Assembly (NCBI RefSeq): GCF_024753565.1
Contig: NZ_JANTPT010000001.1
Coordinates: forward strand, 2,001,336 to 2,065,335
Direction: 5' to 3'
Source: Mechercharimyces sp. CAU 1602
GTDB taxonomy: Bacteria > Bacillota > Bacilli > Thermoactinomycetales > JANTPT01
DNA length: 64,000 nucleotides
In this document: positions 1 through 64,000 of the stretch, piece by piece
Layout: the number at the start of each line of letters is the position of its first letter
How positions within the stretch are numbered: the first letter of the stretch is position 1
Position numbers and translations under genes: made by a program
Notes under the pieces: generated by a model
What the model was told of the DNA's origin: nothing
The model's input: the letters and a program-made list of their open reading frames with translations, nothing else
Database searches by the model: none

Positions 1-165
1 AATCGCTCGTCCATCAAAGGTACGAAGAGTAAGCATCCATCGATAAAGATCTACCATCTCTTCATTTGATAAGTTAGGTAGCTCTTTCCCTTTATTAATC
101 TCTCCATCGGGATTTAAGATTTGAAACATCTCTACTTCTGGTTTTGGCTGAATTGTATAAGCCAT
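1..165 (-). CDS. pdhA: Pyruvate dehydrogenase E1 alpha subunit, N-terminal part
   Basis: Only the first 55 codons lie in the window; the gene continues past the left edge. The reverse strand reads MAYTIQPKPEVEMFQILNPD and then a stretch ending in LRTFDGRAI, which matches the amino end of the E1-alpha subunit of Gram-positive pyruvate dehydrogenase complexes. E1 is the thiamine-diphosphate enzyme that decarboxylates pyruvate, and E1-alpha pairs with E1-beta (PdhB). The thiamine-binding region is outside the window. A good ribosome site (GAGGTGA) lies 7 to 8 bases before the ATG at 165. A branched-chain keto-acid E1-alpha is the main alternative. Confidence 0.8.
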   Translation of the reverse strand, partial: MAYTIQPKPEVEMFQILNPDGEINKGKELPNLSNEEMVDLYRWMLTLRTFDGRAI

Positions 166-537
166 ACCCGTCACCTCACCTCTATGATGATTTTCATACC
201 ACGCCTGTGGTAGAGCGCATATCGCCGTTCTTTACACACATTCCCTCTTATGCTTTCAAAATGAGCACTACTTCATGCATGAAACTGGTTAGGTTCTTCT
301 CATACCATTCCCCTATCCCCTTATAGACAAACGCCGGCATGCGTGATTCGCGTATATCTTATGCTTCGTCTAAAACTGTATTAGTTAATCCTCAACATCT
401 GTTAACATGCTAATATCACTTATATTATCAATCATAACTCATTATCAGTCAATATCTATCATCAATTTTAAATAACTGTATTAATCTCTGTTTCCTGTTA
501 TGCATCAGTTATGCTCTCTACTCAAAAACAGAAAGAA
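166..537. other. Non-coding gap between pdhA and the lipoprotein gene
   Basis: About 370 AT-rich bases must hold the pdhA promoter and leader on the reverse strand. I found no convincing -35/-10 pair, riboswitch or credible small gene. Short open frames on the forward strand here lack ribosome sites and look like noise. Confidence 0.5.
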
Positions 538-564
538 AGATGACTACCACCACCGTAGCCATCT
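538..564 (-). terminator. Intrinsic terminator after the lipoprotein gene
   Basis: On the reverse strand a 10-bp stem (AGATGGCTAC pairing with GTAGTCATCT through one G-U) closes a 7-base loop and is followed by TTCTTTCTGTTTTTG. It lies about 20 bases after the stop at 587. Confidence 0.6.
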
Positions 565-586
565 CCTAATACCCTCATTCAGATAT

Positions 587-1459
587 CTATTTGTTTTCCG
601 TCGCTTCTCTCACTTTCTGTGGAACTGTGATCTCCTCCACAAATTCTCCTTCATACGTAATCGTCATTTTTTGCCTACCCGACAACTGTATCTGCTTATT
701 TTTAATCTCTATCTCCATCGTCTTGTCCAGCTTCTCTTGTTGCAAGTTCTCTTTATTGATATAAATCCTCTCATTAACTTTCTCTAATTTGACCTCTTCA
801 TCTTTTACCGGAAGTTGTGCTTGTCGCAGCTGTGGACCCAGCATTTCTACCACTTGTCGCTCGAAATAGTCCAACATATATTGATCCTCACTACCTGCTA
901 ATGAAATATCGATAATAAAATGTTGGTCAGTCTCTTCCATAGTGATTGCTTCGCTTTCTTCTTTCTGAATTTCTTCTAAGATTGTCTGCACATGTTGTAG
1001 ACTATCAGAGGCTGTTTGCGCTTTGGCCTGCGATTCGGTTCCCACACCCTTCATTTTCATCCACTTACCCTCAGGCTGTTTTTGATATACATCTCCACCC
1101 ACCATATACGCCTCTACTGGGATCTTTTTCTCATCTGCACTCACTTCACCCTTCATGCTAAGCGCCAATGGGTTTTGCGTATAATTCATCTTCATATCCG
1201 TCATGGTCTTAATCTTCTTCTGTTGCTCGTCCACTTTCACATCAAACATCTGCTCACCCACTACACTGTACCGGGCACCCTCCAATTTCGCCATCTCCGC
1301 ACTGGCTCGCTTCACTACTTCCTCCAAGGTACGCGGAGCATCTTCTTTTACTTCTGTAACTTGTTCTTTTTTGCTCTCCTTTGCTTCCTCATCCGCCGAA
1401 CAGCCCACCCCTACCGCTAACATAAAAATCAACATCATCATTTTACCTAACCACTTCAT
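587..1459 (-). CDS. Putative lipoprotein, DUF6612-like
   Basis: A 290-residue exported protein. It opens with a lysine, a hydrophobic stretch (about residues 6-19) and a lipobox ending at Cys20 (VGVGCS), so it should be lipid-anchored on the outer face of the membrane. A charged linker is followed by a mainly beta domain with alternating polar and hydrophobic residues. That pattern recalls the LppX/LolA-like fold of DUF6612 lipoproteins common in Firmicutes. Function is unknown; binding of a lipid or hydrophobic ligand is only a fold-based guess. The start is supported by GGAGGAG upstream of the ATG. It is transcribed alone and ends at its own terminator. Confidence 0.6.
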   Translation of the reverse strand: MKWLGKMMMLIFMLAVGVGCSADEEAKESKKEQVTEVKEDAPRTLEEVVKRASAEMAKLEGARYSVVGEQMFDVKVDEQQKKIKTMTDMKMNYTQNPLALSMKGEVSADEKKIPVEAYMVGGDVYQKQPEGKWMKMKGVGTESQAKAQTASDSLQHVQTILEEIQKEESEAITMEETDQHFIIDISLAGSEDQYMLDYFERQVVEMLGPQLRQAQLPVKDEEVKLEKVNERIYINKENLQQEKLDKTMEIEIKNKQIQLSGRQKMTITYEGEFVEEITVPQKVREATENK

Positions 1460-1679
1460 CTCTACTCCTCCTTCACCTTCCCCATATTCTCGTTCTCATT
1501 CACATCATTGTACAACAAAGATAAGCAGACTATTCCAACTAACCGTATTCAGAATATCATATTACAGCTTATCACTACATCCACTACTGCAATCAAACTC
1601 ATCTCGATTTTTACTGAAACACCGAAGAATCAGATGAAAGACTTCACCTAATTTAGAAAAGAAAAGTCCACATAAAGAA

Positions 1680-1719
1680 CAATAGAAGGGATAGCCTGAG
1701 TGGGCTATCCCTTCTATTG
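1680..1719 (-). terminator. Terminator after the ferritin-like gene
   Basis: A perfect 17-bp stem (1680-1696 with 1703-1719) closes a 6-base loop between the ferritin-like gene and the lipoprotein gene. It sits 27 bases after the ferritin-like stop. The tract beyond the stem on the reverse strand is poor in T, so efficiency is uncertain. Confidence 0.7.
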
Positions 1720-1745
1720 TTGTATCTTCTATACGGACCCTTCAC

Positions 1746-2177
1746 TTACAAACGCGGGTCTTTTAAAAGTCGCTCCAATTCTTCCTTATGATTGGTTTCA
1801 TCGGCGATCATATCTTCCAACTGAATCTTGAGTGCGATTTCCCCAACTGCTTCTGCTTGATCCATTCGCTCTTTGTAACGTTTAATGGTAGCCGCTTCTT
1901 CATCGCGCGCATGTTGGAGCATCGTACGAACATCACTGATCATCTTAACAGGTTTCGGTTCTACTACTGGGTCTCCCCCAAGAGTAGCAATCTTTTCAGC
2001 CAAATATGAGGCATGTCCAATCTCATCTCGTGCTTCGGCTTCAAAGAACGGCTTTAATGTTTGGCGACTTAATCCTGACACGACCGCCGCATTGTTTGTA
2101 TATTGAATGACTGCCGCATATTCATACCCCAAATCTTCATTTAACCCATCAATCAATGTTTTTAACTTTGCATCCAT
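1746..2177 (-). CDS. Ferritin-like four-helix protein
   Basis: The protein of 143 residues starts MDAKLKTLIDGLNEDLGYEY and fits the ferritin-like superfamily (bacterioferritin/Dps-like). Carboxylate and His residues are spaced as in a di-iron site: a Glu in EYAAVIQY, E-x-x-H in DEIGHASY, Glu in DEEAATIK and E-x-x-H in DETNHKEE. It probably binds or oxidises iron in the cytoplasm, or guards against peroxide. I placed the start at the ATG at 2177, preceded by AAGGGGAG; the frame is open to 2246 but those residues look unlike the family. Partner and regulator are not visible. Storage ferritin versus a metal-dependent enzyme cannot be decided. Confidence 0.75.
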   Translation of the reverse strand: MDAKLKTLIDGLNEDLGYEYAAVIQYTNNAAVVSGLSRQTLKPFFEAEARDEIGHASYLAEKIATLGGDPVVEPKPVKMISDVRTMLQHARDEEAATIKRYKERMDQAEAVGEIALKIQLEDMIADETNHKEELERLLKDPRL

Positions 2178-2279
2178 GATGTGTCCACTCCCCTTATCTC
2201 TTTGCTCTTTATATACCCCCTCCATTTTATTTGTAAACAAAAACACACCTCTTTATTGTGAGGTGCGTTTCGATAGGGC

Positions 2280-2675
2280 TTAACGGCCTTTTTTCTGTTT
2301 AGCGGCAAGAGCGCTCAGCCGTTCTTCACTGCTCTTTGCCCATTTTTTCATCATATCTTCAAAGTCCCCAGGGCCACCACGACGACCCCCTCCGCCACCA
2401 CCACCGCCACTGCGACGGTTGTTGTTGCGCGGACGCTCTTCACTCAAGGCTTTGATCGATAGTGATATCTTACCGGAAGGATCCACTTTCAGCACTTTAG
2501 CTTTAACCGTATCCCCTACCGATAACTCATCTTCAACTTTCTCTACATATTTTGCAGAGAGCTGCGAAATATGAACAAGACCCGTCTCACCGGATTCTAT
2601 TTTGACAAATGCTCCGAAGGGCTTGATCGCCACGACCTCGCCGCTAATGACGGATCCTTCCGTTAGCTGACTCAT
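2280..2675 (-). CDS. yugI: S1-domain RNA-binding protein, YugI/GSP13 type
   Basis: The 131-residue protein has one S1 RNA-binding domain (about residues 6-75) with the usual run of G-x-V, AFV, GLVHIS and V-x-A-K-V. A basic tail rich in Gly and Arg (about 85-105) follows. Length and layout match B. subtilis general stress protein 13 (YugI), a ribosome-associated protein. The start at 2675 (MSQLTEGSV) has GGGAG seven bases upstream; the longer open frame to 2747 adds residues not found in the family. The Gly/Arg tail should bind RNA non-specifically. It appears monocistronic. Confidence 0.8.
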   Translation of the reverse strand: MSQLTEGSVISGEVVAIKPFGAFVKIESGETGLVHISQLSAKYVEKVEDELSVGDTVKAKVLKVDPSGKISLSIKALSEERPRNNNRRSGGGGGGGGRRGGPGDFEDMMKKWAKSSEERLSALAAKQKKGR

Positions 2676-2884
2676 CCTAACACTCCCGATAAAATATTCA
2701 TCCTGTATAAAAGTAACACTTTTCTTAGGGAAAGTCAATAGGCACACTCGCTAAACACTGTTTCCGAAAGCCTTCCATAAGCTCTCCCATCACCAACTAC
2801 CCCTACCACTACTCATCCCTATTCCTAATATATACACACCATTCCACCAGATTAATGATTTGAGCATGGAACAGACATTAAGTA

Positions 2885-3532
2885 CTATTTAGATAATCGA
2901 ATTTCCCGATTACAAATTTCTTTCACCACAGGATCATGAGTAACGATAATTATGGTTTTTCCTTTTTGATTCAACTTATTTAAAATTTGTAATATATCAT
3001 CTCTGTTTCTTTCGTCTAGAGAACCTGTTGGTTCATCGGCTAAAATCAACTCACAGGGTTTGAGAAGAAGACGCGCCATAGCAACCCGTTGTTGTTCTCC
3101 CCCTGATAGTTCATGTATTTTTTGCTTTAGTGAAAGGTTTAACCCTACTTCACGAAGAGCCTGCACTTTTAACTCTCTTTTTTCTTTTTTTGATTTTCTC
3201 ACATAGGTCAACGGAATTGTGAGATTTTCGTTCAAAGTAGCTTGCTCAATTAAAGCGTAATTCTGGAATAAAAAAGATATTTTTGTGCGAAGAAGGATAT
3301 TTGCTTTTCGTGATCGAATAGATGGTCTTTCTTCACCAAACAACTTCACAATTCCTTCATTTGGGTTTTCTAACATGCCGATGATGTTTAGTAAGGTGGT
3401 TTTACCCGAACCACTCTCTCCAGTGATAGCAATAATGTCTCCTTGAACAACATCAAAGCAAATTTTATCGAAAACTGTGTTATTTCCATACCGTTTGGTT
3501 ACATGTTCAATTTCACAGACTAAATTCATCAC
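2885..3532 (-). CDS. ABC transporter ATP-binding protein, bacteriocin-export/immunity type
   Basis: A 215-residue ATPase with Walker [10 protein letters not shown] (about 37-45), Q-loop FQNYAL, signature [14 protein letters not shown], Walker [13 protein letters not shown] and the switch His in IIIVTHDP. Short ATPases of this kind pair with large FtsX-like permeases (MacB/LolD branch). The nearest type I can name is the putative lactococcin 972-group exporter ATPase. Its start codon touches the stop of the upstream permease frame (3532), so the two are translationally coupled. With the split membrane protein it would form one transporter, probably acting on a peptide rather than a small solute. 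Substrate unknown. Confidence 0.75.
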
Positions 3533-4836
3533 TAGTTTCCTCCCTTAATTACATTGATCTTGTTTCGATTCTCCATCACGGCAAGAGTAATCACAGTTGC
3601 CACGACTTCAATACCTAGTAAAATGAGAATGATTACCAGAAAATTTATGTTCATAACTCCATGAATAGATTGGAGCATAGGAGGCTGTGCCAAGTCCATC
3701 AATCTACTAAACAGAATAAAGAGTATAGAGGTAAAGATTAACCATGAGAAGGCACTACAATAGGTTTTATAAAATCCAATACCGAATATACGTTTAACTA
3801 CCAATCGTTTTTGATGCTCATGAAAAAAAATGATCATATTCTGTACAGTCAAAAATATGAACGTTCCAAAAACTCCTAACATTAATAAAGAGATTATATT
3901 AATCTCTTTTTGTAAGGAATTCACTTCTTCTTCTACATATTCTTGAAGAGAAGATATCTTGACTTCATCATCCAAATGATATGTCTTTAATTCAGACTCA
4001 AGCTCTTCATAGGTAAGTGAAGTACTCCCATCGATTAACTTAAGTTTTAATGGATCAGATAGTCCCTTTCCCTTAATGCCGCTTCTATAGGTAAATAAGT
4101 AGTTGTTTTCCGTCTTTACATGCAGGATTGGATCAAGGATTTTATTGAACTGAGATGGGAAAACTTCCGGATTAAAGCTAAATATATACTGGTCATTTTC
4201 CATCCAGATAATTTTCATCTCCTGTCCTTCGTCTTTTACAAGATAAAAATCTCTCATTTCCTTATCTTTATAAAAATATTCTCGAATATCTTTTTCTCGA
4301 TCGCGATATTTTTCAGGGACAAGCACAATCCAGTCTATCTCGGATTCAGTGACCTCTACAATGTTTCCCTCCAGATCAAAAGCAGGGAACTCTTTTAAAT
4401 AATTTATGTTTATAGTTACAGACAAAATCCCTCCCGTATTTGCATTTAACAGCAGCGAATCTTCTTCGTACTGACTAGTATCGATGTAGACTGATCCTAT
4501 CTTATTAAACAGTGGATATAATCTATATAGCTCATCGCCCACTTCATATTGTTCTTCTAACTCTTCCTCTATGGTATATGCTGTTGTATGGCCAACGTAA
4601 AATTCAGCTATACCATAGCCCCTCATGTTTCCCCATCTTCCCATGTCTTTTTTATGAGATAGAATACGATCTTCTTGAGTATGTAAGTTAGTATACTGGG
4701 TTATTAATGACATACCTGTTAAAACCAAAACAGTAGCACACACGACTTTTAACATCATGTTAAATAGGAATATAATACGGGTGTCTCTTCTGTTTTTTAA
4801 CATTTGGCTTACTTTGATAGAAGCAATATTGTCCAT
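3532..4836 (-). CDS. Bacteriocin-associated membrane protein, C-terminal half (split gene)
   Basis: This frame encodes a membrane anchor (about residues 26-46), a large outside domain (about 50-310) and three membrane segments near 318-340, 352-377 and 393-420. That repeats the plan of the preceding frame, so together they look like one eight-segment permease of the bacteriocin-associated (TIGR01654/DUF1430-like) family, normally a single chain of about 650-700 residues. The first ATG at 4836 has no recognisable ribosome site. The frame overlaps the upstream one by 77 bases in the +1 phase. It may be expressed by frameshifting, by coupling, or not at all. Confidence 0.6.
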   Translation of the reverse strand: MDNIASIKVSQMLKNRRDTRIIFLFNMMLKVVCATVLVLTGMSLITQYTNLHTQEDRILSHKKDMGRWGNMRGYGIAEFYVGHTTAYTIEEELEEQYEVGDELYRLYPLFNKIGSVYIDTSQYEEDSLLLNANTGGILSVTININYLKEFPAFDLEGNIVEVTESEIDWIVLVPEKYRDREKDIREYFYKDKEMRDFYLVKDEGQEMKIIWMENDQYIFSFNPEVFPSQFNKILDPILHVKTENNYLFTYRSGIKGKGLSDPLKLKLIDGSTSLTYEELESELKTYHLDDEVKISSLQEYVEEEVNSLQKEINIISLLMLGVFGTFIFLTVQNMIIFFHEHQKRLVVKRIFGIGFYKTYCSAFSWLIFTSILFILFSRLMDLAQPPMLQSIHGVMNINFLVIILILLGIEVVATVITLAVMENRNKINVIKGGN

Positions 4837-5809
4837 ATAGAAGAACTGATAAGGCTACTAGAAGGAGATATGCTTGAACCAGTTGAGAGATCATCAGAGA
4901 GATAAATGTCCAGGGTGAGGTCAAAACAAACGCGAATACAGCACTTCCACATGCAAAGATTCCAAAAGTAACACTAAGTAAGCGGCCGACAATTCTCCAC
5001 CATAAATAAATGTTAGAGATACCATGAATCTTTAATATTCCGATCGGCTTCGATAAACTTAAAATATAGTAGAGAAACAGCAAAATTGTTATTATATTAA
5101 TAATATATTGTAATTTTTTCATCAAGGACAGGTCTGTTATCTTAAAATATTCCTCTTGAGGTTCAATAAAGGCTTCTTTTGTTTGAAAGTTAGAAGGCGA
5201 GAAAGTGATTTCATCCCCTTCTTTCTCTTTGTTAACAGAAACATTAATTTTATTACTCAACGTTTGTAGAAATTGCTGAACATGTGTTTCGTCTTCAGCT
5301 TCCACAAAGTAGCGTCCTGTTACAGGAAGGTGATCGTATGAAGTCGCTAGTGGCTGAATAGTAATGAGCTGCCTAGGGTCAAAATATTGAATTTGACCGA
5401 TCTGACTCTCCTCTCCCTTCTCCATAGAGGAGAGGAACAAACCTTCTTGTTGACTCTCCTCAGTGCGTAATTCGCGACCTCTCTCTACATGAATATGATC
5501 ATAAAATTGAGTTTTACGAGTAAATAAAACATATTTTATGATCTCTAATTTTTCATCCGGTCGAAGATATCGAGCTGGCCGAAAGAGATTTACATTCTCT
5601 TCTTTCGCGGACTCCAACAAGAGAGGATACATGAGATCTGCATTAGATAACTCTGGTTGATCCGGAATTACGAAAGGAGTCGCAATTTTAGACTCAAGCT
5701 TTACCAGTTGTATCATTTCATTATTTATCATTTGATGATAAGAGATCCATACAGAAAAAGAGAGACTAATCAACACAGAGAGGAATATAGCTTTTTTCAA
5801 ATCCACCAT
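4760..5809 (-). CDS. Bacteriocin-associated membrane protein, N-terminal half (split gene)
   Basis: A 349-residue frame with an N-terminal membrane anchor (about residues 8-24), an outside domain of some 200 residues, then three membrane segments near 233-252, 265-290 and 297-322. The last 12 residues (KKQKRHPYYIPI) follow a run of six A and look like out-of-frame read-through, whereas the overlapping frame continues with family-like sequence. AAAGGAG lies only one base before the ATG at 5809. Translation may really start at the GTG at 5806 (4-base spacing) or the TTG at 5800 (10-base spacing). It is the second gene of the operon, overlapping the small peptide gene. Confidence 0.6.
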   Translation of the reverse strand: MVDLKKAIFLSVLISLSFSVWISYHQMINNEMIQLVKLESKIATPFVIPDQPELSNADLMYPLLLESAKEENVNLFRPARYLRPDEKLEIIKYVLFTRKTQFYDHIHVERGRELRTEESQQEGLFLSSMEKGEESQIGQIQYFDPRQLITIQPLATSYDHLPVTGRYFVEAEDETHVQQFLQTLSNKINVSVNKEKEGDEITFSPSNFQTKEAFIEPQEEYFKITDLSLMKKLQYIINIITILLFLYYILSLSKPIGILKIHGISNIYLWWRIVGRLLSVTFGIFACGSAVFAFVLTSPWTFISLMISQLVQAYLLLVALSVLLYGQYCFYQSKPNVKKQKRHPYYIPI

Positions 5810-5906
5810 TCTCCTTTGTAGCTAAAGATATATAGAAGAAGGATAACGATGTAATGAAAAGAGCCATCAACCCCCACTTGTTTTGACGCGAAAGAAAACC
5901 TGTCAT
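5766..5906 (-). CDS. 46-residue single-span membrane peptide leading the ABC operon
   Basis: The frame starts at an ATG at 5906 and ends with TAG at 5766. Positive residues lead (MTGFLSRQNK), one hydrophobic span follows (about residues 11-29), then a short polar tail with one Cys (KENGGFEKSYIPLCVD). GGAGAGTG lies eight bases before the ATG, and a sigma-A promoter stands about 48 bases upstream of it. It overlaps the next gene by 44 bases and carries that gene's ribosome site, so it could be a coupling leader, a small permease subunit or the peptide substrate. It does not resemble a lactococcin 972 precursor. No homologue recognised. Confidence 0.45.
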   Translation of the reverse strand: MTGFLSRQNKWGLMALFITSLSFFYISLATKENGGFEKSYIPLCVD

Positions 5907-5953
5907 TACTAGATCACTCTCCTAAATAGTATTTTTTGTTATAATTAGGTAAC

Positions 5954-5989
5954 TACTATGATAGTATTCCGACAAGCGAGTAGAGTCAA
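5954..5989 (-). promoter_or_regulatory. Sigma-A promoter with palindromic operator, ABC operon
   Basis: On the reverse strand TTGACT (5984-5989) and TACTAT (5961-5966) are separated by exactly 17 bases. The -10 hexamer is one arm of a perfect 13-base palindrome, TACTATcATAGTA (5954-5966). A protein bound there would block RNA polymerase. No regulator gene is adjacent. Confidence 0.65.
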
Positions 5990-6264
5990 GTTATTTTCTT
6001 ACTTTTTATATTATTTAGTTTTTTGTTTGTTGTTGAGTTATATCATTTATAATAAAACCTCAAAATATACTTTTTTAAGATATATGGCAAAGAGAAAGTG
6101 AAGAAGATAACATTGGCTCAAGAGATCAGCCAATTAACAACGTTTCAGCATCCGGCCTATATGTTGGTGGACTCATGATGCTTAAATTCATGATTACACA
6201 TGCGACACTTGCTTTTTTGTTATGATAGGTGCGCTCCTCTTGATTTGAGCATACCCCACAACTA
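5990..6264. other. Non-coding gap upstream of the ABC operon
   Basis: AT-rich spacer between the operon promoter and the terminator of the first AGCS gene. I looked for a bacteriocin precursor on both strands and found no frame with a ribosome site and a signal peptide. Confidence 0.5.
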
Positions 6265-6300
6265 AAAAAGTACGGGAACTTATTCCTAAGCCCCCGTACT
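6265..6300 (-). terminator. Intrinsic terminator after first AGCS gene
   Basis: On the reverse strand AGTACGGG (6293-6300) pairs with CCCGTACT (6270-6277) and is followed by TTTTT. It sits directly after the symporter stop at 6306. Confidence 0.8.
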
Positions 6301-6305
6301 CTCCT

Positions 6306-7757
6306 TTAACTTACCTCTCTTTTATTAGCCCCCATTTGCTCTCCAACCTCTTGATCCTCTTGCCAACACTCGACACCTTTAAGTCCTTCTATCTTATGCG
6401 CATAAAAGACAGGGTCTTTCCCTTGCTTCCGCTGTTCCATATAGTCCCTCAGCGCTGCAAAGGCGTATTTACCGATAATCAAAATAGCAACTAGGTTGAT
6501 AAATGCCATCAGAGCCATCGCCAGATCTGCCAAGCTCCATACTAGTTGTAGACTAGCAAGTGCTCCAAAAGCAACCATCCCCAAGGCTGCGATCCGGTAT
6601 ACATAGAGTGACGCTTTCCTTTTACTCACAAAGCCAATATTGGCTTCGCCATAATAGTAACTACCAACGATGGAGCTAAAGGCAAAGGTCAAGATCGCTA
6701 TCGCTAAGAATCCCCCTGCCCATGAGCCAAAATGTTCACCCATTGCCGCTTGGGTTAAGTTTACCCCAGTTAATTCTGCAGAGCCCTGCTTTCCTGAGAG
6801 CAATATAATCGAAGCTGTGGCCGTACATACCAACAATGTGTCGAAAAAGACACCCATCGCTTGAATAAATCCTTGTTTGACAGGGTGCGATACTTCCGCT
6901 GTCGCCGCAGCATTAGGGGCACTCCCCATCCCTGCTTCGTTAGAGAAAAGACCACGCTTTACTCCCATCGAGATAGCAGCTCCCATTCCACCACCTACTA
7001 CCTCTTCAAATCCAAATGCACTTTTGAAGATGAGTAGAAGCATCGCTGGAATCTCAGTAAAATTACTAAAGGTGACATATAAAGCTAGTACCATGTAGAA
7101 AACCGCCATCACTGGCACTACTTTTTCTGAAAAGCGGGCAATCCGTGCGACCCCACCAAAGATAATAACTCCCGTCAATACTGTCAGCACAATCGCAATC
7201 ACCATCGGATTAATGGAGAAGGAACCAGTAAACGCTTCTGCAATCGTATTACTTTGTACAGAGTTAAAGACTAAACCAAAACTTACAATAATCCCAATTG
7301 CAAAAGCACGACTCATCCATTTAGAACCAATCTGCTTTTGAATATAGTAAGCAGGACCTCCTCTGTAACCTACTTCATCTTTCACCTTATATATCTGTGC
7401 CAAAGTGCTTTCAACAAAAGCTGTCGCACCTCCTAGCACCGCTACTAACCACATCCAAAACACTGCACCCGGACCGCCCGCAGCGATCGCCGTAGCAACA
7501 CCAGCGACGTTACCCGTTCCTATTCTGGTTGCCGCCCCAATCATAAAAGCTTGCAAAGAGGAAATTTGATTTTTATCTTTTTTATCGAACGAAGGCTTCT
7601 CCGCTAACACACGGATCATTTCCCTAAAGTAGCGCATCTGCCCGAATTTCATTCGAATCGTGAAATAAACACCTGCACCTAATAATAATCCAATTAAAAT
7701 ATAAGACCATAAGATATTATTGATGAAATTGATGCTATTTGCAAATAAGTCATACAT
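6306..7757 (-). CDS. AGCS-family amino acid:cation symporter (paralog 1)
   Basis: A 483-residue membrane protein of the alanine/glycine:cation symporter family (AlsT/DagA type), which imports small neutral amino acids or glutamine with Na+ or H+. It shows the family signature near residues 72-100 (ATRIGTGNVAGVATAI, then GGPGAVFWMW), the GGPAYYI block, and GLFSNEAGMGSAPNAAATA near 270-288. About ten membrane helices are evident, with a charged cytoplasmic tail. It stands immediately downstream of a close paralog in the same orientation; each has its own terminator, so the pair need not be co-transcribed. The substrate cannot be read from sequence. Confidence 0.85.
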   Translation of the reverse strand: MYDLFANSINFINNILWSYILIGLLLGAGVYFTIRMKFGQMRYFREMIRVLAEKPSFDKKDKNQISSLQAFMIGAATRIGTGNVAGVATAIAAGGPGAVFWMWLVAVLGGATAFVESTLAQIYKVKDEVGYRGGPAYYIQKQIGSKWMSRAFAIGIIVSFGLVFNSVQSNTIAEAFTGSFSINPMVIAIVLTVLTGVIIFGGVARIARFSEKVVPVMAVFYMVLALYVTFSNFTEIPAMLLLIFKSAFGFEEVVGGGMGAAISMGVKRGLFSNEAGMGSAPNAAATAEVSHPVKQGFIQAMGVFFDTLLVCTATASIILLSGKQGSAELTGVNLTQAAMGEHFGSWAGGFLAIAILTFAFSSIVGSYYYGEANIGFVSKRKASLYVYRIAALGMVAFGALASLQLVWSLADLAMALMAFINLVAILIIGKYAFAALRDYMEQRKQGKDPVFYAHKIEGLKGVECWQEDQEVGEQMGANKREVS

Positions 7758-7967
7758 TTTTATCCGCCACCTCCGGTTAGCCTTCTTTTTTTGATATTTT
7801 CTATTTTAATACTTTTATACAAAAAATCAATGATATATTTAGTGGAATGATTAGCATTATTATCTTTAATATTGGATAATCCCTAATTTTTCGTTGTTAT
7901 CCTTTGTTTTCTCACTTCTAATTTTCATATAATTTCTTGTTATCTCGCCTTAAAATATAAAAATACA

Positions 7968-8001
7968 AAAAAGAGCCCCCTAATCGGAAGGCTCTTTTTT
8001 T
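7968..8001 (-). terminator. Terminator between the two AGCS genes
   Basis: Stem AAAGAGCC/GGCTCTTT with T runs on both sides, so it can work in either direction. It ends the upstream paralog's transcript 24 bases after its stop. Confidence 0.75.
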
Positions 8002-8025
8002 GCAAATATTAGTAATTACTACGTA

Positions 8026-9459
8026 TTACGCTTGCTTCTTTTCCTCTACAGGACGATGATCCCACGCTTCTACACCTTTTAGACCCTCAATGCTATCAGC
8101 ATAGAAGACAGGATCCTTCCCGGCTTTTCGCTGATCTACATAATCTTTTAACGCAGCGAACGCAATCTTACCAAGCAGGGCAATAGCTATCAAGTTGGTT
8201 AGCGCCATGAACGCCATTGCTAAGTCTGCCAATTTCCATACAATTTCCAGGCTCGCCAGTGCACCAAACGCAATCATACCCAGTGCAATGACCCGGTAGG
8301 TAAGAAGTGCGGTATTACTCTTACTAATAAAGCCAATGTTTGCTTCTCCATAATAATAGCTACCGATAATGGAGCTAAAGGCGAAGGTAAAGATAGCTAT
8401 GGCAAGGAAAATCCCAGCCCAAGAACCAAAGTGAGAATCCATAGCTGCCTGCGTTAAGGCGATTCCATTCAATCCATCCTCTGATCCTTTTACACCAGAC
8501 AAGATAATAATAAATGCTGTCGCGCTACATACCAGAATCGTATCAAAGAACACTCCAAGCGCTTGAATAAAACCTTGTTTTGCTGGGTGAGAAACGGTCG
8601 CCGTCGCTGCGGCATTCGGAGCACTCCCCATCCCTGCCTCATTGGAGAAGAGACCACGTTTTACACCCATCATGATAGCAGCACCAATCCCACCACCTAG
8701 AGCTTGTTCCAAACCAAATGCACTCTTGAAAATAAGCATAAATGCATCAGGAACCGCACCCAAGTTTGTAAAGAACACATAGAGTGCCAAGATGATGTAA
8801 AAAACAGCCATGAAAGGTACCACAATCTCTGAGAAGCGAGCAATCCGCTTAATCCCCCCAAAGATGATCACGCCGGAAAGCAATACCAGAACAACTGCCA
8901 TGATTCTAGCATCAAAACTAAATGAGTTACTAAATGCATCTGAGATCGTATTACTTTGTACAGCGTTAAAGGTTAAGCCGAAGCTAGCAATGATCGTCAC
9001 AGCAAAAATGGCACTTAACCAGCTCGCCCCTAATTGCTTTTTGATATAGTAACCAGGGCCACCCTTAAAACCAACCTTATCTTTTACCTTATAAATCTGC
9101 GCTAGCGTACTTTCTACAAAAGCAGTTGCCCCACCTAATAATGCAACGATCCACATCCAAAAAACAGCACCTGGTCCCCCGAGCGCGATCGCCGTAGCCA
9201 CCCCTGCCAGGTTACCCGTTCCTATTCTCGTTGCCGCTCCGATCAAGAAGGCCTGCATCGAGGTGATCTGCTTCTTGTCATCTAACGTAATCGCTGTTTT
9301 ATCAAAGAGGACGCGAAACATTTCTTTCAGATACGTAATCTGTACTGCCTTGGTGAAAATAGTAAAATAAACACCTAATCCTAGTAAAAGACCAATCAAC
9401 ACATAAGACCACAGATATTCATTTAAAAAGTCTACTGTTGCAGTTAAAAAATCTAACAA
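8026..9459 (-). CDS. AGCS-family amino acid:cation symporter (paralog 2)
   Basis: A 477-residue symporter, clearly a duplicate of the next gene: the same signature (ATRIGTGNLAGVATAI), the same GLFSNEAGMGSAPNAAATA block, and a matching tail (KDPVFYADSIEGLKGVE against KDPVFYAHKIEGLKGVE). It should move a small amino acid across the membrane with a cation. Differences cluster in loops and the carboxyl end, which may separate regulation or affinity. A well-formed sigma-A promoter lies just upstream, so it is transcribed on its own. Confidence 0.85.
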   Translation of the reverse strand: MLDFLTATVDFLNEYLWSYVLIGLLLGLGVYFTIFTKAVQITYLKEMFRVLFDKTAITLDDKKQITSMQAFLIGAATRIGTGNLAGVATAIALGGPGAVFWMWIVALLGGATAFVESTLAQIYKVKDKVGFKGGPGYYIKKQLGASWLSAIFAVTIIASFGLTFNAVQSNTISDAFSNSFSFDARIMAVVLVLLSGVIIFGGIKRIARFSEIVVPFMAVFYIILALYVFFTNLGAVPDAFMLIFKSAFGLEQALGGGIGAAIMMGVKRGLFSNEAGMGSAPNAAATATVSHPAKQGFIQALGVFFDTILVCSATAFIIILSGVKGSEDGLNGIALTQAAMDSHFGSWAGIFLAIAIFTFAFSSIIGSYYYGEANIGFISKSNTALLTYRVIALGMIAFGALASLEIVWKLADLAMAFMALTNLIAIALLGKIAFAALKDYVDQRKAGKDPVFYADSIEGLKGVEAWDHRPVEEKKQA

Positions 9460-9490
9460 TTCCCCAACCTCCCTCTATTCATTTAACTAA

Positions 9491-9519
9491 AATATACTAC
9501 TTAAATATACTTATGTCAA
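9491..9519 (-). promoter_or_regulatory. Sigma-A promoter of AGCS paralog 2
   Basis: On the reverse strand TTGACA (9514-9519) and TATATT (9491-9496) are 17 bases apart, about 35-60 bases before the ATG at 9459. Confidence 0.65.
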
Positions 9520-9982
9520 ACTTTTGTCACAAATGTGCTAAGAAAAAATTACCTTTATTTTCAATTGATTTTTGATATCCTTGTTTATTACAAACAACTT
9601 AAAACTGCATAAATATAACTGATAATGAGTTTAACATGAGAGATAATCTCTCTCTTTAGAAAGGTACTCACATTTTCAAGAAATAATAGAGTGACCGAAA
9701 ATCCATATATACCCTTTAATAAATGATTTAATCCATTAAATGAAAACCCTCCTTTTAAGAACCCCTCACCCTCTTTTTATAAAAACAACTATAAATAGCA
9801 TTAACCAATGGAATTAGTCGCAATTTGTACCTGGATTATAGCTCCCAATTCTATGAAAATAGTAACCCTTTCTCTCTCATTTACATATAAATATAGTAGA
9901 TGTGGAGTAGAGAAATAAAAAGAACATCCCACTACTCGCATTCTTCTTCCTCCACATCTTTTGTTTACGAAGGAGGTAGAAC
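9520..9982. other. AT-rich non-coding gap before an orphan gene
   Basis: About 460 bases without a credible gene between divergent transcription units. It holds short inverted repeats such as GAGAGATAATCTCTC near 9640-9656, and AT-rich runs near 9880-9900 that could form a forward promoter. I cannot assign a specific -35/-10 pair. Confidence 0.4.
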
Positions 9983-10279
9983 ATGCTCACCAGACAAAGA
10001 AAAAGTATACTTGGGGCTTTGCTTCGCTTCACTACAATTGTATTTGTTGGGTTGACGGAAGCTAACTTTACTGATTTTGCCCGTCAGCTAATCACCGCTG
10101 CCTACCAATATCTTCTCACTCGAGATCTATTTAGTATCTTATCGCCCTCAAACTTACAAGAGTTAGAGGATGCAATCCAAGCAGTGCTCGATGCTGTTGC
10201 AGCTGATGATTTTAGTGCTACACAAACAGCATTAAGTAATTTACGAACCGTTCTCCGCGATCAGATTGCCGCTCTCTAA
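9983..10279 (+). CDS. Orphan small alpha-helical protein, 98 residues
   Basis: I do not recognise this protein. It starts with a basic stretch (MLTRQRKSILG) and a moderately hydrophobic segment (about residues 11-26). The rest is predicted amphipathic helices rich in Leu, Ala and Gln (ending LSNLRTVLRDQIAAL). It has no Cys and no classic signal cleavage site. GAAGGAGG before the ATG is an excellent ribosome site, so the gene is very likely real. It stands alone between long non-coding stretches and is followed by a strong hairpin. A membrane-associated helical bundle or a sporulation-time small protein are both possible; neither is shown. Confidence 0.55.
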   Translation: MLTRQRKSILGALLRFTTIVFVGLTEANFTDFARQLITAAYQYLLTRDLFSILSPSNLQELEDAIQAVLDAVAADDFSATQTALSNLRTVLRDQIAAL

Positions 10280-10292
10280 ACATCCAGCCATT

Positions 10293-10317
10293 TAGGTGCA
10301 ACGCGTCGTTGCACCTA
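10293..10317 (+). terminator. Hairpin after the orphan gene
   Basis: A perfect 11-bp stem (TAGGTGCAACG with CGTTGCACCTA) around a 3-base loop begins 14 bases after the stop. There is no strong T run, so termination efficiency is uncertain. Confidence 0.55.
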
Positions 10318-10509
10318 CATAACGTCATTTTGGTGCTCTTTTGCTCTCATTTCCCAGCACCTATTACCTTTTTAGTTCCTCCAAGAGATAGTAATGAAAG
10401 TAACCTTTTATTAAGCAACCACGTTTCTTTTAAGTGATGAGGGTCGTGCCTCTACACAATAACAAATCTGCAACAAATATGTTTTATTTATTCCATCATA
10501 AAAGGAAAA

Positions 10510-10534
10510 TGTGTTATACTTTTTGCGAAGTATA
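10510..10534 (+). promoter_or_regulatory. pckA promoter region with CcpN-like box
   Basis: TGTGTTATACT (10510-10520) fits every position of the published CcpN operator consensus TRTGHYATAYW. It also contains an extended -10 (TG-T-TATACT). Its TATACT arm (10515-10520) is mirrored by AGTATA (10529-10534) across 8 bases. In B. subtilis CcpN represses pckA and gapB on glycolytic carbon sources, so the same control is likely here; the regulator itself is not in the window. Confidence 0.5.
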
Positions 10535-10592
10535 GTGACAAGTGATGCACAATCCCATAAAATAATGTATCTTCAAAAGGAAGGATGGACGG

Positions 10593-12188
10593 ATGAGTAC
10601 TCAATTTGGAACAAATAGACCAACTGAAATTAACTTTATGGGTCCGGTACACCGTAACCTCCCAGTCTCCCTCTTAGTGGAGAAGTCCCTTGCACGTGAA
10701 GAGAGTGTCCTGACGGATCAAGGTGCACTACACGTTACCACCGGGAAGTATACAGGCCGTTCTCCAAAGGATAAATATATTGTCGACGAACCTTCCATTC
10801 ATGATAAAGTAGACTGGGGAAGTGTTAACCAACCCATGTCCCCTGACACCTTCGAACGCCTCTATCAGAAGGTGAAAAACCATTTGGAAAAACGAGAGGT
10901 TTTTATTTTTCAAGGATATGCTGGTTCAGAAGAACAGCACCGTCTACCGCTACAAGTAATCAATGAAAAAGCCTGGCAAAATTTATTTGTTCATCAATTA
11001 TTTGTCCGCCCTACTGCTGAAGAACTGCTGGAGCATGTTCCTCAATTCACCGTAATCAGTGTTCCAGAATGTAAGGCTGATCCCGAAGTAGATGGAACTC
11101 ACTCAGAAACGTTTATTGCTGTCAGCTTTGAACGGCGCATGGTTTTAATCGGCGGCACTCACTATGCTGGTGAAATTAAAAAATCAGTTTTTAGTGTGAT
11201 GAATTTCTTACTACCGGAACAAAACGTTCTTCCCATGCACTGCTCCGCCAATCGGGGCGATGATGGAGATGTTGCCCTCTTCTTCGGCTTATCTGGCACA
11301 GGAAAGACCACCTTATCCGCTGACCCAGAACGCCTTCTTATCGGCGATGATGAGCACGGTTGGTCCGACCGTGGCATCTTCAATGTAGAAGGTGGTTGTT
11401 ATGCCAAGTGTATCGGCTTATCTGCAGAGAAAGAACCGCAAATTTGGAATGCGATTCGTTTTGGTTCTGTATTGGAAAATGTCGTATTGCACAAAGACCA
11501 CACTCCCGACTTCGAGGATACGAGCCTGACTGAAAATACACGCGTCGCATACCCTATTCACTTTATTCCCGGTGCACAAATTCCTGGGATAGGTGAAAAT
11601 CCGCAGGTGATCATCTTTTTAACCGCCGATGCTTTTGGAGTATTGCCACCGATTGCAAAACTGTCACCAGCACAAGCCATGTATCACTTCTTATCTGGTT
11701 ATACGAGCAAGCTAGCTGGTACAGAAAGAGGTGTTACCGAACCAGAAGCCACCTTCTCTGCATGCTTCGGAGCCCCCTTCCTCCCTCGTCCAGCAGCAGT
11801 CTATGCTGATATGCTCGGTGAAAAAATCGCTCAGCACAACGTTCGCTGCTATCTAGTCAATACTGGCTGGACAGGTGGACCTTATGGAGAGGGCGAGCGC
11901 ATGAAGTTGTGTTACACTCGGGAAATGGTACGTGCTGCTATCGATGGGTCTTTAGAAGAACAAGCGACTGCGATCGATCCAGTATTTGGACTAACCATCC
12001 CCACATCTTGTCCACAGGTGCCGCAACACGTTTTAAACCCACGCAATACCTGGGCGGATAAAGATGCTTATGATCAAAAAGCTAATGAGCTAGCCTCTCT
12101 TTTCCAACAAAATGCAGAGAAGTTTATAGGTCTTTCTGAGGGGATTCGCGCCGCTGGTCCGAAATTAAATAATACTCGCCATAGATAA
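10593..12188 (+). CDS. pckA: ATP-dependent phosphoenolpyruvate carboxykinase
   Basis: This cytoplasmic enzyme converts oxaloacetate and ATP to phosphoenolpyruvate, CO2 and ADP, the first committed step of gluconeogenesis (EC 4.1.1.49). All family landmarks are present: [11 protein letters not shown] near residues 52-62, [14 protein letters not shown] near 187-200, the kinase-1a P-loop [11 protein letters not shown] near 232-242, and the metal site LIGDDEHGW near 249-257. The 531 residues match the usual length. The ATG at 10593 follows AAAGGAAGGA. It is monocistronic with a perfect palindromic terminator. The CcpN-like box upstream predicts glucose repression. Confidence 0.95.
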
Positions 12189-12257
12189 CTAAACTCTCAT
12201 TACTCGCTTTTGGTGTTTATACCACCGTGCGATACCGACAATCTGATGAACGAGTGA

Positions 12258-12284
12258 GCACCTCGCATGCGAGGTGCTTTTTAC
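12258..12284 (+). terminator. Terminator after pckA
   Basis: A perfect 22-base palindrome AGCACCTCGCA/TGCGAGGTGCT followed by TTTT. Confidence 0.8.
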
Positions 12285-12375
12285 TACTTGCAAAATGGCT
12301 TGTCTATTGCTATTATCATCAAGGGAAAGTATAGGGACAGTATGAGAGAAGAGTAGAAAGGAAATATACCTTACG

Positions 12376-12996
12376 ATGAACCGACCAGTAGTAATCGGAG
12401 TTGCAGGCGGCAGTGGTTCTGGAAAAACGACGGTGGCACGTAAGATCTGTGAGCAGTTCGCCGATTCAGTCGTCATGCTCGAACAGGATGCTTACTATCG
12501 GGATCAGTCGCACTTATCGATGAATGAGCGAATCAAGACCAACTATGATCATCCGTTGGCGTTTGATAATGATTATCTCATCGAACAGCTCCTTCAACTT
12601 CGGCAATACCACTCCATTGAGAAGCCCGTTTATGATTATACAATGCATACCCGTTCGGAGGAAACGATTCCTCTAGAGCCAAAAGAAGTGATTATACTTG
12701 AAGGGATTCTCATTCTTGAAGATGAACGTCTTCGTAACTTATTAGACGTCAAAGTGTTTGTCGATACCGATGCCGATGTTCGTATTCTGCGCCGGATGGA
12801 ACGCGATGTACATGAACGGGGACGTACACTTGATTCTGTCATTGAGCAGTACTTAAGCGTTGTCCGACCGATGCACTTACAATTTATTGAGCCGAGTAAG
12901 CGTTACGCGGACCTCATTATCCCTGAAGGTGGGTATAATGAAGTAGCTATTAGTATCCTCGTCAACCAAGTTCGCTCCTACCTAGAAAATGTGTAA
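12376..12996 (+). CDS. udk: Uridine kinase
   Basis: The 206-residue enzyme phosphorylates uridine and cytidine with ATP or GTP in pyrimidine salvage. It carries the P-loop GGSGSGKTT (about residues 11-19), the DAYYRD block near 38-43, NYDHPLAFD near 57-65, the substrate segment [11 protein letters not shown], and an [12 protein letters not shown] lid near 138-149. Length matches Udk proteins. The ribosome site before ATG 12376 is weak (AAAGGA about 13 bases away), but no better start exists and the protein begins where the family does. A strong terminator follows. Confidence 0.9.
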
Positions 12997-13005
12997 CACA
13001 GGCAG

Positions 13006-13051
13006 AAAAAAGAGCCCGCTGGAGAAAAATTCTCCAGCAGGCTCTTTTTTC
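13006..13051. terminator. Bidirectional terminator between udk and the DUF2553-like gene
   Basis: A long stem (AAAAAAGAGCC..GCTGGAGAA with TTCTCCAGC..GGCTCTTTTTT) with A and T runs at either end serves the two converging genes. Confidence 0.85.
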
Positions 13052-13065
13052 TCTTCCTAGATCAA

Positions 13066-13287
13066 TTAGCACCAACCCATATCACAATCTTCTGCGTACT
13101 GCTCCTGCTCGACCGTCGATTGTAGAGAATAGATGTCTGCTCCTTGTGCCTCGTACCCTTCTTCCAAACTCATCTCCTTACTCTGCAGATCAATCTTGCC
13201 AATTGGATGATCATTGTGATAGAGAACCATCGTCCCCCCACTGATCTTACCTGTTATGTTTTTCGTTATATTAATTGTTTGTGACAT
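13066..13287 (-). CDS. Small DUF2553-like protein (YusG type)
   Basis: A 73-residue cytoplasmic protein. It has the compact beta pattern ITGKISGGTMVLYHNDHPIGKI, followed by an EEGYEAQGADIYSL block. This recalls B. subtilis YusG (DUF2553), whose gene lies next to gcvH; gcvH and a YusI-like gene are also in this region. The carboxyl end EDCDMGWC has two Cys that could bind a metal. Function unknown. The frame begins MSQTINITKN, and AAGAGGGG lies seven bases before the ATG. Family assignment rests on pattern similarity only. Confidence 0.5.
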   Translation of the reverse strand: MSQTINITKNITGKISGGTMVLYHNDHPIGKIDLQSKEMSLEEGYEAQGADIYSLQSTVEQEQYAEDCDMGWC

Positions 13288-13584
13288 CTAAACCCCTCTT
13301 TCCATGCTCTCTAAGGTTGTACCTTACCCATAGCATATCCAGCTACTGGATGATCTATTTAATATTTATTAATTTAGTATGTCTTTCTCACTAGCAGGAT
13401 AGATTTCTCCCCAAAATTTTAGCAAAGGTATCCCAGAGTAAAAGTTAGCCGGGTTGGGACAAATGGCATTAAATTCGTTCTAGACAGACAGTTTTATCCG
13501 TAAATAGAGGGGATGAGACTTCGTGCTTGTTTTATATAAGGGACTATTAAAAAGAATAAATTTTATAATTCATTAATTGAAATA
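13288..13584. other. Non-coding gap, AT-rich
   Basis: About 300 bases between divergent genes with no recognisable RNA element. The DUF2553-like gene's promoter should be in its left part; I could not fix it. Confidence 0.4.
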
Positions 13585-13613
13585 TTGATTATTCTATATT
13601 TTTTAGATAAGAT
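13585..13613 (+). promoter_or_regulatory. Sigma-A-like promoter of the secreted-protein gene
   Basis: TTGATT (13585-13590) and TAAGAT (13608-13613) are 17 bases apart, about 40 bases before the ATG at 13655. Confidence 0.5.
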
Positions 13614-13654
13614 AAAATAAAGTTGAAAATAAAAATAAAGTGAGGTTTTTGTGA

Positions 13655-13975
13655 ATGCAAAAATTGTTAGTCGTTTTCCTCGTTCTTTTTTTAACTTTCG
13701 AACTTTCTATCCCAGTAATAGCACAGGCGAAGGTTACATCGGAAATGGAAGCAGAAGAAGATCGATCTCAAGCAAGAATTGTACTTACAACGAAGTATTT
13801 TAGTAAATGCATCTATCCTTCAACCTCAGACATCCCTCGTGTCGTTAGTCATGAAGAGTACTTCTCAGATGGTTTATATGCTGGAACTGTAGATATTTCA
13901 GCTTGTACTGATGCTGGTGACAACTGGAGTTGTACAGGATATGGTTATATTTTTAAACAAAATAGCTATGAATAA
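13655..13975 (+). CDS. Small secreted protein with two or three Cys, unknown
   Basis: The 106-residue product has a clear signal peptide: MQKLLVVFLVLFLTF, a further hydrophobic stretch and a likely cleavage after AQA (about residue 24). The mature part is acidic, then shows IPRVVSHEEYFSDGLYAGTVDI and GDNWSCTGYGYIF. That layout (IP, EY, GLY-x-GT, a W and a final Tyr-rich strand) is seen in short secreted modules of Bacillales that I cannot name with confidence. Cys52, Cys84 and Cys92 could form a disulphide. It is more AT-rich than its neighbours and stands alone, so recent acquisition is possible. No function proposed. Confidence 0.6.
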   Translation: MQKLLVVFLVLFLTFELSIPVIAQAKVTSEMEAEEDRSQARIVLTTKYFSKCIYPSTSDIPRVVSHEEYFSDGLYAGTVDISACTDAGDNWSCTGYGYIFKQNSYE

Positions 13976-14077
13976 TACCCTGAAGCACTGATCGACAAAA
14001 TTAGAATTGAGAGGCAAAAAGTAATAGCTTCATTCTTATCCTACTAGTTCCTTTTTGTTTCCAGATTATATAACTAA

Positions 14078-14119
14078 AAATGAGGCTTTCTGTAGATAAA
14101 CACACAGAAAGCCTCATTT
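14078..14119. terminator. Bidirectional terminator, secreted-protein gene / gcvH
   Basis: A perfect 16-bp stem (AAATGAGGCTTTCTGT with ACAGAAAGCCTCATTT) and a 10-base loop between converging genes. On the reverse strand it is followed by TTTTTAG. Confidence 0.8.
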
Positions 14120-14140
14120 CTAGGGAAAAGTGTATATTCA

Positions 14141-14527
14141 CTACTCCCCTGCAACCATCGCCCCGTATTTTTCTGCACTGAGTAACTTCTCCATGTCTGC
14201 ATGATCAGACACTTCAACAACAACCATCCAGCCACTTTCATATGGAGATTCATTCACGTTTTCAGGTGAATCTTCGAGCTCACCATTTACTTCTACGACT
14301 TTACCGCTTACAGGCGCATACAGCTCGGAAACGGTTTTTACAGACTCTACACTACCAAACGGTTCGTTGGCTGTTATATCATCGCCTACTTCAGGCAGTT
14401 CCACAAAAACAATATCACCTAGTTCAGATTGCGCAAAGTCAGTAATCCCAATCCTTACTTTTTCTGCACCTTCATCTTTCACCCACTCGTGTTCATCACT
14501 GTATCGCAAGTTTTGTGGCAAATTCAT
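14141..14527 (-). CDS. gcvH: Glycine cleavage system H protein
   Basis: The 128-residue lipoyl carrier shuttles the methylamine group between the P and T proteins of the glycine cleavage system. In Firmicutes it also relays octanoyl/lipoyl groups to other enzymes. The lipoyl-lysine motif ESVKTVSE is present with Lys64 as the modified residue, and the fold's markers HEWV (13-16) and [14 protein letters not shown] (27-40) are intact. AAAGGG precedes the ATG. It follows a thioredoxin-like gene by 21 bases, suggesting a two-gene operon. The P and T protein genes are not in the window. Confidence 0.95.
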
Positions 14528-14548
14528 GGTTTCAACCCTTTCTTCTCT

Positions 14549-15001
14549 CTATTCTTTAATACCTAGCACTCTGTGCAATGGATTTTGCAACATACTTAGC
14601 GCTTTTTCACCCGCAGCTCGATGACGTAGTTTTCCTTCTTGATCAAACAAGTAAAACGCAGGTACAAATTGATTCTCAAACGCCTCTACAATGCTATGCT
14701 GGTTATCAATCGCTTGTGGATGTACTAGTTCATACTTCGTGATTGTCTCTTTTACTGCCTCTTCGTCTGTATCCTTTTCAGAACGAGGCATATGAATACC
14801 GATCAACTGCAATTCTTGCTCTTTAAATTTCTCTCGCATCTCATTAATGTCAGGTAGGCTTTTTTTGCACATCTCACAACTAATGGACCAAAAGTGTACT
14901 AATACTGGCTTACCGGCAACGTCACTCTTAGAGATCTCGCTATTTACCCATTCCGTAGCGCCCGTTAGCTCAGGCATCTCTGTACGCAAACGCATTGGCA
15001 T
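14549..15001 (-). CDS. Thioredoxin-like (TlpA/ResA-type) protein
   Basis: A 150-residue thioredoxin-fold protein with active site Cys42-Glu-Met-Cys45 in the context VHFWSISCEMCKKSLP. It has the insert typical of TlpA/peroxiredoxin-like members and a strand-rich carboxyl half (AFYLFDQEGKLRHR). There is no signal peptide or membrane anchor, so it should act in the cytoplasm, unlike ResA. It probably reduces disulphides or peroxides. GGAGGA precedes the ATG. It is co-directional with gcvH downstream; the order recalls B. subtilis, where a thioredoxin-like gene (yusE) also lies near gcvH. Confidence 0.75.
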   Translation of the reverse strand: MPMRLRTEMPELTGATEWVNSEISKSDVAGKPVLVHFWSISCEMCKKSLPDINEMREKFKEQELQLIGIHMPRSEKDTDEEAVKETITKYELVHPQAIDNQHSIVEAFENQFVPAFYLFDQEGKLRHRAAGEKALSMLQNPLHRVLGIKE

Positions 15002-15047
15002 GAATATATCCTCCTCTAATCAATCTCCCGTCTATTCGTGGAAGAAA

Positions 15048-15073
15048 AGGCCTAACGTCAAATCGTTAGGCCT
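15048..15073 (-). terminator. Terminator after the peroxiredoxin gene
   Basis: AGGCCTAACG pairs with CGTTAGGCCT around a 6-base loop; on the reverse strand TTTTC follows. Confidence 0.75.
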
Positions 15074-15097
15074 CTAGTTTCTTCAAATCAATACAAA

Positions 15098-15646
15098 TTA
15101 CGATTTAACCAAGTGCTTGTCGCCTGGCTTCCAATCGGAAGGACATAGTCCACCAGATTGAAGAGCGAGCAATACACGTAAGGTTTCATCTACACTACGC
15201 CCTACATTGTCATCAGTAACAACCTGATAGCGCAGTACGCCTTCTGGGTCAATGATGAATAGTCCGCGTTGTGCAATCCCTTCTTCTTCAATCAATACAC
15301 CGTACTCACGGCTTACTTTATGATTGTGATCTGCAGCGAGTGGGTATTTTACCTCACCCAAGCCATTGGAATCACGTGGAGTGTTAATCCATGCACGGTG
15401 AGTAAAGACAGTATCCGTACTCACACCAATAATCTCGGTATCGAGATCTTGGAATTCCTCATAGCGATCGCTCAAAGCAGTAATTTCAGTAGGACATACA
15501 AAAGTAAAGTCCATTGGATAAAAGAAGAGAATAACCCATTTCCCTTCGTAATCAGACAGCTTTACATTCTCATCCAAAGTTTCGAGGTTTTTTGTGCTCG
15601 GCATATCAAAAGTTGGAGCTGGAAGCCCTACAAGACGTGTCGCCAT
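15098..15646 (-). CDS. ykuU: Typical 2-Cys peroxiredoxin, YkuU-like
   Basis: The enzyme reduces peroxides using the peroxidatic Cys51 in FTFVCPTE and a resolving Cys in [11 protein letters not shown] near the carboxyl end. The 182-residue length and sequence are very close to B. subtilis YkuU, including the [20 protein letters not shown] stretch and the [13 protein letters not shown] stretch. I start it at ATG 15646 (MATRLVGL), with AGGAGGA nine bases upstream. The frame stays open to 15790 but that extension is not family-like. Electrons would come from thioredoxin. It is monocistronic. Confidence 0.9.
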
Positions 15647-15914
15647 GATCTCGTTCCTCCTGTACGTTAAGTATTCTGCAAGTGAAATAAATCCATCCCC
15701 CACTATCACATAAAAATAGCGGGGGATAAACAGAGAAATCCCCTTGCAATCATATGTTTCTACCTTATCATCCTGCTTGTTTACAGTCAATACAATTTTA
15801 AACTCAATATTATCTAGGAATTGTTTTCACTTATGATCTGCTTCCCCTTTCATTATATATTTTTCTCTCTCAATTTCAAAAGGGGAAGATCACATTTTTC
15901 AAGATAGAGCATTG

Positions 15915-16592
15915 TTACAACGGCTTAACACATTCTGCCTGATCATTGTGCACAGAGTTAACCATTGTAGAGACCGGATGCACCTCTAGCTCGGTTGCAG
16001 AAACACCTGCGAGAATAGCCAGCAAGGTATCCGTCTGCCCCACCCCATGATAAATCCAAGTTTCTTCAGCCTCAGGTTCTAACATGACCGGCATTCGTTG
16101 GTGAATAGGACGAAACTCTTCATCTGCCTCTCGCGTAATAATCGTAAACGTACTCTTTTCTTTTCCCTCCGACGAGATCCACTGATCCCACAAACCGGCG
16201 AAAGCAAAGAGCTCACGGTCTTTTCTAACTATATGTAGCGGTCGTTTACTTCCATCTTCTTGTGTTTGCCACTCAAAGTAGCCGTCCGCTGGAACGAGAC
16301 AACGATGGCGACGAAAAGAACGACGAAAAGCAGGCTTTTCTAGAACTGTTTCACTTCGAGCATTGATTAACCTTTTACTTGTAGACTCATCCTTCACCCA
16401 TCGTGGGATCAACCCCCACTCCATCTGCTTCAACCGCCTTGTACGCAAACTCTCGTCCTCGATAATAATCGGTAACAACTGCGTAGGGGCCACGTTATAG
16501 CGCGGGTGAAAGCTCATCTCCTCACCGATTCGTACATGAAAGCGTTCCATGACCTCTGAGAGCTCCACCGCCAGACTAAAGCGTCCACACAT
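15915..16592 (-). CDS. SRAP domain protein (HMCES/YedK family)
   Basis: SRAP proteins bind abasic sites in single-stranded DNA and form a protective thiazolidine crosslink through the Cys exposed after Met removal. Here the start at 16592 gives MCGRFSL, so Cys2 is placed correctly. Other conserved residues are present: NVAPTQ, INARSET, the VPADGYFEW block, and the catalytic His in PIHQRMPVML. The length (225 residues) fits. GAGGGA lies seven bases before the ATG; a longer frame to 16616 would bury the active Cys and is rejected. It appears monocistronic. Confidence 0.9.
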   Translation of the reverse strand: MCGRFSLAVELSEVMERFHVRIGEEMSFHPRYNVAPTQLLPIIIEDESLRTRRLKQMEWGLIPRWVKDESTSKRLINARSETVLEKPAFRRSFRRHRCLVPADGYFEWQTQEDGSKRPLHIVRKDRELFAFAGLWDQWISSEGKEKSTFTIITREADEEFRPIHQRMPVMLEPEAEETWIYHGVGQTDTLLAILAGVSATELEVHPVSTMVNSVHNDQAECVKPL

Positions 16593-16762
16593 GCATACAT
16601 CCCTCATCTCTTCCATGGATAATCATGCCTTAGTCTCCTCCTACCCTGTTTCTATTATTCTAAAAACACTCTGGTTTAATTGTAAGAAATGATGAAGTTG
16701 CGAAGCAACGAATGACAAACCGGCATCTTGTCATCCGTCAATTCTATGCATATATTTTCCTC

Positions 16763-16771
16763 TGTGATAAT
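16763..16771 (+). promoter_or_regulatory. Extended -10 of the ribB leader
   Basis: TGTGATAAT forms an extended -10 element (TG-n-GATAAT) some 20 bases before the FMN riboswitch. The -35 region is poor. Confidence 0.45.
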
Positions 16772-16792
16772 ATGAAAGATGAACTGAAAAAC

Positions 16793-16935
16793 CAACCTTC
16801 GGGGCAGGGTGAAATTCCCGACCGGCGGTGACACCCTCAGGGTGTAAGCCCGCGACTCACACCCTCATTCTGTGTGTGACTGACTCTGTGTAATTCAGAG
16901 GCCGACGGTATAGTCCGGATGGGAGAAGGGAAACT
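16793..16935 (+). ncRNA. FMN riboswitch (RFN element)
   Basis: The conserved core is unmistakable: CTTCGGGGCAGGGTGAAATT, CCGACCGGCGGTGA, GCCCGCGA, GAGGCCGACGGTATAGTC and GGATGGGAGAAGG. A variable hairpin (ACTCACACCC...GTGTGTGAC) sits in the expected position. FMN binding should switch off the downstream ribB through the terminator that follows. Confidence 0.95.
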
Positions 16936-16978
16936 CAGCCTCAGCTATTTCACATGATAGACGAGGCCTCTTTCCTCA

Positions 16979-17001
16979 TGCCCGCTTAAGTGGGCATTTT
17001 T
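16979..17001 (+). terminator. Riboswitch expression-platform terminator
   Basis: TGCCCGC TTAA GTGGGCA followed by TTTTT lies between the FMN aptamer and ribB. It is the likely terminator formed when FMN is bound. Confidence 0.75.
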
Positions 17002-17051
17002 CTTTTACCGGGTTGCGTTTTCGTTCAAAAATCGTAAAGAGGGGTTTTTGA

Positions 17052-17684
17052 ATGGGTACCATTACTAGTAAGCGAGTAGAGGATGCAATTAGCCAGATCC
17101 AACGGGGAAAAATGATTATTATCCAAGATGATCAAAGTCGAGAGAACGAAGGGGATTTGGTCATCGCCGCTGAACATGTAACAGGAGAGGATATAAATTT
17201 TATCGCACATTATGCGCGCGGATTAATCTGCACTCCCATGACAGCCGAGCGATTACAAGATCTTCACCTTCCACAGATGGTAACAGAAAACGAAGAGAGC
17301 CTACGAACAGCCTTCACCGTATCTGTAGATGCCAAAGAAGGTATTACAACTGGAATATCCGCTTATGAACGAGCCAACACGATCCGCCAACTGATCGATC
17401 CCAAACGGACAGCTGATGATTTTGTGCGTCCTGGTCATGTTTTTCCCCTGGAGGCACGACCCAATGGGGTACTAGAACGTCGTGGACAAACAGAGGCCTC
17501 ACTAGATCTGATGCGGCTTGCGCACTGCTATCCCGCGGCTGTCATCTGTGAAATCATGAGTCCAGATGGTACAATGGCACGTCGGGTAGAACTAGAGCAG
17601 TTCAACAAAACTCACGATCTAGTCCTTATTACCGTGCAGGAGTTAGTAGATTACCGCTTAGAAAAAGAACTCCTCGCGTGGTAA
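17052..17684 (+). CDS. ribB: 3,4-dihydroxy-2-butanone 4-phosphate synthase, altered active site
   Basis: A stand-alone RibB domain of 210 residues, without the GTP cyclohydrolase II half usual in Firmicutes RibBA. The family converts ribulose 5-phosphate to dihydroxybutanone phosphate and formate, feeding riboflavin synthesis. Visible motifs are DDQSRENEGDL (26-36), RGLICTPM (56-63), DAKEGITTGIS (93-103) and RPGHVFPLEARPNGVL (126-141). The next motif, normally RGHTEA, reads RGQTEA. The His lost (Gln146, codon CAA at 17487) aligns with E. coli His153, a metal ligand by my recollection of the structures. The protein may be impaired, or the site may be rewired. The FMN riboswitch upstream still ties it to riboflavin control. 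Confidence 0.85.
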   Translation: MGTITSKRVEDAISQIQRGKMIIIQDDQSRENEGDLVIAAEHVTGEDINFIAHYARGLICTPMTAERLQDLHLPQMVTENEESLRTAFTVSVDAKEGITTGISAYERANTIRQLIDPKRTADDFVRPGHVFPLEARPNGVLERRGQTEASLDLMRLAHCYPAAVICEIMSPDGTMARRVELEQFNKTHDLVLITVQELVDYRLEKELLAW

Positions 17685-17719
17685 CGGTAACTATCATTAG
17701 GCTTAAGCATAAATTACAA

Positions 17720-17743
17720 ACGACGGGGTTTAAACCCCGTCGT
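17720..17743 (+). terminator. Terminator after ribB
   Basis: A perfect 24-base palindrome (ACGACGGGGTTT/AAACCCCGTCGT) 35 bases after the stop; only a weak AT-rich tail follows. Confidence 0.65.
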
Positions 17744-17835
17744 AATAAAATCTCTTATATTCCTTACCTTATTTCTCCATATAGAAAAATCCTCTCCCCC
17801 CTTCCACTCTTAATTCAGTCAGAGTTCGTCATACA

Positions 17836-17865
17836 AAAAGAACGCTGATCTCTCAACGTTCTTTT
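17836..17865 (+). terminator. Second hairpin downstream of ribB
   Basis: AAAAGAACG pairs with CGTTCTTTT across a 12-base loop. It may be a back-up terminator, or insulation for the MerR promoter. No gene lies between 17685 and 18063. Confidence 0.5.
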
Positions 17866-17999
17866 CTCTCCTTCACATGGGTCTGCTTTTTAAAAAAACA
17901 CAGTACCCCAAGTGCTACATATCTTTTATTAATCTTCATTAAGATCAATCTGATAGCTTTCACCTGAAATCTTTTCATAAGTTGCTTCAAAATAAACCC

Positions 18000-18030
18000 T
18001 TTACCTTCTCGTTACGTTAACCTTTACAAT
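18000..18030 (+). promoter_or_regulatory. MerR-type promoter with 19-bp spacer
   Basis: TTTACC (18000-18005) and TACAAT (18025-18030) are 19 bases apart, the over-long spacing typical of promoters untwisted by MerR-family activators. The dyad GTTA-CGT-TAAC (18011-18021) lies inside the spacer. It most likely drives the downstream MerR fusion gene itself. Confidence 0.55.
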
Positions 18031-18063
18031 AAACATATGTACAACGAAAAGGAATGAGAATAA

Positions 18064-19146
18064 TTGCAAAAGATGCTCATCACTGAACTAGCTACACAAC
18101 TACAACTATCCACCCGAGCAATCCGCTACTATGAAGAGGTGGGGCTGATCACTCCGCAGAAGGACGGACAGAATCAATACCGTCTTTTTACTGAACATGA
18201 TGCATGGCGCCTCCAAATGATTGTTGCTCTACGGGAGCTTGGATTACCGATCAAACAGATCCGTTCCTTACTCCTCTCCCTTGATCAAAGTGAAGGAAGT
18301 AAAGAAGATACGATTCGTCAATATCTCGATACACAACGTTCTATACTGTTCCAAACTTTTATTCAACTCAAAGAGCAGATTGAGGTGATCGACCACATAA
18401 CTGCGACAGAAAAAGAGTTTTCCCTCGATGAACTACACCAACTTAGTCTAACCTCTCGCCACGCCCGTAAACAACGAGAAGGTTGGGTAGATCGCTGGAA
18501 TTTCGATCGCCTTGCGCCCCGATATGATGAGATCGTCTCTTATCCATACCGCCAAGAAGAACGAGAGCAGGATAAATACCCTATTCACGCCTGTTACGAG
18601 GAAGCACTCGAGCGTGTGGTACATCATCTCGCTTTACAAACTGGAGAGTCTGGTTTAGAAATTGGCATTGGAACTGGTAACCTCAGTGCACGCTTGCTCG
18701 ATCGTGGGGTTCACCTCTATGGAATAGATCAATCCCAAGCGATGCTCTCAATCTGTCGTAAGAAGTTTCCGCAAATAGAGACTAAGTTAGGTAATTTCCT
18801 GGCTATTCCTTATCTAGACCAACGCTTTACTTTTATCGCCTCCAGCTATGCCCTTCACCATTTGACGGAGGAACAAAAAATACTTGCCTTAGAGGAGATG
18901 GATCGTCTCCTCCAGGCTGGGGGGAGAATTTGTATAGCTGATTTAATGTTTGCTGACAATGATCATCGTCAACGCTATCTCACACAACTACAGATGGAGG
19001 GAAGGGATCACTGGGTGCGTGAGATTGAAGATGAACACTACGCCAATCGTTCTTCTCTTGAGCAATGGCTGCGACATCATCATTACGAAGTGAAAACGGA
19101 ACAATTGCTTGACTATCTTCATCTCATATATGCCATTAAAAAGTAA
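18064..19146 (+). CDS. MerR-family regulator fused to a SAM-dependent methyltransferase
   Basis: The 360-residue protein joins two known modules. Residues 4-72 are a MerR winged helix-turn-helix (ITELATQLQLSTRAIRYYEEVGLI, then YRLFTEHD and GLPIKQIRSLL) and about 75-125 is the usual dimer coiled coil. From about 148 to the end is a class I methyltransferase close in style to YrrT: motif I LEIGIGTGNLS (near 199-209), an acidic residue in YGIDQSQAM, then ASSYALHHL and GGRICIADLMF. Binding of SAM or the methyl acceptor may control DNA binding. The TTG at 18064 has AAGGA ten bases upstream; the ATG at 18073 is the alternative. The long-spacer promoter suggests autoregulation. Confidence 0.85.
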   Translation: MQKMLITELATQLQLSTRAIRYYEEVGLITPQKDGQNQYRLFTEHDAWRLQMIVALRELGLPIKQIRSLLLSLDQSEGSKEDTIRQYLDTQRSILFQTFIQLKEQIEVIDHITATEKEFSLDELHQLSLTSRHARKQREGWVDRWNFDRLAPRYDEIVSYPYRQEEREQDKYPIHACYEEALERVVHHLALQTGESGLEIGIGTGNLSARLLDRGVHLYGIDQSQAMLSICRKKFPQIETKLGNFLAIPYLDQRFTFIASSYALHHLTEEQKILALEEMDRLLQAGGRICIADLMFADNDHRQRYLTQLQMEGRDHWVREIEDEHYANRSSLEQWLRHHHYEVKTEQLLDYLHLIYAIKK

Positions 19147-19164
19147 CTATGATTATATCACTAA

Positions 19165-19692
19165 CTACTTTATCCTCTCTTCCCACCAAGCAAATCCAAT
19201 TCTTGACTGAGTAAATACTTGCGTTTTTAAAAGCGCAAAAAAGGTACCCCCTGGGGGAAGGATAATACGACCTGAAACATCGATTACTTGAGTCGTATCT
19301 GTCTCTACCCGTCTTATAAAAGCAAAAGTGCCTCCCTGTGGTACTCCTCTCACAGCCGGATTAAACTTTAATTTAGCCTTCGGCTTTGCTAATGGCAATG
19401 ATAGATTAGTCGCTGTAGTCAATGAAGAGGTAATTTTTCTTCCCGGTGGAACCGAGCCTAAATATAGATCAGCAGTAAAAGCATTCACACCTAAATCTGA
19501 AAGTGTCGTATCATTAATCACGACATTTACACCTGAGTTAAGTGGATTAAAGAGTCCTCCCCAAGCAACGATCGATCCTCCAAATGATAATAATCCTGTC
19601 TGACCCACAAAAAAGTGGTCCTGAATCGTTTTCAAAAACTGTGGAGTAATGCTGGTCACTGGTGGAGGAGAAGTTACATTTAATAGTTTCAT
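19165..19692 (-). CDS. DUF6143-like protein
   Basis: A 175-residue, strand-rich protein with no signal peptide. Its body resembles DUF6143 proteins of Bacillales: HFFVGQTGLLSFGGSIVAWGGLFNPLNSGVN, a middle TADLYLGSVPPGR and IILPPGGTFFALL near the end. The pattern suggests a beta-sandwich. The function is unknown to me; spore or cell-surface location has been a natural thought for such proteins but nothing in this sequence proves it. GGAGTG precedes the ATG. It converges with the MerR fusion gene and lies behind a strong terminator, so it is probably monocistronic. Confidence 0.6.
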   Translation of the reverse strand: MKLLNVTSPPPVTSITPQFLKTIQDHFFVGQTGLLSFGGSIVAWGGLFNPLNSGVNVVINDTTLSDLGVNAFTADLYLGSVPPGRKITSSLTTATNLSLPLAKPKAKLKFNPAVRGVPQGGTFAFIRRVETDTTQVIDVSGRIILPPGGTFFALLKTQVFTQSRIGFAWWEERIK

Positions 19693-19772
19693 GTAGACAC
19701 TCCTTTACCAAACTTCTTTTTTGTTCACCTTATTATATGAATCTCATTTATCATTCGGAATAGTTATTTAAC

Positions 19773-19820
19773 ATAAAACAGCAACATCTGAGAGTCCCCT
19801 CTCAGATGTTGCTGTTTTAT
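19773..19820 (-). terminator. Strong terminator after the YusI-like gene
   Basis: A perfect 22-bp stem (19773-19794 with 19799-19820) with a 4-base loop starts 3 bases after the stop of the upstream gene. Confidence 0.75.
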
Positions 19821-19823
19821 CTT

Positions 19824-20183
19824 CTATACCCACTCTTTAGAAAAACTTTCTTCTTTGAAACCTACGGTTACCTTCTGGCCATCTGTCACAATGGGTCGCT
19901 TCATCAGCATTCCATCTGAAGCGAGCAAGTCTAGCTGTTCGTCCTCGCTCATCTCTTTCAATTTATCTTTCAACCCCAGCTCACGATACTTTTGCCCACT
20001 CGTATTAAAAAATTTTTTTAGCGGTAAGCCGCTTTTTTCAACTAACTGAGCCAATTGGTCACGAGTAGGAGGGTTTTCTACTATATGATGATCTTGAAAA
20101 TCAATCCCGTGGTTCGTTAAGTATTTTTTTGCTTTGCGGCAGGTTCCGCATTTGGGATATTCGTAGATATCGATTTTGTTCAT
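19824..20183 (-). CDS. Arsenate reductase-family (Spx/YusI-like) protein
   Basis: A 119-residue thioredoxin-fold protein of the ArsC/Spx superfamily. It has the redox motif CGTC (KCGTCRKAK, about residues 12-20), the PPTRDQLAQL block, the KKFFNTSGQKYRELGLKDKL block, and the MLMKRPIVTDG segment. That last Arg is the one conserved in ArsC and YusI/MgsR-like proteins. It is closer in length and motifs to B. subtilis YusI than to Spx itself, which carries extra RNA-polymerase-binding features. The start at ATG 20183 follows GGGAGG; the open frame to 20201 is ignored. It may be a redox enzyme or a regulator. Confidence 0.8.
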   Translation of the reverse strand: MNKIDIYEYPKCGTCRKAKKYLTNHGIDFQDHHIVENPPTRDQLAQLVEKSGLPLKKFFNTSGQKYRELGLKDKLKEMSEDEQLDLLASDGMLMKRPIVTDGQKVTVGFKEESFSKEWV

Positions 20184-20236
20184 GGTGTGATTACCTCCCA
20201 TCCTCTTATCTATCCTAGTATACCCGAGGATCGGGT

Positions 20237-20800
20237 TTACCGAAACACGTCACTACCACGTTCGTATTCGACATCAAGCCTTCCTTCACGCTTGTTCGCC
20301 ACCCTTGCCACGGTAAAGAAAAAATCAGAGAGGCGATTTAAATATCGTCTCACTTCGTCATTCGACTCCTCCTCCCTGCTCAAAGTGACAACACGACGTT
20401 CAGCACGACGGGTAACGACACGAGCTTTGTGCAAACTTGCAGAGATTGCACTACCACCCGGAAGGATAAAACGTTTGATCTCTGTTGTTTCTTGATCGTA
20501 GCGGTCGATCCACTCTTCCAACCGGGTCACATGTTTGGCCGTTACTTTGTAATCCCGCTTTTTCCCCGCCTGAGCTAAGTCCCCTCCACAATCAAAAAGT
20601 TCATGTTGAATAACTGTGAGATCACTGATGAGATCAGTATAGCGTTGCTCATGCCCATCCAGGTAAGCGATCGCTTCCCCGACGATGGCATTGGCTTCGT
20701 CCACTGTTCCGTATGCCTCTACCCGAATATCATCTTTGGCAACCCTGCCACCAACAACGCTTGTTTTCCCTTCATCTCCTGTACGTGTGTAAATACGCAT
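20237..20800 (-). CDS. Cob(I)alamin adenosyltransferase, PduO type
   Basis: This enzyme adenosylates the cobalt of reduced cobalamin using ATP, giving coenzyme B12. The 187 residues show MRIYTRTGDEGKTSVVGG at the start, the ATP-site segment VEAYGTVDEANA, the conserved ARVVTRRAERRV (about 128-139) and RYLNRLSDFFFTVAR (about 150-165). AGGAGGGG precedes the ATG at 20800; the frame open to 20869 is rejected. Its place as the last gene of a cobalamin-riboswitch operon confirms the role. It is the PduO rather than the CobA (BtuR) fold. The gene name is left blank because PduO homologues carry several symbols. Confidence 0.9.
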   Translation of the reverse strand: MRIYTRTGDEGKTSVVGGRVAKDDIRVEAYGTVDEANAIVGEAIAYLDGHEQRYTDLISDLTVIQHELFDCGGDLAQAGKKRDYKVTAKHVTRLEEWIDRYDQETTEIKRFILPGGSAISASLHKARVVTRRAERRVVTLSREEESNDEVRRYLNRLSDFFFTVARVANKREGRLDVEYERGSDVFR

Positions 20801-20878
20801 ACTTACCCCTCCTAGCAAATAGGTTTTATGCTTTCTCATGTTGGGGTGATTCTCCTTACAGAACGTCAAATCCTCTTT

Positions 20879-21700
20879 CTACCATGACGACAGAGGGACA
20901 GAGTTAGGCGGTTGTTTTTTAGAGTGGAGAGTAGAAGGGAGCAGGAGTTGAGGCGTTCCGTCAGCAGGATGAGGGAGAATGTAAGGTTTTACTCCATATA
21001 CAGCTTCAATAACATCTGAGTTGAGCACATCGTGAGCATGACCCGCATGAACGACCACTCCTTTATTAATGAGAATGAGCCGATCACAATGTTGTGCTGC
21101 CAGATTTAAATCATGAAAAACAGCAATTACTGCTAACTGATCACGCCTTCGCCACTGATCGATATGAGTAAGGACAGCTACTTGATGACCAATATCCAGG
21201 TAGGTTGTAGGTTCATCTAATAAAAGCAGCTGCGGTGCTTGCACCATTGCTTTGGCTAGGGCAACCCGCTGACGCTCACCACCGCTTAACTGTTCTACTG
21301 TTCGTGCTTGTAAACCATCTACTTCCATCGTCCGCATCGCGTCTGCTACCACCTTCTCATCTGTTTCAGTTGGCGCAGACCATCGCTGCTGGTGTGGATA
21401 GCGTCCCATGGCCACTACTTCTGCGACTGTGTATGGAAGCGATGGTAACCCTTCTTGTGGCAATACGGCGATCTGACGAGCACGTGCTCGATGCGACCAA
21501 GCTAACAGCGGTTTCTGGGCTACAGTTACTCTTCCTGCAGTGGGAACCTCTTCCCCCGCTAAGATACGTAGAAGGGTCGTTTTACCACTTCCATTAGGAC
21601 CGAGTAGCCCAATCATCTCCCCTTTTTCCACGGCAACATCAATACCGTTTAAAATCTGCTGCCCCTGTATCTGTTTCTTAATTCCATCTGCTTGTAACAT
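20879..21700 (-). CDS. btuD: Vitamin B12 ABC transporter ATPase
   Basis: A 273-residue ATPase of the iron-siderophore/B12 class. It has Walker A GPNGSGKTT (about 34-42), signature LSGGERQRVALAKAM, Walker B LLLLDEPTTYLD and switch His in AVFHDLNLAAQHC. The tail after about residue 215 is the extended C-terminal arm of FecE/BtuD-like proteins. It should energise the permease encoded just upstream. The start at 21700 (MLQADGIKK) has AGGAGGGAG upstream; an in-frame ATG at 21736 is less likely. B12 rather than iron is inferred from the riboswitch and the adenosyltransferase gene downstream. Confidence 0.85.
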   Translation of the reverse strand: MLQADGIKKQIQGQQILNGIDVAVEKGEMIGLLGPNGSGKTTLLRILAGEEVPTAGRVTVAQKPLLAWSHRARARQIAVLPQEGLPSLPYTVAEVVAMGRYPHQQRWSAPTETDEKVVADAMRTMEVDGLQARTVEQLSGGERQRVALAKAMVQAPQLLLLDEPTTYLDIGHQVAVLTHIDQWRRRDQLAVIAVFHDLNLAAQHCDRLILINKGVVVHAGHAHDVLNSDVIEAVYGVKPYILPHPADGTPQLLLPSTLHSKKQPPNSVPLSSW

Positions 21701-21758
21701 ACTCTCCCTCCTTCCCATAATACTGAAGATGAACAAGCAACATACAAACTATCGCTCC

Positions 21759-22805
21759 CTACTCTCTACTGTGTCGACGCAATAACCAAGCAAAGAATGG
21801 AGCACCTACAAATGCGGTGATCACACCGATTGGCAATTCCCTCGGATCCAGTACTAACCGCGCTAAGGTATCTGCCCAAATAAGGAATATAGCTCCTGCC
21901 AAAATAGAAACAGGCAATAAGAGACGATGATTGGGACCGGCAATCATCCGCATCATATGCGGGACTACTAAACCGACGAACCCAATCGTACCCGATACAG
22001 CTACAGCTGCTCCCGTCACCAACGAAGCAAAAATTAATAATACAAGACGGATACGGTAAACCGATACCCCCAAATAATGAGCAGAGCGCTCCCCCAACGC
22101 AAATAAATCTAATTCTCGACTAAAAAGCCACGCGCTAAAAAGACCTACCAATACGACAGGGAAAATAATAAGCGCATGGCTCCAATCTCGGAGCGCCACA
22201 CTTCCCATCAACCAGAACTGAATCTCCATCATACGCTCAGCCGACTGCGATAACATAAATGTAAGCACAGCACCAAAGAAAGCTTGTATCACGACCCCCG
22301 CTAATATGAGCGTATGTGTGCGCATGCCGCTTCCTACATGAGACAGTCGCAAAACCAAACCGAGCGCGATCAAAGCGAATAAAAAAGAAAAGAAGGGGAC
22401 ATTCCATATTCCAAATAGAATGCTCCCCCACCCTGTCAATAAGGCAATAACCGCGCCTACAGCCGCACCTGAGGAGACACCTAAAATATACGGATCAGCC
22501 AGTGGATTGCGCAGGATTCCCTGAAAAATAACCCCGCAACCCGCCAACGCCGCACCTACGATACCTGCCAGTAAGACGCGAGGCAACCGGATTTCCAAAA
22601 TGATCGCTTCTACTACAGGATCTATTTGGGTTGCACTCAACGATGAAAACGATAATTTATGCCATATGATTTGCCACACTTGACCCATCGAAATATCGGC
22701 ACTTCCGATGGAAACAGCGCCGCAAACCGTGAAAACAAATGCCGTCATCAAGATGATCAACCACAATCTCAGCGGCATTTTTACTAATGCTACTCTCTTC
22801 TTCAT
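21759..22805 (-). CDS. btuC: Vitamin B12 ABC transporter permease
   Basis: The 348-residue FecCD-family permease has about ten membrane helices. Landmarks are LEIRLPRVLLAGIVGAALAGCGVIFQGILRNPLADPYILGVSSGAAVGA (near residues 70-118, quoted as blocks: RLPRVL, NPLADP, GVSSGA), VSGTIGFVGLVVPHMMRMI (near 265-283) and a final RELPIGVITAFVGAPFF. These place it in the BtuC/FhuB fold. It works with the binding lipoprotein upstream (6-base gap) and the ATPase downstream. Substrate assignment to cobalamin comes from the riboswitch. Confidence 0.85.
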   Translation of the reverse strand: MKKRVALVKMPLRLWLIILMTAFVFTVCGAVSIGSADISMGQVWQIIWHKLSFSSLSATQIDPVVEAIILEIRLPRVLLAGIVGAALAGCGVIFQGILRNPLADPYILGVSSGAAVGAVIALLTGWGSILFGIWNVPFFSFLFALIALGLVLRLSHVGSGMRTHTLILAGVVIQAFFGAVLTFMLSQSAERMMEIQFWLMGSVALRDWSHALIIFPVVLVGLFSAWLFSRELDLFALGERSAHYLGVSVYRIRLVLLIFASLVTGAAVAVSGTIGFVGLVVPHMMRMIAGPNHRLLLPVSILAGAIFLIWADTLARLVLDPRELPIGVITAFVGAPFFAWLLRRHSRE

Positions 22806-22811
22806 GTTTAA

Positions 22812-23771
22812 TTAGAACCGCTCGGGATACAGTGCTGTTGCCACTTCAAGCAAACCTTTGGTAATTCGAGGGCCAGGACGGCTAACCAGATTTCCATCCA
22901 ACTGTTGCAGACGATCTTCTTTCACTGCCTGAATCTTCCCCCACCCCGCGCGATCAGAGATTTGTGCTGATGCTGCTTTTTCAGTTTCACCATGTGTAAA
23001 TATAATTACTTCAGGGTTCCACTCGACTACTTTTTCGGCCGATACTTGTACCCACCCCTCTTGTGATGCTGCTACGTTATTACCGCCAGCGACGGTGATT
23101 AGTTCATTCATGAAGGTGTTTTTCCCTGTTGTATACAGGTCTGCAGATACTTCATACCAAACATCAACACGCTCATCTTCAGACAGGTCTGCCACTGCGC
23201 TTTCCACCTTAGCCACATCATCTTTCATCTCTGCCACTACTTTTTTCGCTTCCGCCACCTGATTTGTTGCCTCACCTACATTTTCAATCGACTTATACAC
23301 ACCTTCTAGATTTTGTCCCTCAGCCACCAGCACATTTAACCCCAAACCCCGCAACTTCTTGATTGCATCACCGTTCATATTAGCTCCCAATACGAGGTCT
23401 GGTTTTAATTCCATCACTTTCTCGGCATTAATATTCATATCTCCTACTTGTTCGATCTCACTAACCTCTGCCGGATAATCATCATTAGCAGTTACTCCCA
23501 CTACACGATCGCCTAAACCCAGTGCAAAGGCAATCTCCGTCGTACTCGGAATAAGAGAAATGATTCGTTTTGGCTCTTCTGTCAACGTTACCTTTTCACC
23601 GTCATCACCCGTAACTGTAACCGGATATGATACTTCATCTGCTTTTTGTTCTACCTTTGTCTCTTGATCCGACGCCTTATTTGCCTCAGGTTCCGCACTA
23701 CAGCCCACTACACTGAAGGCCATTACTAATGCGAGCAATAAAATACTAAATTTCCACCAACGTGGTTTCAT
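22812..23771 (-). CDS. btuF: Vitamin B12-binding lipoprotein
   Basis: A 319-residue class III binding protein. The signal (MKPRWWKFSILLLALVMAFS) ends in a lipobox at Cys24 (VVGCSAE), so the mature protein is lipid-anchored outside the membrane. An acidic linker leads into two alpha/beta lobes joined by a long helix: RIISLIPSTTEIAFALGLGDRVVGV, then LKPDLVLG, VPN-like middle and EVIIFTHGE. Short length and the PSTTEIAFALG start are typical of BtuF-like proteins. It is the first gene after the cobalamin riboswitch. Corrinoid specificity is inferred from that. Confidence 0.85.
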   Translation of the reverse strand: MKPRWWKFSILLLALVMAFSVVGCSAEPEANKASDQETKVEQKADEVSYPVTVTGDDGEKVTLTEEPKRIISLIPSTTEIAFALGLGDRVVGVTANDDYPAEVSEIEQVGDMNINAEKVMELKPDLVLGANMNGDAIKKLRGLGLNVLVAEGQNLEGVYKSIENVGEATNQVAEAKKVVAEMKDDVAKVESAVADLSEDERVDVWYEVSADLYTTGKNTFMNELITVAGGNNVAASQEGWVQVSAEKVVEWNPEVIIFTHGETEKAASAQISDRAGWGKIQAVKEDRLQQLDGNLVSRPGPRITKGLLEVATALYPERF

Positions 23772-23812
23772 CTGTTCTTGCTCCCCTCTATTATGTTTCT
23801 TTTCCTTTCGAT

Positions 23813-23841
23813 AAAAAAAACTTGCACCTTATCGGCACAAG
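23813..23841 (-). terminator. Cobalamin riboswitch terminator
   Basis: On the reverse strand CTTGTGCC-GATAA-GGTGCAAG is followed by eight T. It lies between the aptamer and btuF, and should form when cobalamin is bound. Confidence 0.85.
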
Positions 23842-23954
23842 GATGGTTCGCTCGTAACGCCACACATAGAAAACCTTAGTCCTCATCACTAAGAAATTTC
23901 TACTCACTTTGATAGTGTATGTACGTTGCTAGCGATCCTCCTTTACCGCGAAGG

Positions 23955-24130
23955 AGAACAACTATGAGGAGAAAAGGCAGGTCTCCTGGCTTATGGATCA
24001 TCACTACTCCTCGCCTTCCCATCTCTTTTAAAGAGACAGTGGCACCCTTGGGAGTACCTCCCCAAATACAGTGGCGGGTCCGCGCCGGAATTTCACCGGA
24101 CTTCCCTTTTCACTTTCACATGAAGTAAAA
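23955..24130 (-). ncRNA. Cobalamin riboswitch
   Basis: The reverse strand shows the hallmarks of the B12 aptamer: GGGAAGTCCGGTGAAATTCC, GGCGCGGACCCGCCACTGTA and the B12 box AAGCCAGGAGACCTGCC (23976-23992). It precedes btuF-btuC-btuD-pduO, giving feedback control of B12 uptake. Boundaries are approximate. Confidence 0.95.
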
Positions 24131-24255
24131 GACCTCTTCTCTATGTCCAATAGGCTTTCGATCCAGCTCTTTCGATCACCTATCCCTTCCATTATACTTC
24201 TACACTGTCTAGTGTCAATAAACTGAAAATGAACCTAGTCGACTTAAGGCTTACC

Positions 24256-24285
24256 TTGACAGAAAGCACCCATATCATGGATAGT
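24256..24285 (+). promoter_or_regulatory. Sigma-A promoter of the hydrolase gene
   Basis: TTGACA (24256-24261) and GATAGT (24280-24285) with an 18-base spacer, about 35 bases before the ATG. Confidence 0.5.
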
Positions 24286-24318
24286 ATGGATATACACATA
24301 TGAAAAGGAGGAGAAAAT

Positions 24319-25161
24319 ATGCCGATTCCATTTACGATTCCCGTCGGGACAGAAGAACGCCTGATACGTGGAGATCTGTTTTTACCTGAATCAAACGGAC
24401 GTGTGCCTGTTATTATTATCTGCCACGGATTTAAAGGGTTTAAAGATTGGGGTTTCTTCCCATATGCAGCTGAAAGCCTCGCTTCTAGCAGATTTGCTGT
24501 CATCACTTTTAATTTCTCCATGAATGGAGTTGGAGAGGATCTGCTCAACTTCACCCAATTAGATCGCTTTGCGCGCAACACCTTTAGTCGTGAACAAGAA
24601 GATCTTCAGATTCTGCTGCAAACCCTTCATGCTGGAACTCTACCTGAATCTGAAAGGCTAAACCTGGCGCAATGCGGACTCATCGGTCATAGCAGAGGTG
24701 GTGGCAACGCCCTCCTGTTCGCTTTAAACCATGATAGTATCCGTGCAGTAACCACCTGGAATAGCATTGCCCAGCTCGATCTCTTCCCACCCGCATTAAA
24801 AGAAGAGATCTACCGTAATGGTGTTGGCACAATTTATAATGCACGTACCAAACAGGACATGCCTATTGACCTAGAAGTATTGAAAGATTTAGATTATAAT
24901 AAAAAATCTTTCGATCTGCTTTCCCGTTTGCCATCCTATCCTCATCCTCTACTCTTCATTCATGGCGAGGACGATACCTCTGTTCCCGCCACCGCCGCCC
25001 GTCAACTATATAACGTCTCTCCACACGCTTCATTACACATGATAGCAGGAGCCGATCATGTATTTGGTTGCTCTCATCCCTTTCAAGGAAGCACACCCAT
25101 GTTGGAAGAAGCAATTGCAGAAACAGCCTCCTTTATGAAAAAGCAGCTCACATCCATTTAA
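24319..25161 (+). CDS. Alpha/beta hydrolase (dienelactone hydrolase-like)
   Basis: A 280-residue cytoplasmic hydrolase. The strand PVIIICHGFKGFKDWGFFP carries the oxyanion His-Gly (about residues 38-39), the nucleophile elbow is GHSRGGG (Ser near 123), a likely acid Asp lies in FIHGEDDTSVP and the catalytic His in GADHVFG. These fit the alpha/beta-hydrolase fold, nearest to dienelactone hydrolase or acyl-esterase types. Substrate unknown. AAAGGAGGAG before the ATG is a very strong ribosome site. It is transcribed alone and divergently from the B12 operon. Confidence 0.8.
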   Translation: MPIPFTIPVGTEERLIRGDLFLPESNGRVPVIIICHGFKGFKDWGFFPYAAESLASSRFAVITFNFSMNGVGEDLLNFTQLDRFARNTFSREQEDLQILLQTLHAGTLPESERLNLAQCGLIGHSRGGGNALLFALNHDSIRAVTTWNSIAQLDLFPPALKEEIYRNGVGTIYNARTKQDMPIDLEVLKDLDYNKKSFDLLSRLPSYPHPLLFIHGEDDTSVPATAARQLYNVSPHASLHMIAGADHVFGCSHPFQGSTPMLEEAIAETASFMKKQLTSI

Positions 25162-25189
25162 ACACCCATCCTCTTTCATAGTGTGAGCT

Positions 25190-25221
25190 AAAAAAACCCG
25201 GCGATATTGAATCGCCGGGTT
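25190..25221 (-). terminator. Terminator between hydrolase and pentapeptide genes
   Basis: AACCCGGCGAT pairs perfectly with ATCGCCGGGTT. The T run lies on the reverse strand, so it best serves the leftward operon, about 180 bases after its stop. The rest of the 25222-25402 gap shows nothing clear. Confidence 0.65.
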
Positions 25222-25402
25222 AACTAAGGGGGTAACAGTCCAAAAACTAAGGGGGTTCAGGGACTATTCATATGGTTATCAAAAGACAGCCCCCACTACA
25301 GTGAGCTCGCCTTTCATACCTATATAACGACACTATCTCCCCAATGGTTTCATCCAAACAAAAAAATTTTAATGAATATAGAGGATTCCCTATCTCAGGA
25401 AA

Positions 25403-26008
25403 TTACTCGACCTTGACCCCATATGAACGGGCAAAAAGAATCGCCTCCGCATATTCCATACGAACCCCACAAACATCTGTATGGGTAAAATCGATCCCAT
25501 CCACCCGTGCTCCTCGCAAATCAGCTCCTTGAAGCTTTACCTTATCTAATATAGCCCGCCGCATATCTGCATTACGTAAGTCCGCGTTACATAGATCGGC
25601 TTCATACAAGTCGGCTTCCACCAATCGCACCCCTTGTAGCGATTGCCTTGCTAAATTCGCATGACGCAAATTGGTAAAGGACCAATCCCCCCTTATTACG
25701 GTCATTCCTTCTAACTTCGCCCCTGACAAATCCGAGCCCACTAATTTACATTCGTTCCACTCGACACCAAATAGATTGGTTGAGTCAAATAAACAATTGG
25801 TAAAGCTAGATCGCAGGTGTCGCGACGCATTAAAATAAGAGCCACGAAAATCACAATTCATAAAGTGGCATCCTTCCGTCTCCCACTCATCTAGTCGCGC
25901 TCCTTGGAAAGAGCATGCTATCATCCGACAGTCACCAAAACTAGTAGCCATCCATTCTTTACCATCAAAATCCCGCTGTTCATAATATTTACCTACTAGA
26001 TCGTGCAT
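25403..26008 (-). CDS. Pentapeptide repeat protein
   Basis: The 201-residue protein is built of A(D/N)LXX-type five-residue repeats, best seen from about residue 110 on (LRHANLARQSL, VEADLYEADLCNADLRNADMRRAIL, LQGADLRGARV) with degenerate repeats before it. Such proteins fold into a square right-handed beta-helix that can mimic DNA. Some protect gyrase from quinolones, but most have no known role. No membrane segment or signal peptide. It starts 4 bases after the stop of the DUF2797 gene, so the two form an operon. Function is not predictable. Confidence 0.8.
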   Translation of the reverse strand: MHDLVGKYYEQRDFDGKEWMATSFGDCRMIACSFQGARLDEWETEGCHFMNCDFRGSYFNASRHLRSSFTNCLFDSTNLFGVEWNECKLVGSDLSGAKLEGMTVIRGDWSFTNLRHANLARQSLQGVRLVEADLYEADLCNADLRNADMRRAILDKVKLQGADLRGARVDGIDFTHTDVCGVRMEYAEAILFARSYGVKVE

Positions 26009-26012
26009 TCGC

Positions 26013-26807
26013 TCACTCTCCTGCGATCGTCACTTGATATCCAGAAAACTTCCGAATGTTTAACACCCCTGTGTCGAGCATTAAATACTGTCCCTTTATA
26101 CCGATCAAAGTTCCTTCAACCGTCGCCGTTTTATCCAGATTAAGAGACGTAATCTTTGCCGGAACCTCCAACTGAGGATAGTGAAATTGGTATACTTTCT
26201 CCGGTTCTAGTAGGTATGAACGAAACTCTTCTGGCACTCTCTCAGCCATTTCATGGTATACTTCTATTAAATCTCGTTCCGTTATTTCATTCTTTAGCAT
26301 TTTGCGCCAATTAGTTTTATCACTCAGAAATTGCGAGAGATAAACTTCAAGCTCACCCGCTCGTTTACGAGTGGGAACTTCAGCCAAAGGTAAAGCGCGC
26401 ACCGCTCCTTGATCTACCCATCGACGAAAACCATTCCCTTTGCGCGTAATCCCTACTTTCACCTCACTAGAGAGAGCCAGATATACATAATGAGGTTGCA
26501 TACAATGGTGCTCTCCAAAGGAATCGTCGCGACACGTTCCCTCGTCATAATGGCATAGGTGCGGTTTAACAATGCATAAATCATTTTTCGCTAAATCACG
26601 AAAACATGGATAACAATACCCGCTGTTATATGTTTTTTTAATCTTACGTCCACATTCGATACAATGGATTTCACCATGAAAATGAATAGCGATCCGTTTT
26701 CCTATATATTGATTTAAGCGCACCTGTTCCTCTCCCACGGGAACATAGTACGTAACTGGTTCTGTCGCTTCATGCGTTAATGCATGTAACATCCCTTTAT
26801 ATTCCAT
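26013..26807 (-). CDS. DUF2797 zinc-binding protein
   Basis: A 264-residue cytoplasmic protein. A zinc-ribbon-like part (CIECGRKIKKTYNSGYCYPC, then DLCIVKPHLCHYDEGTC, HHC) at about residues 48-105 is followed by YVYLALSSEVKVGITRKGNGFRRWVDQGA. That last block is diagnostic of DUF2797 and has a look of GIY-YIG nucleases (Tyr-Val-Tyr, then a Lys-Val-Gly-Ile turn). The carboxyl part (about 195-264) is strand-rich. Function unknown; nucleic-acid binding is a fair inference. GGGAGGG precedes the ATG. Confidence 0.75.
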   Translation of the reverse strand: MEYKGMLHALTHEATEPVTYYVPVGEEQVRLNQYIGKRIAIHFHGEIHCIECGRKIKKTYNSGYCYPCFRDLAKNDLCIVKPHLCHYDEGTCRDDSFGEHHCMQPHYVYLALSSEVKVGITRKGNGFRRWVDQGAVRALPLAEVPTRKRAGELEVYLSQFLSDKTNWRKMLKNEITERDLIEVYHEMAERVPEEFRSYLLEPEKVYQFHYPQLEVPAKITSLNLDKTATVEGTLIGIKGQYLMLDTGVLNIRKFSGYQVTIAGE

Positions 26808-26944
26808 CCTTTTTCCCTCCCTCTTTCATATTGTAACACGGAGGAAAAGTGGCTGTATTGATCATACTCTTAGATTAGAGTTATTAAAAGTTGGCATTCA
26901 TTTGGTCGTTTGTTTGGCTTTCTCTTTAATTTCTCTATATTCTT

Positions 26945-27649
26945 TTATCTCTCTTCATTCTCTACATACTGATAATACCCATGCTGGTTCGTCCGTTTTA
27001 AGCTGGGTTCTTTACTCATAATATATCGTACTACATTGGTCGGATTATTTCCTAATGAGATTCCCCGTTCTTCCGCTTTCTCAACAATCTCGCGCAACTT
27101 CATCGGCTTTCCACTTTCCTGCAGCACTCCGATAATCACTTCTTCCCTTGGAGTACGTCTCTTTCGGCGTGTACGTGCCTTCTCTATCTCTTTTTTTTCT
27201 ATGGGCTTCGCTTCCTGAGAGTACTCTTTATCATCATGTGCATTCATTTTATCCCTTGTCGTTTCTACCCTAGGTACTGCTTCTATCTCTCCTTCTATCC
27301 CTCTCAATAATCCCCTCATCATCTCCATCATCTGTTTCTTTAATTCAGCACGCACCATCTCTTGAATTAACTTGGGGAGCTCAGCGCGTAACTCTTCCTT
27401 AAAGGTATGGCTAATCATTTGGCTAAAGATTTGGATTCCCTTTTCACTAAAAACTGCAGCAGCTTCTTCAATCTCACCTGCTGATTCCAATTGAGAACTT
27501 CCCCTAAATTGGTTCTGTTCATCCTCCTCTTTGCTACGGCTTTCTTTCAACATGGCCAGAATATCTTCTTGATTTTTGCTCCACTCTCCCTGCTCTCTAC
27601 TTAGTTTTCTAGATTGGGTACTAATAAGTAACCTCTCCTCTCTCATCAT
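26945..27649 (-). CDS. Charged coiled-coil protein with C-terminal winged-helix domain
   Basis: I cannot name this 234-residue protein. Residues 1-60 are highly charged; about 60-115 hold helices rich in Met, Glu and Leu (ELPKLIQEMVRAELKKQMMEMM) likely to form a coiled coil; about 120-165 is a basic linker (RTRRKRR). About 165-230 form a compact domain (VLQESGKPMKLREIVEKAEERGI, NNPTNVVRYIMSKEPSLKRT, HGYYQYV) that reads like a winged helix of the HARE-HTH/RQC style. Binding of nucleic acid is the natural inference. The start at 27649 is not backed by a strong ribosome site. Confidence 0.5.
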   Translation of the reverse strand: MMREERLLISTQSRKLSREQGEWSKNQEDILAMLKESRSKEEDEQNQFRGSSQLESAGEIEEAAAVFSEKGIQIFSQMISHTFKEELRAELPKLIQEMVRAELKKQMMEMMRGLLRGIEGEIEAVPRVETTRDKMNAHDDKEYSQEAKPIEKKEIEKARTRRKRRTPREEVIIGVLQESGKPMKLREIVEKAEERGISLGNNPTNVVRYIMSKEPSLKRTNQHGYYQYVENEER

Positions 27650-28033
27650 TCTTTAGTAGCTTATCCATGTACTCCATATGAAAAATTCCCTTTTTACATT
27701 AAAAAAACCTTCTCTTAAAAATAAACTTTCACTTTGTAAGCTTTCATAGAAAATCGTCAACCCTACTTCTCCCGTGAACCCACTATTTCCACAATCACTT
27801 AATACGAATCATCAGCTTTGCATATCGTCTCTACCTTACTCTTTCCTACTAAAAATCTTTCCCTGCAAAAAAAATGACTGTATTTGAAGGTCTTAAATTT
27901 ACATGATACCCTGCTATAGCCTCTACACTCGCTTCAAAATGTCTTAAGCGATCCTTTGTATAAATTATAATATTCAATTATTTATTAAGAAAATACGGAA
28001 TTGAATATGATGAAAGTGATAAGCAATATATAT
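27650..28033. other. AT-rich non-coding gap before hemY
   Basis: About 380 bases with no supportable gene. It should hold the promoter of the leftward coiled-coil gene. No riboswitch or tRNA seen. Confidence 0.45.
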
Positions 28034-28071
28034 AAAAAATCATCTACTATCCAAGTAGTAGATGATTTTTT
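28034..28071 (-). terminator. Terminator embedded in the 3' end of hemY
   Basis: A perfect 16-bp stem (AAAAAATCATCTACTA with TAGTAGATGATTTTTT, loop CTTGGA on the reverse strand) spans the last seven codons and the stop of hemY. T runs let it work in either direction. Confidence 0.85.
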
Positions 28072-29471
28072 GATTCTCGCGCAATCTGCTTAAACACATT
28101 TTCTGCCGCCTGTTTGCCCGACTCGATACAATCTGGTAAACCGACCCCATCATAAGAGGCACCTGCCACAAAAAGGCGTGGGAAATGTTCATACAAGTGA
28201 GAGCGTACTGTTTGTAACCATGCAGTATGCCCCACTTCATATTGAGGCATGGAATCACGCCATCGGGTTACCTTGTAGAAAAGTGGCTCTTTATCGATCG
28301 AAAGAATAGCACGTATATCCTCTCGTACAAGTGACACAATCTCTTCATCAGATAAATCAACAATTTCTTCATTACCTGAGCGGCCCACATAGGCGCGCAG
28401 TAACGCCTTATTTGCTGGAGTAGTGTGTGGCCATTTTTTGTGGGTCCATGTGCACGCTGTAATCGATGTCGGTTCCGTTCTCGGGACAACAAATCCTGTC
28501 CCTTCTAATTGGAGAGGGGCATCTTCTTTACGATAACCCAGTGCTACTGTTGCCACTGTCGTAGGTTTTATATCTTTTGTCAACGGATCTAGATATGGAC
28601 TTCCTCCCAGTAGGCGTTGGGTTACAGCATGCGGGACAGCCATCACGACTGCATCGGTCGCAAGTGTTTCGCCATCTCGCAATGTTAATTCATACCCTTG
28701 TCCTGTCTTCACTACGTGTCTTACCTGTGTTTGGGTACGAAGGGTACAGGTCGCACGCAAACTATTTTCCAATGCTTGTACGAGCGAAGATAACCCTTTC
28801 TTCAATGTAAGAAACTGTCCTTTTTTCTTCGCCCGTCCCGCTTCGGGACGTGTTTTTTTCATCCCTAGAATCAAACTGCGATATTGCGCCTCCATCTCGA
28901 TAAACTGGGGGAAAGTAGCCGTCAAACTGAGGCGATTCATATCGCCAGCATAAATCCCAGATAATAGTGGCTCTATCACCTGCGTCACAACATCATCACC
29001 TAATCGCCGACGAAAAAATTGCCCCACAGAAATATCATGATCCCTACTAGTGGGTGGAAGAAACAAATCAGCCGCAGCACGTAGTTTCCCCAGCGGAGAG
29101 ATCAGACTGGTAGTAACAAACGGAGCCAGTCTCGTTGGAATTCCCATTACTGCTCCTTCCGGAATCGGGTGCAAACGACCCCGTTTGAGGATATATGCTT
29201 GTCCGGTCTCATTGCGTATCAGTTCTTTTTCCATACCTAATTCAGTCACAAGCTCCGCAGCTGCTTGCTTTCTTTCCAAAAACGAGTCTGGCCCTCGCTC
29301 AATGACAAAGTCGTCATGGTATTCGGTTTCAATCTTCCCGCCCAAGTGTGACCGAGCTTCAATTAAAGTAATCGAGAGAGGTGGTTGTCCGCTTTCTGTT
29401 TGCAATCGCTGTAAATAATATGCTGTCGTTAAACCGGTCAATCCCCCTCCAATGATCGCTACCCGCTTCAT
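28047..29471 (-). CDS. hemY: Coproporphyrinogen III oxidase (HemY/CgoX)
   Basis: The 474-residue FAD enzyme oxidises coproporphyrinogen III to coproporphyrin III in the Gram-positive haem route. It opens with the dinucleotide-binding motif GGGLTGL (about residues 8-14), followed by [32 protein letters not shown], typical of this family, and ends with [23 protein letters not shown]. It overlaps hemH by four bases (ATGA), so translation is coupled. Its last codons form the arm of the operon terminator. Confidence 0.9.
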
Positions 29472-30421
29472 ACCTTTACCTTCTCAACGCGCTGGTTCCA
29501 CTTTTTCAGTACGATATCAGCCAGACCAGAGATGAAAAGCTCATCCGAATTAGGCATGGGTGGACGCATATAAGTCGCCCCTACTTCATCTGTAACCACT
29601 TTGCACTCATAATCATTATCATAGAGCACTTCCAAATGCTCAGCGACAAACCCAACCGGACAGTAGATAAAGGTGGTGTATCCTTTCTTCTCAAACAAGT
29701 CCCTTGTCAAATCTTGTACATCAGGTCCGATCCATGGTTCGGGAGTATTACCAGCACTTTGCCATCCGATTTCATAATTGGATACACCTGCCCGCTCAGC
29801 AATTAACTGAGCAGTCTCTTTCAGCTGTTCTGGATAGGGATCATGATTCTGTAAAATTTTTTCAGGCAAACTGTGAGCAGAAAAGATGACTACGCTTTGC
29901 GCACGCTCTTCTTCTGACAGCTGTGAAAATGTATGTTGTAACTGTTTTGTCCAGTATTGAAGGAACTTTTCATTGGTATACCAACTATCCACTGGCGTAA
30001 TATGAGGACCACCTAGCTTTTCCGCTTCTTCCAATGCGCGTTGGTTATATGATTTGACACTGAAGGTAGAAAAGTGTGGAGCCAATACCAAGCTGATCGC
30101 CTCTTCCACACCATCCTTCTTCATCTCTTGAACCGCATCTTCAATAAAGGGAGAGATGTGTTTTAAACCCAGGTAGACACGAAATTGCAACGAGTCGGAG
30201 CGCCGATTTAACTCTGCTTCCAACGCCATCTGTTGTTCTTCGGTAATTCGCGCTAATGGGGACAATCCTCCAATCGCCTCATAACGATCACTCAAATCTT
30301 GCAGCAGCTCTGGTGAAGGCTTGTTACCACGGCGAATATGCGTATAATACGGTTCAATCTCTTCTTTACTCCGTGGTGTTCCATATGCCATAAGGAGCAA
30401 ACCAATCGTTTTCCGAGTCAT
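29468..30421 (-). CDS. hemH: Coproporphyrin ferrochelatase
   Basis: The 317-residue monofunctional ferrochelatase (CpfC in the Gram-positive pathway) inserts iron into coproporphyrin III. It shows [12 protein letters not shown] at the start, the conserved catalytic His in [10 protein letters not shown] (about residue 183), the [17 protein letters not shown] segment and the C-terminal Glu-bearing [19 protein letters not shown]. Length matches B. subtilis HemH. It lies in the order hemE-hemH-hemY, and its stop overlaps the start of hemY. Confidence 0.95.
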
Positions 30422-30485
30422 AAGAGCACCTCCGTCATTATGTTTCTTATCTTACCCAATTCTTCTATTCCACTATATCTACAAC

Positions 30486-31520
30486 CTACTTACGCGAATA
30501 TTGGTGAACCATATCCGTTAATCTTCGTAGTGTGTCTACGTCTGCATCAGGAAAAACACCATGTCCTAAGTTGAAAATATGACCCGGCTTTTTTCTACCC
30601 TCATCCACGATCTCTTTTGCTTTCCCTTCTAATTGATCCCAAGAAGCAAGCAAAAGAGATGGATCCAAATTCCCTTGTAACGCTTTTTCTACACCTAACT
30701 GGCGTGCTTCGGTAATGCTGGTACGCCAATCCAAGCCGAGCACATCAACAGGAAGCTGATTCCAGTTAGAGAGCAGATGACCGGCACCTACACCAAAGTA
30801 AATGGTAGGAGCATCTGTTTTTTGCAGAGAAGAAAAGATGCTCTCCATCACTGGAGCGATATGTCGTTCATAATCCTCTTGGTTTAAAGCACCCACCCAT
30901 GAATCAAACACTTGTACAGCTGACGCTCCCGCTTCAATTTGAGCGTGCAAATAGGTGATGGTCATCTCTCCTAGTTTATCCATCAATGCTTGCCACGCTG
31001 CTGGCTGTGCATACATGAATGCTTTAGTCTTGTGATAATGCTTAGATGGACCGCCTTCAATCATATAACTTGCCAACGTAAACGGTGCTCCCGCAAAGCC
31101 AATCAAAGGCACCTCTAATTGCTCTCTTAGTAGCTTAATCGCTTCTAAAATCATCGGCACATGCTTATCTGGTTGCAAATCGAGGAGACGTTTTACGTCA
31201 CTCACCGATTCGATCGGGTTAGCGATAACAGGGCCCACTCCAGAGCGAATCTCCACATCTACGCCGATCGGCTTTAATGGTGTCATAATATCAGCAAATA
31301 AAATAGCCGCGTCAACGCCTAGCTGCTCAACCGGTAAGCGCGTTACTTCCGCGCATACTTCTGGATTTTCATTTACTTCAAAGAACGAATATTGCTCACG
31401 TATCTTGCGATACTCCGGTTGATACCTTCCTGCTTGCCGCATATACCAAACAGGTGTGTAATCCGTCGCTTCTTTGCGACACGCCCGCAAAAATGTATCG
31501 TTCATTACTTTCTTCTCCAT
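30486..31520 (-). CDS. hemE: Uroporphyrinogen decarboxylase
   Basis: The 344-residue enzyme removes four acetate carboxyls from uroporphyrinogen III to give coproporphyrinogen III. It has the signature [16 protein letters not shown] (about residues 23-38), the catalytic Asp in [11 protein letters not shown], and [17 protein letters not shown]. It heads the haem operon, with the promoter probably in 31521-31690, where AT-rich runs occur. The first codons ([10 protein letters not shown]) agree with the family. Substrate and product link to hemH and hemY downstream. Confidence 0.95.
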
Positions 31521-31690
31521 ATACTCTTACCCCTTTTGCTCTAAATAATATATAATCTATAACTTCATTTCGTCCTACTATTTTATACCAACCAGAACTA
31601 AGGAAAGCTCGTTCTTTACATCATATCGTTTTTACTTACCGATATATAGTGTCACCGACCAACGGTCAAAAAATTGTTTAAAACAGCAAA

Positions 31691-31731
31691 GAAAAACCCA
31701 ATTTCAGCCACCATAAGTGACAAAATCGGGT
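31691..31731 (-). terminator. Terminator after the PlsY-like gene
   Basis: On the reverse strand ACCCGATTT pairs with AAATTGGGT through one G-U, followed by TTTTTC. Confidence 0.6.
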
Positions 31732-31762
31732 ATGTTTTCTCTTTGTTCTATATATTTCTTCT

Positions 31763-32326
31763 CTATTTAAAAGGCCCACTCCAACGAACGGGCGGTTCCG
31801 CTCCTTTACGAAACCGTTCCCACCACGAGCGATATCGCAGCAATAAGAATAAACCTATTGTCGCCACAACAAAGAGAGCATAAAAATGCATTGGGAAAAA
31901 TAATGCCAACACCATCACAGAGCCAATCGTAATGTATGTGGCTAAACTGCGATATTGCGTCGTAATCAGACTAAGAAAATAGATCACGAGTCCGCACAAG
32001 ATAAGGAGTGGACTTAAGATAAGAACTGCACCCGCTGCAACCGCCAATCCTCGTTCTCCGCGGAAGCCGGTAAACACAGAGTAAGTGTGACCGATAACCA
32101 CAAATACTGCTGCAGTGCATGCACCCAGCCAGCCTGCCAGAATGAGACCTATGAGCGCGGCGACACCCCCTTTTACCATTTCAAATCCACCCCATACCAT
32201 TCCTGTTCGAACAGACAGATGTGCTTGAGCAGATATTTCGGTCCAGCCTCGTTTCTTCTCCAATATCCATTCGATTGGGAGTGCACCAATGGTATAAGAA
32301 AGTGCCATGATAATAATAAATTTCAT
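31763..32326 (-). CDS. PlsY-like membrane protein with degenerate motifs
   Basis: A 187-residue protein with five to six membrane helices and the overall plan of the glycerol-3-phosphate acyltransferase PlsY: LSYTIGALPIEWIL at the start, a first loop motif (AHLSVRTGM), GHTYSVFTGFRGERGLAVAAGAV, and a basic tail. In true PlsY the loops read GNxGATN and GHxFPxFxxFKGGKGVAT. Here the first is unrecognisable and the second has RGERG in place of KGGKG. It is probably a paralog with another substrate or a lost activity. AGGAGG precedes the ATG; it follows the YkvI-like gene by 18 bases. Confidence 0.65.
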   Translation of the reverse strand: MKFIIIMALSYTIGALPIEWILEKKRGWTEISAQAHLSVRTGMVWGGFEMVKGGVAALIGLILAGWLGACTAAVFVVIGHTYSVFTGFRGERGLAVAAGAVLILSPLLILCGLVIYFLSLITTQYRSLATYITIGSVMVLALFFPMHFYALFVVATIGLFLLLRYRSWWERFRKGAEPPVRWSGPFK

Positions 32327-32344
32327 TCATTAACCTCCTCTCAC

Positions 32345-33385
32345 CTAGTGAGCAGGATAGCGACGAATAATAAGGAGGAGCAACACTCCGATGCCACAAT
32401 ACCCAAATAAGGGATACACATAGCCGACTAAGGCTGGAAAGCCTATTAAAGAGAAGCCATATCCCAAAATGAAAATCAACATCATGAGGGTATTCATACG
32501 TAGGCGTGTCATTTGATGCAAATTAGCCGCTAGCCCATACACATTACCAATCAAAGTGGTAAAAATTTCTCCCCACATGACAGCGAGAAAGAAGATTTTC
32601 ATCCCTTCCCCCAACGCCTCTATTACAAGCGCAATCGGTATTTCCAACTGATACACCTGAGGGGAGTGCATCGCAAGCGCAAAGTTACTGGTAAGAAGCA
32701 TGATACCTAACACGATTCCTCCCATCCATCCACCTAAGCGCAATACCTTCTCATCTGTTACTTCATTTCCTAACGGAACCAACACTGCTTGTGACATAGC
32801 CAGATTAAAGGCGACGTATGTGAGAGCAGATATACTCCAATGCCCTTCAGCAGCAACCGCCTGCAACTGAAATAAACCCTCAAGCCCACCACTTTGCCAC
32901 CCCGTTATGCCAACTAACACCGTAAAGAGGAACATCAGAGGAACCACCAAGGTGTTGACCGACAAAATCCCTTCCATTCCGCGAACAATAACAAGAAAAG
33001 CCATAATGGAAGTAAGTCCAACACCCAAGTGGAAGGAAAGTCCCAACTGCTCTTCAAACAATGCACCCGTCCCTGACATCATAGCCGTTGTCACGCCAAA
33101 GAGTACGACCCCGACAAAGCGACTCATCCACTTTCCCCATCGCATTCCAAACAAATGATCATTTAGCTCCTCATACGATTCTGCCTGAAGGCGCGCACCC
33201 ATAATCATCATCCGTGTTCCCAACCAGGCAAAGAGAACAGAAACAGCAATGATCGCCCACATCCCTCCCTTTCCATACACCGTAAAAAACTGCATTATCT
33301 CTTGGCCAGAGGCAAAGCCTGCCCCTACAACCGTCCCAATGTACGTAAATCCGACTCGAACTGCCATCGCCCAACGTTGACTCAT
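32345..33385 (-). CDS. YkvI-like transporter-fold membrane protein
   Basis: The 346-residue protein has about ten membrane helices and begins MSQRWAMAVRVGFTYIGTVVGAGFASGQEI. That start, with the GAGFASGQE turn, is characteristic of YkvI-family proteins, whose fold belongs to the amino acid-polyamine-cation transporter superfamily. In the centre lie GMEGILSVNTLVVPLMF and the pair TYVAFNLAMSQAVLVPLGNEV. Substrate unknown. It forms an operon with the PlsY-like gene. The ATG at 33385 is backed by GGAGGAACGG upstream. Confidence 0.75.
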   Translation of the reverse strand: MSQRWAMAVRVGFTYIGTVVGAGFASGQEIMQFFTVYGKGGMWAIIAVSVLFAWLGTRMMIMGARLQAESYEELNDHLFGMRWGKWMSRFVGVVLFGVTTAMMSGTGALFEEQLGLSFHLGVGLTSIMAFLVIVRGMEGILSVNTLVVPLMFLFTVLVGITGWQSGGLEGLFQLQAVAAEGHWSISALTYVAFNLAMSQAVLVPLGNEVTDEKVLRLGGWMGGIVLGIMLLTSNFALAMHSPQVYQLEIPIALVIEALGEGMKIFFLAVMWGEIFTTLIGNVYGLAANLHQMTRLRMNTLMMLIFILGYGFSLIGFPALVGYVYPLFGYCGIGVLLLLIIRRYPAH

Positions 33386-33454
33386 CCCGTTCCTCCTCCC
33401 CTTGTCCTCATAGGACTAGTTTATGGATTGATAAGAAAGAGTAGAACGAAAGAA

Positions 33455-33481
33455 GGAGACTAACCTTATCGGTTAGTCTCC
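33455..33481 (-). terminator. Terminator after the penicillin-binding protein gene
   Basis: GGAGACTAACC pairs with GGTTAGTCTCC around a 5-base loop; TTCTTTCGTTC follows on the reverse strand. Confidence 0.7.
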
Positions 33482-33551
33482 CATTAATGATCTTTACTTC
33501 CGTTTTGATAATCTTTACTTCCAATGAGTCAAACTTTGAAATCAAACCGAG

Positions 33552-36266
33552 CTACTGATCTCCACCCATGCCCGGAATATTGATCTGTACCTGCTGCGTT
33601 CCTGCTCGTTCTCCTGTCTGTTGGTTGACGGCAATCACTTGGTACGTCACGGTTCTTCCTGCAAGTGCCGGTTGGAGTTGATCGTTATAGCGGGTATCTT
33701 CTACCGTCGCTATCTGTTGATTGTCCCTTACGACAGTGTATACCACGCCTGGTGTAGGGGATGCATTCCACCTTACTTTCACTAAATTGGCACGTTCCTT
33801 ATACTCCACATTTAGATCACTCGGTGGTTGAAGGGGCAGGTTTGGACCTGGTTCTTCCGGCTCCCCTCCATTATCTCCGTCTCCACCCGGAACCACTTTG
33901 ACCGATGCCTCATTTGAAGGTTGCGCTTCGCGCTTTCCACTCTCTTCATCTGCTTCTGTATCAATAGCAATAACGCGATAGGTGTATACTTTCTGCTTGT
34001 TTCCGAAGAGATCATCGAGAATGCCACCACTTTCCGGCACTTCAATATTGGTATCACTATGTGATCCCGTGGTTACCTGCTTCAATTCTTGCCAGTCGCT
34101 ACCTTCTTCTTTTCTTTCGATACGGTAAACAACTCGGCTACCCTCGTCCTGATCAGTCCAGTTCAAATTAACCACGCGGTTACCAGGGTCATAGCTCGCA
34201 GCAAGGTCAGTAACTTGCTTCAACTGGAATGGTGCGGTTGGGTCTTTTACTCCTTCTGGTTTCGTAAGTTTACTGGAGCCTTTCAGGGTTTTGTTCATAA
34301 TGTATTCGAAGAGCTCCGCTCCATAAGACTTATCATCTAAGACAATTTCGAGCCCCTTCACATTATACACAGTCGCAGCCATCGTATAATCCTTAGAGTA
34401 ACCAGCGAACCATGAGTCTCTCGATTCTTGTGAGGTTCCTGTCTTTCCTGCTATATCATGATTAGGAATATTGATGCCGCGCCCAGTACCATATGTCTTG
34501 TTTTCCACAACTTCTTTTAACATTCTTGTCATATACCATGCGGTTTGCTTCGGATTTTGAAAAACCGTGGACTCCTTGACTTCCTTCAATGGTTCCTTAA
34601 CTGTATTTCCACTACCCAGCGCTGTGTCCTCAATTTTTAAAATTGTATGCGCCTCTGTCATTTTACCTTGTCGTGGGAATGACGAATACGCTTGTGCCAT
34701 TTCAATAGTTGAGACACCATCTGTTAAGCCACCTAATGCTAACGCTGCTGCACTTGACTTATCCTTCTCGGCTAATTCAATGCCGAACTGCCCTGCATAC
34801 TGCACAGCATTTTCCAACCCAACCTCTTCCACTAATAGCCTTGCAGTAGAAACATTGAGCGATCGCGCCACTACCTCCATTAGTTCCACGTTACCATAAG
34901 ATTTTTTTGAGTAGTTATTTGGATTCCAGCCTTTATAAGTCCAACTCTCGTCATCATTGATCATGAAGTACTCATTGTACCCTTTTAGGTCTACAGCCGG
35001 TGAATAAACGGTTAGCGGTTTAATGGAGGACCCTGGCTGATGTGGTTCGCGCGAACGCAAACTAAAGGTCGGTTTATACTCTCGTCCTCCCGCAATCGCC
35101 ACTAGCCCACCTGTTTTATTGTCAATCATCGTCGCTGCACCATCAATGACACCCACACTGTCAGCCGGGTAGAGGCTATCATCTTTCATCGCTTGATTCA
35201 TTGCTTTTTGTGCAGTTGGGTTAATGTATGTGGTAATTTTATACCCACCCACACTCAACTCTTTCTCATCTAATCCATAACGATCTATTGCTTCTCTCAC
35301 TACCATTTCTTTGTATGCATCGTATTCAGAGTTACTTAAATATTTCTCTAGGTACTTCTTATCCCGCTTAATTTCCTTATTTTGTTGCTCCTTTTTCTCT
35401 GCTTCGGTGATGACACCCTCTTCTGCCATTACTTTTAATACAGTGTCTCGCCTTAATTTCTGTTTTTCTTCTTCTCCAGAGAATGGATTGTAGGTACTTG
35501 GAGCTTTTGGCAATCCAGCTAATAGTGCAGCTTCATGTGGCTCAAGTTCATCTTTTGTTAGGTCTTTATCAAAATAGATCTTTGAAGCCATCTGAATGCC
35601 CATAGCATTATTACCAAAAAATATATAATTAAGGTAAGCTTCAAGAATCTCATCTTTAGAGTACTCTCGTTCCAAACTCCAAGAAGTTACAACTTCCTGT
35701 AATTTACGAGAATACGTCTTAGAACGATCTTCCATCACAACGTTACCAGCTACCTGCATCGTGATGGTACTTGCCCCTTCAGCCTTACCAAATTCTTTAA
35801 TATTGGCAACAACTGCTCTACCCATCCCAAAATAATCGACGCCGTTATGATCATAAAAACGACGATCTTCCACAGCTACAAAGGTGTCTTTAATAAGCTT
35901 TGCCGATTTGATATTTTCCAGTTTTACGGGCTCACGTTTTACTGCCCCAATTTTAGTAACCTCATTCCCCTTTTGATCCAGAATGATAGAGGAGTATTCA
36001 ATTTCGCCCATCTTCTCTAATCCGATCGTTTTGGTCGTCATCATGATGGCTGAACAGCCGCCTACTGCCACTAAGATTGAAGTAAATAAAACTAATAAGA
36101 TCCATTTTTTATTAAAAAAGCGGCGCCATCCTTTTTTCTTTCCATCTCCTTTATTCCCCTGCGTACGTTGTCCACGTGTTTCGCTTACACGACTGGTACG
36201 AGAGCTTAGCCGCTCACCACGGGCACGTGAGGGCGTTTCCCATTCGTTGTTGTTATAATCACTCAT
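33552..36266 (-). CDS. Class A penicillin-binding protein (PBP1A-like)
   Basis: This 904-residue bifunctional peptidoglycan synthase has a basic cytoplasmic tail (1-54), one membrane anchor (55-75), a glycosyltransferase domain with catalytic Glu133 (EDRRFYDH) and the GASTITMQ and RKLQEVV motifs, and a transpeptidase domain. The latter shows SxxK at Ser413-Lys416, SxN at Ser469-Asn471 and KTG at 608-610. Two fibronectin type III-like domains follow (about 690-775 and 805-900), ending in a Gly-rich tip. It polymerises and crosslinks glycan at the outer membrane face. AGGAGG precedes the ATG. It resembles PonA but the symbol is left open. Confidence 0.9.
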   Translation of the reverse strand: MSDYNNNEWETPSRARGERLSSRTSRVSETRGQRTQGNKGDGKKKGWRRFFNKKWILLVLFTSILVAVGGCSAIMMTTKTIGLEKMGEIEYSSIILDQKGNEVTKIGAVKREPVKLENIKSAKLIKDTFVAVEDRRFYDHNGVDYFGMGRAVVANIKEFGKAEGASTITMQVAGNVVMEDRSKTYSRKLQEVVTSWSLEREYSKDEILEAYLNYIFFGNNAMGIQMASKIYFDKDLTKDELEPHEAALLAGLPKAPSTYNPFSGEEEKQKLRRDTVLKVMAEEGVITEAEKKEQQNKEIKRDKKYLEKYLSNSEYDAYKEMVVREAIDRYGLDEKELSVGGYKITTYINPTAQKAMNQAMKDDSLYPADSVGVIDGAATMIDNKTGGLVAIAGGREYKPTFSLRSREPHQPGSSIKPLTVYSPAVDLKGYNEYFMINDDESWTYKGWNPNNYSKKSYGNVELMEVVARSLNVSTARLLVEEVGLENAVQYAGQFGIELAEKDKSSAAALALGGLTDGVSTIEMAQAYSSFPRQGKMTEAHTILKIEDTALGSGNTVKEPLKEVKESTVFQNPKQTAWYMTRMLKEVVENKTYGTGRGINIPNHDIAGKTGTSQESRDSWFAGYSKDYTMAATVYNVKGLEIVLDDKSYGAELFEYIMNKTLKGSSKLTKPEGVKDPTAPFQLKQVTDLAASYDPGNRVVNLNWTDQDEGSRVVYRIERKEEGSDWQELKQVTTGSHSDTNIEVPESGGILDDLFGNKQKVYTYRVIAIDTEADEESGKREAQPSNEASVKVVPGGDGDNGGEPEEPGPNLPLQPPSDLNVEYKERANLVKVRWNASPTPGVVYTVVRDNQQIATVEDTRYNDQLQPALAGRTVTYQVIAVNQQTGERAGTQQVQINIPGMGGDQ

Positions 36267-36427
36267 TGGTATAAACCTCCTGCTTGTTGCTCACGTTTCG
36301 CTCTATGCTATCTACCCAGCAAAGTAAGCTATCTTTTCTAACCTACGATTCGCTACGTTTCTCTCCTGATCTCTCTTAGCTTCCCTTTCCCTTCAGTTGT
36401 GCTATAGTGTGTAGTGAGGTGATTGAT

Positions 36428-36595
36428 ATGAATCGGCAAGCTGCCATTTTTGCCTGCCGCTTTACGGGCGGAATAGGCATTCTTTTTTCCTTACTAATCG
36501 GAACCACCTATGGACTTAGCAGTACCGCTATCGGTATCCTACTGTCTATGCTCTGGTTTGTGTTAGCACACTTTATATCTAGAGATAGGGGGTAG
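36428..36595 (+). CDS. Small two-span membrane protein
   Basis: A 55-residue protein starting MNRQAAIFACRFTGG at ATG 36428, with GAGGTGA just upstream. The frame extends to 36407, but that start has no ribosome site. Two hydrophobic spans (about residues 11-27 and 32-47) are joined by a short loop with a charged tail (SRDRG). It stands divergently between the PBP gene and the SDR gene. Function unknown. Confidence 0.55.
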   Translation: MNRQAAIFACRFTGGIGILFSLLIGTTYGLSSTAIGILLSMLWFVLAHFISRDRG

Positions 36596-36666
36596 TATAC
36601 ACCCATCCTATATTATTATAACGCAAATCAGATCAAGTTAGGTGTCAGGAATGCGTTTTTCTCAAT

Positions 36667-37440
36667 TTATGATGTAGAAAAGTCATGGTTATCAAAGCCA
36701 CCACCTACGTCAATAACCGCGCCCGTAATAAAGTCCGATTCCCTCTCTGTAAGAAAGCGAATCACACGGGCGATATCTTCCCCTGTCCCTGGTCGGCCGA
36801 CCGGGTTTTTACTCTCTTTCTTCCCCCGGGCAGCACTGATGGGCGCCTCTTTATACGGATGGCGAATATCACCTGGACATACCATGTTAGCCGTAATACC
36901 GTACTCTCCTTCTTCCAATGCTAACGTTTTTGTCAGGGAGGCAACCCCTGCTTTAGCAGCTGCATACGCTCCATACCCTTTCCAAGCAGGGGTATGTTCA
37001 ACATCTGGGAATCCAAAAGTGATAATTCGTCCCCAGCCCGCCGCTCGCATATCAGGGAGCACGGCTTGCGTGCAGTAGAAAACACTACTTAAATTACCTG
37101 CGATCATTTCATGCCACTGTTCTTGCCTGAAGTTAGCAAGAGGAGTGCGCTCAAAGATGAGGGGACCCGCTGTACAAACAAGTACGTCAATGCGCCCCCA
37201 CTCAGAACGTATACGGCTTACCATACGTTCCACATCCCTTGATTCACTTACATCCCCCTGCACAATAAGAGACTCGTAACCGTCTGCCTTCATCTTATCT
37301 TGAAGGGTTGCTGCTTTATCCTCACTTCGGCGATAATTTGTAGCGACACGATATCCTGTTTGCGCTAATAGTTTTATGATTTGGACTCCGAGTCCGCTAA
37401 CGCCACCTGTTACCCAGGCAACGGGCATTTCTGTTTTCAA
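36667..37440 (-). CDS. Short-chain dehydrogenase/reductase with altered active site
   Basis: The 257-residue Rossmann-fold enzyme carries the cofactor motif TGGVSGLG, a basic N-Y-R-R after the second strand (NADPH preference), CTAG-like VCTAGPL, and the catalytic pair YAAAK (in GAYAAAKAG). The Ser that usually lies 12-13 residues before the Tyr seems to be missing: the strand reads RIITFGFPDVEHTPAWKGYGAY. Substrate unknown; pteridine- or acyl-carrier reductases are the nearest ideas. The TTG at 37440 has AAAGGAG seven bases before it; the frame continues to an ATG at 37461 without support. Confidence 0.75.
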   Translation of the reverse strand: MKTEMPVAWVTGGVSGLGVQIIKLLAQTGYRVATNYRRSEDKAATLQDKMKADGYESLIVQGDVSESRDVERMVSRIRSEWGRIDVLVCTAGPLIFERTPLANFRQEQWHEMIAGNLSSVFYCTQAVLPDMRAAGWGRIITFGFPDVEHTPAWKGYGAYAAAKAGVASLTKTLALEEGEYGITANMVCPGDIRHPYKEAPISAARGKKESKNPVGRPGTGEDIARVIRFLTERESDFITGAVIDVGGGFDNHDFSTS

Positions 37441-37541
37441 AGGTACCGCTCCTTTCCCCACCCTTATCTCCTTATATTTTCAAACTGAGATTGAAGCAAT
37501 ACGTTTCTATTCTATTCTTTTATCCGCTGTTGTCAATAAAA

Positions 37542-37572
37542 AAACCTGCAACTCCTTTTAGAGTGCAGGTTT
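37542..37572 (-). terminator. Terminator after the small membrane protein gene
   Basis: AAACCTGCA(A)CTC pairs with GAGTGCAGGTTT with one bulged base; on the reverse strand TTTTTTATTG follows. The arm overlaps the stop codon. Confidence 0.75.
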
Positions 37573-37843
37573 ATTCTGATTCAGTTGAGAACGACTCGCC
37601 AGGATCTAAGATCCGTTTTGCCATCCATATAAGGAGTAGCGCCCCTATCGATAGTCCAATAACTAATGATAAGGGTCGTACCGGTTCCCATAGCGCTAGT
37701 GACATGAGTAAAATAGCCATTCCTCCAAGCGCAACGCATTCAAATATGCGCTTACGTGTCCACCACGCGCACAAAGAGGAGAGAAAGGTTAGAAGCATCA
37801 TCGCTTGCCACTCCCATAAATAGAGCATGTCCCACTGGTACAT
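37571..37843 (-). CDS. Small three-span membrane protein, Trp-rich
   Basis: A 90-residue protein with a Trp-rich amino end (MYQWDMLYLWEWQ) and three hydrophobic spans (about residues 11-27, 33-50, 57-74). Between them lie short basic turns (TRKR, AKR) and the tail is acidic. GGGAGG seven bases before the ATG at 37843 supports the start. I do not recognise a family. It is a single gene with its own terminator. Confidence 0.6.
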   Translation of the reverse strand: MYQWDMLYLWEWQAMMLLTFLSSLCAWWTRKRIFECVALGGMAILLMSLALWEPVRPLSLVIGLSIGALLLIWMAKRILDPGESFSTESE

Positions 37844-37926
37844 AGGATCGCCTCCCTTTTACTTTAGTCACTAGTCTATCCTTGTAATGGGTTTCACATA
37901 CTGCGAAGCCCATTCTCGTTCGTTTT

Positions 37927-37964
37927 GCCACCCATGTTATAATGCCTCATCCAACATGGGTGGC
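37927..37964. repeat. 12-bp inverted repeat without a T run
   Basis: GCCACCCATGTT and AACATGGGTGGC flank a 14-base loop containing TTATAATG. It lies 12 bases after the stop of the ATP-grasp gene. No U tract follows in either direction, so it may be a processing or stability hairpin rather than an intrinsic terminator. Confidence 0.6.
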
Positions 37965-37976
37965 TATATCTACCTT

Positions 37977-38930
37977 TTACTCCTCGTTACTTTTACTTGC
38001 CGCACGTACTTGATTCCCTTTGGATGGAAAAAGTCCGAATCGTGTTTTTAGATAATGAAAAAGTTCTTTAGGTATATTTACACCACAAGCAGGTTCTAGA
38101 CCTTCAAAGCCAGGGGAAGAGTTCACTTCGCAAATTTTGAAATGATCCCCATCAAAAAGAAGATCCACTCCTGCTACATCCAAACCCAAGATGCGTGTCG
38201 ACTGCGTCGCCAGCCACTCGATTTCAGGTGTAATTGCGTATTCTTTGGTGGTACCACCTGTGGAGAAGTTAGCTTTAAAACCTCCAGTAGCGGAGTTTCG
38301 TTCCATACAGCCCACTGCTCGCCCTCCGATTACAAAGACACGCAAGTCACGACCGAAGCTGGTCTCCACTAACTGTTGTAAAATCATATTAAAGTTAGGG
38401 TTCGTTGTCTCCACCAACTGCATCAGATCCTCAAAGTGGCCACGGCTCTCCGATAAGAAGACCCCTTTCCCCTGCGTCCCAGACAAAGTTTTTACCACGA
38501 TGGGAAAACCTATCTGTCTCTCCACCAAATCCACATCGACTGGGAATTTAGCTAGCATCGTCTTGGGAACTGGTAGGTTTTGCTCAGCTAGGATTTGGTG
38601 CGTGTATAACTTATCCTTCACCGTATCAATGCTTAGCGATGAATTGATACAAGGAACGCCCAAGCGCTCCAAATGACGAATCACCGCTAAAGCAAAGTAC
38701 GTGGTCCCCGCTCCCATCCGCGGTAAAACGAAGTCAGGCAACGCAACCGGTTCCCCATCAACATAAATACTGCGTCGATCTTCTTGGGTAACAATCAGGT
38801 CAACTTGGTTAGGTTCTAACACACGCAAAGATATCCCCTGATTTTCCGCTTCATCCAGTAAGCGATCAATCTCGTATGACTCAGGTCGTTCATTAACTGA
38901 GCTATTTCTGTAAAAAATCCATCCCTGCAT
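37977..38930 (-). CDS. RimK-like ATP-grasp ligase
   Basis: A 317-residue ATP-grasp protein in the RimK/alpha-L-glutamate ligase group, which joins an amino acid to a carboxylate using ATP. It has an N-terminal pre-ATP domain (about 1-100), a flexible loop FPIVVKTLSGTQGKGVFLSE with the binding Lys (about 150-165), RDLRVFVIGGRAVG, and the metal triad region DLLFDGDHFKICEVNSSPGFEGLE. Start at ATG 38930 (MQGWIFY) with GAGGAG about ten bases upstream; the frame open to 38993 looks spurious. The pseudouridine synthase gene lies 64 bases upstream of this start. Substrate unknown. Confidence 0.8.
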   Translation of the reverse strand: MQGWIFYRNSSVNERPESYEIDRLLDEAENQGISLRVLEPNQVDLIVTQEDRRSIYVDGEPVALPDFVLPRMGAGTTYFALAVIRHLERLGVPCINSSLSIDTVKDKLYTHQILAEQNLPVPKTMLAKFPVDVDLVERQIGFPIVVKTLSGTQGKGVFLSESRGHFEDLMQLVETTNPNFNMILQQLVETSFGRDLRVFVIGGRAVGCMERNSATGGFKANFSTGGTTKEYAITPEIEWLATQSTRILGLDVAGVDLLFDGDHFKICEVNSSPGFEGLEPACGVNIPKELFHYLKTRFGLFPSKGNQVRAASKSNEE

Positions 38931-38994
38931 CGCTACCCCACTCCTCATAATCATTCTGCTGACACTTTTTATTTCAAAACACCGTCTCTTCATT

Positions 38995-39897
38995 TTATAG
39001 CTTCGCCCACAATTCCTTCATATCCTGTGATAGGGGCGAGAAAAACATATACTCTTTACCATCGCGAGGGTGAATGAACGAAAGTCGTGTGGCATGCAGC
39101 GCTTGCCTCTTTATTCCATAATCTTTCCATCCCTCAGCATACATACGATCACCGATAATAGGGTGTCCATAGTCAGACAAATGAACGCGAATTTGATGCG
39201 TTCTCCCCGTTTCCAACTGCAAGCTTACTAGCGTCGCACCTTCTTTTCGCTCAAGCACTTCATAATGGGTTATAGCTTGTGCCCCGTTCTCATTCACCCA
39301 ACGGTGAATTGGGCGCACCGGATCATGGGCAATAGGACGATTGATCGTACCAACATCGTCCGCTATCTGCCCGTGTACGATCGCTACATACTGACGCTGG
39401 TATCGTTTCTTCTTCATCTCTTTAGATAGAAAATCATGTGTATAAGCATGTTTCGCCATCATGAGTAACCCAGACGTATCCTTATCCAGTCGACTTACTG
39501 GTCGAATGGGAAGCTCTCGTCCCTGTTGAAGAAAATGATAAGCCAAACCGTTAGCCAGCGTACCGTTAGGATAGCCTTTTGTAGGGTGGACAACGATTCC
39601 TGCTGGTTTATCTACTACAACAATATCTTCGTCCTCATAGCTAATACGAAGCGGAATGGCCTCTGGTTCAATCTTAAGTGTGATTTCATCTGGCAAAAAG
39701 ATGCGAATCTCATCGCCGCTATGAATACGTGCACTCAAATAGCTAGCCTCGTCATTGACCAGCACATACTGACCCTGTTTTAAACGACGAAGCCACCGGC
39801 GTGAAAAATGATAGCGATTTTTTAGTACCTGTTGCAGTTTCTTGCCATCCTCTGCTGCTGTCACAATAAAAGTGTTAAATAAGCGTTCCTGTGTCAA
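38995..39897 (-). CDS. RluA-family pseudouridine synthase with S4 domain
   Basis: The 300-residue enzyme isomerises uridine in RNA to pseudouridine. Residues about 12-75 form an S4 RNA-binding domain (FSRRWLRRLKQGQYVLVNDE). The catalytic domain contains RPVSRLDKDTSGLLMMAKH with the nucleophilic Asp (about 135), DIVVVDKPAGIVVHPTKG, and LETGRTHQIRVHLSDYGHPIIGD. It resembles the B. subtilis YjbO/YlyB/RluD group; target uridines (23S rRNA likely) are not decided. The frame begins MTQERLFNTF. Confidence 0.85.
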   Translation of the reverse strand: MTQERLFNTFIVTAAEDGKKLQQVLKNRYHFSRRWLRRLKQGQYVLVNDEASYLSARIHSGDEIRIFLPDEITLKIEPEAIPLRISYEDEDIVVVDKPAGIVVHPTKGYPNGTLANGLAYHFLQQGRELPIRPVSRLDKDTSGLLMMAKHAYTHDFLSKEMKKKRYQRQYVAIVHGQIADDVGTINRPIAHDPVRPIHRWVNENGAQAITHYEVLERKEGATLVSLQLETGRTHQIRVHLSDYGHPIIGDRMYAEGWKDYGIKRQALHATRLSFIHPRDGKEYMFFSPLSQDMKELWAKL

Positions 39898-39914
39898 TTG
39901 CGTTCACCATACCC

Positions 39915-41612
39915 TCAATATATGATACCCGTCCGCTTATGAGTACGGTTAAACATCGTCGGTTCCGGATCAAAATATTTTTCTGTGTAGCTCGGAACAA
40001 AAACATCTCGCTGATTAATATAACCTGAACCCCACGTTGGATCCATCGTCACCCACTCTCCACCAATCCTCACTTCCACCCAAGCATGACGAACACCCTC
40101 GGCATATCCTTCAACAAAACGAGCTTCCATCCCGTTGGCGCGCAGCAGTGCTACCGCCAAGAAAGCATAATCTTGACAAACACCCTTCTTCTCTGCGAGC
40201 GCTTTGAGGGCGCTATCATTTAACGAAAACGTGTCATTACGAAATTTAGGAACATCATACTTAATGGTTCGAGAGACATAGCGGTAGATTTTTTTTGCCT
40301 GTGCTCGTTCGTCACCAGCCCCTTTTGTCAGCGACTGTGCCAGTTCCTTTATCTTCTTATCATTTGATTGTACCCCTCTTGATGGATACAAATTTTCCTT
40401 TCCTATTGGCGCCGAACTGTCTATTTGAAATTGCGCTACGCCATAAAAACGAAAAAAGTCACGGTTTTCCTTCGTCACTTCAGGAACATTGACGATCACC
40501 TCATATTTCCCAGGTCCAAACCGTAGCCAAAATTCCCCTTTAAAATGATAATCCTTCACAGGGATAATATAGGAAGCTTCCTTGCCATCTTTTTCTGTTT
40601 GTACAATAACTTGTTCTGTCTCACGTGCAAACGGGGCATCTGGATCGATCTTACCTTCAATCGTATAGGTATCATCCGCTCGATCCCCGCTCACCGTCGG
40701 AGTGAGCAGCTGAATCCCACGTTCTTGGTAATGCTTATAATACGTAATCGGGGAAAGTGGTTCACGGGAACCCTTCTCTGCTAAAAAAGAGAGTGCTTTT
40801 TGATAGTACCCCTCTTTCTCTTCACTCGGAATAAGAACACTAAGGTGGTGAACTCCTTTCTCAAAAAGTAGCGGTACTTCTGTAGAAAATACTCCCTTAT
40901 GTACGGGGAGCACTTTCTCCCACTTCTTTCCTTCCTGTTCGATTCGTACCAGAATAGAAATATCATCCTTTATACTCCTGATAGCGCCTTCCAATTGCAC
41001 AGAGCGTTCGGCTTTCATATAACCCTGCTGTGGTTGTGCCAAAGTCACCCCTGACTCTAAGCCAATAGGAGTAAATGCCATATCTCTTTCCACTTTTTCA
41101 TTTACATTAATTACTTTAAACTGCGTGATTTCTTGGTACTGATCGCTTTTCTCCATGCTGGGGAGTCGGACAGTTACCTGATATGTACCACTTCCTGCAA
41201 ACAATGTAAGACTCTTTTTAAAAACTCCTTCTTTGATTGGAACGTAATAATCAAAGGGTTCCGCTATTCCTACATTTTCTTTTGCAGTCTTGTTGTCTTC
41301 CTCTACTTTCTCTACCACAATCCACAGATAGTTGGACTTCAACTTCTTATATGAAGCTACTTTACCGGAGATATCCACTTTTGCATTGACGGCAAATTTC
41401 TCGTACTCAGGAGCAGATAACTCTACGCCAGCATCAGTAGCATATTCTCGTAATTGAAGAGGCTTTAATGTGATGCCATCATGAACTTCATCTATCTTTT
41501 GCTCAAAAGGATCAGCTGATGACCTAGTCTGGTCACTCCACGAACACCCTGTCACGATCGTAAAAAGTAGCACCATTATTACAAAAAATCGACTACCCTT
41601 CTTCATTCCCAT
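39915..41612 (-). CDS. Transglutaminase-like lipoprotein
   Basis: The 565-residue exported protein begins MGMKKGSRFFVIMVLL and has a lipobox ending VTGCS (Cys near residue 22), so it is anchored outside the membrane. The middle is made of repeated beta-rich modules of about 110 residues. The final 150 residues are a transglutaminase-core domain with the Cys-His-Asp triad in KGVCQDYAFLA, RHAWVEV and MDPTWGSG. In bacteria these are usually proteases or peptide transferases on the surface. Start by ATG 41612 or 41606; the open frame to 41687 has no ribosome site. Confidence 0.8.
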   Translation of the reverse strand: MGMKKGSRFFVIMVLLFTIVTGCSWSDQTRSSADPFEQKIDEVHDGITLKPLQLREYATDAGVELSAPEYEKFAVNAKVDISGKVASYKKLKSNYLWIVVEKVEEDNKTAKENVGIAEPFDYYVPIKEGVFKKSLTLFAGSGTYQVTVRLPSMEKSDQYQEITQFKVINVNEKVERDMAFTPIGLESGVTLAQPQQGYMKAERSVQLEGAIRSIKDDISILVRIEQEGKKWEKVLPVHKGVFSTEVPLLFEKGVHHLSVLIPSEEKEGYYQKALSFLAEKGSREPLSPITYYKHYQERGIQLLTPTVSGDRADDTYTIEGKIDPDAPFARETEQVIVQTEKDGKEASYIIPVKDYHFKGEFWLRFGPGKYEVIVNVPEVTKENRDFFRFYGVAQFQIDSSAPIGKENLYPSRGVQSNDKKIKELAQSLTKGAGDERAQAKKIYRYVSRTIKYDVPKFRNDTFSLNDSALKALAEKKGVCQDYAFLAVALLRANGMEARFVEGYAEGVRHAWVEVRIGGEWVTMDPTWGSGYINQRDVFVPSYTEKYFDPEPTMFNRTHKRTGIIY

Positions 41613-41687
41613 CCCCCATCCCTCTCTGCATACCCCATTCACTTCTCTCATTATATGCTGAAGAGAGCACAAAAAAAAAGAGATCAC

Positions 41688-42020
41688 CTCCAGGGCGACC
41701 TCACATTATAATCGAGACCAAAACATCAACCAATATTGCCTTTAACTTAATCCTACACTATTTTGATCACTAGATGTTTTTAAAAGTTCGACTGAATTCG
41801 ACATGTGATGACAGTGAAACCATCTTAATTCCCCACTTCTTCTCCACATGTTTTAAAACAAAAGACAAGTACAATAAGGAAAAATCACTTCTTATTGTTA
41901 AATAAATTCTATTTTATATTTTAAAAGGAATAAGCCCCCCTATATTTCAGCCTCCTCGTCTACTATAATTCCATAAAAATACATTTTACTGTATAGTGAT
42001 ATTCTCTCTTTATACCTTGT
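41688..42020. other. Non-coding gap upstream of the XRE-TPR gene
   Basis: A stretch of about 330 bases between divergent genes. It is AT-rich with a short run of A, and holds no gene I can support. Confidence 0.45.
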
Positions 42021-42029
42021 GGTACAATA
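42021..42029 (+). promoter_or_regulatory. Extended -10 before the XRE-TPR gene
   Basis: TGGTACAAT (TG-n-TACAAT type, 42020-42029 region) lies about 40 bases before the predicted start. No clear -35. Confidence 0.5.
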
Positions 42030-42068
42030 AAGCGACATCATATATATGATTTAGAGGAGGGGATACCC

Positions 42069-43421
42069 ATCGGCTTAGGAAATAACATCCGACGTAGACG
42101 GAAAGAGCTTAAAATGACTCAATCGGAGCTAGCAGAGGGTATTATATCTGTTCCTTATCTAAGCCTTATCGAGAACGAACGTGCCAATCCTCCTGCTGAT
42201 GTGATTTCTCCGCTTGCTCAGCGACTCAAGATGTCCTTACATGAGCTACAAGGCATTTCAGATCCTCTCGTTCTAAAAGAAGCTCATCTACTAATAGAGA
42301 AAATTCGCTTCTCCATGTTTAATGAAGAGCATGAAAATTGCCGACACTATTTACAAAAGCTAGAAGAGTTCTCCCCCTTGATCCGTGATGAAAAATTGCT
42401 GATGAAAATTGACTTGATCAGAATTAACGTCATGGACCAACAACTACAAGCAGAGCGCGCCAAGCAGTTATTACATTCGTTCGAGCAAAAGTGGGTTAAT
42501 TTTCAATCATGCCCAGACACATTCGTCTCCTATTTACGCATGAAAGGAAATATTGAAATCTGTCAAGGGAATTACATGAAGGCGATTCAACATTATCAAA
42601 CGGCACTTCCTCTATTTGCGGAGATGAAAGATGAGCTAGAAAAGGGATACTTGTATACCAACCTTGCATGCAGTTACCTTCTGCTCACCAAACCGCAAAT
42701 GGGCGTTATCTATTCGGAAAAAGCAATAGCAATCCTTTCACAGATGGATCGCTGGCAAGAATTGATTGCTGTTTATCATATTATGGGTTGTTGTTATGTT
42801 CATATGGGAGAGCATGATGAAGCCCAACAATATTTTGAACGCATGTTAAAAATGTCGCAACAGATGAGTGGCATATCCCCTTTATTTACCGCCCGTGCTT
42901 ATCATGAAATGGGCACCACCAAACATCAATTAGATTACTATGATGAAGCTCTACAATACTTTGCCCTTGCCTTAAAGACGGCTAAATCGGAAGATGATGA
43001 CCCTCTGCCTTATTGGGAAGTAGGGAAAATCTTTGAGTCGATGACAAAAACCTATCTTAAAAAAGGACAGTTAGAGCAGGCAGAACGTTATCTAAATAAG
43101 GCTCTGCAACTTTTAGACAATCACCATATCTCATTAGCGGAAAGTTGGATTCAGTTAGGTCACCTTCATTATGCGAAAGGTGAATTCTCTTCGTTTGAAC
43201 AGGTATATATGAATGCCATTACCGTTTTCATCGAACACGAAAACTACAGCAAGGTGGCTCGTGCGGCACACGCACTCGGACTTTATTTCCATAATCAAGG
43301 GGATGAAGGGAAAAGTTCACATTGGTCACGGCTCGCCTGTGAGTATTATGCCAAACTTGTTCCTGTCGGAGAATTTGATCACATCTTACCTACACAAATA
43401 GAAAACAATAACCCTACTTAA
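42069..43421 (+). CDS. XRE-family regulator with TPR repeats, ATC start
   Basis: The 450-residue protein has an N-terminal helix-turn-helix (GLGNNIRRRRKELKMTQSELAEG, VPYLSLIENERANPP) and from about residue 85 on a row of TPR-like helices (ALPLFAEMKDELEKGYLYTNLACSY, MSGISPLFTARAYHEMGTTKHQ, YYDEALQYFALALKTA). This is the layout of NprR/PlcR/Rap-type regulators, often controlled by small peptides. The first in-frame ATG (42114) would remove helix 1. The reading frame upstream starts cleanly only at ATC 42069, six bases after AGAGGAGGGG. No peptide gene follows. Confidence 0.75.
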   Translation: MGLGNNIRRRRKELKMTQSELAEGIISVPYLSLIENERANPPADVISPLAQRLKMSLHELQGISDPLVLKEAHLLIEKIRFSMFNEEHENCRHYLQKLEEFSPLIRDEKLLMKIDLIRINVMDQQLQAERAKQLLHSFEQKWVNFQSCPDTFVSYLRMKGNIEICQGNYMKAIQHYQTALPLFAEMKDELEKGYLYTNLACSYLLLTKPQMGVIYSEKAIAILSQMDRWQELIAVYHIMGCCYVHMGEHDEAQQYFERMLKMSQQMSGISPLFTARAYHEMGTTKHQLDYYDEALQYFALALKTAKSEDDDPLPYWEVGKIFESMTKTYLKKGQLEQAERYLNKALQLLDNHHISLAESWIQLGHLHYAKGEFSSFEQVYMNAITVFIEHENYSKVARAAHALGLYFHNQGDEGKSSHWSRLACEYYAKLVPVGEFDHILPTQIENNNPT

Positions 43422-43469
43422 AAGCGACCATCGGCATGGACTCCTTCCCATGCTGATGGTCGCTTTTTT
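43420..43469. terminator. Bidirectional terminator between the XRE-TPR gene and ligA
   Basis: A 20-bp stem (AAAAGCGACCATCGGCATGG with CCATGCTGATGGTCGCTTTT, one G-U) with T runs serves the converging genes. It overlaps the XRE stop. Confidence 0.85.
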
Positions 43470-43490
43470 ATTCTTCTGCCTCGATCTTGC

Positions 43491-45521
<2,031 letters not shown>

Positions 45522-47711
45522 TTAGCTATTCACTTTTTCGATCGGAGCATAGCGCGCTAACAGACGCTTCACTCCCACTGGAGCGGGAAAGGCGATATTT
45601 AACTCTACTTCATCCCCATCAGGTTGTACTTTTACGACTGTTCCCTCACCCCACTTGCCGTGACTCACTTTATCTCCTACATACCATTTTGTCGTCTCAT
45701 TTTTTTGCGGACGACGCGGTTTTTGCATACGCGTGGTGGATGGGCTCTTACTAGCACTAGCACCCCTCTTATTAACCCGCTCCATCAATATGTCTGGAAT
45801 CTCCGCTAGAAAGCGTGAAGGCAAGTTAGACTGTGTTTGTCCAAAAAGCATCCGTGAATCCGCCCTTGTTAAATAAAGCTGTTTCTCAGCTCGCGTAATA
45901 CCCACATATGCAAGGCGTCGTTCTTCTTCCATCTCATCCTCTTCTTCCAAAGAGCGTATATGCGGAAAGAGCTTCTCCTCCATTCCTGCCAAAAAAACAT
46001 AGGGAAACTCCAACCCTTTTGCACTATGCAAAGTCATTAAGGTAACACTTTCTCCCTTATCTTCCCCTTCTTCATCTAGAGTATCTACATCTGCTACCAG
46101 TGCCAATTCAGTTAAAAAACCGATTAACGATTTATCTTCATTTTTCTGCTCATACTCTTGTCCAACAGAAAGAAACTCTTCTAAGTTCTCCAGTCTACCT
46201 GCTGCTTCAATCGTTCCTTCTTTTTTTAATTCTTCTCGATAGCCTGAGCGCTGCAATACTTCTTCAATCAATTCGACCGCCGATAAATATTCTGCAGTCG
46301 CATGTAATTGACTGATCAAGCTGACAAAACTGTGAATCGCACTCTGGAAACGAGCCGTCAATCCAATCTCTTCTGCTCGCTTCAAAGCCTGAAAGAGGGA
46401 TAAACCTTGCTTTTGAGCATAAATAGTAATCTTCTCCATCGTTCCTTGACCAATGCCACGACGGGGGACATTAATCACCCGGTTCAAACTGATATCATCA
46501 TCAGGATTTACAACTAGACGCAGATAAGCCAGTAAGTCTTTAATCTCTTTACGTTCATAAAACTTAATCCCACCTACAACTTGATAAGGGATATTAGATT
46601 TAACCAATACTTCCTCAATCACTCGTGACTGAGCATTAGTACGATATAGGATAGCAAAATTGCTGTATTTCCCTGTACTCCTAGCTTGATTCACAATGGT
46701 ATCAGCGATAAAATATGCCTCTTCGTGTTCGTTGCCAGCCTCAAACAAGACAACCGGTTTTCCTTCTTGATTCTCAGTCCATAGCTCTTTCGGCTTCCGC
46801 TGACGGTTGCGACTAATCACCTGATTTGCTGCTTCTAAAATCATCTTGGTAGAGCGATAATTTTGTTCTAACTTAATAACAGTCGCATCAGGGTAATCTC
46901 GTTCAAAATTTAAGATATTGCTAATATCAGCACCGCGAAAACGATAGATGGACTGATCGGAGTCCCCTACCACACAAATATTGCGGTGACGTGCCGCCAG
47001 TAGCTTCACTAGGGAATATTGCACATGGTTCGTATCTTGGTACTCATCCACATGGATAAACTGAAATTTACGCTGGTAATAATCGAGCACTTCAGGAATT
47101 TGCTGAAAGAGACGTACTGTTTCAACTAAGAGATCATCAAAGTCGAGTGACTGATTGGAACGCAATGTCTGTTGATACGACTCGTAGATAGAGGCCGTCA
47201 TTTCATCCAGATAACTTTGTGCCCCCTCCCTCAAGTCCTGGGGACGCTTCAATTCGTTTTTTGCTTTACTCACCTGTGCCAGCAATTTACGTGGTTCATA
47301 CTTTTTGGGGTCCAGATCCAATTTTTTTAACACTTGCTTCATAACTGTACGCTGATCCGTCGAATCCAAAATCGTAAAGTTACGGGAATAGCCGATCCGG
47401 TCAATATCGCGTCGCAAGATACGAACACACATCGCATGAAAGGTGGAGATCCAAATATCTTCCGCTTCATGACCGATTAAGTGATGGATCCGCTCACGCA
47501 TTTCACGTGCCGCTTTATTGGTAAACGTGATGGCAAGAATATTCCAAGGCAGAATCCGCTTCTCTAACAATAAGTATGCTACGCGATGAGTTAAAACGCG
47601 TGTCTTCCCACTTCCCGCCCCCGCCACGATAGAGAGCGGACCGTCTGTCGTTACCACCGCTTCTTTTTGCATCGGGTTAAGTCCTGTTATCAAATTTGTT
47701 GCCTCAATCAT
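45522..47711 (-). CDS. pcrA: ATP-dependent DNA helicase PcrA
   Basis: A 729-residue UvrD-type superfamily 1 helicase, 3' to 5', involved in plasmid rolling-circle replication, repair and transcription-coupled DNA clearing. Motifs: Q-motif [10 protein letters not shown], Walker A GAGSGKT (about 31-37), Walker B DEYQDTN, motif [17 protein letters not shown], motif IV EQNYRST, motif [18 protein letters not shown] and motif [17 protein letters not shown]. The carboxyl end has the small Tudor-like [15 protein letters not shown] domain. It is the middle gene of pcrB-pcrA-ligA. Confidence 0.95.
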
Positions 47712-47730
47712 GTTGGGGTCCCCCTTGGAA

Positions 47731-48492
47731 TCATCCTTCTCTGTTTTTACGCAAATGATGTAATAGAGACTCTAGCTGTTGCTCCTGCCAGCCCATCCTC
47801 TCTTTCTTCACCCATTTAACTGTTTCAACGGCCTGTTCTATATTGCGGTACACAAGGTTTCCAACTACAACCGTATCTGCATGCTGCGCCATCGTTCGCG
47901 CTTGCTCTTCATTGGATATTCCCCCTCCGTAAAAGAGGCGCGTCTTCTCCAACCCTACTTTTGCCGCTTCTACCTTACTCACATCTCCATACATCCCGCT
48001 GTATTCCACATAACAAATGGGTAAATGAAAGAGTTTTTCTGTCATCCGTCCATACGCAATCATACTGGGGTCATCCACTTCCGTATGGCTCTCTGTCAAC
48101 TTCGCTACTTTGGAGTCTGGATTTAAGATGATATACCCTTCCACCGCTAACAGATCCCATGGAATCCATTGTCCCACTTTTTTCATCACTTCAAAATGAG
48201 CACCTTTAATCCAATAGGGGTTGTCCGTATTTAGTACCATCGGAATCAAGTACCCATCAAAGCCGAGTACGACTGCCTCTGTCGTAGAAATTTCTTGAAT
48301 GCATTCAACCGAATAATTGCGTAAGCGATCTAACAACTGATTCGTATTTTCGTAGGTGACCCCATCCGTTCCCCCTACAATAATCGCATCCGTTCCCGAT
48401 TGGCATATCCATTCTAATGCCTTATCCGACAAGCGACGATTGGGATCTAACTTAAACACATGGCGCCATCTTTTTATTCGCTCACTTAGCAT
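47731..48492 (-). CDS. pcrB: Heptaprenylglyceryl phosphate synthase
   Basis: The 253-residue TIM-barrel enzyme joins a C35 prenyl chain to sn-glycerol 1-phosphate. It starts [13 protein letters not shown], then has [18 protein letters not shown] with the phosphate-binding Gly residues, and [42 protein letters not shown] and [11 protein letters not shown], all family landmarks. It lies 19 bases before pcrA, as in related Bacillales. The lipid made is later dephosphorylated and acetylated in other species. Confidence 0.9.
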
Positions 48493-48679
48493 TCACTGCA
48501 CCTCCTTATGATCAATCTCTCAGGCTCCATTATACAATACGGGTGTACAGAGATGAAAGAATGAGTAACCGCTCTTTCATCCCTCAAAAGATAAAGCTGG
48601 ATCTAAACATCCCTAAAGTTGTTACTACCAACTCCTGATCCCCTTGATCAAACCCGTAACCCAGTCTATCGTAACAAAG

Positions 48680-48705
48680 ACCGCCTGCCCACAAGGACAG
48701 ACGGT
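48680..48705 (-). terminator. Hairpin after tatA
   Basis: ACCGTCTGTCC pairs with GGGCAGGCGGT on the reverse strand (two G-U); CTTTG follows. It separates the metal operon from pcrB. Confidence 0.55.
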
Positions 48706-48728
48706 CTACCAAAACCGGATCTTCTAAA

Positions 48729-48902
48729 CTATTTCTTCGCTTCTTCTTTTTTATCATCATCTAGTAACCCTGCTGTCGATTGTTTAAACTCACGCATCGT
48801 TTGTCCAACTGCTCTTCCCAATTGCGGAAGCTTACTTGGACCAAATACGATAAGCGCCACAGTTAAAATTAGCAACAAACCTGGAATTCCAATTGAGGCC
48901 AT
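48729..48902 (-). CDS. tatA: Twin-arginine translocase subunit TatA
   Basis: A 57-residue protein: a short outside end and one membrane helix (about 6-20, [18 protein letters not shown]), the conserved [17 protein letters not shown] hinge with an amphipathic helix, and a charged tail ([10 protein letters not shown]). That is the hallmark layout of TatA, which forms the pore that exports folded proteins with twin-Arg signals. GGAGGG precedes the ATG. It is the last gene of an operon with a Tat-signal multicopper oxidase, so it probably serves that protein. No TatC is in the window. Confidence 0.9.
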
Positions 48903-48923
48903 GTTCGTACCCTCCTTCTCTCC

Positions 48924-50105
48924 TTATATTGTAACAAAGACTGCTGTTACTAACATAATGAGAATACCTGTCACCAAACCAGCAATCCCTGCTGGGGAAA
49001 AGAGATTCTCTTTCCGCTCTGCCCGAATCATCTTGACCACTTCAAGCACGACTTGAAAAATAGCCCCCGAACCGATTGCCAAGAAGACAAGCGCCCACAC
49101 TTGGGAATAGAGATACCCACCAATCCACGTACCAAAAATAGCTGGTGCTCCGCCTAACAATCCTAGCAAGATCAAATGCATTATCAAGCGGGAACGCTTC
49201 ATCTTCTCACGAGCAATCGGTGCGACAATTGCTAAGCCTTCTGTAATGTTATGCAGGGTAAAACCCATAATCAAAAATGCACCCAGCGCCACCTCTCCTA
49301 GCGAGAATGAAGCACCAATGGCTAAACCTTCACCTAGATTATGAATGCCAATGCCGAAAGCGATCAGGTAGGAAATCATGAGTGGGCCTGAGAATCCACT
49401 CTTCTGATTAAGCTTAGATTGCCCATAATCTCCCACACTCATCAAAAGTAAAAAGGTGCCCAGCCCAGAAAATAATAATAAGCCTATTCCTTGATATGCA
49501 TCTGGCAATTCATTTGCTAACTCCCATGCTTCAACCAACGAGTCAATTCCAAGGAAAACAAGTAGTCCCGCCGTTATTGACAAGATGAAAGTATAAGCAT
49601 TCCCTTTTAATTGCGAGACGAACGGCTTCCACAGTAGTCCAAGTAATACAGGAATCACGCCAACAAAAAGACCGATCAACGCAAACAGTATTAGACTTTC
49701 TCCATTAGCTTTGGGTGCTTCCATCGCAATCGGCACCTCGCCGGTAAACTTGGTTCCTACTTCCGTAAGCACTGTAACTTCATAGGGTTCGCCATAGACC
49801 CAATGATGACTGATCGTTAGCTCCGCTTCATCTAAACGATCCAGTTGAGCTTGTGGTTCAATCTGCGCTTCCCAGATTGCCCCATTTACCACCACCTGCG
49901 TAATGGTAACAGGATCTGCCCCCGTATTGGTCACTTTTGCCTTAATTACTCCCTCTTCCATCCAGACTCGATCAAAAGTAATCTCCTCTTGTGGGATATC
50001 GCTCGGCTGAAAAACGCGCTCAATACCTGAAAATAAACCGACAATCACTAGCGCGAGCAATACGATCGGTAACAGCCCATATATCCACTTTTTATACGTG
50101 CTCAT
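48924..50105 (-). CDS. ZIP-family metal transporter with extracytoplasmic domain
   Basis: A 393-residue membrane protein. An N-terminal anchor (about 8-26) carries an outside domain of roughly 100 residues (FDRVWMEEGVIKAKVTNTGADPVTITQVVVNG, VYGEPYEVTVLTE), which looks like an Ig-type beta domain. After about residue 130 come eight membrane helices with both ZIP metal motifs: HNLGEGLAIG and HNITEGLAIVAP. It should move Zn, Fe, Mn or a related divalent ion. It sits 15 bases after the multicopper oxidase gene and 21 bases before tatA. The fusion is uncommon in my experience. Confidence 0.8.
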   Translation of the reverse strand: MSTYKKWIYGLLPIVLLALVIVGLFSGIERVFQPSDIPQEEITFDRVWMEEGVIKAKVTNTGADPVTITQVVVNGAIWEAQIEPQAQLDRLDEAELTISHHWVYGEPYEVTVLTEVGTKFTGEVPIAMEAPKANGESLILFALIGLFVGVIPVLLGLLWKPFVSQLKGNAYTFILSITAGLLVFLGIDSLVEAWELANELPDAYQGIGLLLFSGLGTFLLLMSVGDYGQSKLNQKSGFSGPLMISYLIAFGIGIHNLGEGLAIGASFSLGEVALGAFLIMGFTLHNITEGLAIVAPIAREKMKRSRLIMHLILLGLLGGAPAIFGTWIGGYLYSQVWALVFLAIGSGAIFQVVLEVVKMIRAERKENLFSPAGIAGLVTGILIMLVTAVFVTI

Positions 50106-50120
50106 TTTAATTTTTCACCC

Positions 50121-51182
50121 CTATTCCTTTACGTTGAATACACCCATCCAACCCAGCTCGGAAAATTCACTCTGGTGTGCATGGAACATAAACTTACCTG
50201 GAAACTTAAAGGACATCTCCAACACACTGCGCTCACCTTGACACAACATGACTGTATCCGTAAATTCATAATGATCCAGCTGTGTTCCTGTACGGAAGAG
50301 CTTAAACAGATTCCCATGAATATGGAAAGAATTAATGAGATCAAATTCCGTCACATTTACAAGGTATATACGAAGTTTTTCTCCCACTTTTACATCGATC
50401 ATGCGATCCATATACGCATTGGCAAATCCATTTACAGTGTAAAACTCATTCTCCTCATCAAAGTCTGTATCGAAAGCGTTCATAACCATCACCATCTCAT
50501 TCGCCTCTTCACGGGGTTCCTTCGGATCAATGATAAAAGCGCCATACATCCCCTTCTCCATATGTTTTTTCAATGGCATCACGTGACAGTGATACAGATG
50601 ACAGCCAAAAGGTTCTGCCGTAAATTCATAGGTAAAACTCTTTCCTGGGTAAACAATTTCATACACACCATCCATATTACCTGGGTGAATCCCATGAAAG
50701 TGAATCGTGTGCGGGTGAGACGCTGAGTTCTGGAAGGTAATACGAAGCAAATCCCCTTCTGTCGCTCGTAATGTGGGACCAGGCACTTGTCCGTTATACG
50801 TCCAGGCGGGATAAAAAACGCCGGGTGCGATCTCTACTTCCTTCTCCATCGCCGTTATTGTATATTTGCGTAGTGTGCGACCATCCTCTAATTTCTCTAC
50901 CTCACCGTAATCAAACTCTTTTAAAATACGGTGGGCATTGTCTAGTGACTCCTTCGATGCCTTTTTCGTCATTTTATTTGGGTCCATCTTATGATCACCA
51001 GAACCATGAGACATACCACCCATGGCATGACTCGTACCCGTCTCAACACGGTTTCCGTTTCCTAATAAACCTGGTAGTAACATCGCACCAGCTGTCCCTA
51101 ACACTCCACCAATACCAGCTTTCAAAAAGTGGCGTCGAGACCATCCTCTTTTTTGGTAATCCTTCTTTTTATCTAAACTCAA
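50121..51182 (-). CDS. Tat-exported multicopper oxidase
   Basis: The 353-residue protein has a twin-Arg signal (WSRRHFLKAGIGG, Arg16-Arg17) followed by a hydrophobic stretch, and a His- and Met-rich linker (SHAMGGMSHGSGDHKM). Two cupredoxin domains follow. Copper ligands are plain: HTIHFHG (about 158-164), CHLYHCHVMPLKKHM (about 194-208), FHIHG and FHAHQSE. It is shorter than three-domain laccases and may act as a metal oxidase on Fe, Mn or Cu. The TTG at 51182 has GGGAGGG seven bases upstream; a longer frame to 51245 would add residues before the signal. Confidence 0.85.
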   Translation of the reverse strand: MSLDKKKDYQKRGWSRRHFLKAGIGGVLGTAGAMLLPGLLGNGNRVETGTSHAMGGMSHGSGDHKMDPNKMTKKASKESLDNAHRILKEFDYGEVEKLEDGRTLRKYTITAMEKEVEIAPGVFYPAWTYNGQVPGPTLRATEGDLLRITFQNSASHPHTIHFHGIHPGNMDGVYEIVYPGKSFTYEFTAEPFGCHLYHCHVMPLKKHMEKGMYGAFIIDPKEPREEANEMVMVMNAFDTDFDEENEFYTVNGFANAYMDRMIDVKVGEKLRIYLVNVTEFDLINSFHIHGNLFKLFRTGTQLDHYEFTDTVMLCQGERSVLEMSFKFPGKFMFHAHQSEFSELGWMGVFNVKE

Positions 51183-51392
51183 TTTGTTTCCCTCCCCCAA
51201 CTTTAACTCCCAAAGTAAGCCCACCACCAAGTTGGATATGGGCAAAATAATAGCGTTAAGAAAATATATGACCTATGCTACATTTTATTCGTCATTTGAT
51301 AATGTGTAAACCCCCTCTTCACAAATGTTTAACTACCGTCGTTCATTTTTGTTTGTAATCCTTTAACGCAACTTCTCGGTTTACTCCAACTG

Positions 51393-51421
51393 AAAAAGAC
51401 TGTCCCCTATGGTGAACAGTC
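51393..51421 (-). terminator. Terminator after yerC
   Basis: GACTGT pairs with ACAGTC on the reverse strand, followed by five T. The arm is short but lies 40 bases after the stop. Confidence 0.55.
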
Positions 51422-51461
51422 CTGTGCTGATAACGATCTATACCTTTTACACTCTCTATTC

Positions 51462-51767
51462 CTAACCGTTCTTCTCTTTATTTTTAATGGCGTCCAACGC
51501 TAATGTATATCCATCCGTGCCATAATGAAGGCACCGTTTAACACGCGAAATCGTAGCTGTACTAGCTCCCGTCTCCGCTTCAATCTGATTATATGTGTAA
51601 CCTTCACGCAACATCCTGGCTACTTCTAATCGTTGCGAAAGCGATTTCATTTCTCCCACCGTACAAAGGTCATCAAAAAACTGATAACATTCTTCCATGT
51701 TTTCTAAGCTTAGTACCGCTTGAAATAATTGCTCGATCTCTTTTTTATTTAACTTGTTTAACTGCAT
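51462..51767 (-). CDS. yerC: TrpR-like regulator YerC
   Basis: A 101-residue helical protein of the YerC/YecD family, related to the tryptophan repressor. It opens MQLNKLNKKEIEQLFQAV, then has CYQFFDDLCTVGEMKSLSQRLEVARML and a helix-turn-helix YNQIEAETGASTATISRVKRCL. In B. subtilis yerC lies just upstream of pcrB-pcrA-ligA; here the same order is kept with a metal operon inserted between. I choose ATG 51767 (GGAGGAGGG upstream); ATG 51791 is possible. The physiological target is unclear. Confidence 0.85.
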   Translation of the reverse strand: MQLNKLNKKEIEQLFQAVLSLENMEECYQFFDDLCTVGEMKSLSQRLEVARMLREGYTYNQIEAETGASTATISRVKRCLHYGTDGYTLALDAIKNKEKNG

Positions 51768-51982
51768 ATATCCGCTACCCTCCTCCGCCATACTTTCACC
51801 CTTTACTGTATACAATTTGACATTGGTCTGTCAAAGCCCTGCACTTTTTCTATACTCACCTCTCTCTTCCCATCTCTTCCATCTCCTACTCCCAAGGAAT
51901 CATTTCCTCCCTTTTTGTACGTGTATGAAGGGCGATGTGCGCAAATACTACAAGCAGACAGTATGATAAAGGAGAGAATCTC

Positions 51983-52246
51983 ATGCAAAAAAACATTGGT
52001 CATTTAGATGCAATTATTCGTATTTCAGTCGGTGCAGCGGGTCTTGCTTGGAGTACCTCGCGAATGGTTCTTCGTCCTCATCATTTTGCTCCATTACTTC
52101 TCGCTCTGCTCTCAGGGATGAAGATTGCAGAAGGGATAGTACGTGTCTGTCCTATGCTCTCTATGATGGGAAAAAGCACACTGGGCTCAGAGCATGAAGG
52201 GCAATCCCAAAGCGAGTGTAAACCAAAGGATATTCCTCTACCATGA
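51983..52246 (+). CDS. DUF2892/YgaP-like membrane protein
   Basis: An 87-residue membrane protein starting MQKNIGHLDAIIRISVGAAGLAW, the opening of the DUF2892 family. Two hydrophobic spans (about 14-31 and 34-50) and the conserved CPMLSMMG turn follow, with a polar tail. Function is unknown; members are often beside or fused to sulfur-transfer proteins. AAAGGAGAG precedes ATG 51983. Its stop (TGA) overlaps the start of the next small gene, so the two are coupled. Confidence 0.75.
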   Translation: MQKNIGHLDAIIRISVGAAGLAWSTSRMVLRPHHFAPLLLALLSGMKIAEGIVRVCPMLSMMGKSTLGSEHEGQSQSECKPKDIPLP

Positions 52247-52401
52247 ACACGATGCTGGGTAAGAACGATCTTTTCGGTTTCTACAGCTGGTTTGAGTTTA
52301 GTGAAACCCTAACCGACTACGGCTATATCATCCTTACTGTTATCGGATCCCTTATCGTTGTCGGCATTGCTTTTTACAATCTTAAACAAAAAGCAAAATA
52401 A
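52243..52401 (+). CDS. 52-residue single-span membrane protein
   Basis: The frame starts at the ATG of an ATGA overlap with the preceding gene's stop and encodes MNTMLGKNDLFGFYSWFEFS, a polar stretch, a hydrophobic span (about residues 28-45) and a basic tail (NLKQKAK). The four-base overlap implies translational coupling, so the gene is probably real even though short. I do not recognise a family. Placing it with the DUF2892 protein suggests a small membrane complex. Confidence 0.5.
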   Translation: MNTMLGKNDLFGFYSWFEFSETLTDYGYIILTVIGSLIVVGIAFYNLKQKAK

Positions 52402-52467
52402 TGTTGGTTCTAACCTCCCTCCCCTTGCATATTCTGTGTATGGATGAAATTGGGGGAGGAATATGTT

Positions 52468-53109
52468 TTGTTTATCAAAAATTGTTTAACACCTTGTAGC
52501 CAAATTAAACCGATCGAAGTAGACAGCAGTATTCGCAAGGCGATTTCTCATCTCCGCACCTTGCGTCTTGACACAATTCCCGTAGTGGATTCTGCACAAT
52601 CTTTCGCAGGAATTACGGGTTATTCATATATCATGAAGTACCTCTTGGAGCAAGAAGATGCTCACATTGATCACCACAAGTGGGATCAACCGATCTCAGC
52701 GGCCCTTCATCCGATTCGACCACTTCATATTTTGGACGACTTTGAAGACACATTGCCCTACTGCACACGGTATCCTTTCGTACCGGTAGTGGAGGAAGAT
52801 GGAGAAACCTTTGCTGGAATTGTGAAGATAGGTGACATTGAAAAGGCACTCACCTCCACCTATGGACATGAAGTTGAGGGAGTGCGCTTCCTCCTCGGAG
52901 TCTTTATTGATATGCCTCATCAATTAGAGCAACTGATGAATGCTATCAAACCCTTCGATGTCAATATTATCGCAATAGCCTCATTTGATGCTGGAGAAAG
53001 TTACATCCGGCGTATCTTATTAAAAGTGAAGTCTACTCCCCATATACAAGAAATGGAACATGCATTGGAGAGAAAAGGATTTCGGGTGCTTAATATTAAG
53101 CACCAATAG
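52468..53109 (+). CDS. CBS-CBS-ACT sensor-type protein (copy 1)
   Basis: A 213-residue cytoplasmic protein of two CBS domains (about 1-60 and 75-135) and an ACT-like C-terminal domain (about 140-213, GVRFLLGVFIDMPHQLEQLMNAI ... RRILLKVK ... GFRVLNIK). CBS pairs bind adenosine ligands such as AMP, ATP, SAM or c-di-AMP, and this layout matches the AcuB-like family. The start is TTG 52468, in line with the paralog's MFIKNCL and 8 bases after GGGGAGG; the ATG at 52444 precedes that site and is unlikely. Confidence 0.75.
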   Translation: MFIKNCLTPCSQIKPIEVDSSIRKAISHLRTLRLDTIPVVDSAQSFAGITGYSYIMKYLLEQEDAHIDHHKWDQPISAALHPIRPLHILDDFEDTLPYCTRYPFVPVVEEDGETFAGIVKIGDIEKALTSTYGHEVEGVRFLLGVFIDMPHQLEQLMNAIKPFDVNIIAIASFDAGESYIRRILLKVKSTPHIQEMEHALERKGFRVLNIKHQ

Positions 53110-53123
53110 CCAAACAACTAATC

Positions 53124-53161
53124 GTTGCTCCCTTTTTTCACAGAAGAAGGGAGCAACTTTT
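53124..53161 (+). terminator. Terminator between the CBS-ACT genes
   Basis: GTTGCTCCCTT pairs with AAGGGAGCAAC, then TTTT. Confidence 0.75.
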
Positions 53162-53277
53162 CTATGTAAGAAGACTGGATTATTGCAATCCCTCCCTACT
53201 TCTCTATCTGAAAAAGCTTTCTTCCTCTAGCAAGTTATTATACACTAAACATATGATACAAGGGAGTGATTCAATCT

Positions 53278-53910
53278 ATGTTTATCAAAAATTGCTTATC
53301 GCCTCAAGATTCGATTGAGACAATCACACCATCTACTACAATTCGTCAAGCGATTACTACGTTGTCTGAACTTGAATTAGAATCTCTACCTGTCGTAGAT
53401 GAGCACGGAACGTTTCTCGGCATCACAGGTTATACTTATATTTTTAAAGAAATCTGCACGGGTTCGCTCGCTCTAGATGAGACTGCTTTTGATCAGCCAG
53501 TTATCATTCACAAAATGAATCCGCTACTCATCACCGATGATTTTGAAGATACCCTCCCTCTCATCGTACGCTATCCATTTGTACCGATTGTAGACGAAGA
53601 TGGGTACAGTTTCTTGGGAATTGTGAAAATAAGCGATATTGAGCGAGGACTCGTTTCCACTTATGGAAATGATGTACCCGGCACTCGCTTTCTGCTCGGT
53701 GTATTAAACGACGTACCTCATGTACTAGAACATGTTCTCGATGCTGTTAAGCCCACAGACTCCAATATTATTTCCATCGCAACATTTGATGCAGGAAGCG
53801 ATAATGCACGACGTATTCTCTTAAAAGTAGAATCAGAAAAAGATACGGAGAAAATCAAAGAGAACCTAGAGCAAAGCGGCTTTCGCATCTTAAGCATCAA
53901 AGAGAAATAA
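53278..53910 (+). CDS. CBS-CBS-ACT sensor-type protein (copy 2)
   Basis: A 210-residue paralog of the preceding gene: the same MFIKNCLSPQ start, paired CBS domains (LPVVDEHGTFLGITGY, YPFVPIVDEDGYSFLGIVKI) and ACT-like end (GTRFLLGVLNDVPHVLEHVLDAVKPTDSNIISIATFDAG, blocks). It is separated from copy 1 by a terminator and has its own AAGGGAGTG ribosome site before ATG 53278. The two copies could form a heterodimer or answer different ligands. No target is shown. Confidence 0.75.
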   Translation: MFIKNCLSPQDSIETITPSTTIRQAITTLSELELESLPVVDEHGTFLGITGYTYIFKEICTGSLALDETAFDQPVIIHKMNPLLITDDFEDTLPLIVRYPFVPIVDEDGYSFLGIVKISDIERGLVSTYGNDVPGTRFLLGVLNDVPHVLEHVLDAVKPTDSNIISIATFDAGSDNARRILLKVESEKDTEKIKENLEQSGFRILSIKEK

Positions 53911-53912
53911 CT

Positions 53913-53952
53913 AAAAAATCCACGCTCACGATTTTGTGAGGGTGGATTTTTT
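53913..53952 (+). terminator. Terminator after CBS-ACT copy 2
   Basis: AAAAAATCCACGCTCAC pairs with GTGAGGGTGGATTTTTT around a 6-base loop. Confidence 0.8.
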
Positions 53953-54083
53953 ACCCTTATCAGCAGGGGATCAGTCGTAAACATAGAAGTGGTAGGAGAA
54001 ATCATTACGTGTCATATCGATACCTTCATGATAAAATAATAGCATAAGAACATATGATCGATATCGTAAGGGGGTTATTCCAC

Positions 54084-54293
54084 ATGTTAAGCCAAGCAGA
54101 AAAAGAGACCGTGATTCAATTTGACGAAGCTAATCAACAAGCAAAAGTGTATACTGCCAGCTGGGATATGGCACGTTCCTTAAAACGCGCCGGGTACCAG
54201 CCAGTGAAAAAAGCGAAGGGTGCTTGGTGGTTTGAGATTCCTGTTCATGCCGTTCGCATTGAGGGCACGCATGATTCCCTCTCCATCGGTTAA
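54084..54293 (+). CDS. Small conserved-looking protein, unknown
   Basis: A 69-residue cytoplasmic protein starting MLSQAEKETVIQFDEANQQA, then VYTASWDMARSLKRAGYQPVKKAKGAWWFEIPVHAV. The alternation suggests a small alpha/beta fold. I have a sense of this layout (a strand, a helix, a basic turn and FEIP-x-A-V) in short proteins of Bacillales and their phages, but no name. AAGGGGG precedes ATG 54084; the frame open to 54054 lacks support. Confidence 0.55.
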   Translation: MLSQAEKETVIQFDEANQQAKVYTASWDMARSLKRAGYQPVKKAKGAWWFEIPVHAVRIEGTHDSLSIG

Positions 54294-54322
54294 ACCTTGG
54301 TACTACTGCACCGAGGTTTTTT
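54293..54322 (+). terminator. Terminator after the small gene
   Basis: AACCTTGGT pairs with ACCGAGGTT through one G-U, followed by TTTTTT. Confidence 0.7.
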
Positions 54323-54332
54323 ATTTACAATG

Positions 54333-54388
54333 GCAACACCCCGATTTGAGCGCTATTTCCTGCTTTAGCGCTCAAATCGGGGTGTTGC
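54333..54388 (-). terminator. Long hairpin after the export ABC operon
   Basis: A perfect 22-bp stem (GCAACACCCCGATTTGAGCGCT with its complement) around a 12-base loop begins 9 bases after the ATPase stop. No strong T run. Confidence 0.65.
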
Positions 54389-54396
54389 TTCAATCA

Positions 54397-55146
54397 TTAT
54401 GACTTTGCCTTTGCTTTTTTCTTGGGTTTCGTCTTCTCATACTTATCAATCATCTCGTTAATATCACCCACATCTTTTACCTTGCCTTTTTCTAATATCA
54501 AGGCACGATCACAAATCTTGCGCAATGGATCGAGGCTGTGCGATACAATTACTAGCGTCTTTCCTTCTCTCCTTAATTCCTGCATCTTTTCATTACATTT
54601 CTTGCGGAAGTCCTTATCGCCCACCGCTAAAACTTCGTCCACAAGAATAATGTCTGCATCAATATGGATAGCAATGGAGAATCCCAACCGCGCTTTCATC
54701 CCGGAAGAGTAAAACTTAACAGGCGTGTTGATAAAGTCCCCTAGTTCGGAGAACTCTTTAATCATCGGGGTTACTTCTTCCATGCGCTCTCGGCTCAAAC
54801 CAAAGATAGCACAATTGAGACGAATATTTTCTTCACCAGTAAGATCCCGACTCAAACCAGCTCCCAATTCGATTAAAGGTGCTACTTTTCCATTAATCTT
54901 TACCTTCCCATTATCTTGGTGAATTATACCACTTAACACTTTGAATAGTGTACTCTTACCTGCCCCATTCTTCCCGATTATCGCATATCCTTCCCCTTGC
55001 TTTACATTAAAGGAGACATCCTCTAGAGCCACAAACTCTTCATACTTTTTTTCTCGCTTCGCCAACGTGATGAAGCGACCCTTAAGCGTTTTATCATATG
55101 GCTTTCGGAAATGTTTTGAGACATGTTCAACAACGATCGCATCCAT
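54397..55146 (-). CDS. tagH: Polysaccharide/teichoic acid export ATPase (TagH/Wzt type)
   Basis: A 249-residue ATPase with an early DAIVVEHVSKHFRKP start, Walker A GKNGAGKST (about 58-66), ENIRLNCAIFGLSRE, signature region FYSSGMKARLGFSIA, and Walker B ADIILVDEVLAVGD. The EVLAVGD box is typical of TagH, Wzt and KpsT ATPases that export cell-wall polymers with a two-segment permease. It lacks the long C-terminal domain of B. subtilis TagH, ending in a Lys-rich tail. Three bases separate it from the permease gene. Confidence 0.8.
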   Translation of the reverse strand: MDAIVVEHVSKHFRKPYDKTLKGRFITLAKREKKYEEFVALEDVSFNVKQGEGYAIIGKNGAGKSTLFKVLSGIIHQDNGKVKINGKVAPLIELGAGLSRDLTGEENIRLNCAIFGLSRERMEEVTPMIKEFSELGDFINTPVKFYSSGMKARLGFSIAIHIDADIILVDEVLAVGDKDFRKKCNEKMQELRREGKTLVIVSHSLDPLRKICDRALILEKGKVKDVGDINEMIDKYEKTKPKKKAKAKS

Positions 55147-55149
55147 GGT

Positions 55150-55986
55150 TTAGATCACTTCCCCTACACGACGGTTCAAGCGTTTAAAACTTACCCAAGC
55201 GACTACAAATAGAACAGTTACAAAGAGTATGCAATATATGATACCATACCTGTCTACAGCCCCTGTTACGTCCCCTGAGAAAAAGAGTTGTTGGTACAAA
55301 TTAATAATAGGTACCATCGGATTCAAATTATATAAGAAAACAAATACTTCTGTCGTCATACCAAACGGAAGATTTACTTCATCCACTTTATCCATCAAGT
55401 ACTTCACCGGATAAATAATAGGTGTAAGATACATCCATCCTCTTAACACCAGATTAATAATAAATTCAACATCACGGTAGTATACATTAATTGCTCCCAA
55501 GAGCAAGGCAAAGCTAAAAGCAAGGATAGATTGTAAAAGAATCAATCCTGGTAGGTATAGAAAGTGGAGCCATTGAATTTCACTCGGGTTAAAAATGAGC
55601 GCGGCTACGATAACCAACAATAACGCTGGAACAAAATTAACCATATTAGCTAACACATCTGTCAGCGGGAAGATCTGTCGTGGAAAATATATTTTCTTTA
55701 ATAACGAACCATTTCGTGAAAGAGAAGTCATGCCTCTTTTTAATGTATTGTTAAAAAACATCCAAGGCATCATCCCAGCTAAGATAAACAATGGATACTT
55801 ACCTTCAAAAGGTTCAGCCCATCCCCTACCTATAACCGAAAAAACCAAGGCATAAATCATCATTAATCCCAATGGTTCTAATAATGTCCAGAAAAAACCA
55901 AAAAAAGAATTGCGATACCGTATGCGAATTTCTTTGTGTACAAGGAAATAAATCAGTTCTTTATATTTTATCAGCTCTCGAAACAT
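55150..55986 (-). CDS. tagG: Polysaccharide/teichoic acid export permease (TagG/Wzm type)
   Basis: A 278-residue ABC-2-type permease with six membrane helices and an N-terminal cytoplasmic coupling helix (RELIKYKELIYFLVHKEIRIRYRNSFFG blocks, then FWTLLEPLGLMMIYALVFS). The central NVYYRDVEFIINLVLRGWMYLTPIIYPV is the conserved segment of TagG/Wzm permeases. AAGGAG precedes the ATG. With the ATPase downstream it should export a lipid-linked polymer such as a teichoic acid. The polymer itself is not identified. Confidence 0.85.
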   Translation of the reverse strand: MFRELIKYKELIYFLVHKEIRIRYRNSFFGFFWTLLEPLGLMMIYALVFSVIGRGWAEPFEGKYPLFILAGMMPWMFFNNTLKRGMTSLSRNGSLLKKIYFPRQIFPLTDVLANMVNFVPALLLVIVAALIFNPSEIQWLHFLYLPGLILLQSILAFSFALLLGAINVYYRDVEFIINLVLRGWMYLTPIIYPVKYLMDKVDEVNLPFGMTTEVFVFLYNLNPMVPIINLYQQLFFSGDVTGAVDRYGIIYCILFVTVLFVVAWVSFKRLNRRVGEVI

Positions 55987-56381
55987 ATAGCGACTCCTTA
56001 TCTCATTTCAATGAACAAAGTAGCTACACCATATAACAGGATAGATCAAAATTACTGCGGGTCGCTTCACGCTACACTTTCATCCTTGTCCATTATTGTA
56101 TGATAAATCTAAAAAGCAAACAATGAATGATCATATATTAAAACAGAAGCTAGCTCCAATCGCAATATAGAAGGATTCAAAAATAAACGATTTCCAATAA
56201 AACACCTCATTTATCATAAAGGATTATTGACCGATTTTCAAGGCAAGAGTCTCTTTGGCGACTCTCTAATATAGAGAGGGGAAGCAAAGCTAAGCTTCCT
56301 TCCCCACAAGTACTCATTCAATTTTTCCCATCTACATCAAAGCTTCAATGAAGCCTGACACGATCTTCACATATCCTTATC
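55987..56381. other. Non-coding gap with hairpins
   Basis: Nearly 400 AT-rich bases. Two hairpins are visible near 56240-56300: AGAGTC/GACTCT, and GGGGAAG/CTTCCCC. One may terminate the leftward glycosyltransferase operon, but neither has a T run. The tagG promoter should be in the left part. Confidence 0.4.
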
Positions 56382-57161
56382 TTACTTTAATGCAGAGATG
56401 GTAAAGTAAAGACGTGCCATCGTCTTTGCCAATAAAATCAGCAAGAAGAACACGATCAAATAAGAAGTAAGTGGTATGGAAATCATCGCTTCTGCCGCCA
56501 CCACCAACACTATCATAGCGAAAAAGCCCGGTAAACCAGTAAGAAAAGCAATCCACTCATTTCGCCAGGAATTTTTACGCATATCTGTAACGGGATCACT
56601 CTCTGCCGCTTTCGCTTGTACCAGGTGAAAAGAGAGTGGAACCAAGAGAGCCATCGTAGAAACGAGCACAGCAAGATAGATCAACATTCCCATCTCAAGG
56701 GTTATCGGCTGTCCAAAAAGGTTACTCAAAGGTAAAGCAAACGATGTTAACATCGGAATACTCATCGCCCGAATCAATGTGTCTAAAAACGCACCCTTCT
56801 GACTCGTGATACCTTTTATACGCGCTACTTCTCCATCCACACAATCCGCCATATAGCCTAAATTATAAAAGAGTGCAGCTAGCAAGTAGGCCCCGCCTGT
56901 ACCGAAAATCATCATCATCCCTGTCATAAAAAAGAAAAACAAACTCATCCAACTAATGGCATTCGGCGTAATCGCCGTCTTGCTCAGCCATTTTGCACAG
57001 TAAATCGATACTCTTCGTAATATATACCATGTCCAAATATCTTCTAAAGCCCGTGGTTTTTGACACTCTTTCCGCAATGCGATAATCTCATCCGAATCAA
57101 ACGGAAGTGTGGGGCGATCTATCTTCTCCCCAGCGGAGGTCAACTCTTTCTCCTGATTCAC
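56382..57161 (-). CDS. CDP-alcohol phosphatidyltransferase-like, final catalytic Asp replaced
   Basis: A 259-residue membrane enzyme with an N-terminal cytoplasmic part and six helices. The family motif D-xx-D-G-xx-A-R-x8-G-xxx-D-xxx-D is nearly complete: Asp106, Asp109, Arg114, Gly123 and Asp127 are in place, but position 131 is Arg (GAFLDTLIRA). The last Asp is the proposed general base. So the protein may be inactive or part of a divergent subfamily. It overlaps the glycosyltransferase gene by four bases (ATGA), so the two are made together; it may transfer a CDP-linked alcohol to a lipid or saccharide. Confidence 0.75.
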   Translation of the reverse strand: MNQEKELTSAGEKIDRPTLPFDSDEIIALRKECQKPRALEDIWTWYILRRVSIYCAKWLSKTAITPNAISWMSLFFFFMTGMMMIFGTGGAYLLAALFYNLGYMADCVDGEVARIKGITSQKGAFLDTLIRAMSIPMLTSFALPLSNLFGQPITLEMGMLIYLAVLVSTMALLVPLSFHLVQAKAAESDPVTDMRKNSWRNEWIAFLTGLPGFFAMIVLVVAAEAMISIPLTSYLIVFFLLILLAKTMARLYFTISALK

Positions 57162-58210
57162 TTCGACTCACTCCATGATAACGATTTAATTAGCCCAACA
57201 AGAGAGCCGACTCCACGACTCGTATGCAATAAAAAGAACGATAACATACAAGGCAGTAAATATTTTACCCCTATTTGCTTGATAACTCCCACCGCCGAGC
57301 CCATAAGCAAAGCGGCATAAAGGAATATTATTGTAGTAAGTGCAACTGTAGCTACCGTTGAGAAGAAAGAAGCGACCAGCAAGAAAGCTCCGATGATCAG
57401 GGCCAGCAGTGGGACGAGATGGCGAAAACGAAGTACACCCGCTCCACGTTTTCTCGCGATCATAGTCCATTTACCGTCACCGTATGACTTTTTTAAGAAT
57501 GAACGAATGGTGTTACGAACATAATAGGTAGAACGAATTCCAGTGGACAGGTAGAAGCCTTTACCCGTATTTCGAATACGCGCATGCATCTCTAAATCTT
57601 CATTTCGCTGTAAATCCTCATCAAAATAACCTACCTGTGTAAATATATCACGTCGATATGCAGCATAAGGAACCGTGTCTACATACCCTTCCCATCCACT
57701 CTTAGCTGTGCGAAACTTGGAGTTTCCCACACCAAAAGGATGCGAATACACATATGCATTCACTTTCCCCCAGAATCCCGTACCAACTGATTCGATAATG
57801 CCTCCCACACAAGCAGCTTCTGGCACTCTTTCGGCCACTTGGTATGTTTTCGAGAGGAAATCCTGAGGAATCTGACTGTGTCCATCCACACGGATGACAT
57901 ACTCTCCTTGCGCCGCACGAATTCCTAGGTTCCAGCCTGTAGCTAGTGTGCGCTTAGGATTGATCAAGTATTGAATACGATTAGGAAACTTCTTCACATA
58001 TTTACGAATGATTTCTTGTGTTGCATCTGTTGACTCACCATCAACAACAATAATCTCATATTTGGAATTTGGGAAATCTTGGTTCAAAATAGATTCTAGT
58101 AAAAAGTTAATATGAGCTTCTTCATTACGAACGACTAATAAAAAAGAAAAGATCAGCTGTTCCTGTATCGGATACGCGCCAATCATCATATCATGAGGCA
58201 TTTTACTCAT
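57158..58210 (-). CDS. Glycosyltransferase family 2
   Basis: A 350-residue GT-A enzyme, ExoA/succinoglycan-like. It has FLLVVRNEEAHINFLLESIL (about 23-42), the strand EIIVVDGESTDATQE with the nucleotide-binding Asp, RVDGHSQIP (DxD-like), the catalytic RNEDLEMHARIR and a C-terminal stretch of three hydrophobic spans (about 265-340). It probably adds sugars to a lipid carrier at the inner face. Its stop overlaps the CDP-alcohol enzyme's start. A good sigma-A promoter lies upstream; the ribosome site (AAAGAGTG) is modest. Confidence 0.8.
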   Translation of the reverse strand: MSKMPHDMMIGAYPIQEQLIFSFLLVVRNEEAHINFLLESILNQDFPNSKYEIIVVDGESTDATQEIIRKYVKKFPNRIQYLINPKRTLATGWNLGIRAAQGEYVIRVDGHSQIPQDFLSKTYQVAERVPEAACVGGIIESVGTGFWGKVNAYVYSHPFGVGNSKFRTAKSGWEGYVDTVPYAAYRRDIFTQVGYFDEDLQRNEDLEMHARIRNTGKGFYLSTGIRSTYYVRNTIRSFLKKSYGDGKWTMIARKRGAGVLRFRHLVPLLALIIGAFLLVASFFSTVATVALTTIIFLYAALLMGSAVGVIKQIGVKYLLPCMLSFFLLHTSRGVGSLVGLIKSLSWSESK

Positions 58211-58227
58211 GTTGGATCACTCTTTCA

Positions 58228-58288
58228 TTGTCACACACGGTGACAAAATAGGTATCTTTATCATAACAGGTTCATAGGAAATCGACAA
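58228..58288 (-). promoter_or_regulatory. Promoter and leader palindrome of the glycosyltransferase operon
   Basis: On the reverse strand TTGTCG (58283-58288) and TATGAT (58260-58265) are 17 bases apart and the -10 is extended (TG-T). In the leader, a perfect 7-bp palindrome TTGTCAC-CGTGT-GTGACAA (58228-58246) precedes the ATG at 58210 and may be an operator or a leader hairpin. Confidence 0.6.
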
Positions 58289-58449
58289 TGTGTAAAGGAA
58301 ACTATCTTCACTATTTATGGCTAGATCGAGCTTGCTAGAATGGCGATGTAAGCGATTTTCATTTACACATATTCCTAATTAAAATTTGGGGTTGTTGTTT
58401 TTTTATATATGTATGTATTGTTAAGAATATGAATAGTACCGATTATATG

Positions 58450-58502
58450 CGGATCTCATGAAAGGTGGAGCATCTTTAGTTCCCTCACCTTTTACGAGAT
58501 CC
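58450..58502 (-). repeat. Imperfect inverted repeat downstream of purD
   Basis: GGATCTCgtaAAAGGTG pairs with CACCTTTcatGAGATCC across about 20 bases, beginning ten bases after the purD stop. It is a likely 3' end structure, but no T run follows. Confidence 0.5.
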
Positions 58503-58511
58503 CCTTTACAT

Positions 58512-59798
58512 TTATCGATCCACTCCGCGCTCCACCACGATCGTTGCTTTGTCACCAATATCTGTACGATAGTGAGCACCTGCGAACTGAATTTGTTCGA
58601 GACGAGCATACGCGTTACGCTTCGCTTGCGCAATATCTCTCCCGAAGGCTGTGATACCCAAGACGCGCCCCCCGTCACTTACCAAACCCGTTTCATTTTT
58701 TTTAGTGCCTGCATGAAACACCATTTCCTGTTTACTCATTTCTAAATTTCCTTTAATCTGGATTCCCTTGGCGTAAGAGCTGGGATATCCTTTTGCCGCC
58801 ATGACGACACAAAGAGCCGACTCTTTTCTCCACGTAAGCGCTTGTTCAGATAGCTTTCCCTCACTAACTGCCTGTAAGAGAGGTGCCAGCTCAGTCTGGA
58901 GACGAGGGAGAACCACCTGAGCTTCCGGATCACCAAATCGAACGTTAAACTCAATCACTTTTGGACCTGTGCTCGTAATCATTAAACCTGCGTATAAAAT
59001 ACCTCGATAATGAATCCCTTCTTGTTGCAATGCATGTGCGATCGGCTGCAATATCTGTGTCATCGCCTGATCCACAATCGTATGTGAAAGGTGAGGAACA
59101 GGTGAGTACGCTCCCATTCCTCCAGTATTAGGGCCCTGATCACCATCAAAAGCGGGTTTATGATCCTGTGCTGGCTCCAGTGGCACGACATGGGTTCCGT
59201 CTACCAACGCCATCAGTGACACCTCTTCACCTTCTAAATACTCCTCAATCACCACTTCGTGGCCTGCTTTGCCAAATGCTTTCTCTTTCATCATCATCTC
59301 TAACGCCGCTTCTGCTTCCGTCAATGTCTGCGCTACGGTCACACCTTTACCTGCAGCTAATCCATCCGCTTTAATTACGATCGGGGCTCCCACTTCATTA
59401 ACATAATGCAGGGCTTTTCTATAGTCAGAAAAGGAGCGGAATTTACCTGTCGGTATTCCATATTTTTGCATTATTTCTTTTGCAAAACGCTTACTTCCTT
59501 CCAATCTGGCCGCCGCTTCTGTCGGACCAAAGATAGATAACCCTTTCTCTTGGAAGCGATCGACGATCCCAGCAAGCAAAGGTATTTCAGGTCCAACCAC
59601 TGTAAGATCAATCGCTTCTGCTTCTGCAAATTGAACAAGTGCTGCAATATCAGTCGATTCAATCGGAACACATGTGGCCAGCGACCCTATTCCAGCATTT
59701 CCAGGAGCACAAAACAAGGCTTCTACCTCACGGCTCTGTTTTAATTTCCATACAAGTGTATGTTCTCGTCCTCCGCTTCCAATAACCAAGATGCGCAT
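58512..59798 (-). CDS. purD: Phosphoribosylamine-glycine ligase
   Basis: The 428-residue ATP-grasp enzyme joins 5-phosphoribosylamine and glycine (GAR synthetase), step 2 of purine synthesis. Motifs are MRILVIGSGGREHTLVWKLKQS, GIPTGKF, APIVIKADGLAAGKGV (the ATP loop), MGAYSPVP and KVIEFNVRFGDPEAQVVLPRL, which holds the metal ligands. GGAGGAG precedes the ATG. It is the last gene of the purine operon, after a small membrane gene that breaks the usual purH-purD join. Confidence 0.95.
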   Translation of the reverse strand: MRILVIGSGGREHTLVWKLKQSREVEALFCAPGNAGIGSLATCVPIESTDIAALVQFAEAEAIDLTVVGPEIPLLAGIVDRFQEKGLSIFGPTEAAARLEGSKRFAKEIMQKYGIPTGKFRSFSDYRKALHYVNEVGAPIVIKADGLAAGKGVTVAQTLTEAEAALEMMMKEKAFGKAGHEVVIEEYLEGEEVSLMALVDGTHVVPLEPAQDHKPAFDGDQGPNTGGMGAYSPVPHLSHTIVDQAMTQILQPIAHALQQEGIHYRGILYAGLMITSTGPKVIEFNVRFGDPEAQVVLPRLQTELAPLLQAVSEGKLSEQALTWRKESALCVVMAAKGYPSSYAKGIQIKGNLEMSKQEMVFHAGTKKNETGLVSDGGRVLGITAFGRDIAQAKRNAYARLEQIQFAGAHYRTDIGDKATIVVERGVDR

Positions 59799-59840
59799 AC
59801 GTTTCTCCTCCTCTAACTATGAACAGCTTCCGGCTTGTCC

Positions 59841-59879
59841 AACCTGAAGAAATCAGCTCACCGCTGATCTCTTCAGGTT
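59841..59879 (-). terminator. Hairpin at the end of the small membrane gene
   Basis: AACCTGAAGAAATCAGC pairs with GCTGATCTCTTCAGGTT with one mismatch, overlapping the stop at 59873. It would reduce read-through into purD. Confidence 0.6.
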
Positions 59880-60148
59880 GCTATAAAATTTATAAAAAAG
59901 AGTAAGATAGTGACAAGCAGCAGGGTGAGCGCCAGGTCCATTCTCTTTGAACCAACCAGGCGGGGACGACGGCGACGGGAGGTAGTGATACCACCTAGGA
60001 AGAGCGCCATGAAAAAAAACGTAGCGCCAATCACTTGTAAACTCTCCAGCCAAAACGTCGCGGAACTATCCATCACCCACACTGCCATCATCCAGCTTGA
60101 GAAAAGTGTGAGGACAAAAAGCCCCACAGTCCAACGGATAACGGGCAT
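59873..60148 (-). CDS. Small three-span membrane protein inserted in the purine operon
   Basis: A 91-residue membrane protein starting MPVIRWTVGLFVLTLFSSWMM. Three hydrophobic spans are seen (about 6-24, 34-53 and 70-88) with a strongly basic loop (TSRRRRPRLVGSKR, about 55-68) that should face the cytoplasm. GGGAGAG seven bases before the ATG at 60148 supports the start. It lies between purH and purD in the same direction. No family recognised. Confidence 0.55.
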   Translation of the reverse strand: MPVIRWTVGLFVLTLFSSWMMAVWVMDSSATFWLESLQVIGATFFFMALFLGGITTSRRRRPRLVGSKRMDLALTLLLVTILLFFINFIAT

Positions 60149-60240
60149 GGTCTATCTCTCCCTGTTACACTTCTACTCATATATACGTCATCCCCTGCTG
60201 ATTGGTCACACCATCTGACAGAGAAAAGGAGGAAGTGAAC

Positions 60241-60276
60241 ATGAGTCAAGAAACTAACCCCTTACTTAATGCTTAA
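60241..60276 (+). other. Eleven-codon frame behind a strong ribosome site
   Basis: On the forward strand AAAAGGAGG lies eight bases before ATG AGT CAA GAA ACT AAC, ending in TAA after eleven codons (MSQETNPLLNA). It is antisense to the end of purH. It may be chance, a remnant of a lost gene or a micro-peptide. Confidence 0.2.
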
Positions 60277-61825
60277 AATGGCGTACGCCTGTAAACACCA
60301 TCGCAATTCCATGTCGATTGGCTGCCATAATCGATTCCTCATCTCGTATGGAACCACCTGGTTGAATGATGGCACATACCCCAGCAGCCGCGGTCGCCTC
60401 CACTGTATCGCCCATAGGGAAAAACGCATCAGAGGCCAATACGGACCCTTCACTTTTTTCACCTGCCTGCCGGATAGCAATCTCGGCTGCTCCGACGCGA
60501 TTCATTTGTCCTGCACCAATTCCAATCGTCTGCTCGCCCTTTACCAATACAATCGCATTAGATTTCACATGCTTTACCGCTTTCCACGCAAATAGAAGCT
60601 GTTCCCACTCTACATCCGACGGTTGCCGCTTTGTCACCACGCGGCAATCATCTTTCTCAATCTTTTCCTGATCTCTTTCCTGTACAAGTAATCCTCCACT
60701 AACGCTTTTGTAATGCCATCTTCTACCCGTGCGCCTCTCCATATCTACCTGTAAGAGGCGAATATTCTTTTTCTCTTGTAAGATGGCGAGTGCCTCAGAT
60801 GTAAAAGAAGGGGCAAGCACGATTTCTAAAAATAGACCCCGCATTTTGTTTGCGGTCTCCCCATCAACTTCACCGTTACACGCAACAATTCCCCCAAAAA
60901 TGGAAAGGGGGTCTGCTTCATATGCGCGCTCATACGCCTGTAACAACGTATCTCCTTGGCCAATTCCGCATGGATTCATATGCTTCACAGCCACGACGGT
61001 AGGGCGGTTATACTCTTGTATAATCATCAGGGCTGCATCAGCATCCTGAATATTGTTGTAGGATAATCGCTTTCCATGTAACTGCTTTGCCAGTGCAATC
61101 GAGCCTTTTTCGGCGAGGGGATCTTTATAAAAAGCTGATGCTTGATGAGGGTTTTCGCCATAACGCAAAGAGTGGACCAACTCGAACGGGAGTGTTAAGT
61201 GAGTGGGAGAGGTGTTTTCTTCTGCCTCAATGTTTACTCGCTCGCTTAGATAACGAGCAATCATTGCATCATACTGAGCAGTGTGTTGAAATGCTTTTGC
61301 CGCCAACCGTTTCCGCGTCCGACTCTTAACTTCACCTAACTCCTGTAGTTGCGAAATTACTTCGTCGTAGTCAGTGGCATCAACTAACACCGTTACATCA
61401 TTATGATTCTTTGCCGCAGCTCGAACCATAGCTGGGCCGCCAATATCAATTTGTTCAATTGCCTCCACAAAAGTCGTATCCGCTTGAGCGATCGTTGCTT
61501 GAAAAGGATACAGATTGGTAACAACCAAATCGATTGGCATAATCTTCTGCTCTTCTAAATGCTGTTGATGCCTCTCACACTCTCGGATCGCAAGAATACC
61601 GGCATGAATGTGAGGATGCAGTGTTTTTACTCTGCCATCTAACACCTCAGGAAACCCTGTAACAGACGAGACGGCAGTTACAGGAATTCCCGCTGCTTCT
61701 AAAGCTCTCTTTGTGCCACCTGTCGATACGATTTCATAGTCAAGTTGTAATAAGGATTGAGCAAGTTGGATTATTCCACTTTTATCGTAAACACTGATTA
61801 AGGCACGTGCTTGTTCTTTTGCCAT
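60266..61825 (-). CDS. purH: Bifunctional AICAR formyltransferase/IMP cyclohydrolase
   Basis: The 519-residue enzyme performs the last two steps of IMP synthesis. The amino third (about 1-190) is the cyclohydrolase fold: ALISVYDKSGIIQLAQSLL, the GGTKRALEAAGI loop and VSSVTGFPEVLDGRVKTLHP. The remainder is the formyltransferase, with LRYGENPHQ, the catalytic Lys-His in VAVKHMNPCGIG, and the end SDAFFPMGDTVEAAA-like stretch and MVFTGVRHFKH. GGGAGAG precedes the ATG. Confidence 0.95.
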   Translation of the reverse strand: MAKEQARALISVYDKSGIIQLAQSLLQLDYEIVSTGGTKRALEAAGIPVTAVSSVTGFPEVLDGRVKTLHPHIHAGILAIRECERHQQHLEEQKIMPIDLVVTNLYPFQATIAQADTTFVEAIEQIDIGGPAMVRAAAKNHNDVTVLVDATDYDEVISQLQELGEVKSRTRKRLAAKAFQHTAQYDAMIARYLSERVNIEAEENTSPTHLTLPFELVHSLRYGENPHQASAFYKDPLAEKGSIALAKQLHGKRLSYNNIQDADAALMIIQEYNRPTVVAVKHMNPCGIGQGDTLLQAYERAYEADPLSIFGGIVACNGEVDGETANKMRGLFLEIVLAPSFTSEALAILQEKKNIRLLQVDMERRTGRRWHYKSVSGGLLVQERDQEKIEKDDCRVVTKRQPSDVEWEQLLFAWKAVKHVKSNAIVLVKGEQTIGIGAGQMNRVGAAEIAIRQAGEKSEGSVLASDAFFPMGDTVEATAAAGVCAIIQPGGSIRDEESIMAANRHGIAMVFTGVRHFKH

Positions 61826-61901
61826 CTATATTCTCTCTCCCTCTCATCAAATCTATCGTTTAACTATGATCACTCGTATTAATATACGTAAGCTGTCCTG
61901 A

Positions 61902-62495
61902 TTACTGCTTCACTCTCTGGTGTAATGACACCCTACCCTCAATCACATCACGCACCACCTGGGGATAGAGACGATGCTCCACTGTTTGAATTTTAGCAGT
62001 CAGCTCTGCGCGGCTCTCACCTGCTCTTATTTCTACTCTTTCTTGTTGAATAACTTGACCCGTGTCCATCCCTTCATCAACAAAATGAACGGTTACTCCA
62101 GTAAAAGATGCGTCCGCTTCTAGCGCCTGCCCGATCGCATCCTTTCCTGGGAAATGAGGAAGAAGGGAGGGATGGATGTTAATCACTTTACCCCAGTAAG
62201 GCTGAAGTAACGTAGGACCGAGTAGACGCATATATCCTGCCAGCACAACCCATTCCACCTTATGCTTCTGTAGTAGCGCTAATACATCTTGCTCGTACTT
62301 CGCTTTTGTCTCGTATGAGCGTGGTACAAAGACAAAACTTTTAATTCCTAGTTGCTCTGCTCGCTTTAATGCTCCCGCCTGCGGACGATCACATACCAGT
62401 AGCGAAACCTCATGTAACCAACCTTCTGCGCGCGCATGAAGTACAATCGCTTCAAAGTTAGAGCCACTCCCTGAGGCAAATACAGCAATGCTCAT
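61902..62495 (-). CDS. purN: Phosphoribosylglycinamide formyltransferase
   Basis: The 197-residue enzyme formylates GAR with 10-formyl-THF. It starts [17 protein letters not shown] and has the catalytic Asn-His-Asp set: the Asn and His lie in VINIHPSLLPHFPG (about 105-118) and the Asp in VDEGMDTG (about 140-147). ATG 62495 overlaps the purM stop by one base (TAATG) and follows AAAGGAGAG. A longer frame to 62516 is rejected. It is co-translated with purM. Confidence 0.95.
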   Translation of the reverse strand: MSIAVFASGSGSNFEAIVLHARAEGWLHEVSLLVCDRPQAGALKRAEQLGIKSFVFVPRSYETKAKYEQDVLALLQKHKVEWVVLAGYMRLLGPTLLQPYWGKVINIHPSLLPHFPGKDAIGQALEADASFTGVTVHFVDEGMDTGQVIQQERVEIRAGESRAELTAKIQTVEHRLYPQVVRDVIEGRVSLHQRVKQ

Positions 62496-63520
62496 TACAA
62501 CAGCTCTCCTTTCCAACTAAACCTCGTATCCCCCTCTATCACCCGACCTACCTGATATACTCTCTCTCCTCTTTCTTCTAAATAGGCACTCACTTCTTCA
62601 GCTAAATTAGCCGCAACGCAGATCACCATACCTACTCCCATATTAAAAGTGCGAATCATATCTGCCTGTGCAATCTTTCCTTCACGCTGTACTCTATCAA
62701 AAATATCGGGTAGTTTCCATGTAACCCCATCCAGTTCTGCACACAAACCATTTGGCAACATACGAGGAATATTCTCTACTAATCCTCCCCCAGTAATATG
62801 AGCAGCACCTTTTAACCAACCTGCTTGTTGTAGACCGAGCAATGAGCGTACATAGATACGTGTCGGTTGCAACAGCTCCTCAGCGAGTAGAGAATCACGC
62901 TCTAAGCGAGAGGGATCCTGTTCCAACAACACTTTGCGCACCAATGAGTACCCATTGCTGTGTAAGCCCTCCGAAGCTAATCCTAACAACACATCACCTG
63001 GTTTAATCGAATCTCCTGTCACCAGCTTCGTTTTTTCCACCGCTCCAACAGCAAACCCAGCGACATCATACTCACCAGAAGGATACATTCCCGGCATCTC
63101 GGCTGTTTCTCCCCCTATCAGAGCACAACCCGCTTCTTCGCATCCATCTGCGATTCCTTTTACAATCTGCTCTGCTTGCTCAGGATTTAACTTTCCAGTA
63201 GAAATATAGTCAAGGAAAAAGAGTGGCTCAGCTCCTTGCACTACGATGTCATTTACACACATAGCCACACAATCAATTCCGATGGTATCGTGCCGATCTA
63301 GCGTGAGCGCAATCTTTAACTTTGTGCCCACCCCATCGGTGGCAGAAACCAGCACGGGGTGATGCCAACCTCCCGCACCCAGATCAAATAATCCCCCAAA
63401 TCCACCGAGCAAACCCATTACTTCAGTCCGTCTAGTCCGTTGAACATGAGCTTGAATCCGCTGTACTGTCTCATTACCGGCTTCAATATCTACCCCTGCT
63501 TCTTTGTAGGCTTTGCTCAT
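62495..63520 (-). CDS. purM: Phosphoribosylformylglycinamidine cyclo-ligase
   Basis: The 341-residue AIR synthetase of the PurM family closes the imidazole ring with ATP. Landmarks are [15 protein letters not shown] at the start, the [17 protein letters not shown] loop, [31 protein letters not shown] (blocks) and the [23 protein letters not shown] segment. GGAGGGG precedes the ATG, which overlaps the purF stop by four bases (ATGA). Confidence 0.95.
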
Positions 63521-64000
63521 CGTTTCCCCTCCAGCGCATAAACCGATTCGATCTGAGTCGGGTACTTACCATTAAAACATGCTAAGCAGTGACCACAGTG
63601 AGGCTCCTCACTTTGTCGTCCAATAGCAGAAATCATACTCTCTTCACTTAAGAATTGGAGAGAATCTGCTCCAATCAGCTCACGAATCTCTTCCACCGAG
63701 TGGCTAGCGGCAATAAGTTGCTCGCGGTCAGCAGTGTCAATCCCATAAAAACAAGAATAGCGAACAGGAGGAGAACTAATCCGTACATGCACTTCACGAG
63801 CTCCAGCATCTTTTAACATTTTTACGATTCGACGACTAGTCGTTCCCCGTACCAAGGAGTCATCTACCATGACCACCCTTTTTCCCTCCACTACTTTACG
63901 CACAGCACTTAGCTTCATCTTTACTCCCTGTTCTCGCAGTTCCTGACTTGGTTGTATGAATGTGCGACCAACATATCGATTTTTGATAAGGCCCATTTCA
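63517..64000 (-). CDS. purF: Amidophosphoribosyltransferase, C-terminal part
   Basis: The visible 161 residues are the end of the glutamine PRPP amidotransferase, the first enzyme of purine synthesis; the rest is beyond the right edge. It includes the PRPP-binding loop [21 protein letters not shown], the neighbouring [26 protein letters not shown] (as blocks), and [15 protein letters not shown], where a Cys and nearby Cys residues ([11 protein letters not shown]) match the iron-sulfur ligands of the B. subtilis-type enzyme. It starts the operon segment purF-purM-purN-purH. Confidence 0.9.

Follow-up and report, generated by a model that had tools for sequence, protein, structure and literature searches.

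The closest described relatives of the locus reported here belong to the TIGR01654/DUF1430 family of bacteriocin-associated integral membrane proteins, which includes pneumococcal ScbB and, in the lactococcal lcn972 operon, the products of orf2-orf3, two genes with a putative role in immunity. The immunity function is reported to be experimentally unverified in any lactococcin 972 locus, and among 571 pneumococcal genomes 157 (27.5%) carry scbBC only (PMC11796350). A second point of reference is provided by the type VII (MacB/FtsX-like) ABC transporters, which are the basis of the analogy of mechanism that is drawn below (PMC5985334). We compare these systems with an operon in a stretch of 64,000 nucleotides (the window) from the genome of Mechercharimyces sp. 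CAU 1602.

The operon lies on the minus strand of the window, with the permease preceding the ATPase, and consists of three reading frames: ORF A (4760-5809, 349 aa), which encodes permease lobe 1; ORF B (3532-4836, 434 aa), which encodes lobe 2; and the ABC ATPase (2885-3532, likeliest start ATG 3529, with GGGAGG upstream as a ribosome site). ORF A and ORF B overlap by 77 nt, and passing from the first to the second takes a +1 step, ORF B being one base ahead of ORF A; apart from this single step all three frames are completely open. The overlapping frames and the +1 step had been described in a first-pass annotation of the same DNA and were reproduced here with the coordinates given, as was its division of each permease frame into an anchor, an outside domain and three helices. 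In a hydropathy scan, each half exhibits four hydrophobic helices, one of them N-terminal and separated by a long non-membrane stretch from three at the C-terminus, and thereby has the layout of a type VII permease (four helices, the first two flanking the outside domain). The region does not extend as a permease to 5906, the bound that had been assigned to it; a separate ORF of 46 aa (5766-5906, minus strand) begins at this position, and the permease starts at TTG 5800 or ATG 5809. Of the two, the TTG, which is preceded by AAAGGAG and corresponds to the LKK start of the homologues, is the likelier. The 46-aa ORF overlaps the start of ORF A, encodes one hydrophobic stretch and has an AGGAG 12 nt upstream; it matches no family and has no consistent counterpart in the relatives. 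The idea that a small ORF is conserved between the bacteriocin gene and the permease was rejected, the frame being inconsistent across relatives. Beside the operon, two similar tandem genes (6306-7757 and 8026-9459) resemble sodium:alanine-type symporters by eye.

The ATPase matches TIGR03608 (L_ocin_972_ABC, a model for putative bacteriocin export ABC transporters of lactococcin 972 type) over its full length (E 1.5e-84; 282.6 bits, above the curated cut-off of 254.85) and retains intact Walker A, Q-loop, signature, Walker B, D-loop and H-switch motifs, although its branch is longer than those of its relatives. The alignment of both permease frames to TIGR01654 and DUF1430 that the first-pass annotation had proposed gave matches to both models for ORF B and related ORF A to the family only by way of lobe 1 of the homologues. 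ORF B covers positions 276-681 of the 681 in TIGR01654 (the last 406; E 4.5e-47), and its 160.9 bits, which fall short of the curated cut-off of 189.35, are obtained with lobe 1 in the other frame; the intact permease of genome G019, from the same order, scores 208.5 bits. The match of ORF B to DUF1430 (E 2.5e-6) is slightly below the cut-off of that model. ORF A alone is above cut-off for no family model; it does, however, share 42-50% identity with lobe 1 of homologues from the same order, and the second lobe of these homologues is matched by ORF B (48-55% identity). A lactococcin 972-type operon can be recognized by an ATPase of TIGR03608, a continuous permease chain above the TIGR01654 cut-off and an upstream PF09683 gene; the window has the first, and neither the continuous, above-threshold permease nor the PF09683 gene. 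With the known TIGR01654 systems the locus shares the lobe 2 match and the order of permease and ATPase, and its same-order homologues adjoin a lactococcin 972 gene; it is unlike them in that its permease is split by one base and no bacteriocin gene was found in its genome. Judged by these profile matches and by the intact single-chain homologues described below, the locus is a member of the lactococcin 972-type ABC operon family, and the earlier proposal of such an operon with one long permease chain is upheld.

Likeness to the type VII transporters lies in the plan that each lobe shares with them (one helix, an outside domain and three helices), whereas the relatives of the window permease carry two lobes in one chain, with the ATPase separate. 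An intact homologue gave a weak match to FtsX (E 0.002), below the curated cut-off, and a search of solved structures by sequence gave no match. The structure models of ORF A and ORF B were poor (mean pLDDT 58 and 39, from shallow alignments of 3 and 4 rows), and a Foldseek comparison of the lobe 1 model with MacB (5gko) was not significant (E 3.1, TM 0.27). Homology between lobe 1 and lobe 2 was likewise not significant in a profile comparison (9% probability).

In three genomes of the same order, G019, G025 and G021 (Kroppenstedtia guangzhouensis), the counterpart of A plus B is one open frame of about 750-760 aa, and matches to TIGR01654 in 54 of 398 genomes of the class are nearly all single frames of about 650-800 aa. 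Alignment to these proteins places the step at the end of lobe 1 helix 4, in the cytoplasmic linker between the two lobes: ORF A follows the family as far as ...LSVLLYG (codon ending at 4832), ORF B takes over from IASIKVSQ (from 4827), and the tail of ORF A past the step (YCFYQSKPNVKK...) departs from the homologues. In the DNA of the homologues a single codon (TAT or TAC) stands between the Gly/Val and Ile/Leu/Met codons, where the window has four bases. Four bases in place of one codon, together with the change of frame between LLYG and IASIKVSQ, locate an extra base at about 4828-4831. The first-pass annotation had placed the step about 30 nt farther downstream, at a run of six A (4793-4798), and had suggested that one A fewer would restore the chain. 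The run does exist; the step is not there, since the homologue DNA is equally long across it (CTT AAA AAC AGA AAA GAC ACC in G019, TTA AAA AAC AGA AGA GAC ACC in the window), which rules the run out as the site and refutes the suggested repair.

The position of the extra base also bears on two explanations that would leave a full-length permease in existence. Programmed +1 frameshifting or transcriptional slippage might yield some full-length chain, given that the step required is +1 and that the downstream frame stays open. By inspection, however, there is neither a stop codon nor a recognizable slippery site at the step; the A AAA AAC heptamer at the A-run lies in frame B, which a -1 slip would leave rather than enter; and the relatives, which are continuous at the step and need no such device, do not conserve a slip site. 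Recoding, the second of three options offered by the first-pass annotation, is thus unsupported and appears very improbable. An error of sequencing or assembly, with a true gene of one chain, would be in keeping with an otherwise intact operon and with a draft genome of 11 contigs. Most indel errors arise in homopolymers, but the four-base site is not one. Moreover, the genes for LigA (672 aa), PurH (519 aa) and PurD (428 aa) in the window are of normal full length, inspection of the ORF list disclosed no further split genes in the 64 kb, and the permeases of relatives are broken too, in some cases by stop codons. We therefore regard an error as unlikely.

The remaining option was that of two real half-genes. 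ORF A and ORF B might have become two working half-proteins that pair as a heterodimer, with ORF B translated from ATG 4836, which would keep its N-terminal linker helix, or from ATG 4758. A heterodimer of half-transporters would be in line with type VII ABC systems, where a dimer is the usual form, and the break does fall at the lobe boundary, leaves four hydrophobic helices in each lobe and both frames otherwise open, and has an ATG both at 4836 and directly past the ORF A stop. In conflict with such an arrangement, no ribosome site was found for ORF B, either at ATG 4836 or at ATG 4758/4755 just past that stop, so that lobe 2 is unlikely to be made efficiently; it is probably made poorly or not at all, as far as its translation signals indicate. 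In addition, ORF A bears the unconserved tail, and an independent break inside helix 4 of the permease of a relative (G023) would leave no clean halves. Two intact half-genes were found for none of the homologues in the 398 class genomes, and the split as a conserved gene order, with the halves as separate genes in relatives, was accordingly rejected. Working half-proteins are in our judgment improbable, and the more specific scenario, in which a single base would have split a fused permease into halves that still pair and work, reversing the founding fusion of the family, is improbable as well. This leaves a recent frameshift as the best supported of the three options.

No PF09683 (lactococcin 972) gene was found anywhere in this genome, and six frames of the interval 5700-6320 displayed no remnant of a bacteriocin gene. 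In G021, G023, G027 (Paludifilum halophilum) and both copies of the operon in G025, a PF09683 gene lies just upstream of the permease. G019 has an intact permease and yet no PF09683 match, which means that an orphan operon is not necessarily a broken one. The pneumococcal scbBC loci without scbA likewise retain immunity-type genes in the absence of a bacteriocin gene; there the bacteriocin gene was lost by a known deletion (PMC11796350), whereas in the window the permease is frame-broken as well.

We consider it likely that the locus is an orphan lactococcin 972 immunity-type operon in which the permease was frame-broken by a single-base indel and the gene is decaying. The ancestral permease would have been one chain of about 750 residues with two MacB-like lobes, partnered by a separate ATPase. 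By analogy with the type VII systems, the lobes of the intact form would link the cycles of the ATPase to motion of their outside domains; at the face of the membrane the pump would probably clear away or shut out a lipid-II-binding bacteriocin and so protect the cell. The indel at about 4828-4831 would have shifted lobe 2 out of frame, such that translation from near 5800 would produce lobe 1 followed by about 22 missense residues and a stop at 4760. With no bacteriocin gene left, selection on the operon is likely to be weak and the permease gene to be decaying. Taken alone, such a locus is unremarkable, one more broken member of a known family; it is of some value as a natural split between the lobes of a protein for whose family no experimental verification of function is reported.

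The divergence of the operon bears on the age of the break and on selection. In trees that were fixed to one shared topology with four relatives, the branch of this lineage relative to the mean of the four was 1.3 for lobe 1, 1.5 for lobe 2 and 3.0 for the ATPase, compared with 0.9 for the LigA benchmark; the largest excess thus belongs to the unbroken ATPase. The G+C content of the operon (2885-5809) is 0.34-0.36, as against 0.449 +/- 0.025 for 40 window genes. Long branches and low G+C fit weaker selection, a horizontal origin, or both; the low G+C may point to a foreign origin, and the excess in branch length may stem from horizontal transfer rather than from relaxation. Viral and plasmid collections contained no close copy of the locus. 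A gene pair at 54397-55986 resembles, by eye, a polysaccharide-export ABC ATPase and permease. Of the genes compared, none outside the operon is strongly A+T-rich except the permease gene of this pair (G+C 0.36). Over about 750 codons there is no second stop or shift, and in a neutral simulation the chance of acquiring no new stop after change at 3% of sites was ~5%. That the frames are still open despite this small neutral chance means that the break is recent or that the parts are still of some use.

Breaks in this permease are not peculiar to the window. Within the order, the permease of G023 carries its independent one-base shift ~30 codons upstream of the window's step, lobe 2 of that of Paludifilum halophilum is interrupted by a TAG, a 5' frameshift affects the second G025 copy, and G011 has a permease remnant. 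Elsewhere in the class, a TAG interrupts the permease of G187, and only C-terminal permease stumps are left in G222 and G105. Broken copies are commoner in the order (5/11) than elsewhere in the class (4/55; Fisher p 0.005), a figure that is only indicative, since the copies were tallied by hand and the half-proteins, which find broken copies more easily, served as additional queries for the order. In Paludifilum halophilum (L022, 5230-5400 and 7067-7450) the lactococcin 972 gene is open upstream of the permease with the TAG, and in G023 (L025, 5480-5690 and 6599-6913) it is open upstream of the permease with the one-base shift; broken permeases beside open lactococcin 972 genes imply that an intact permease may be dispensable for producers. 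The frequency of such breaks in the order, some of them beside an open bacteriocin gene, calls into question the need for the permease in immunity. In G222 (L059, 3392-5440), the 307-aa C-terminal permease stump directly follows transposase-like genes, which suggests an IS-linked truncation.
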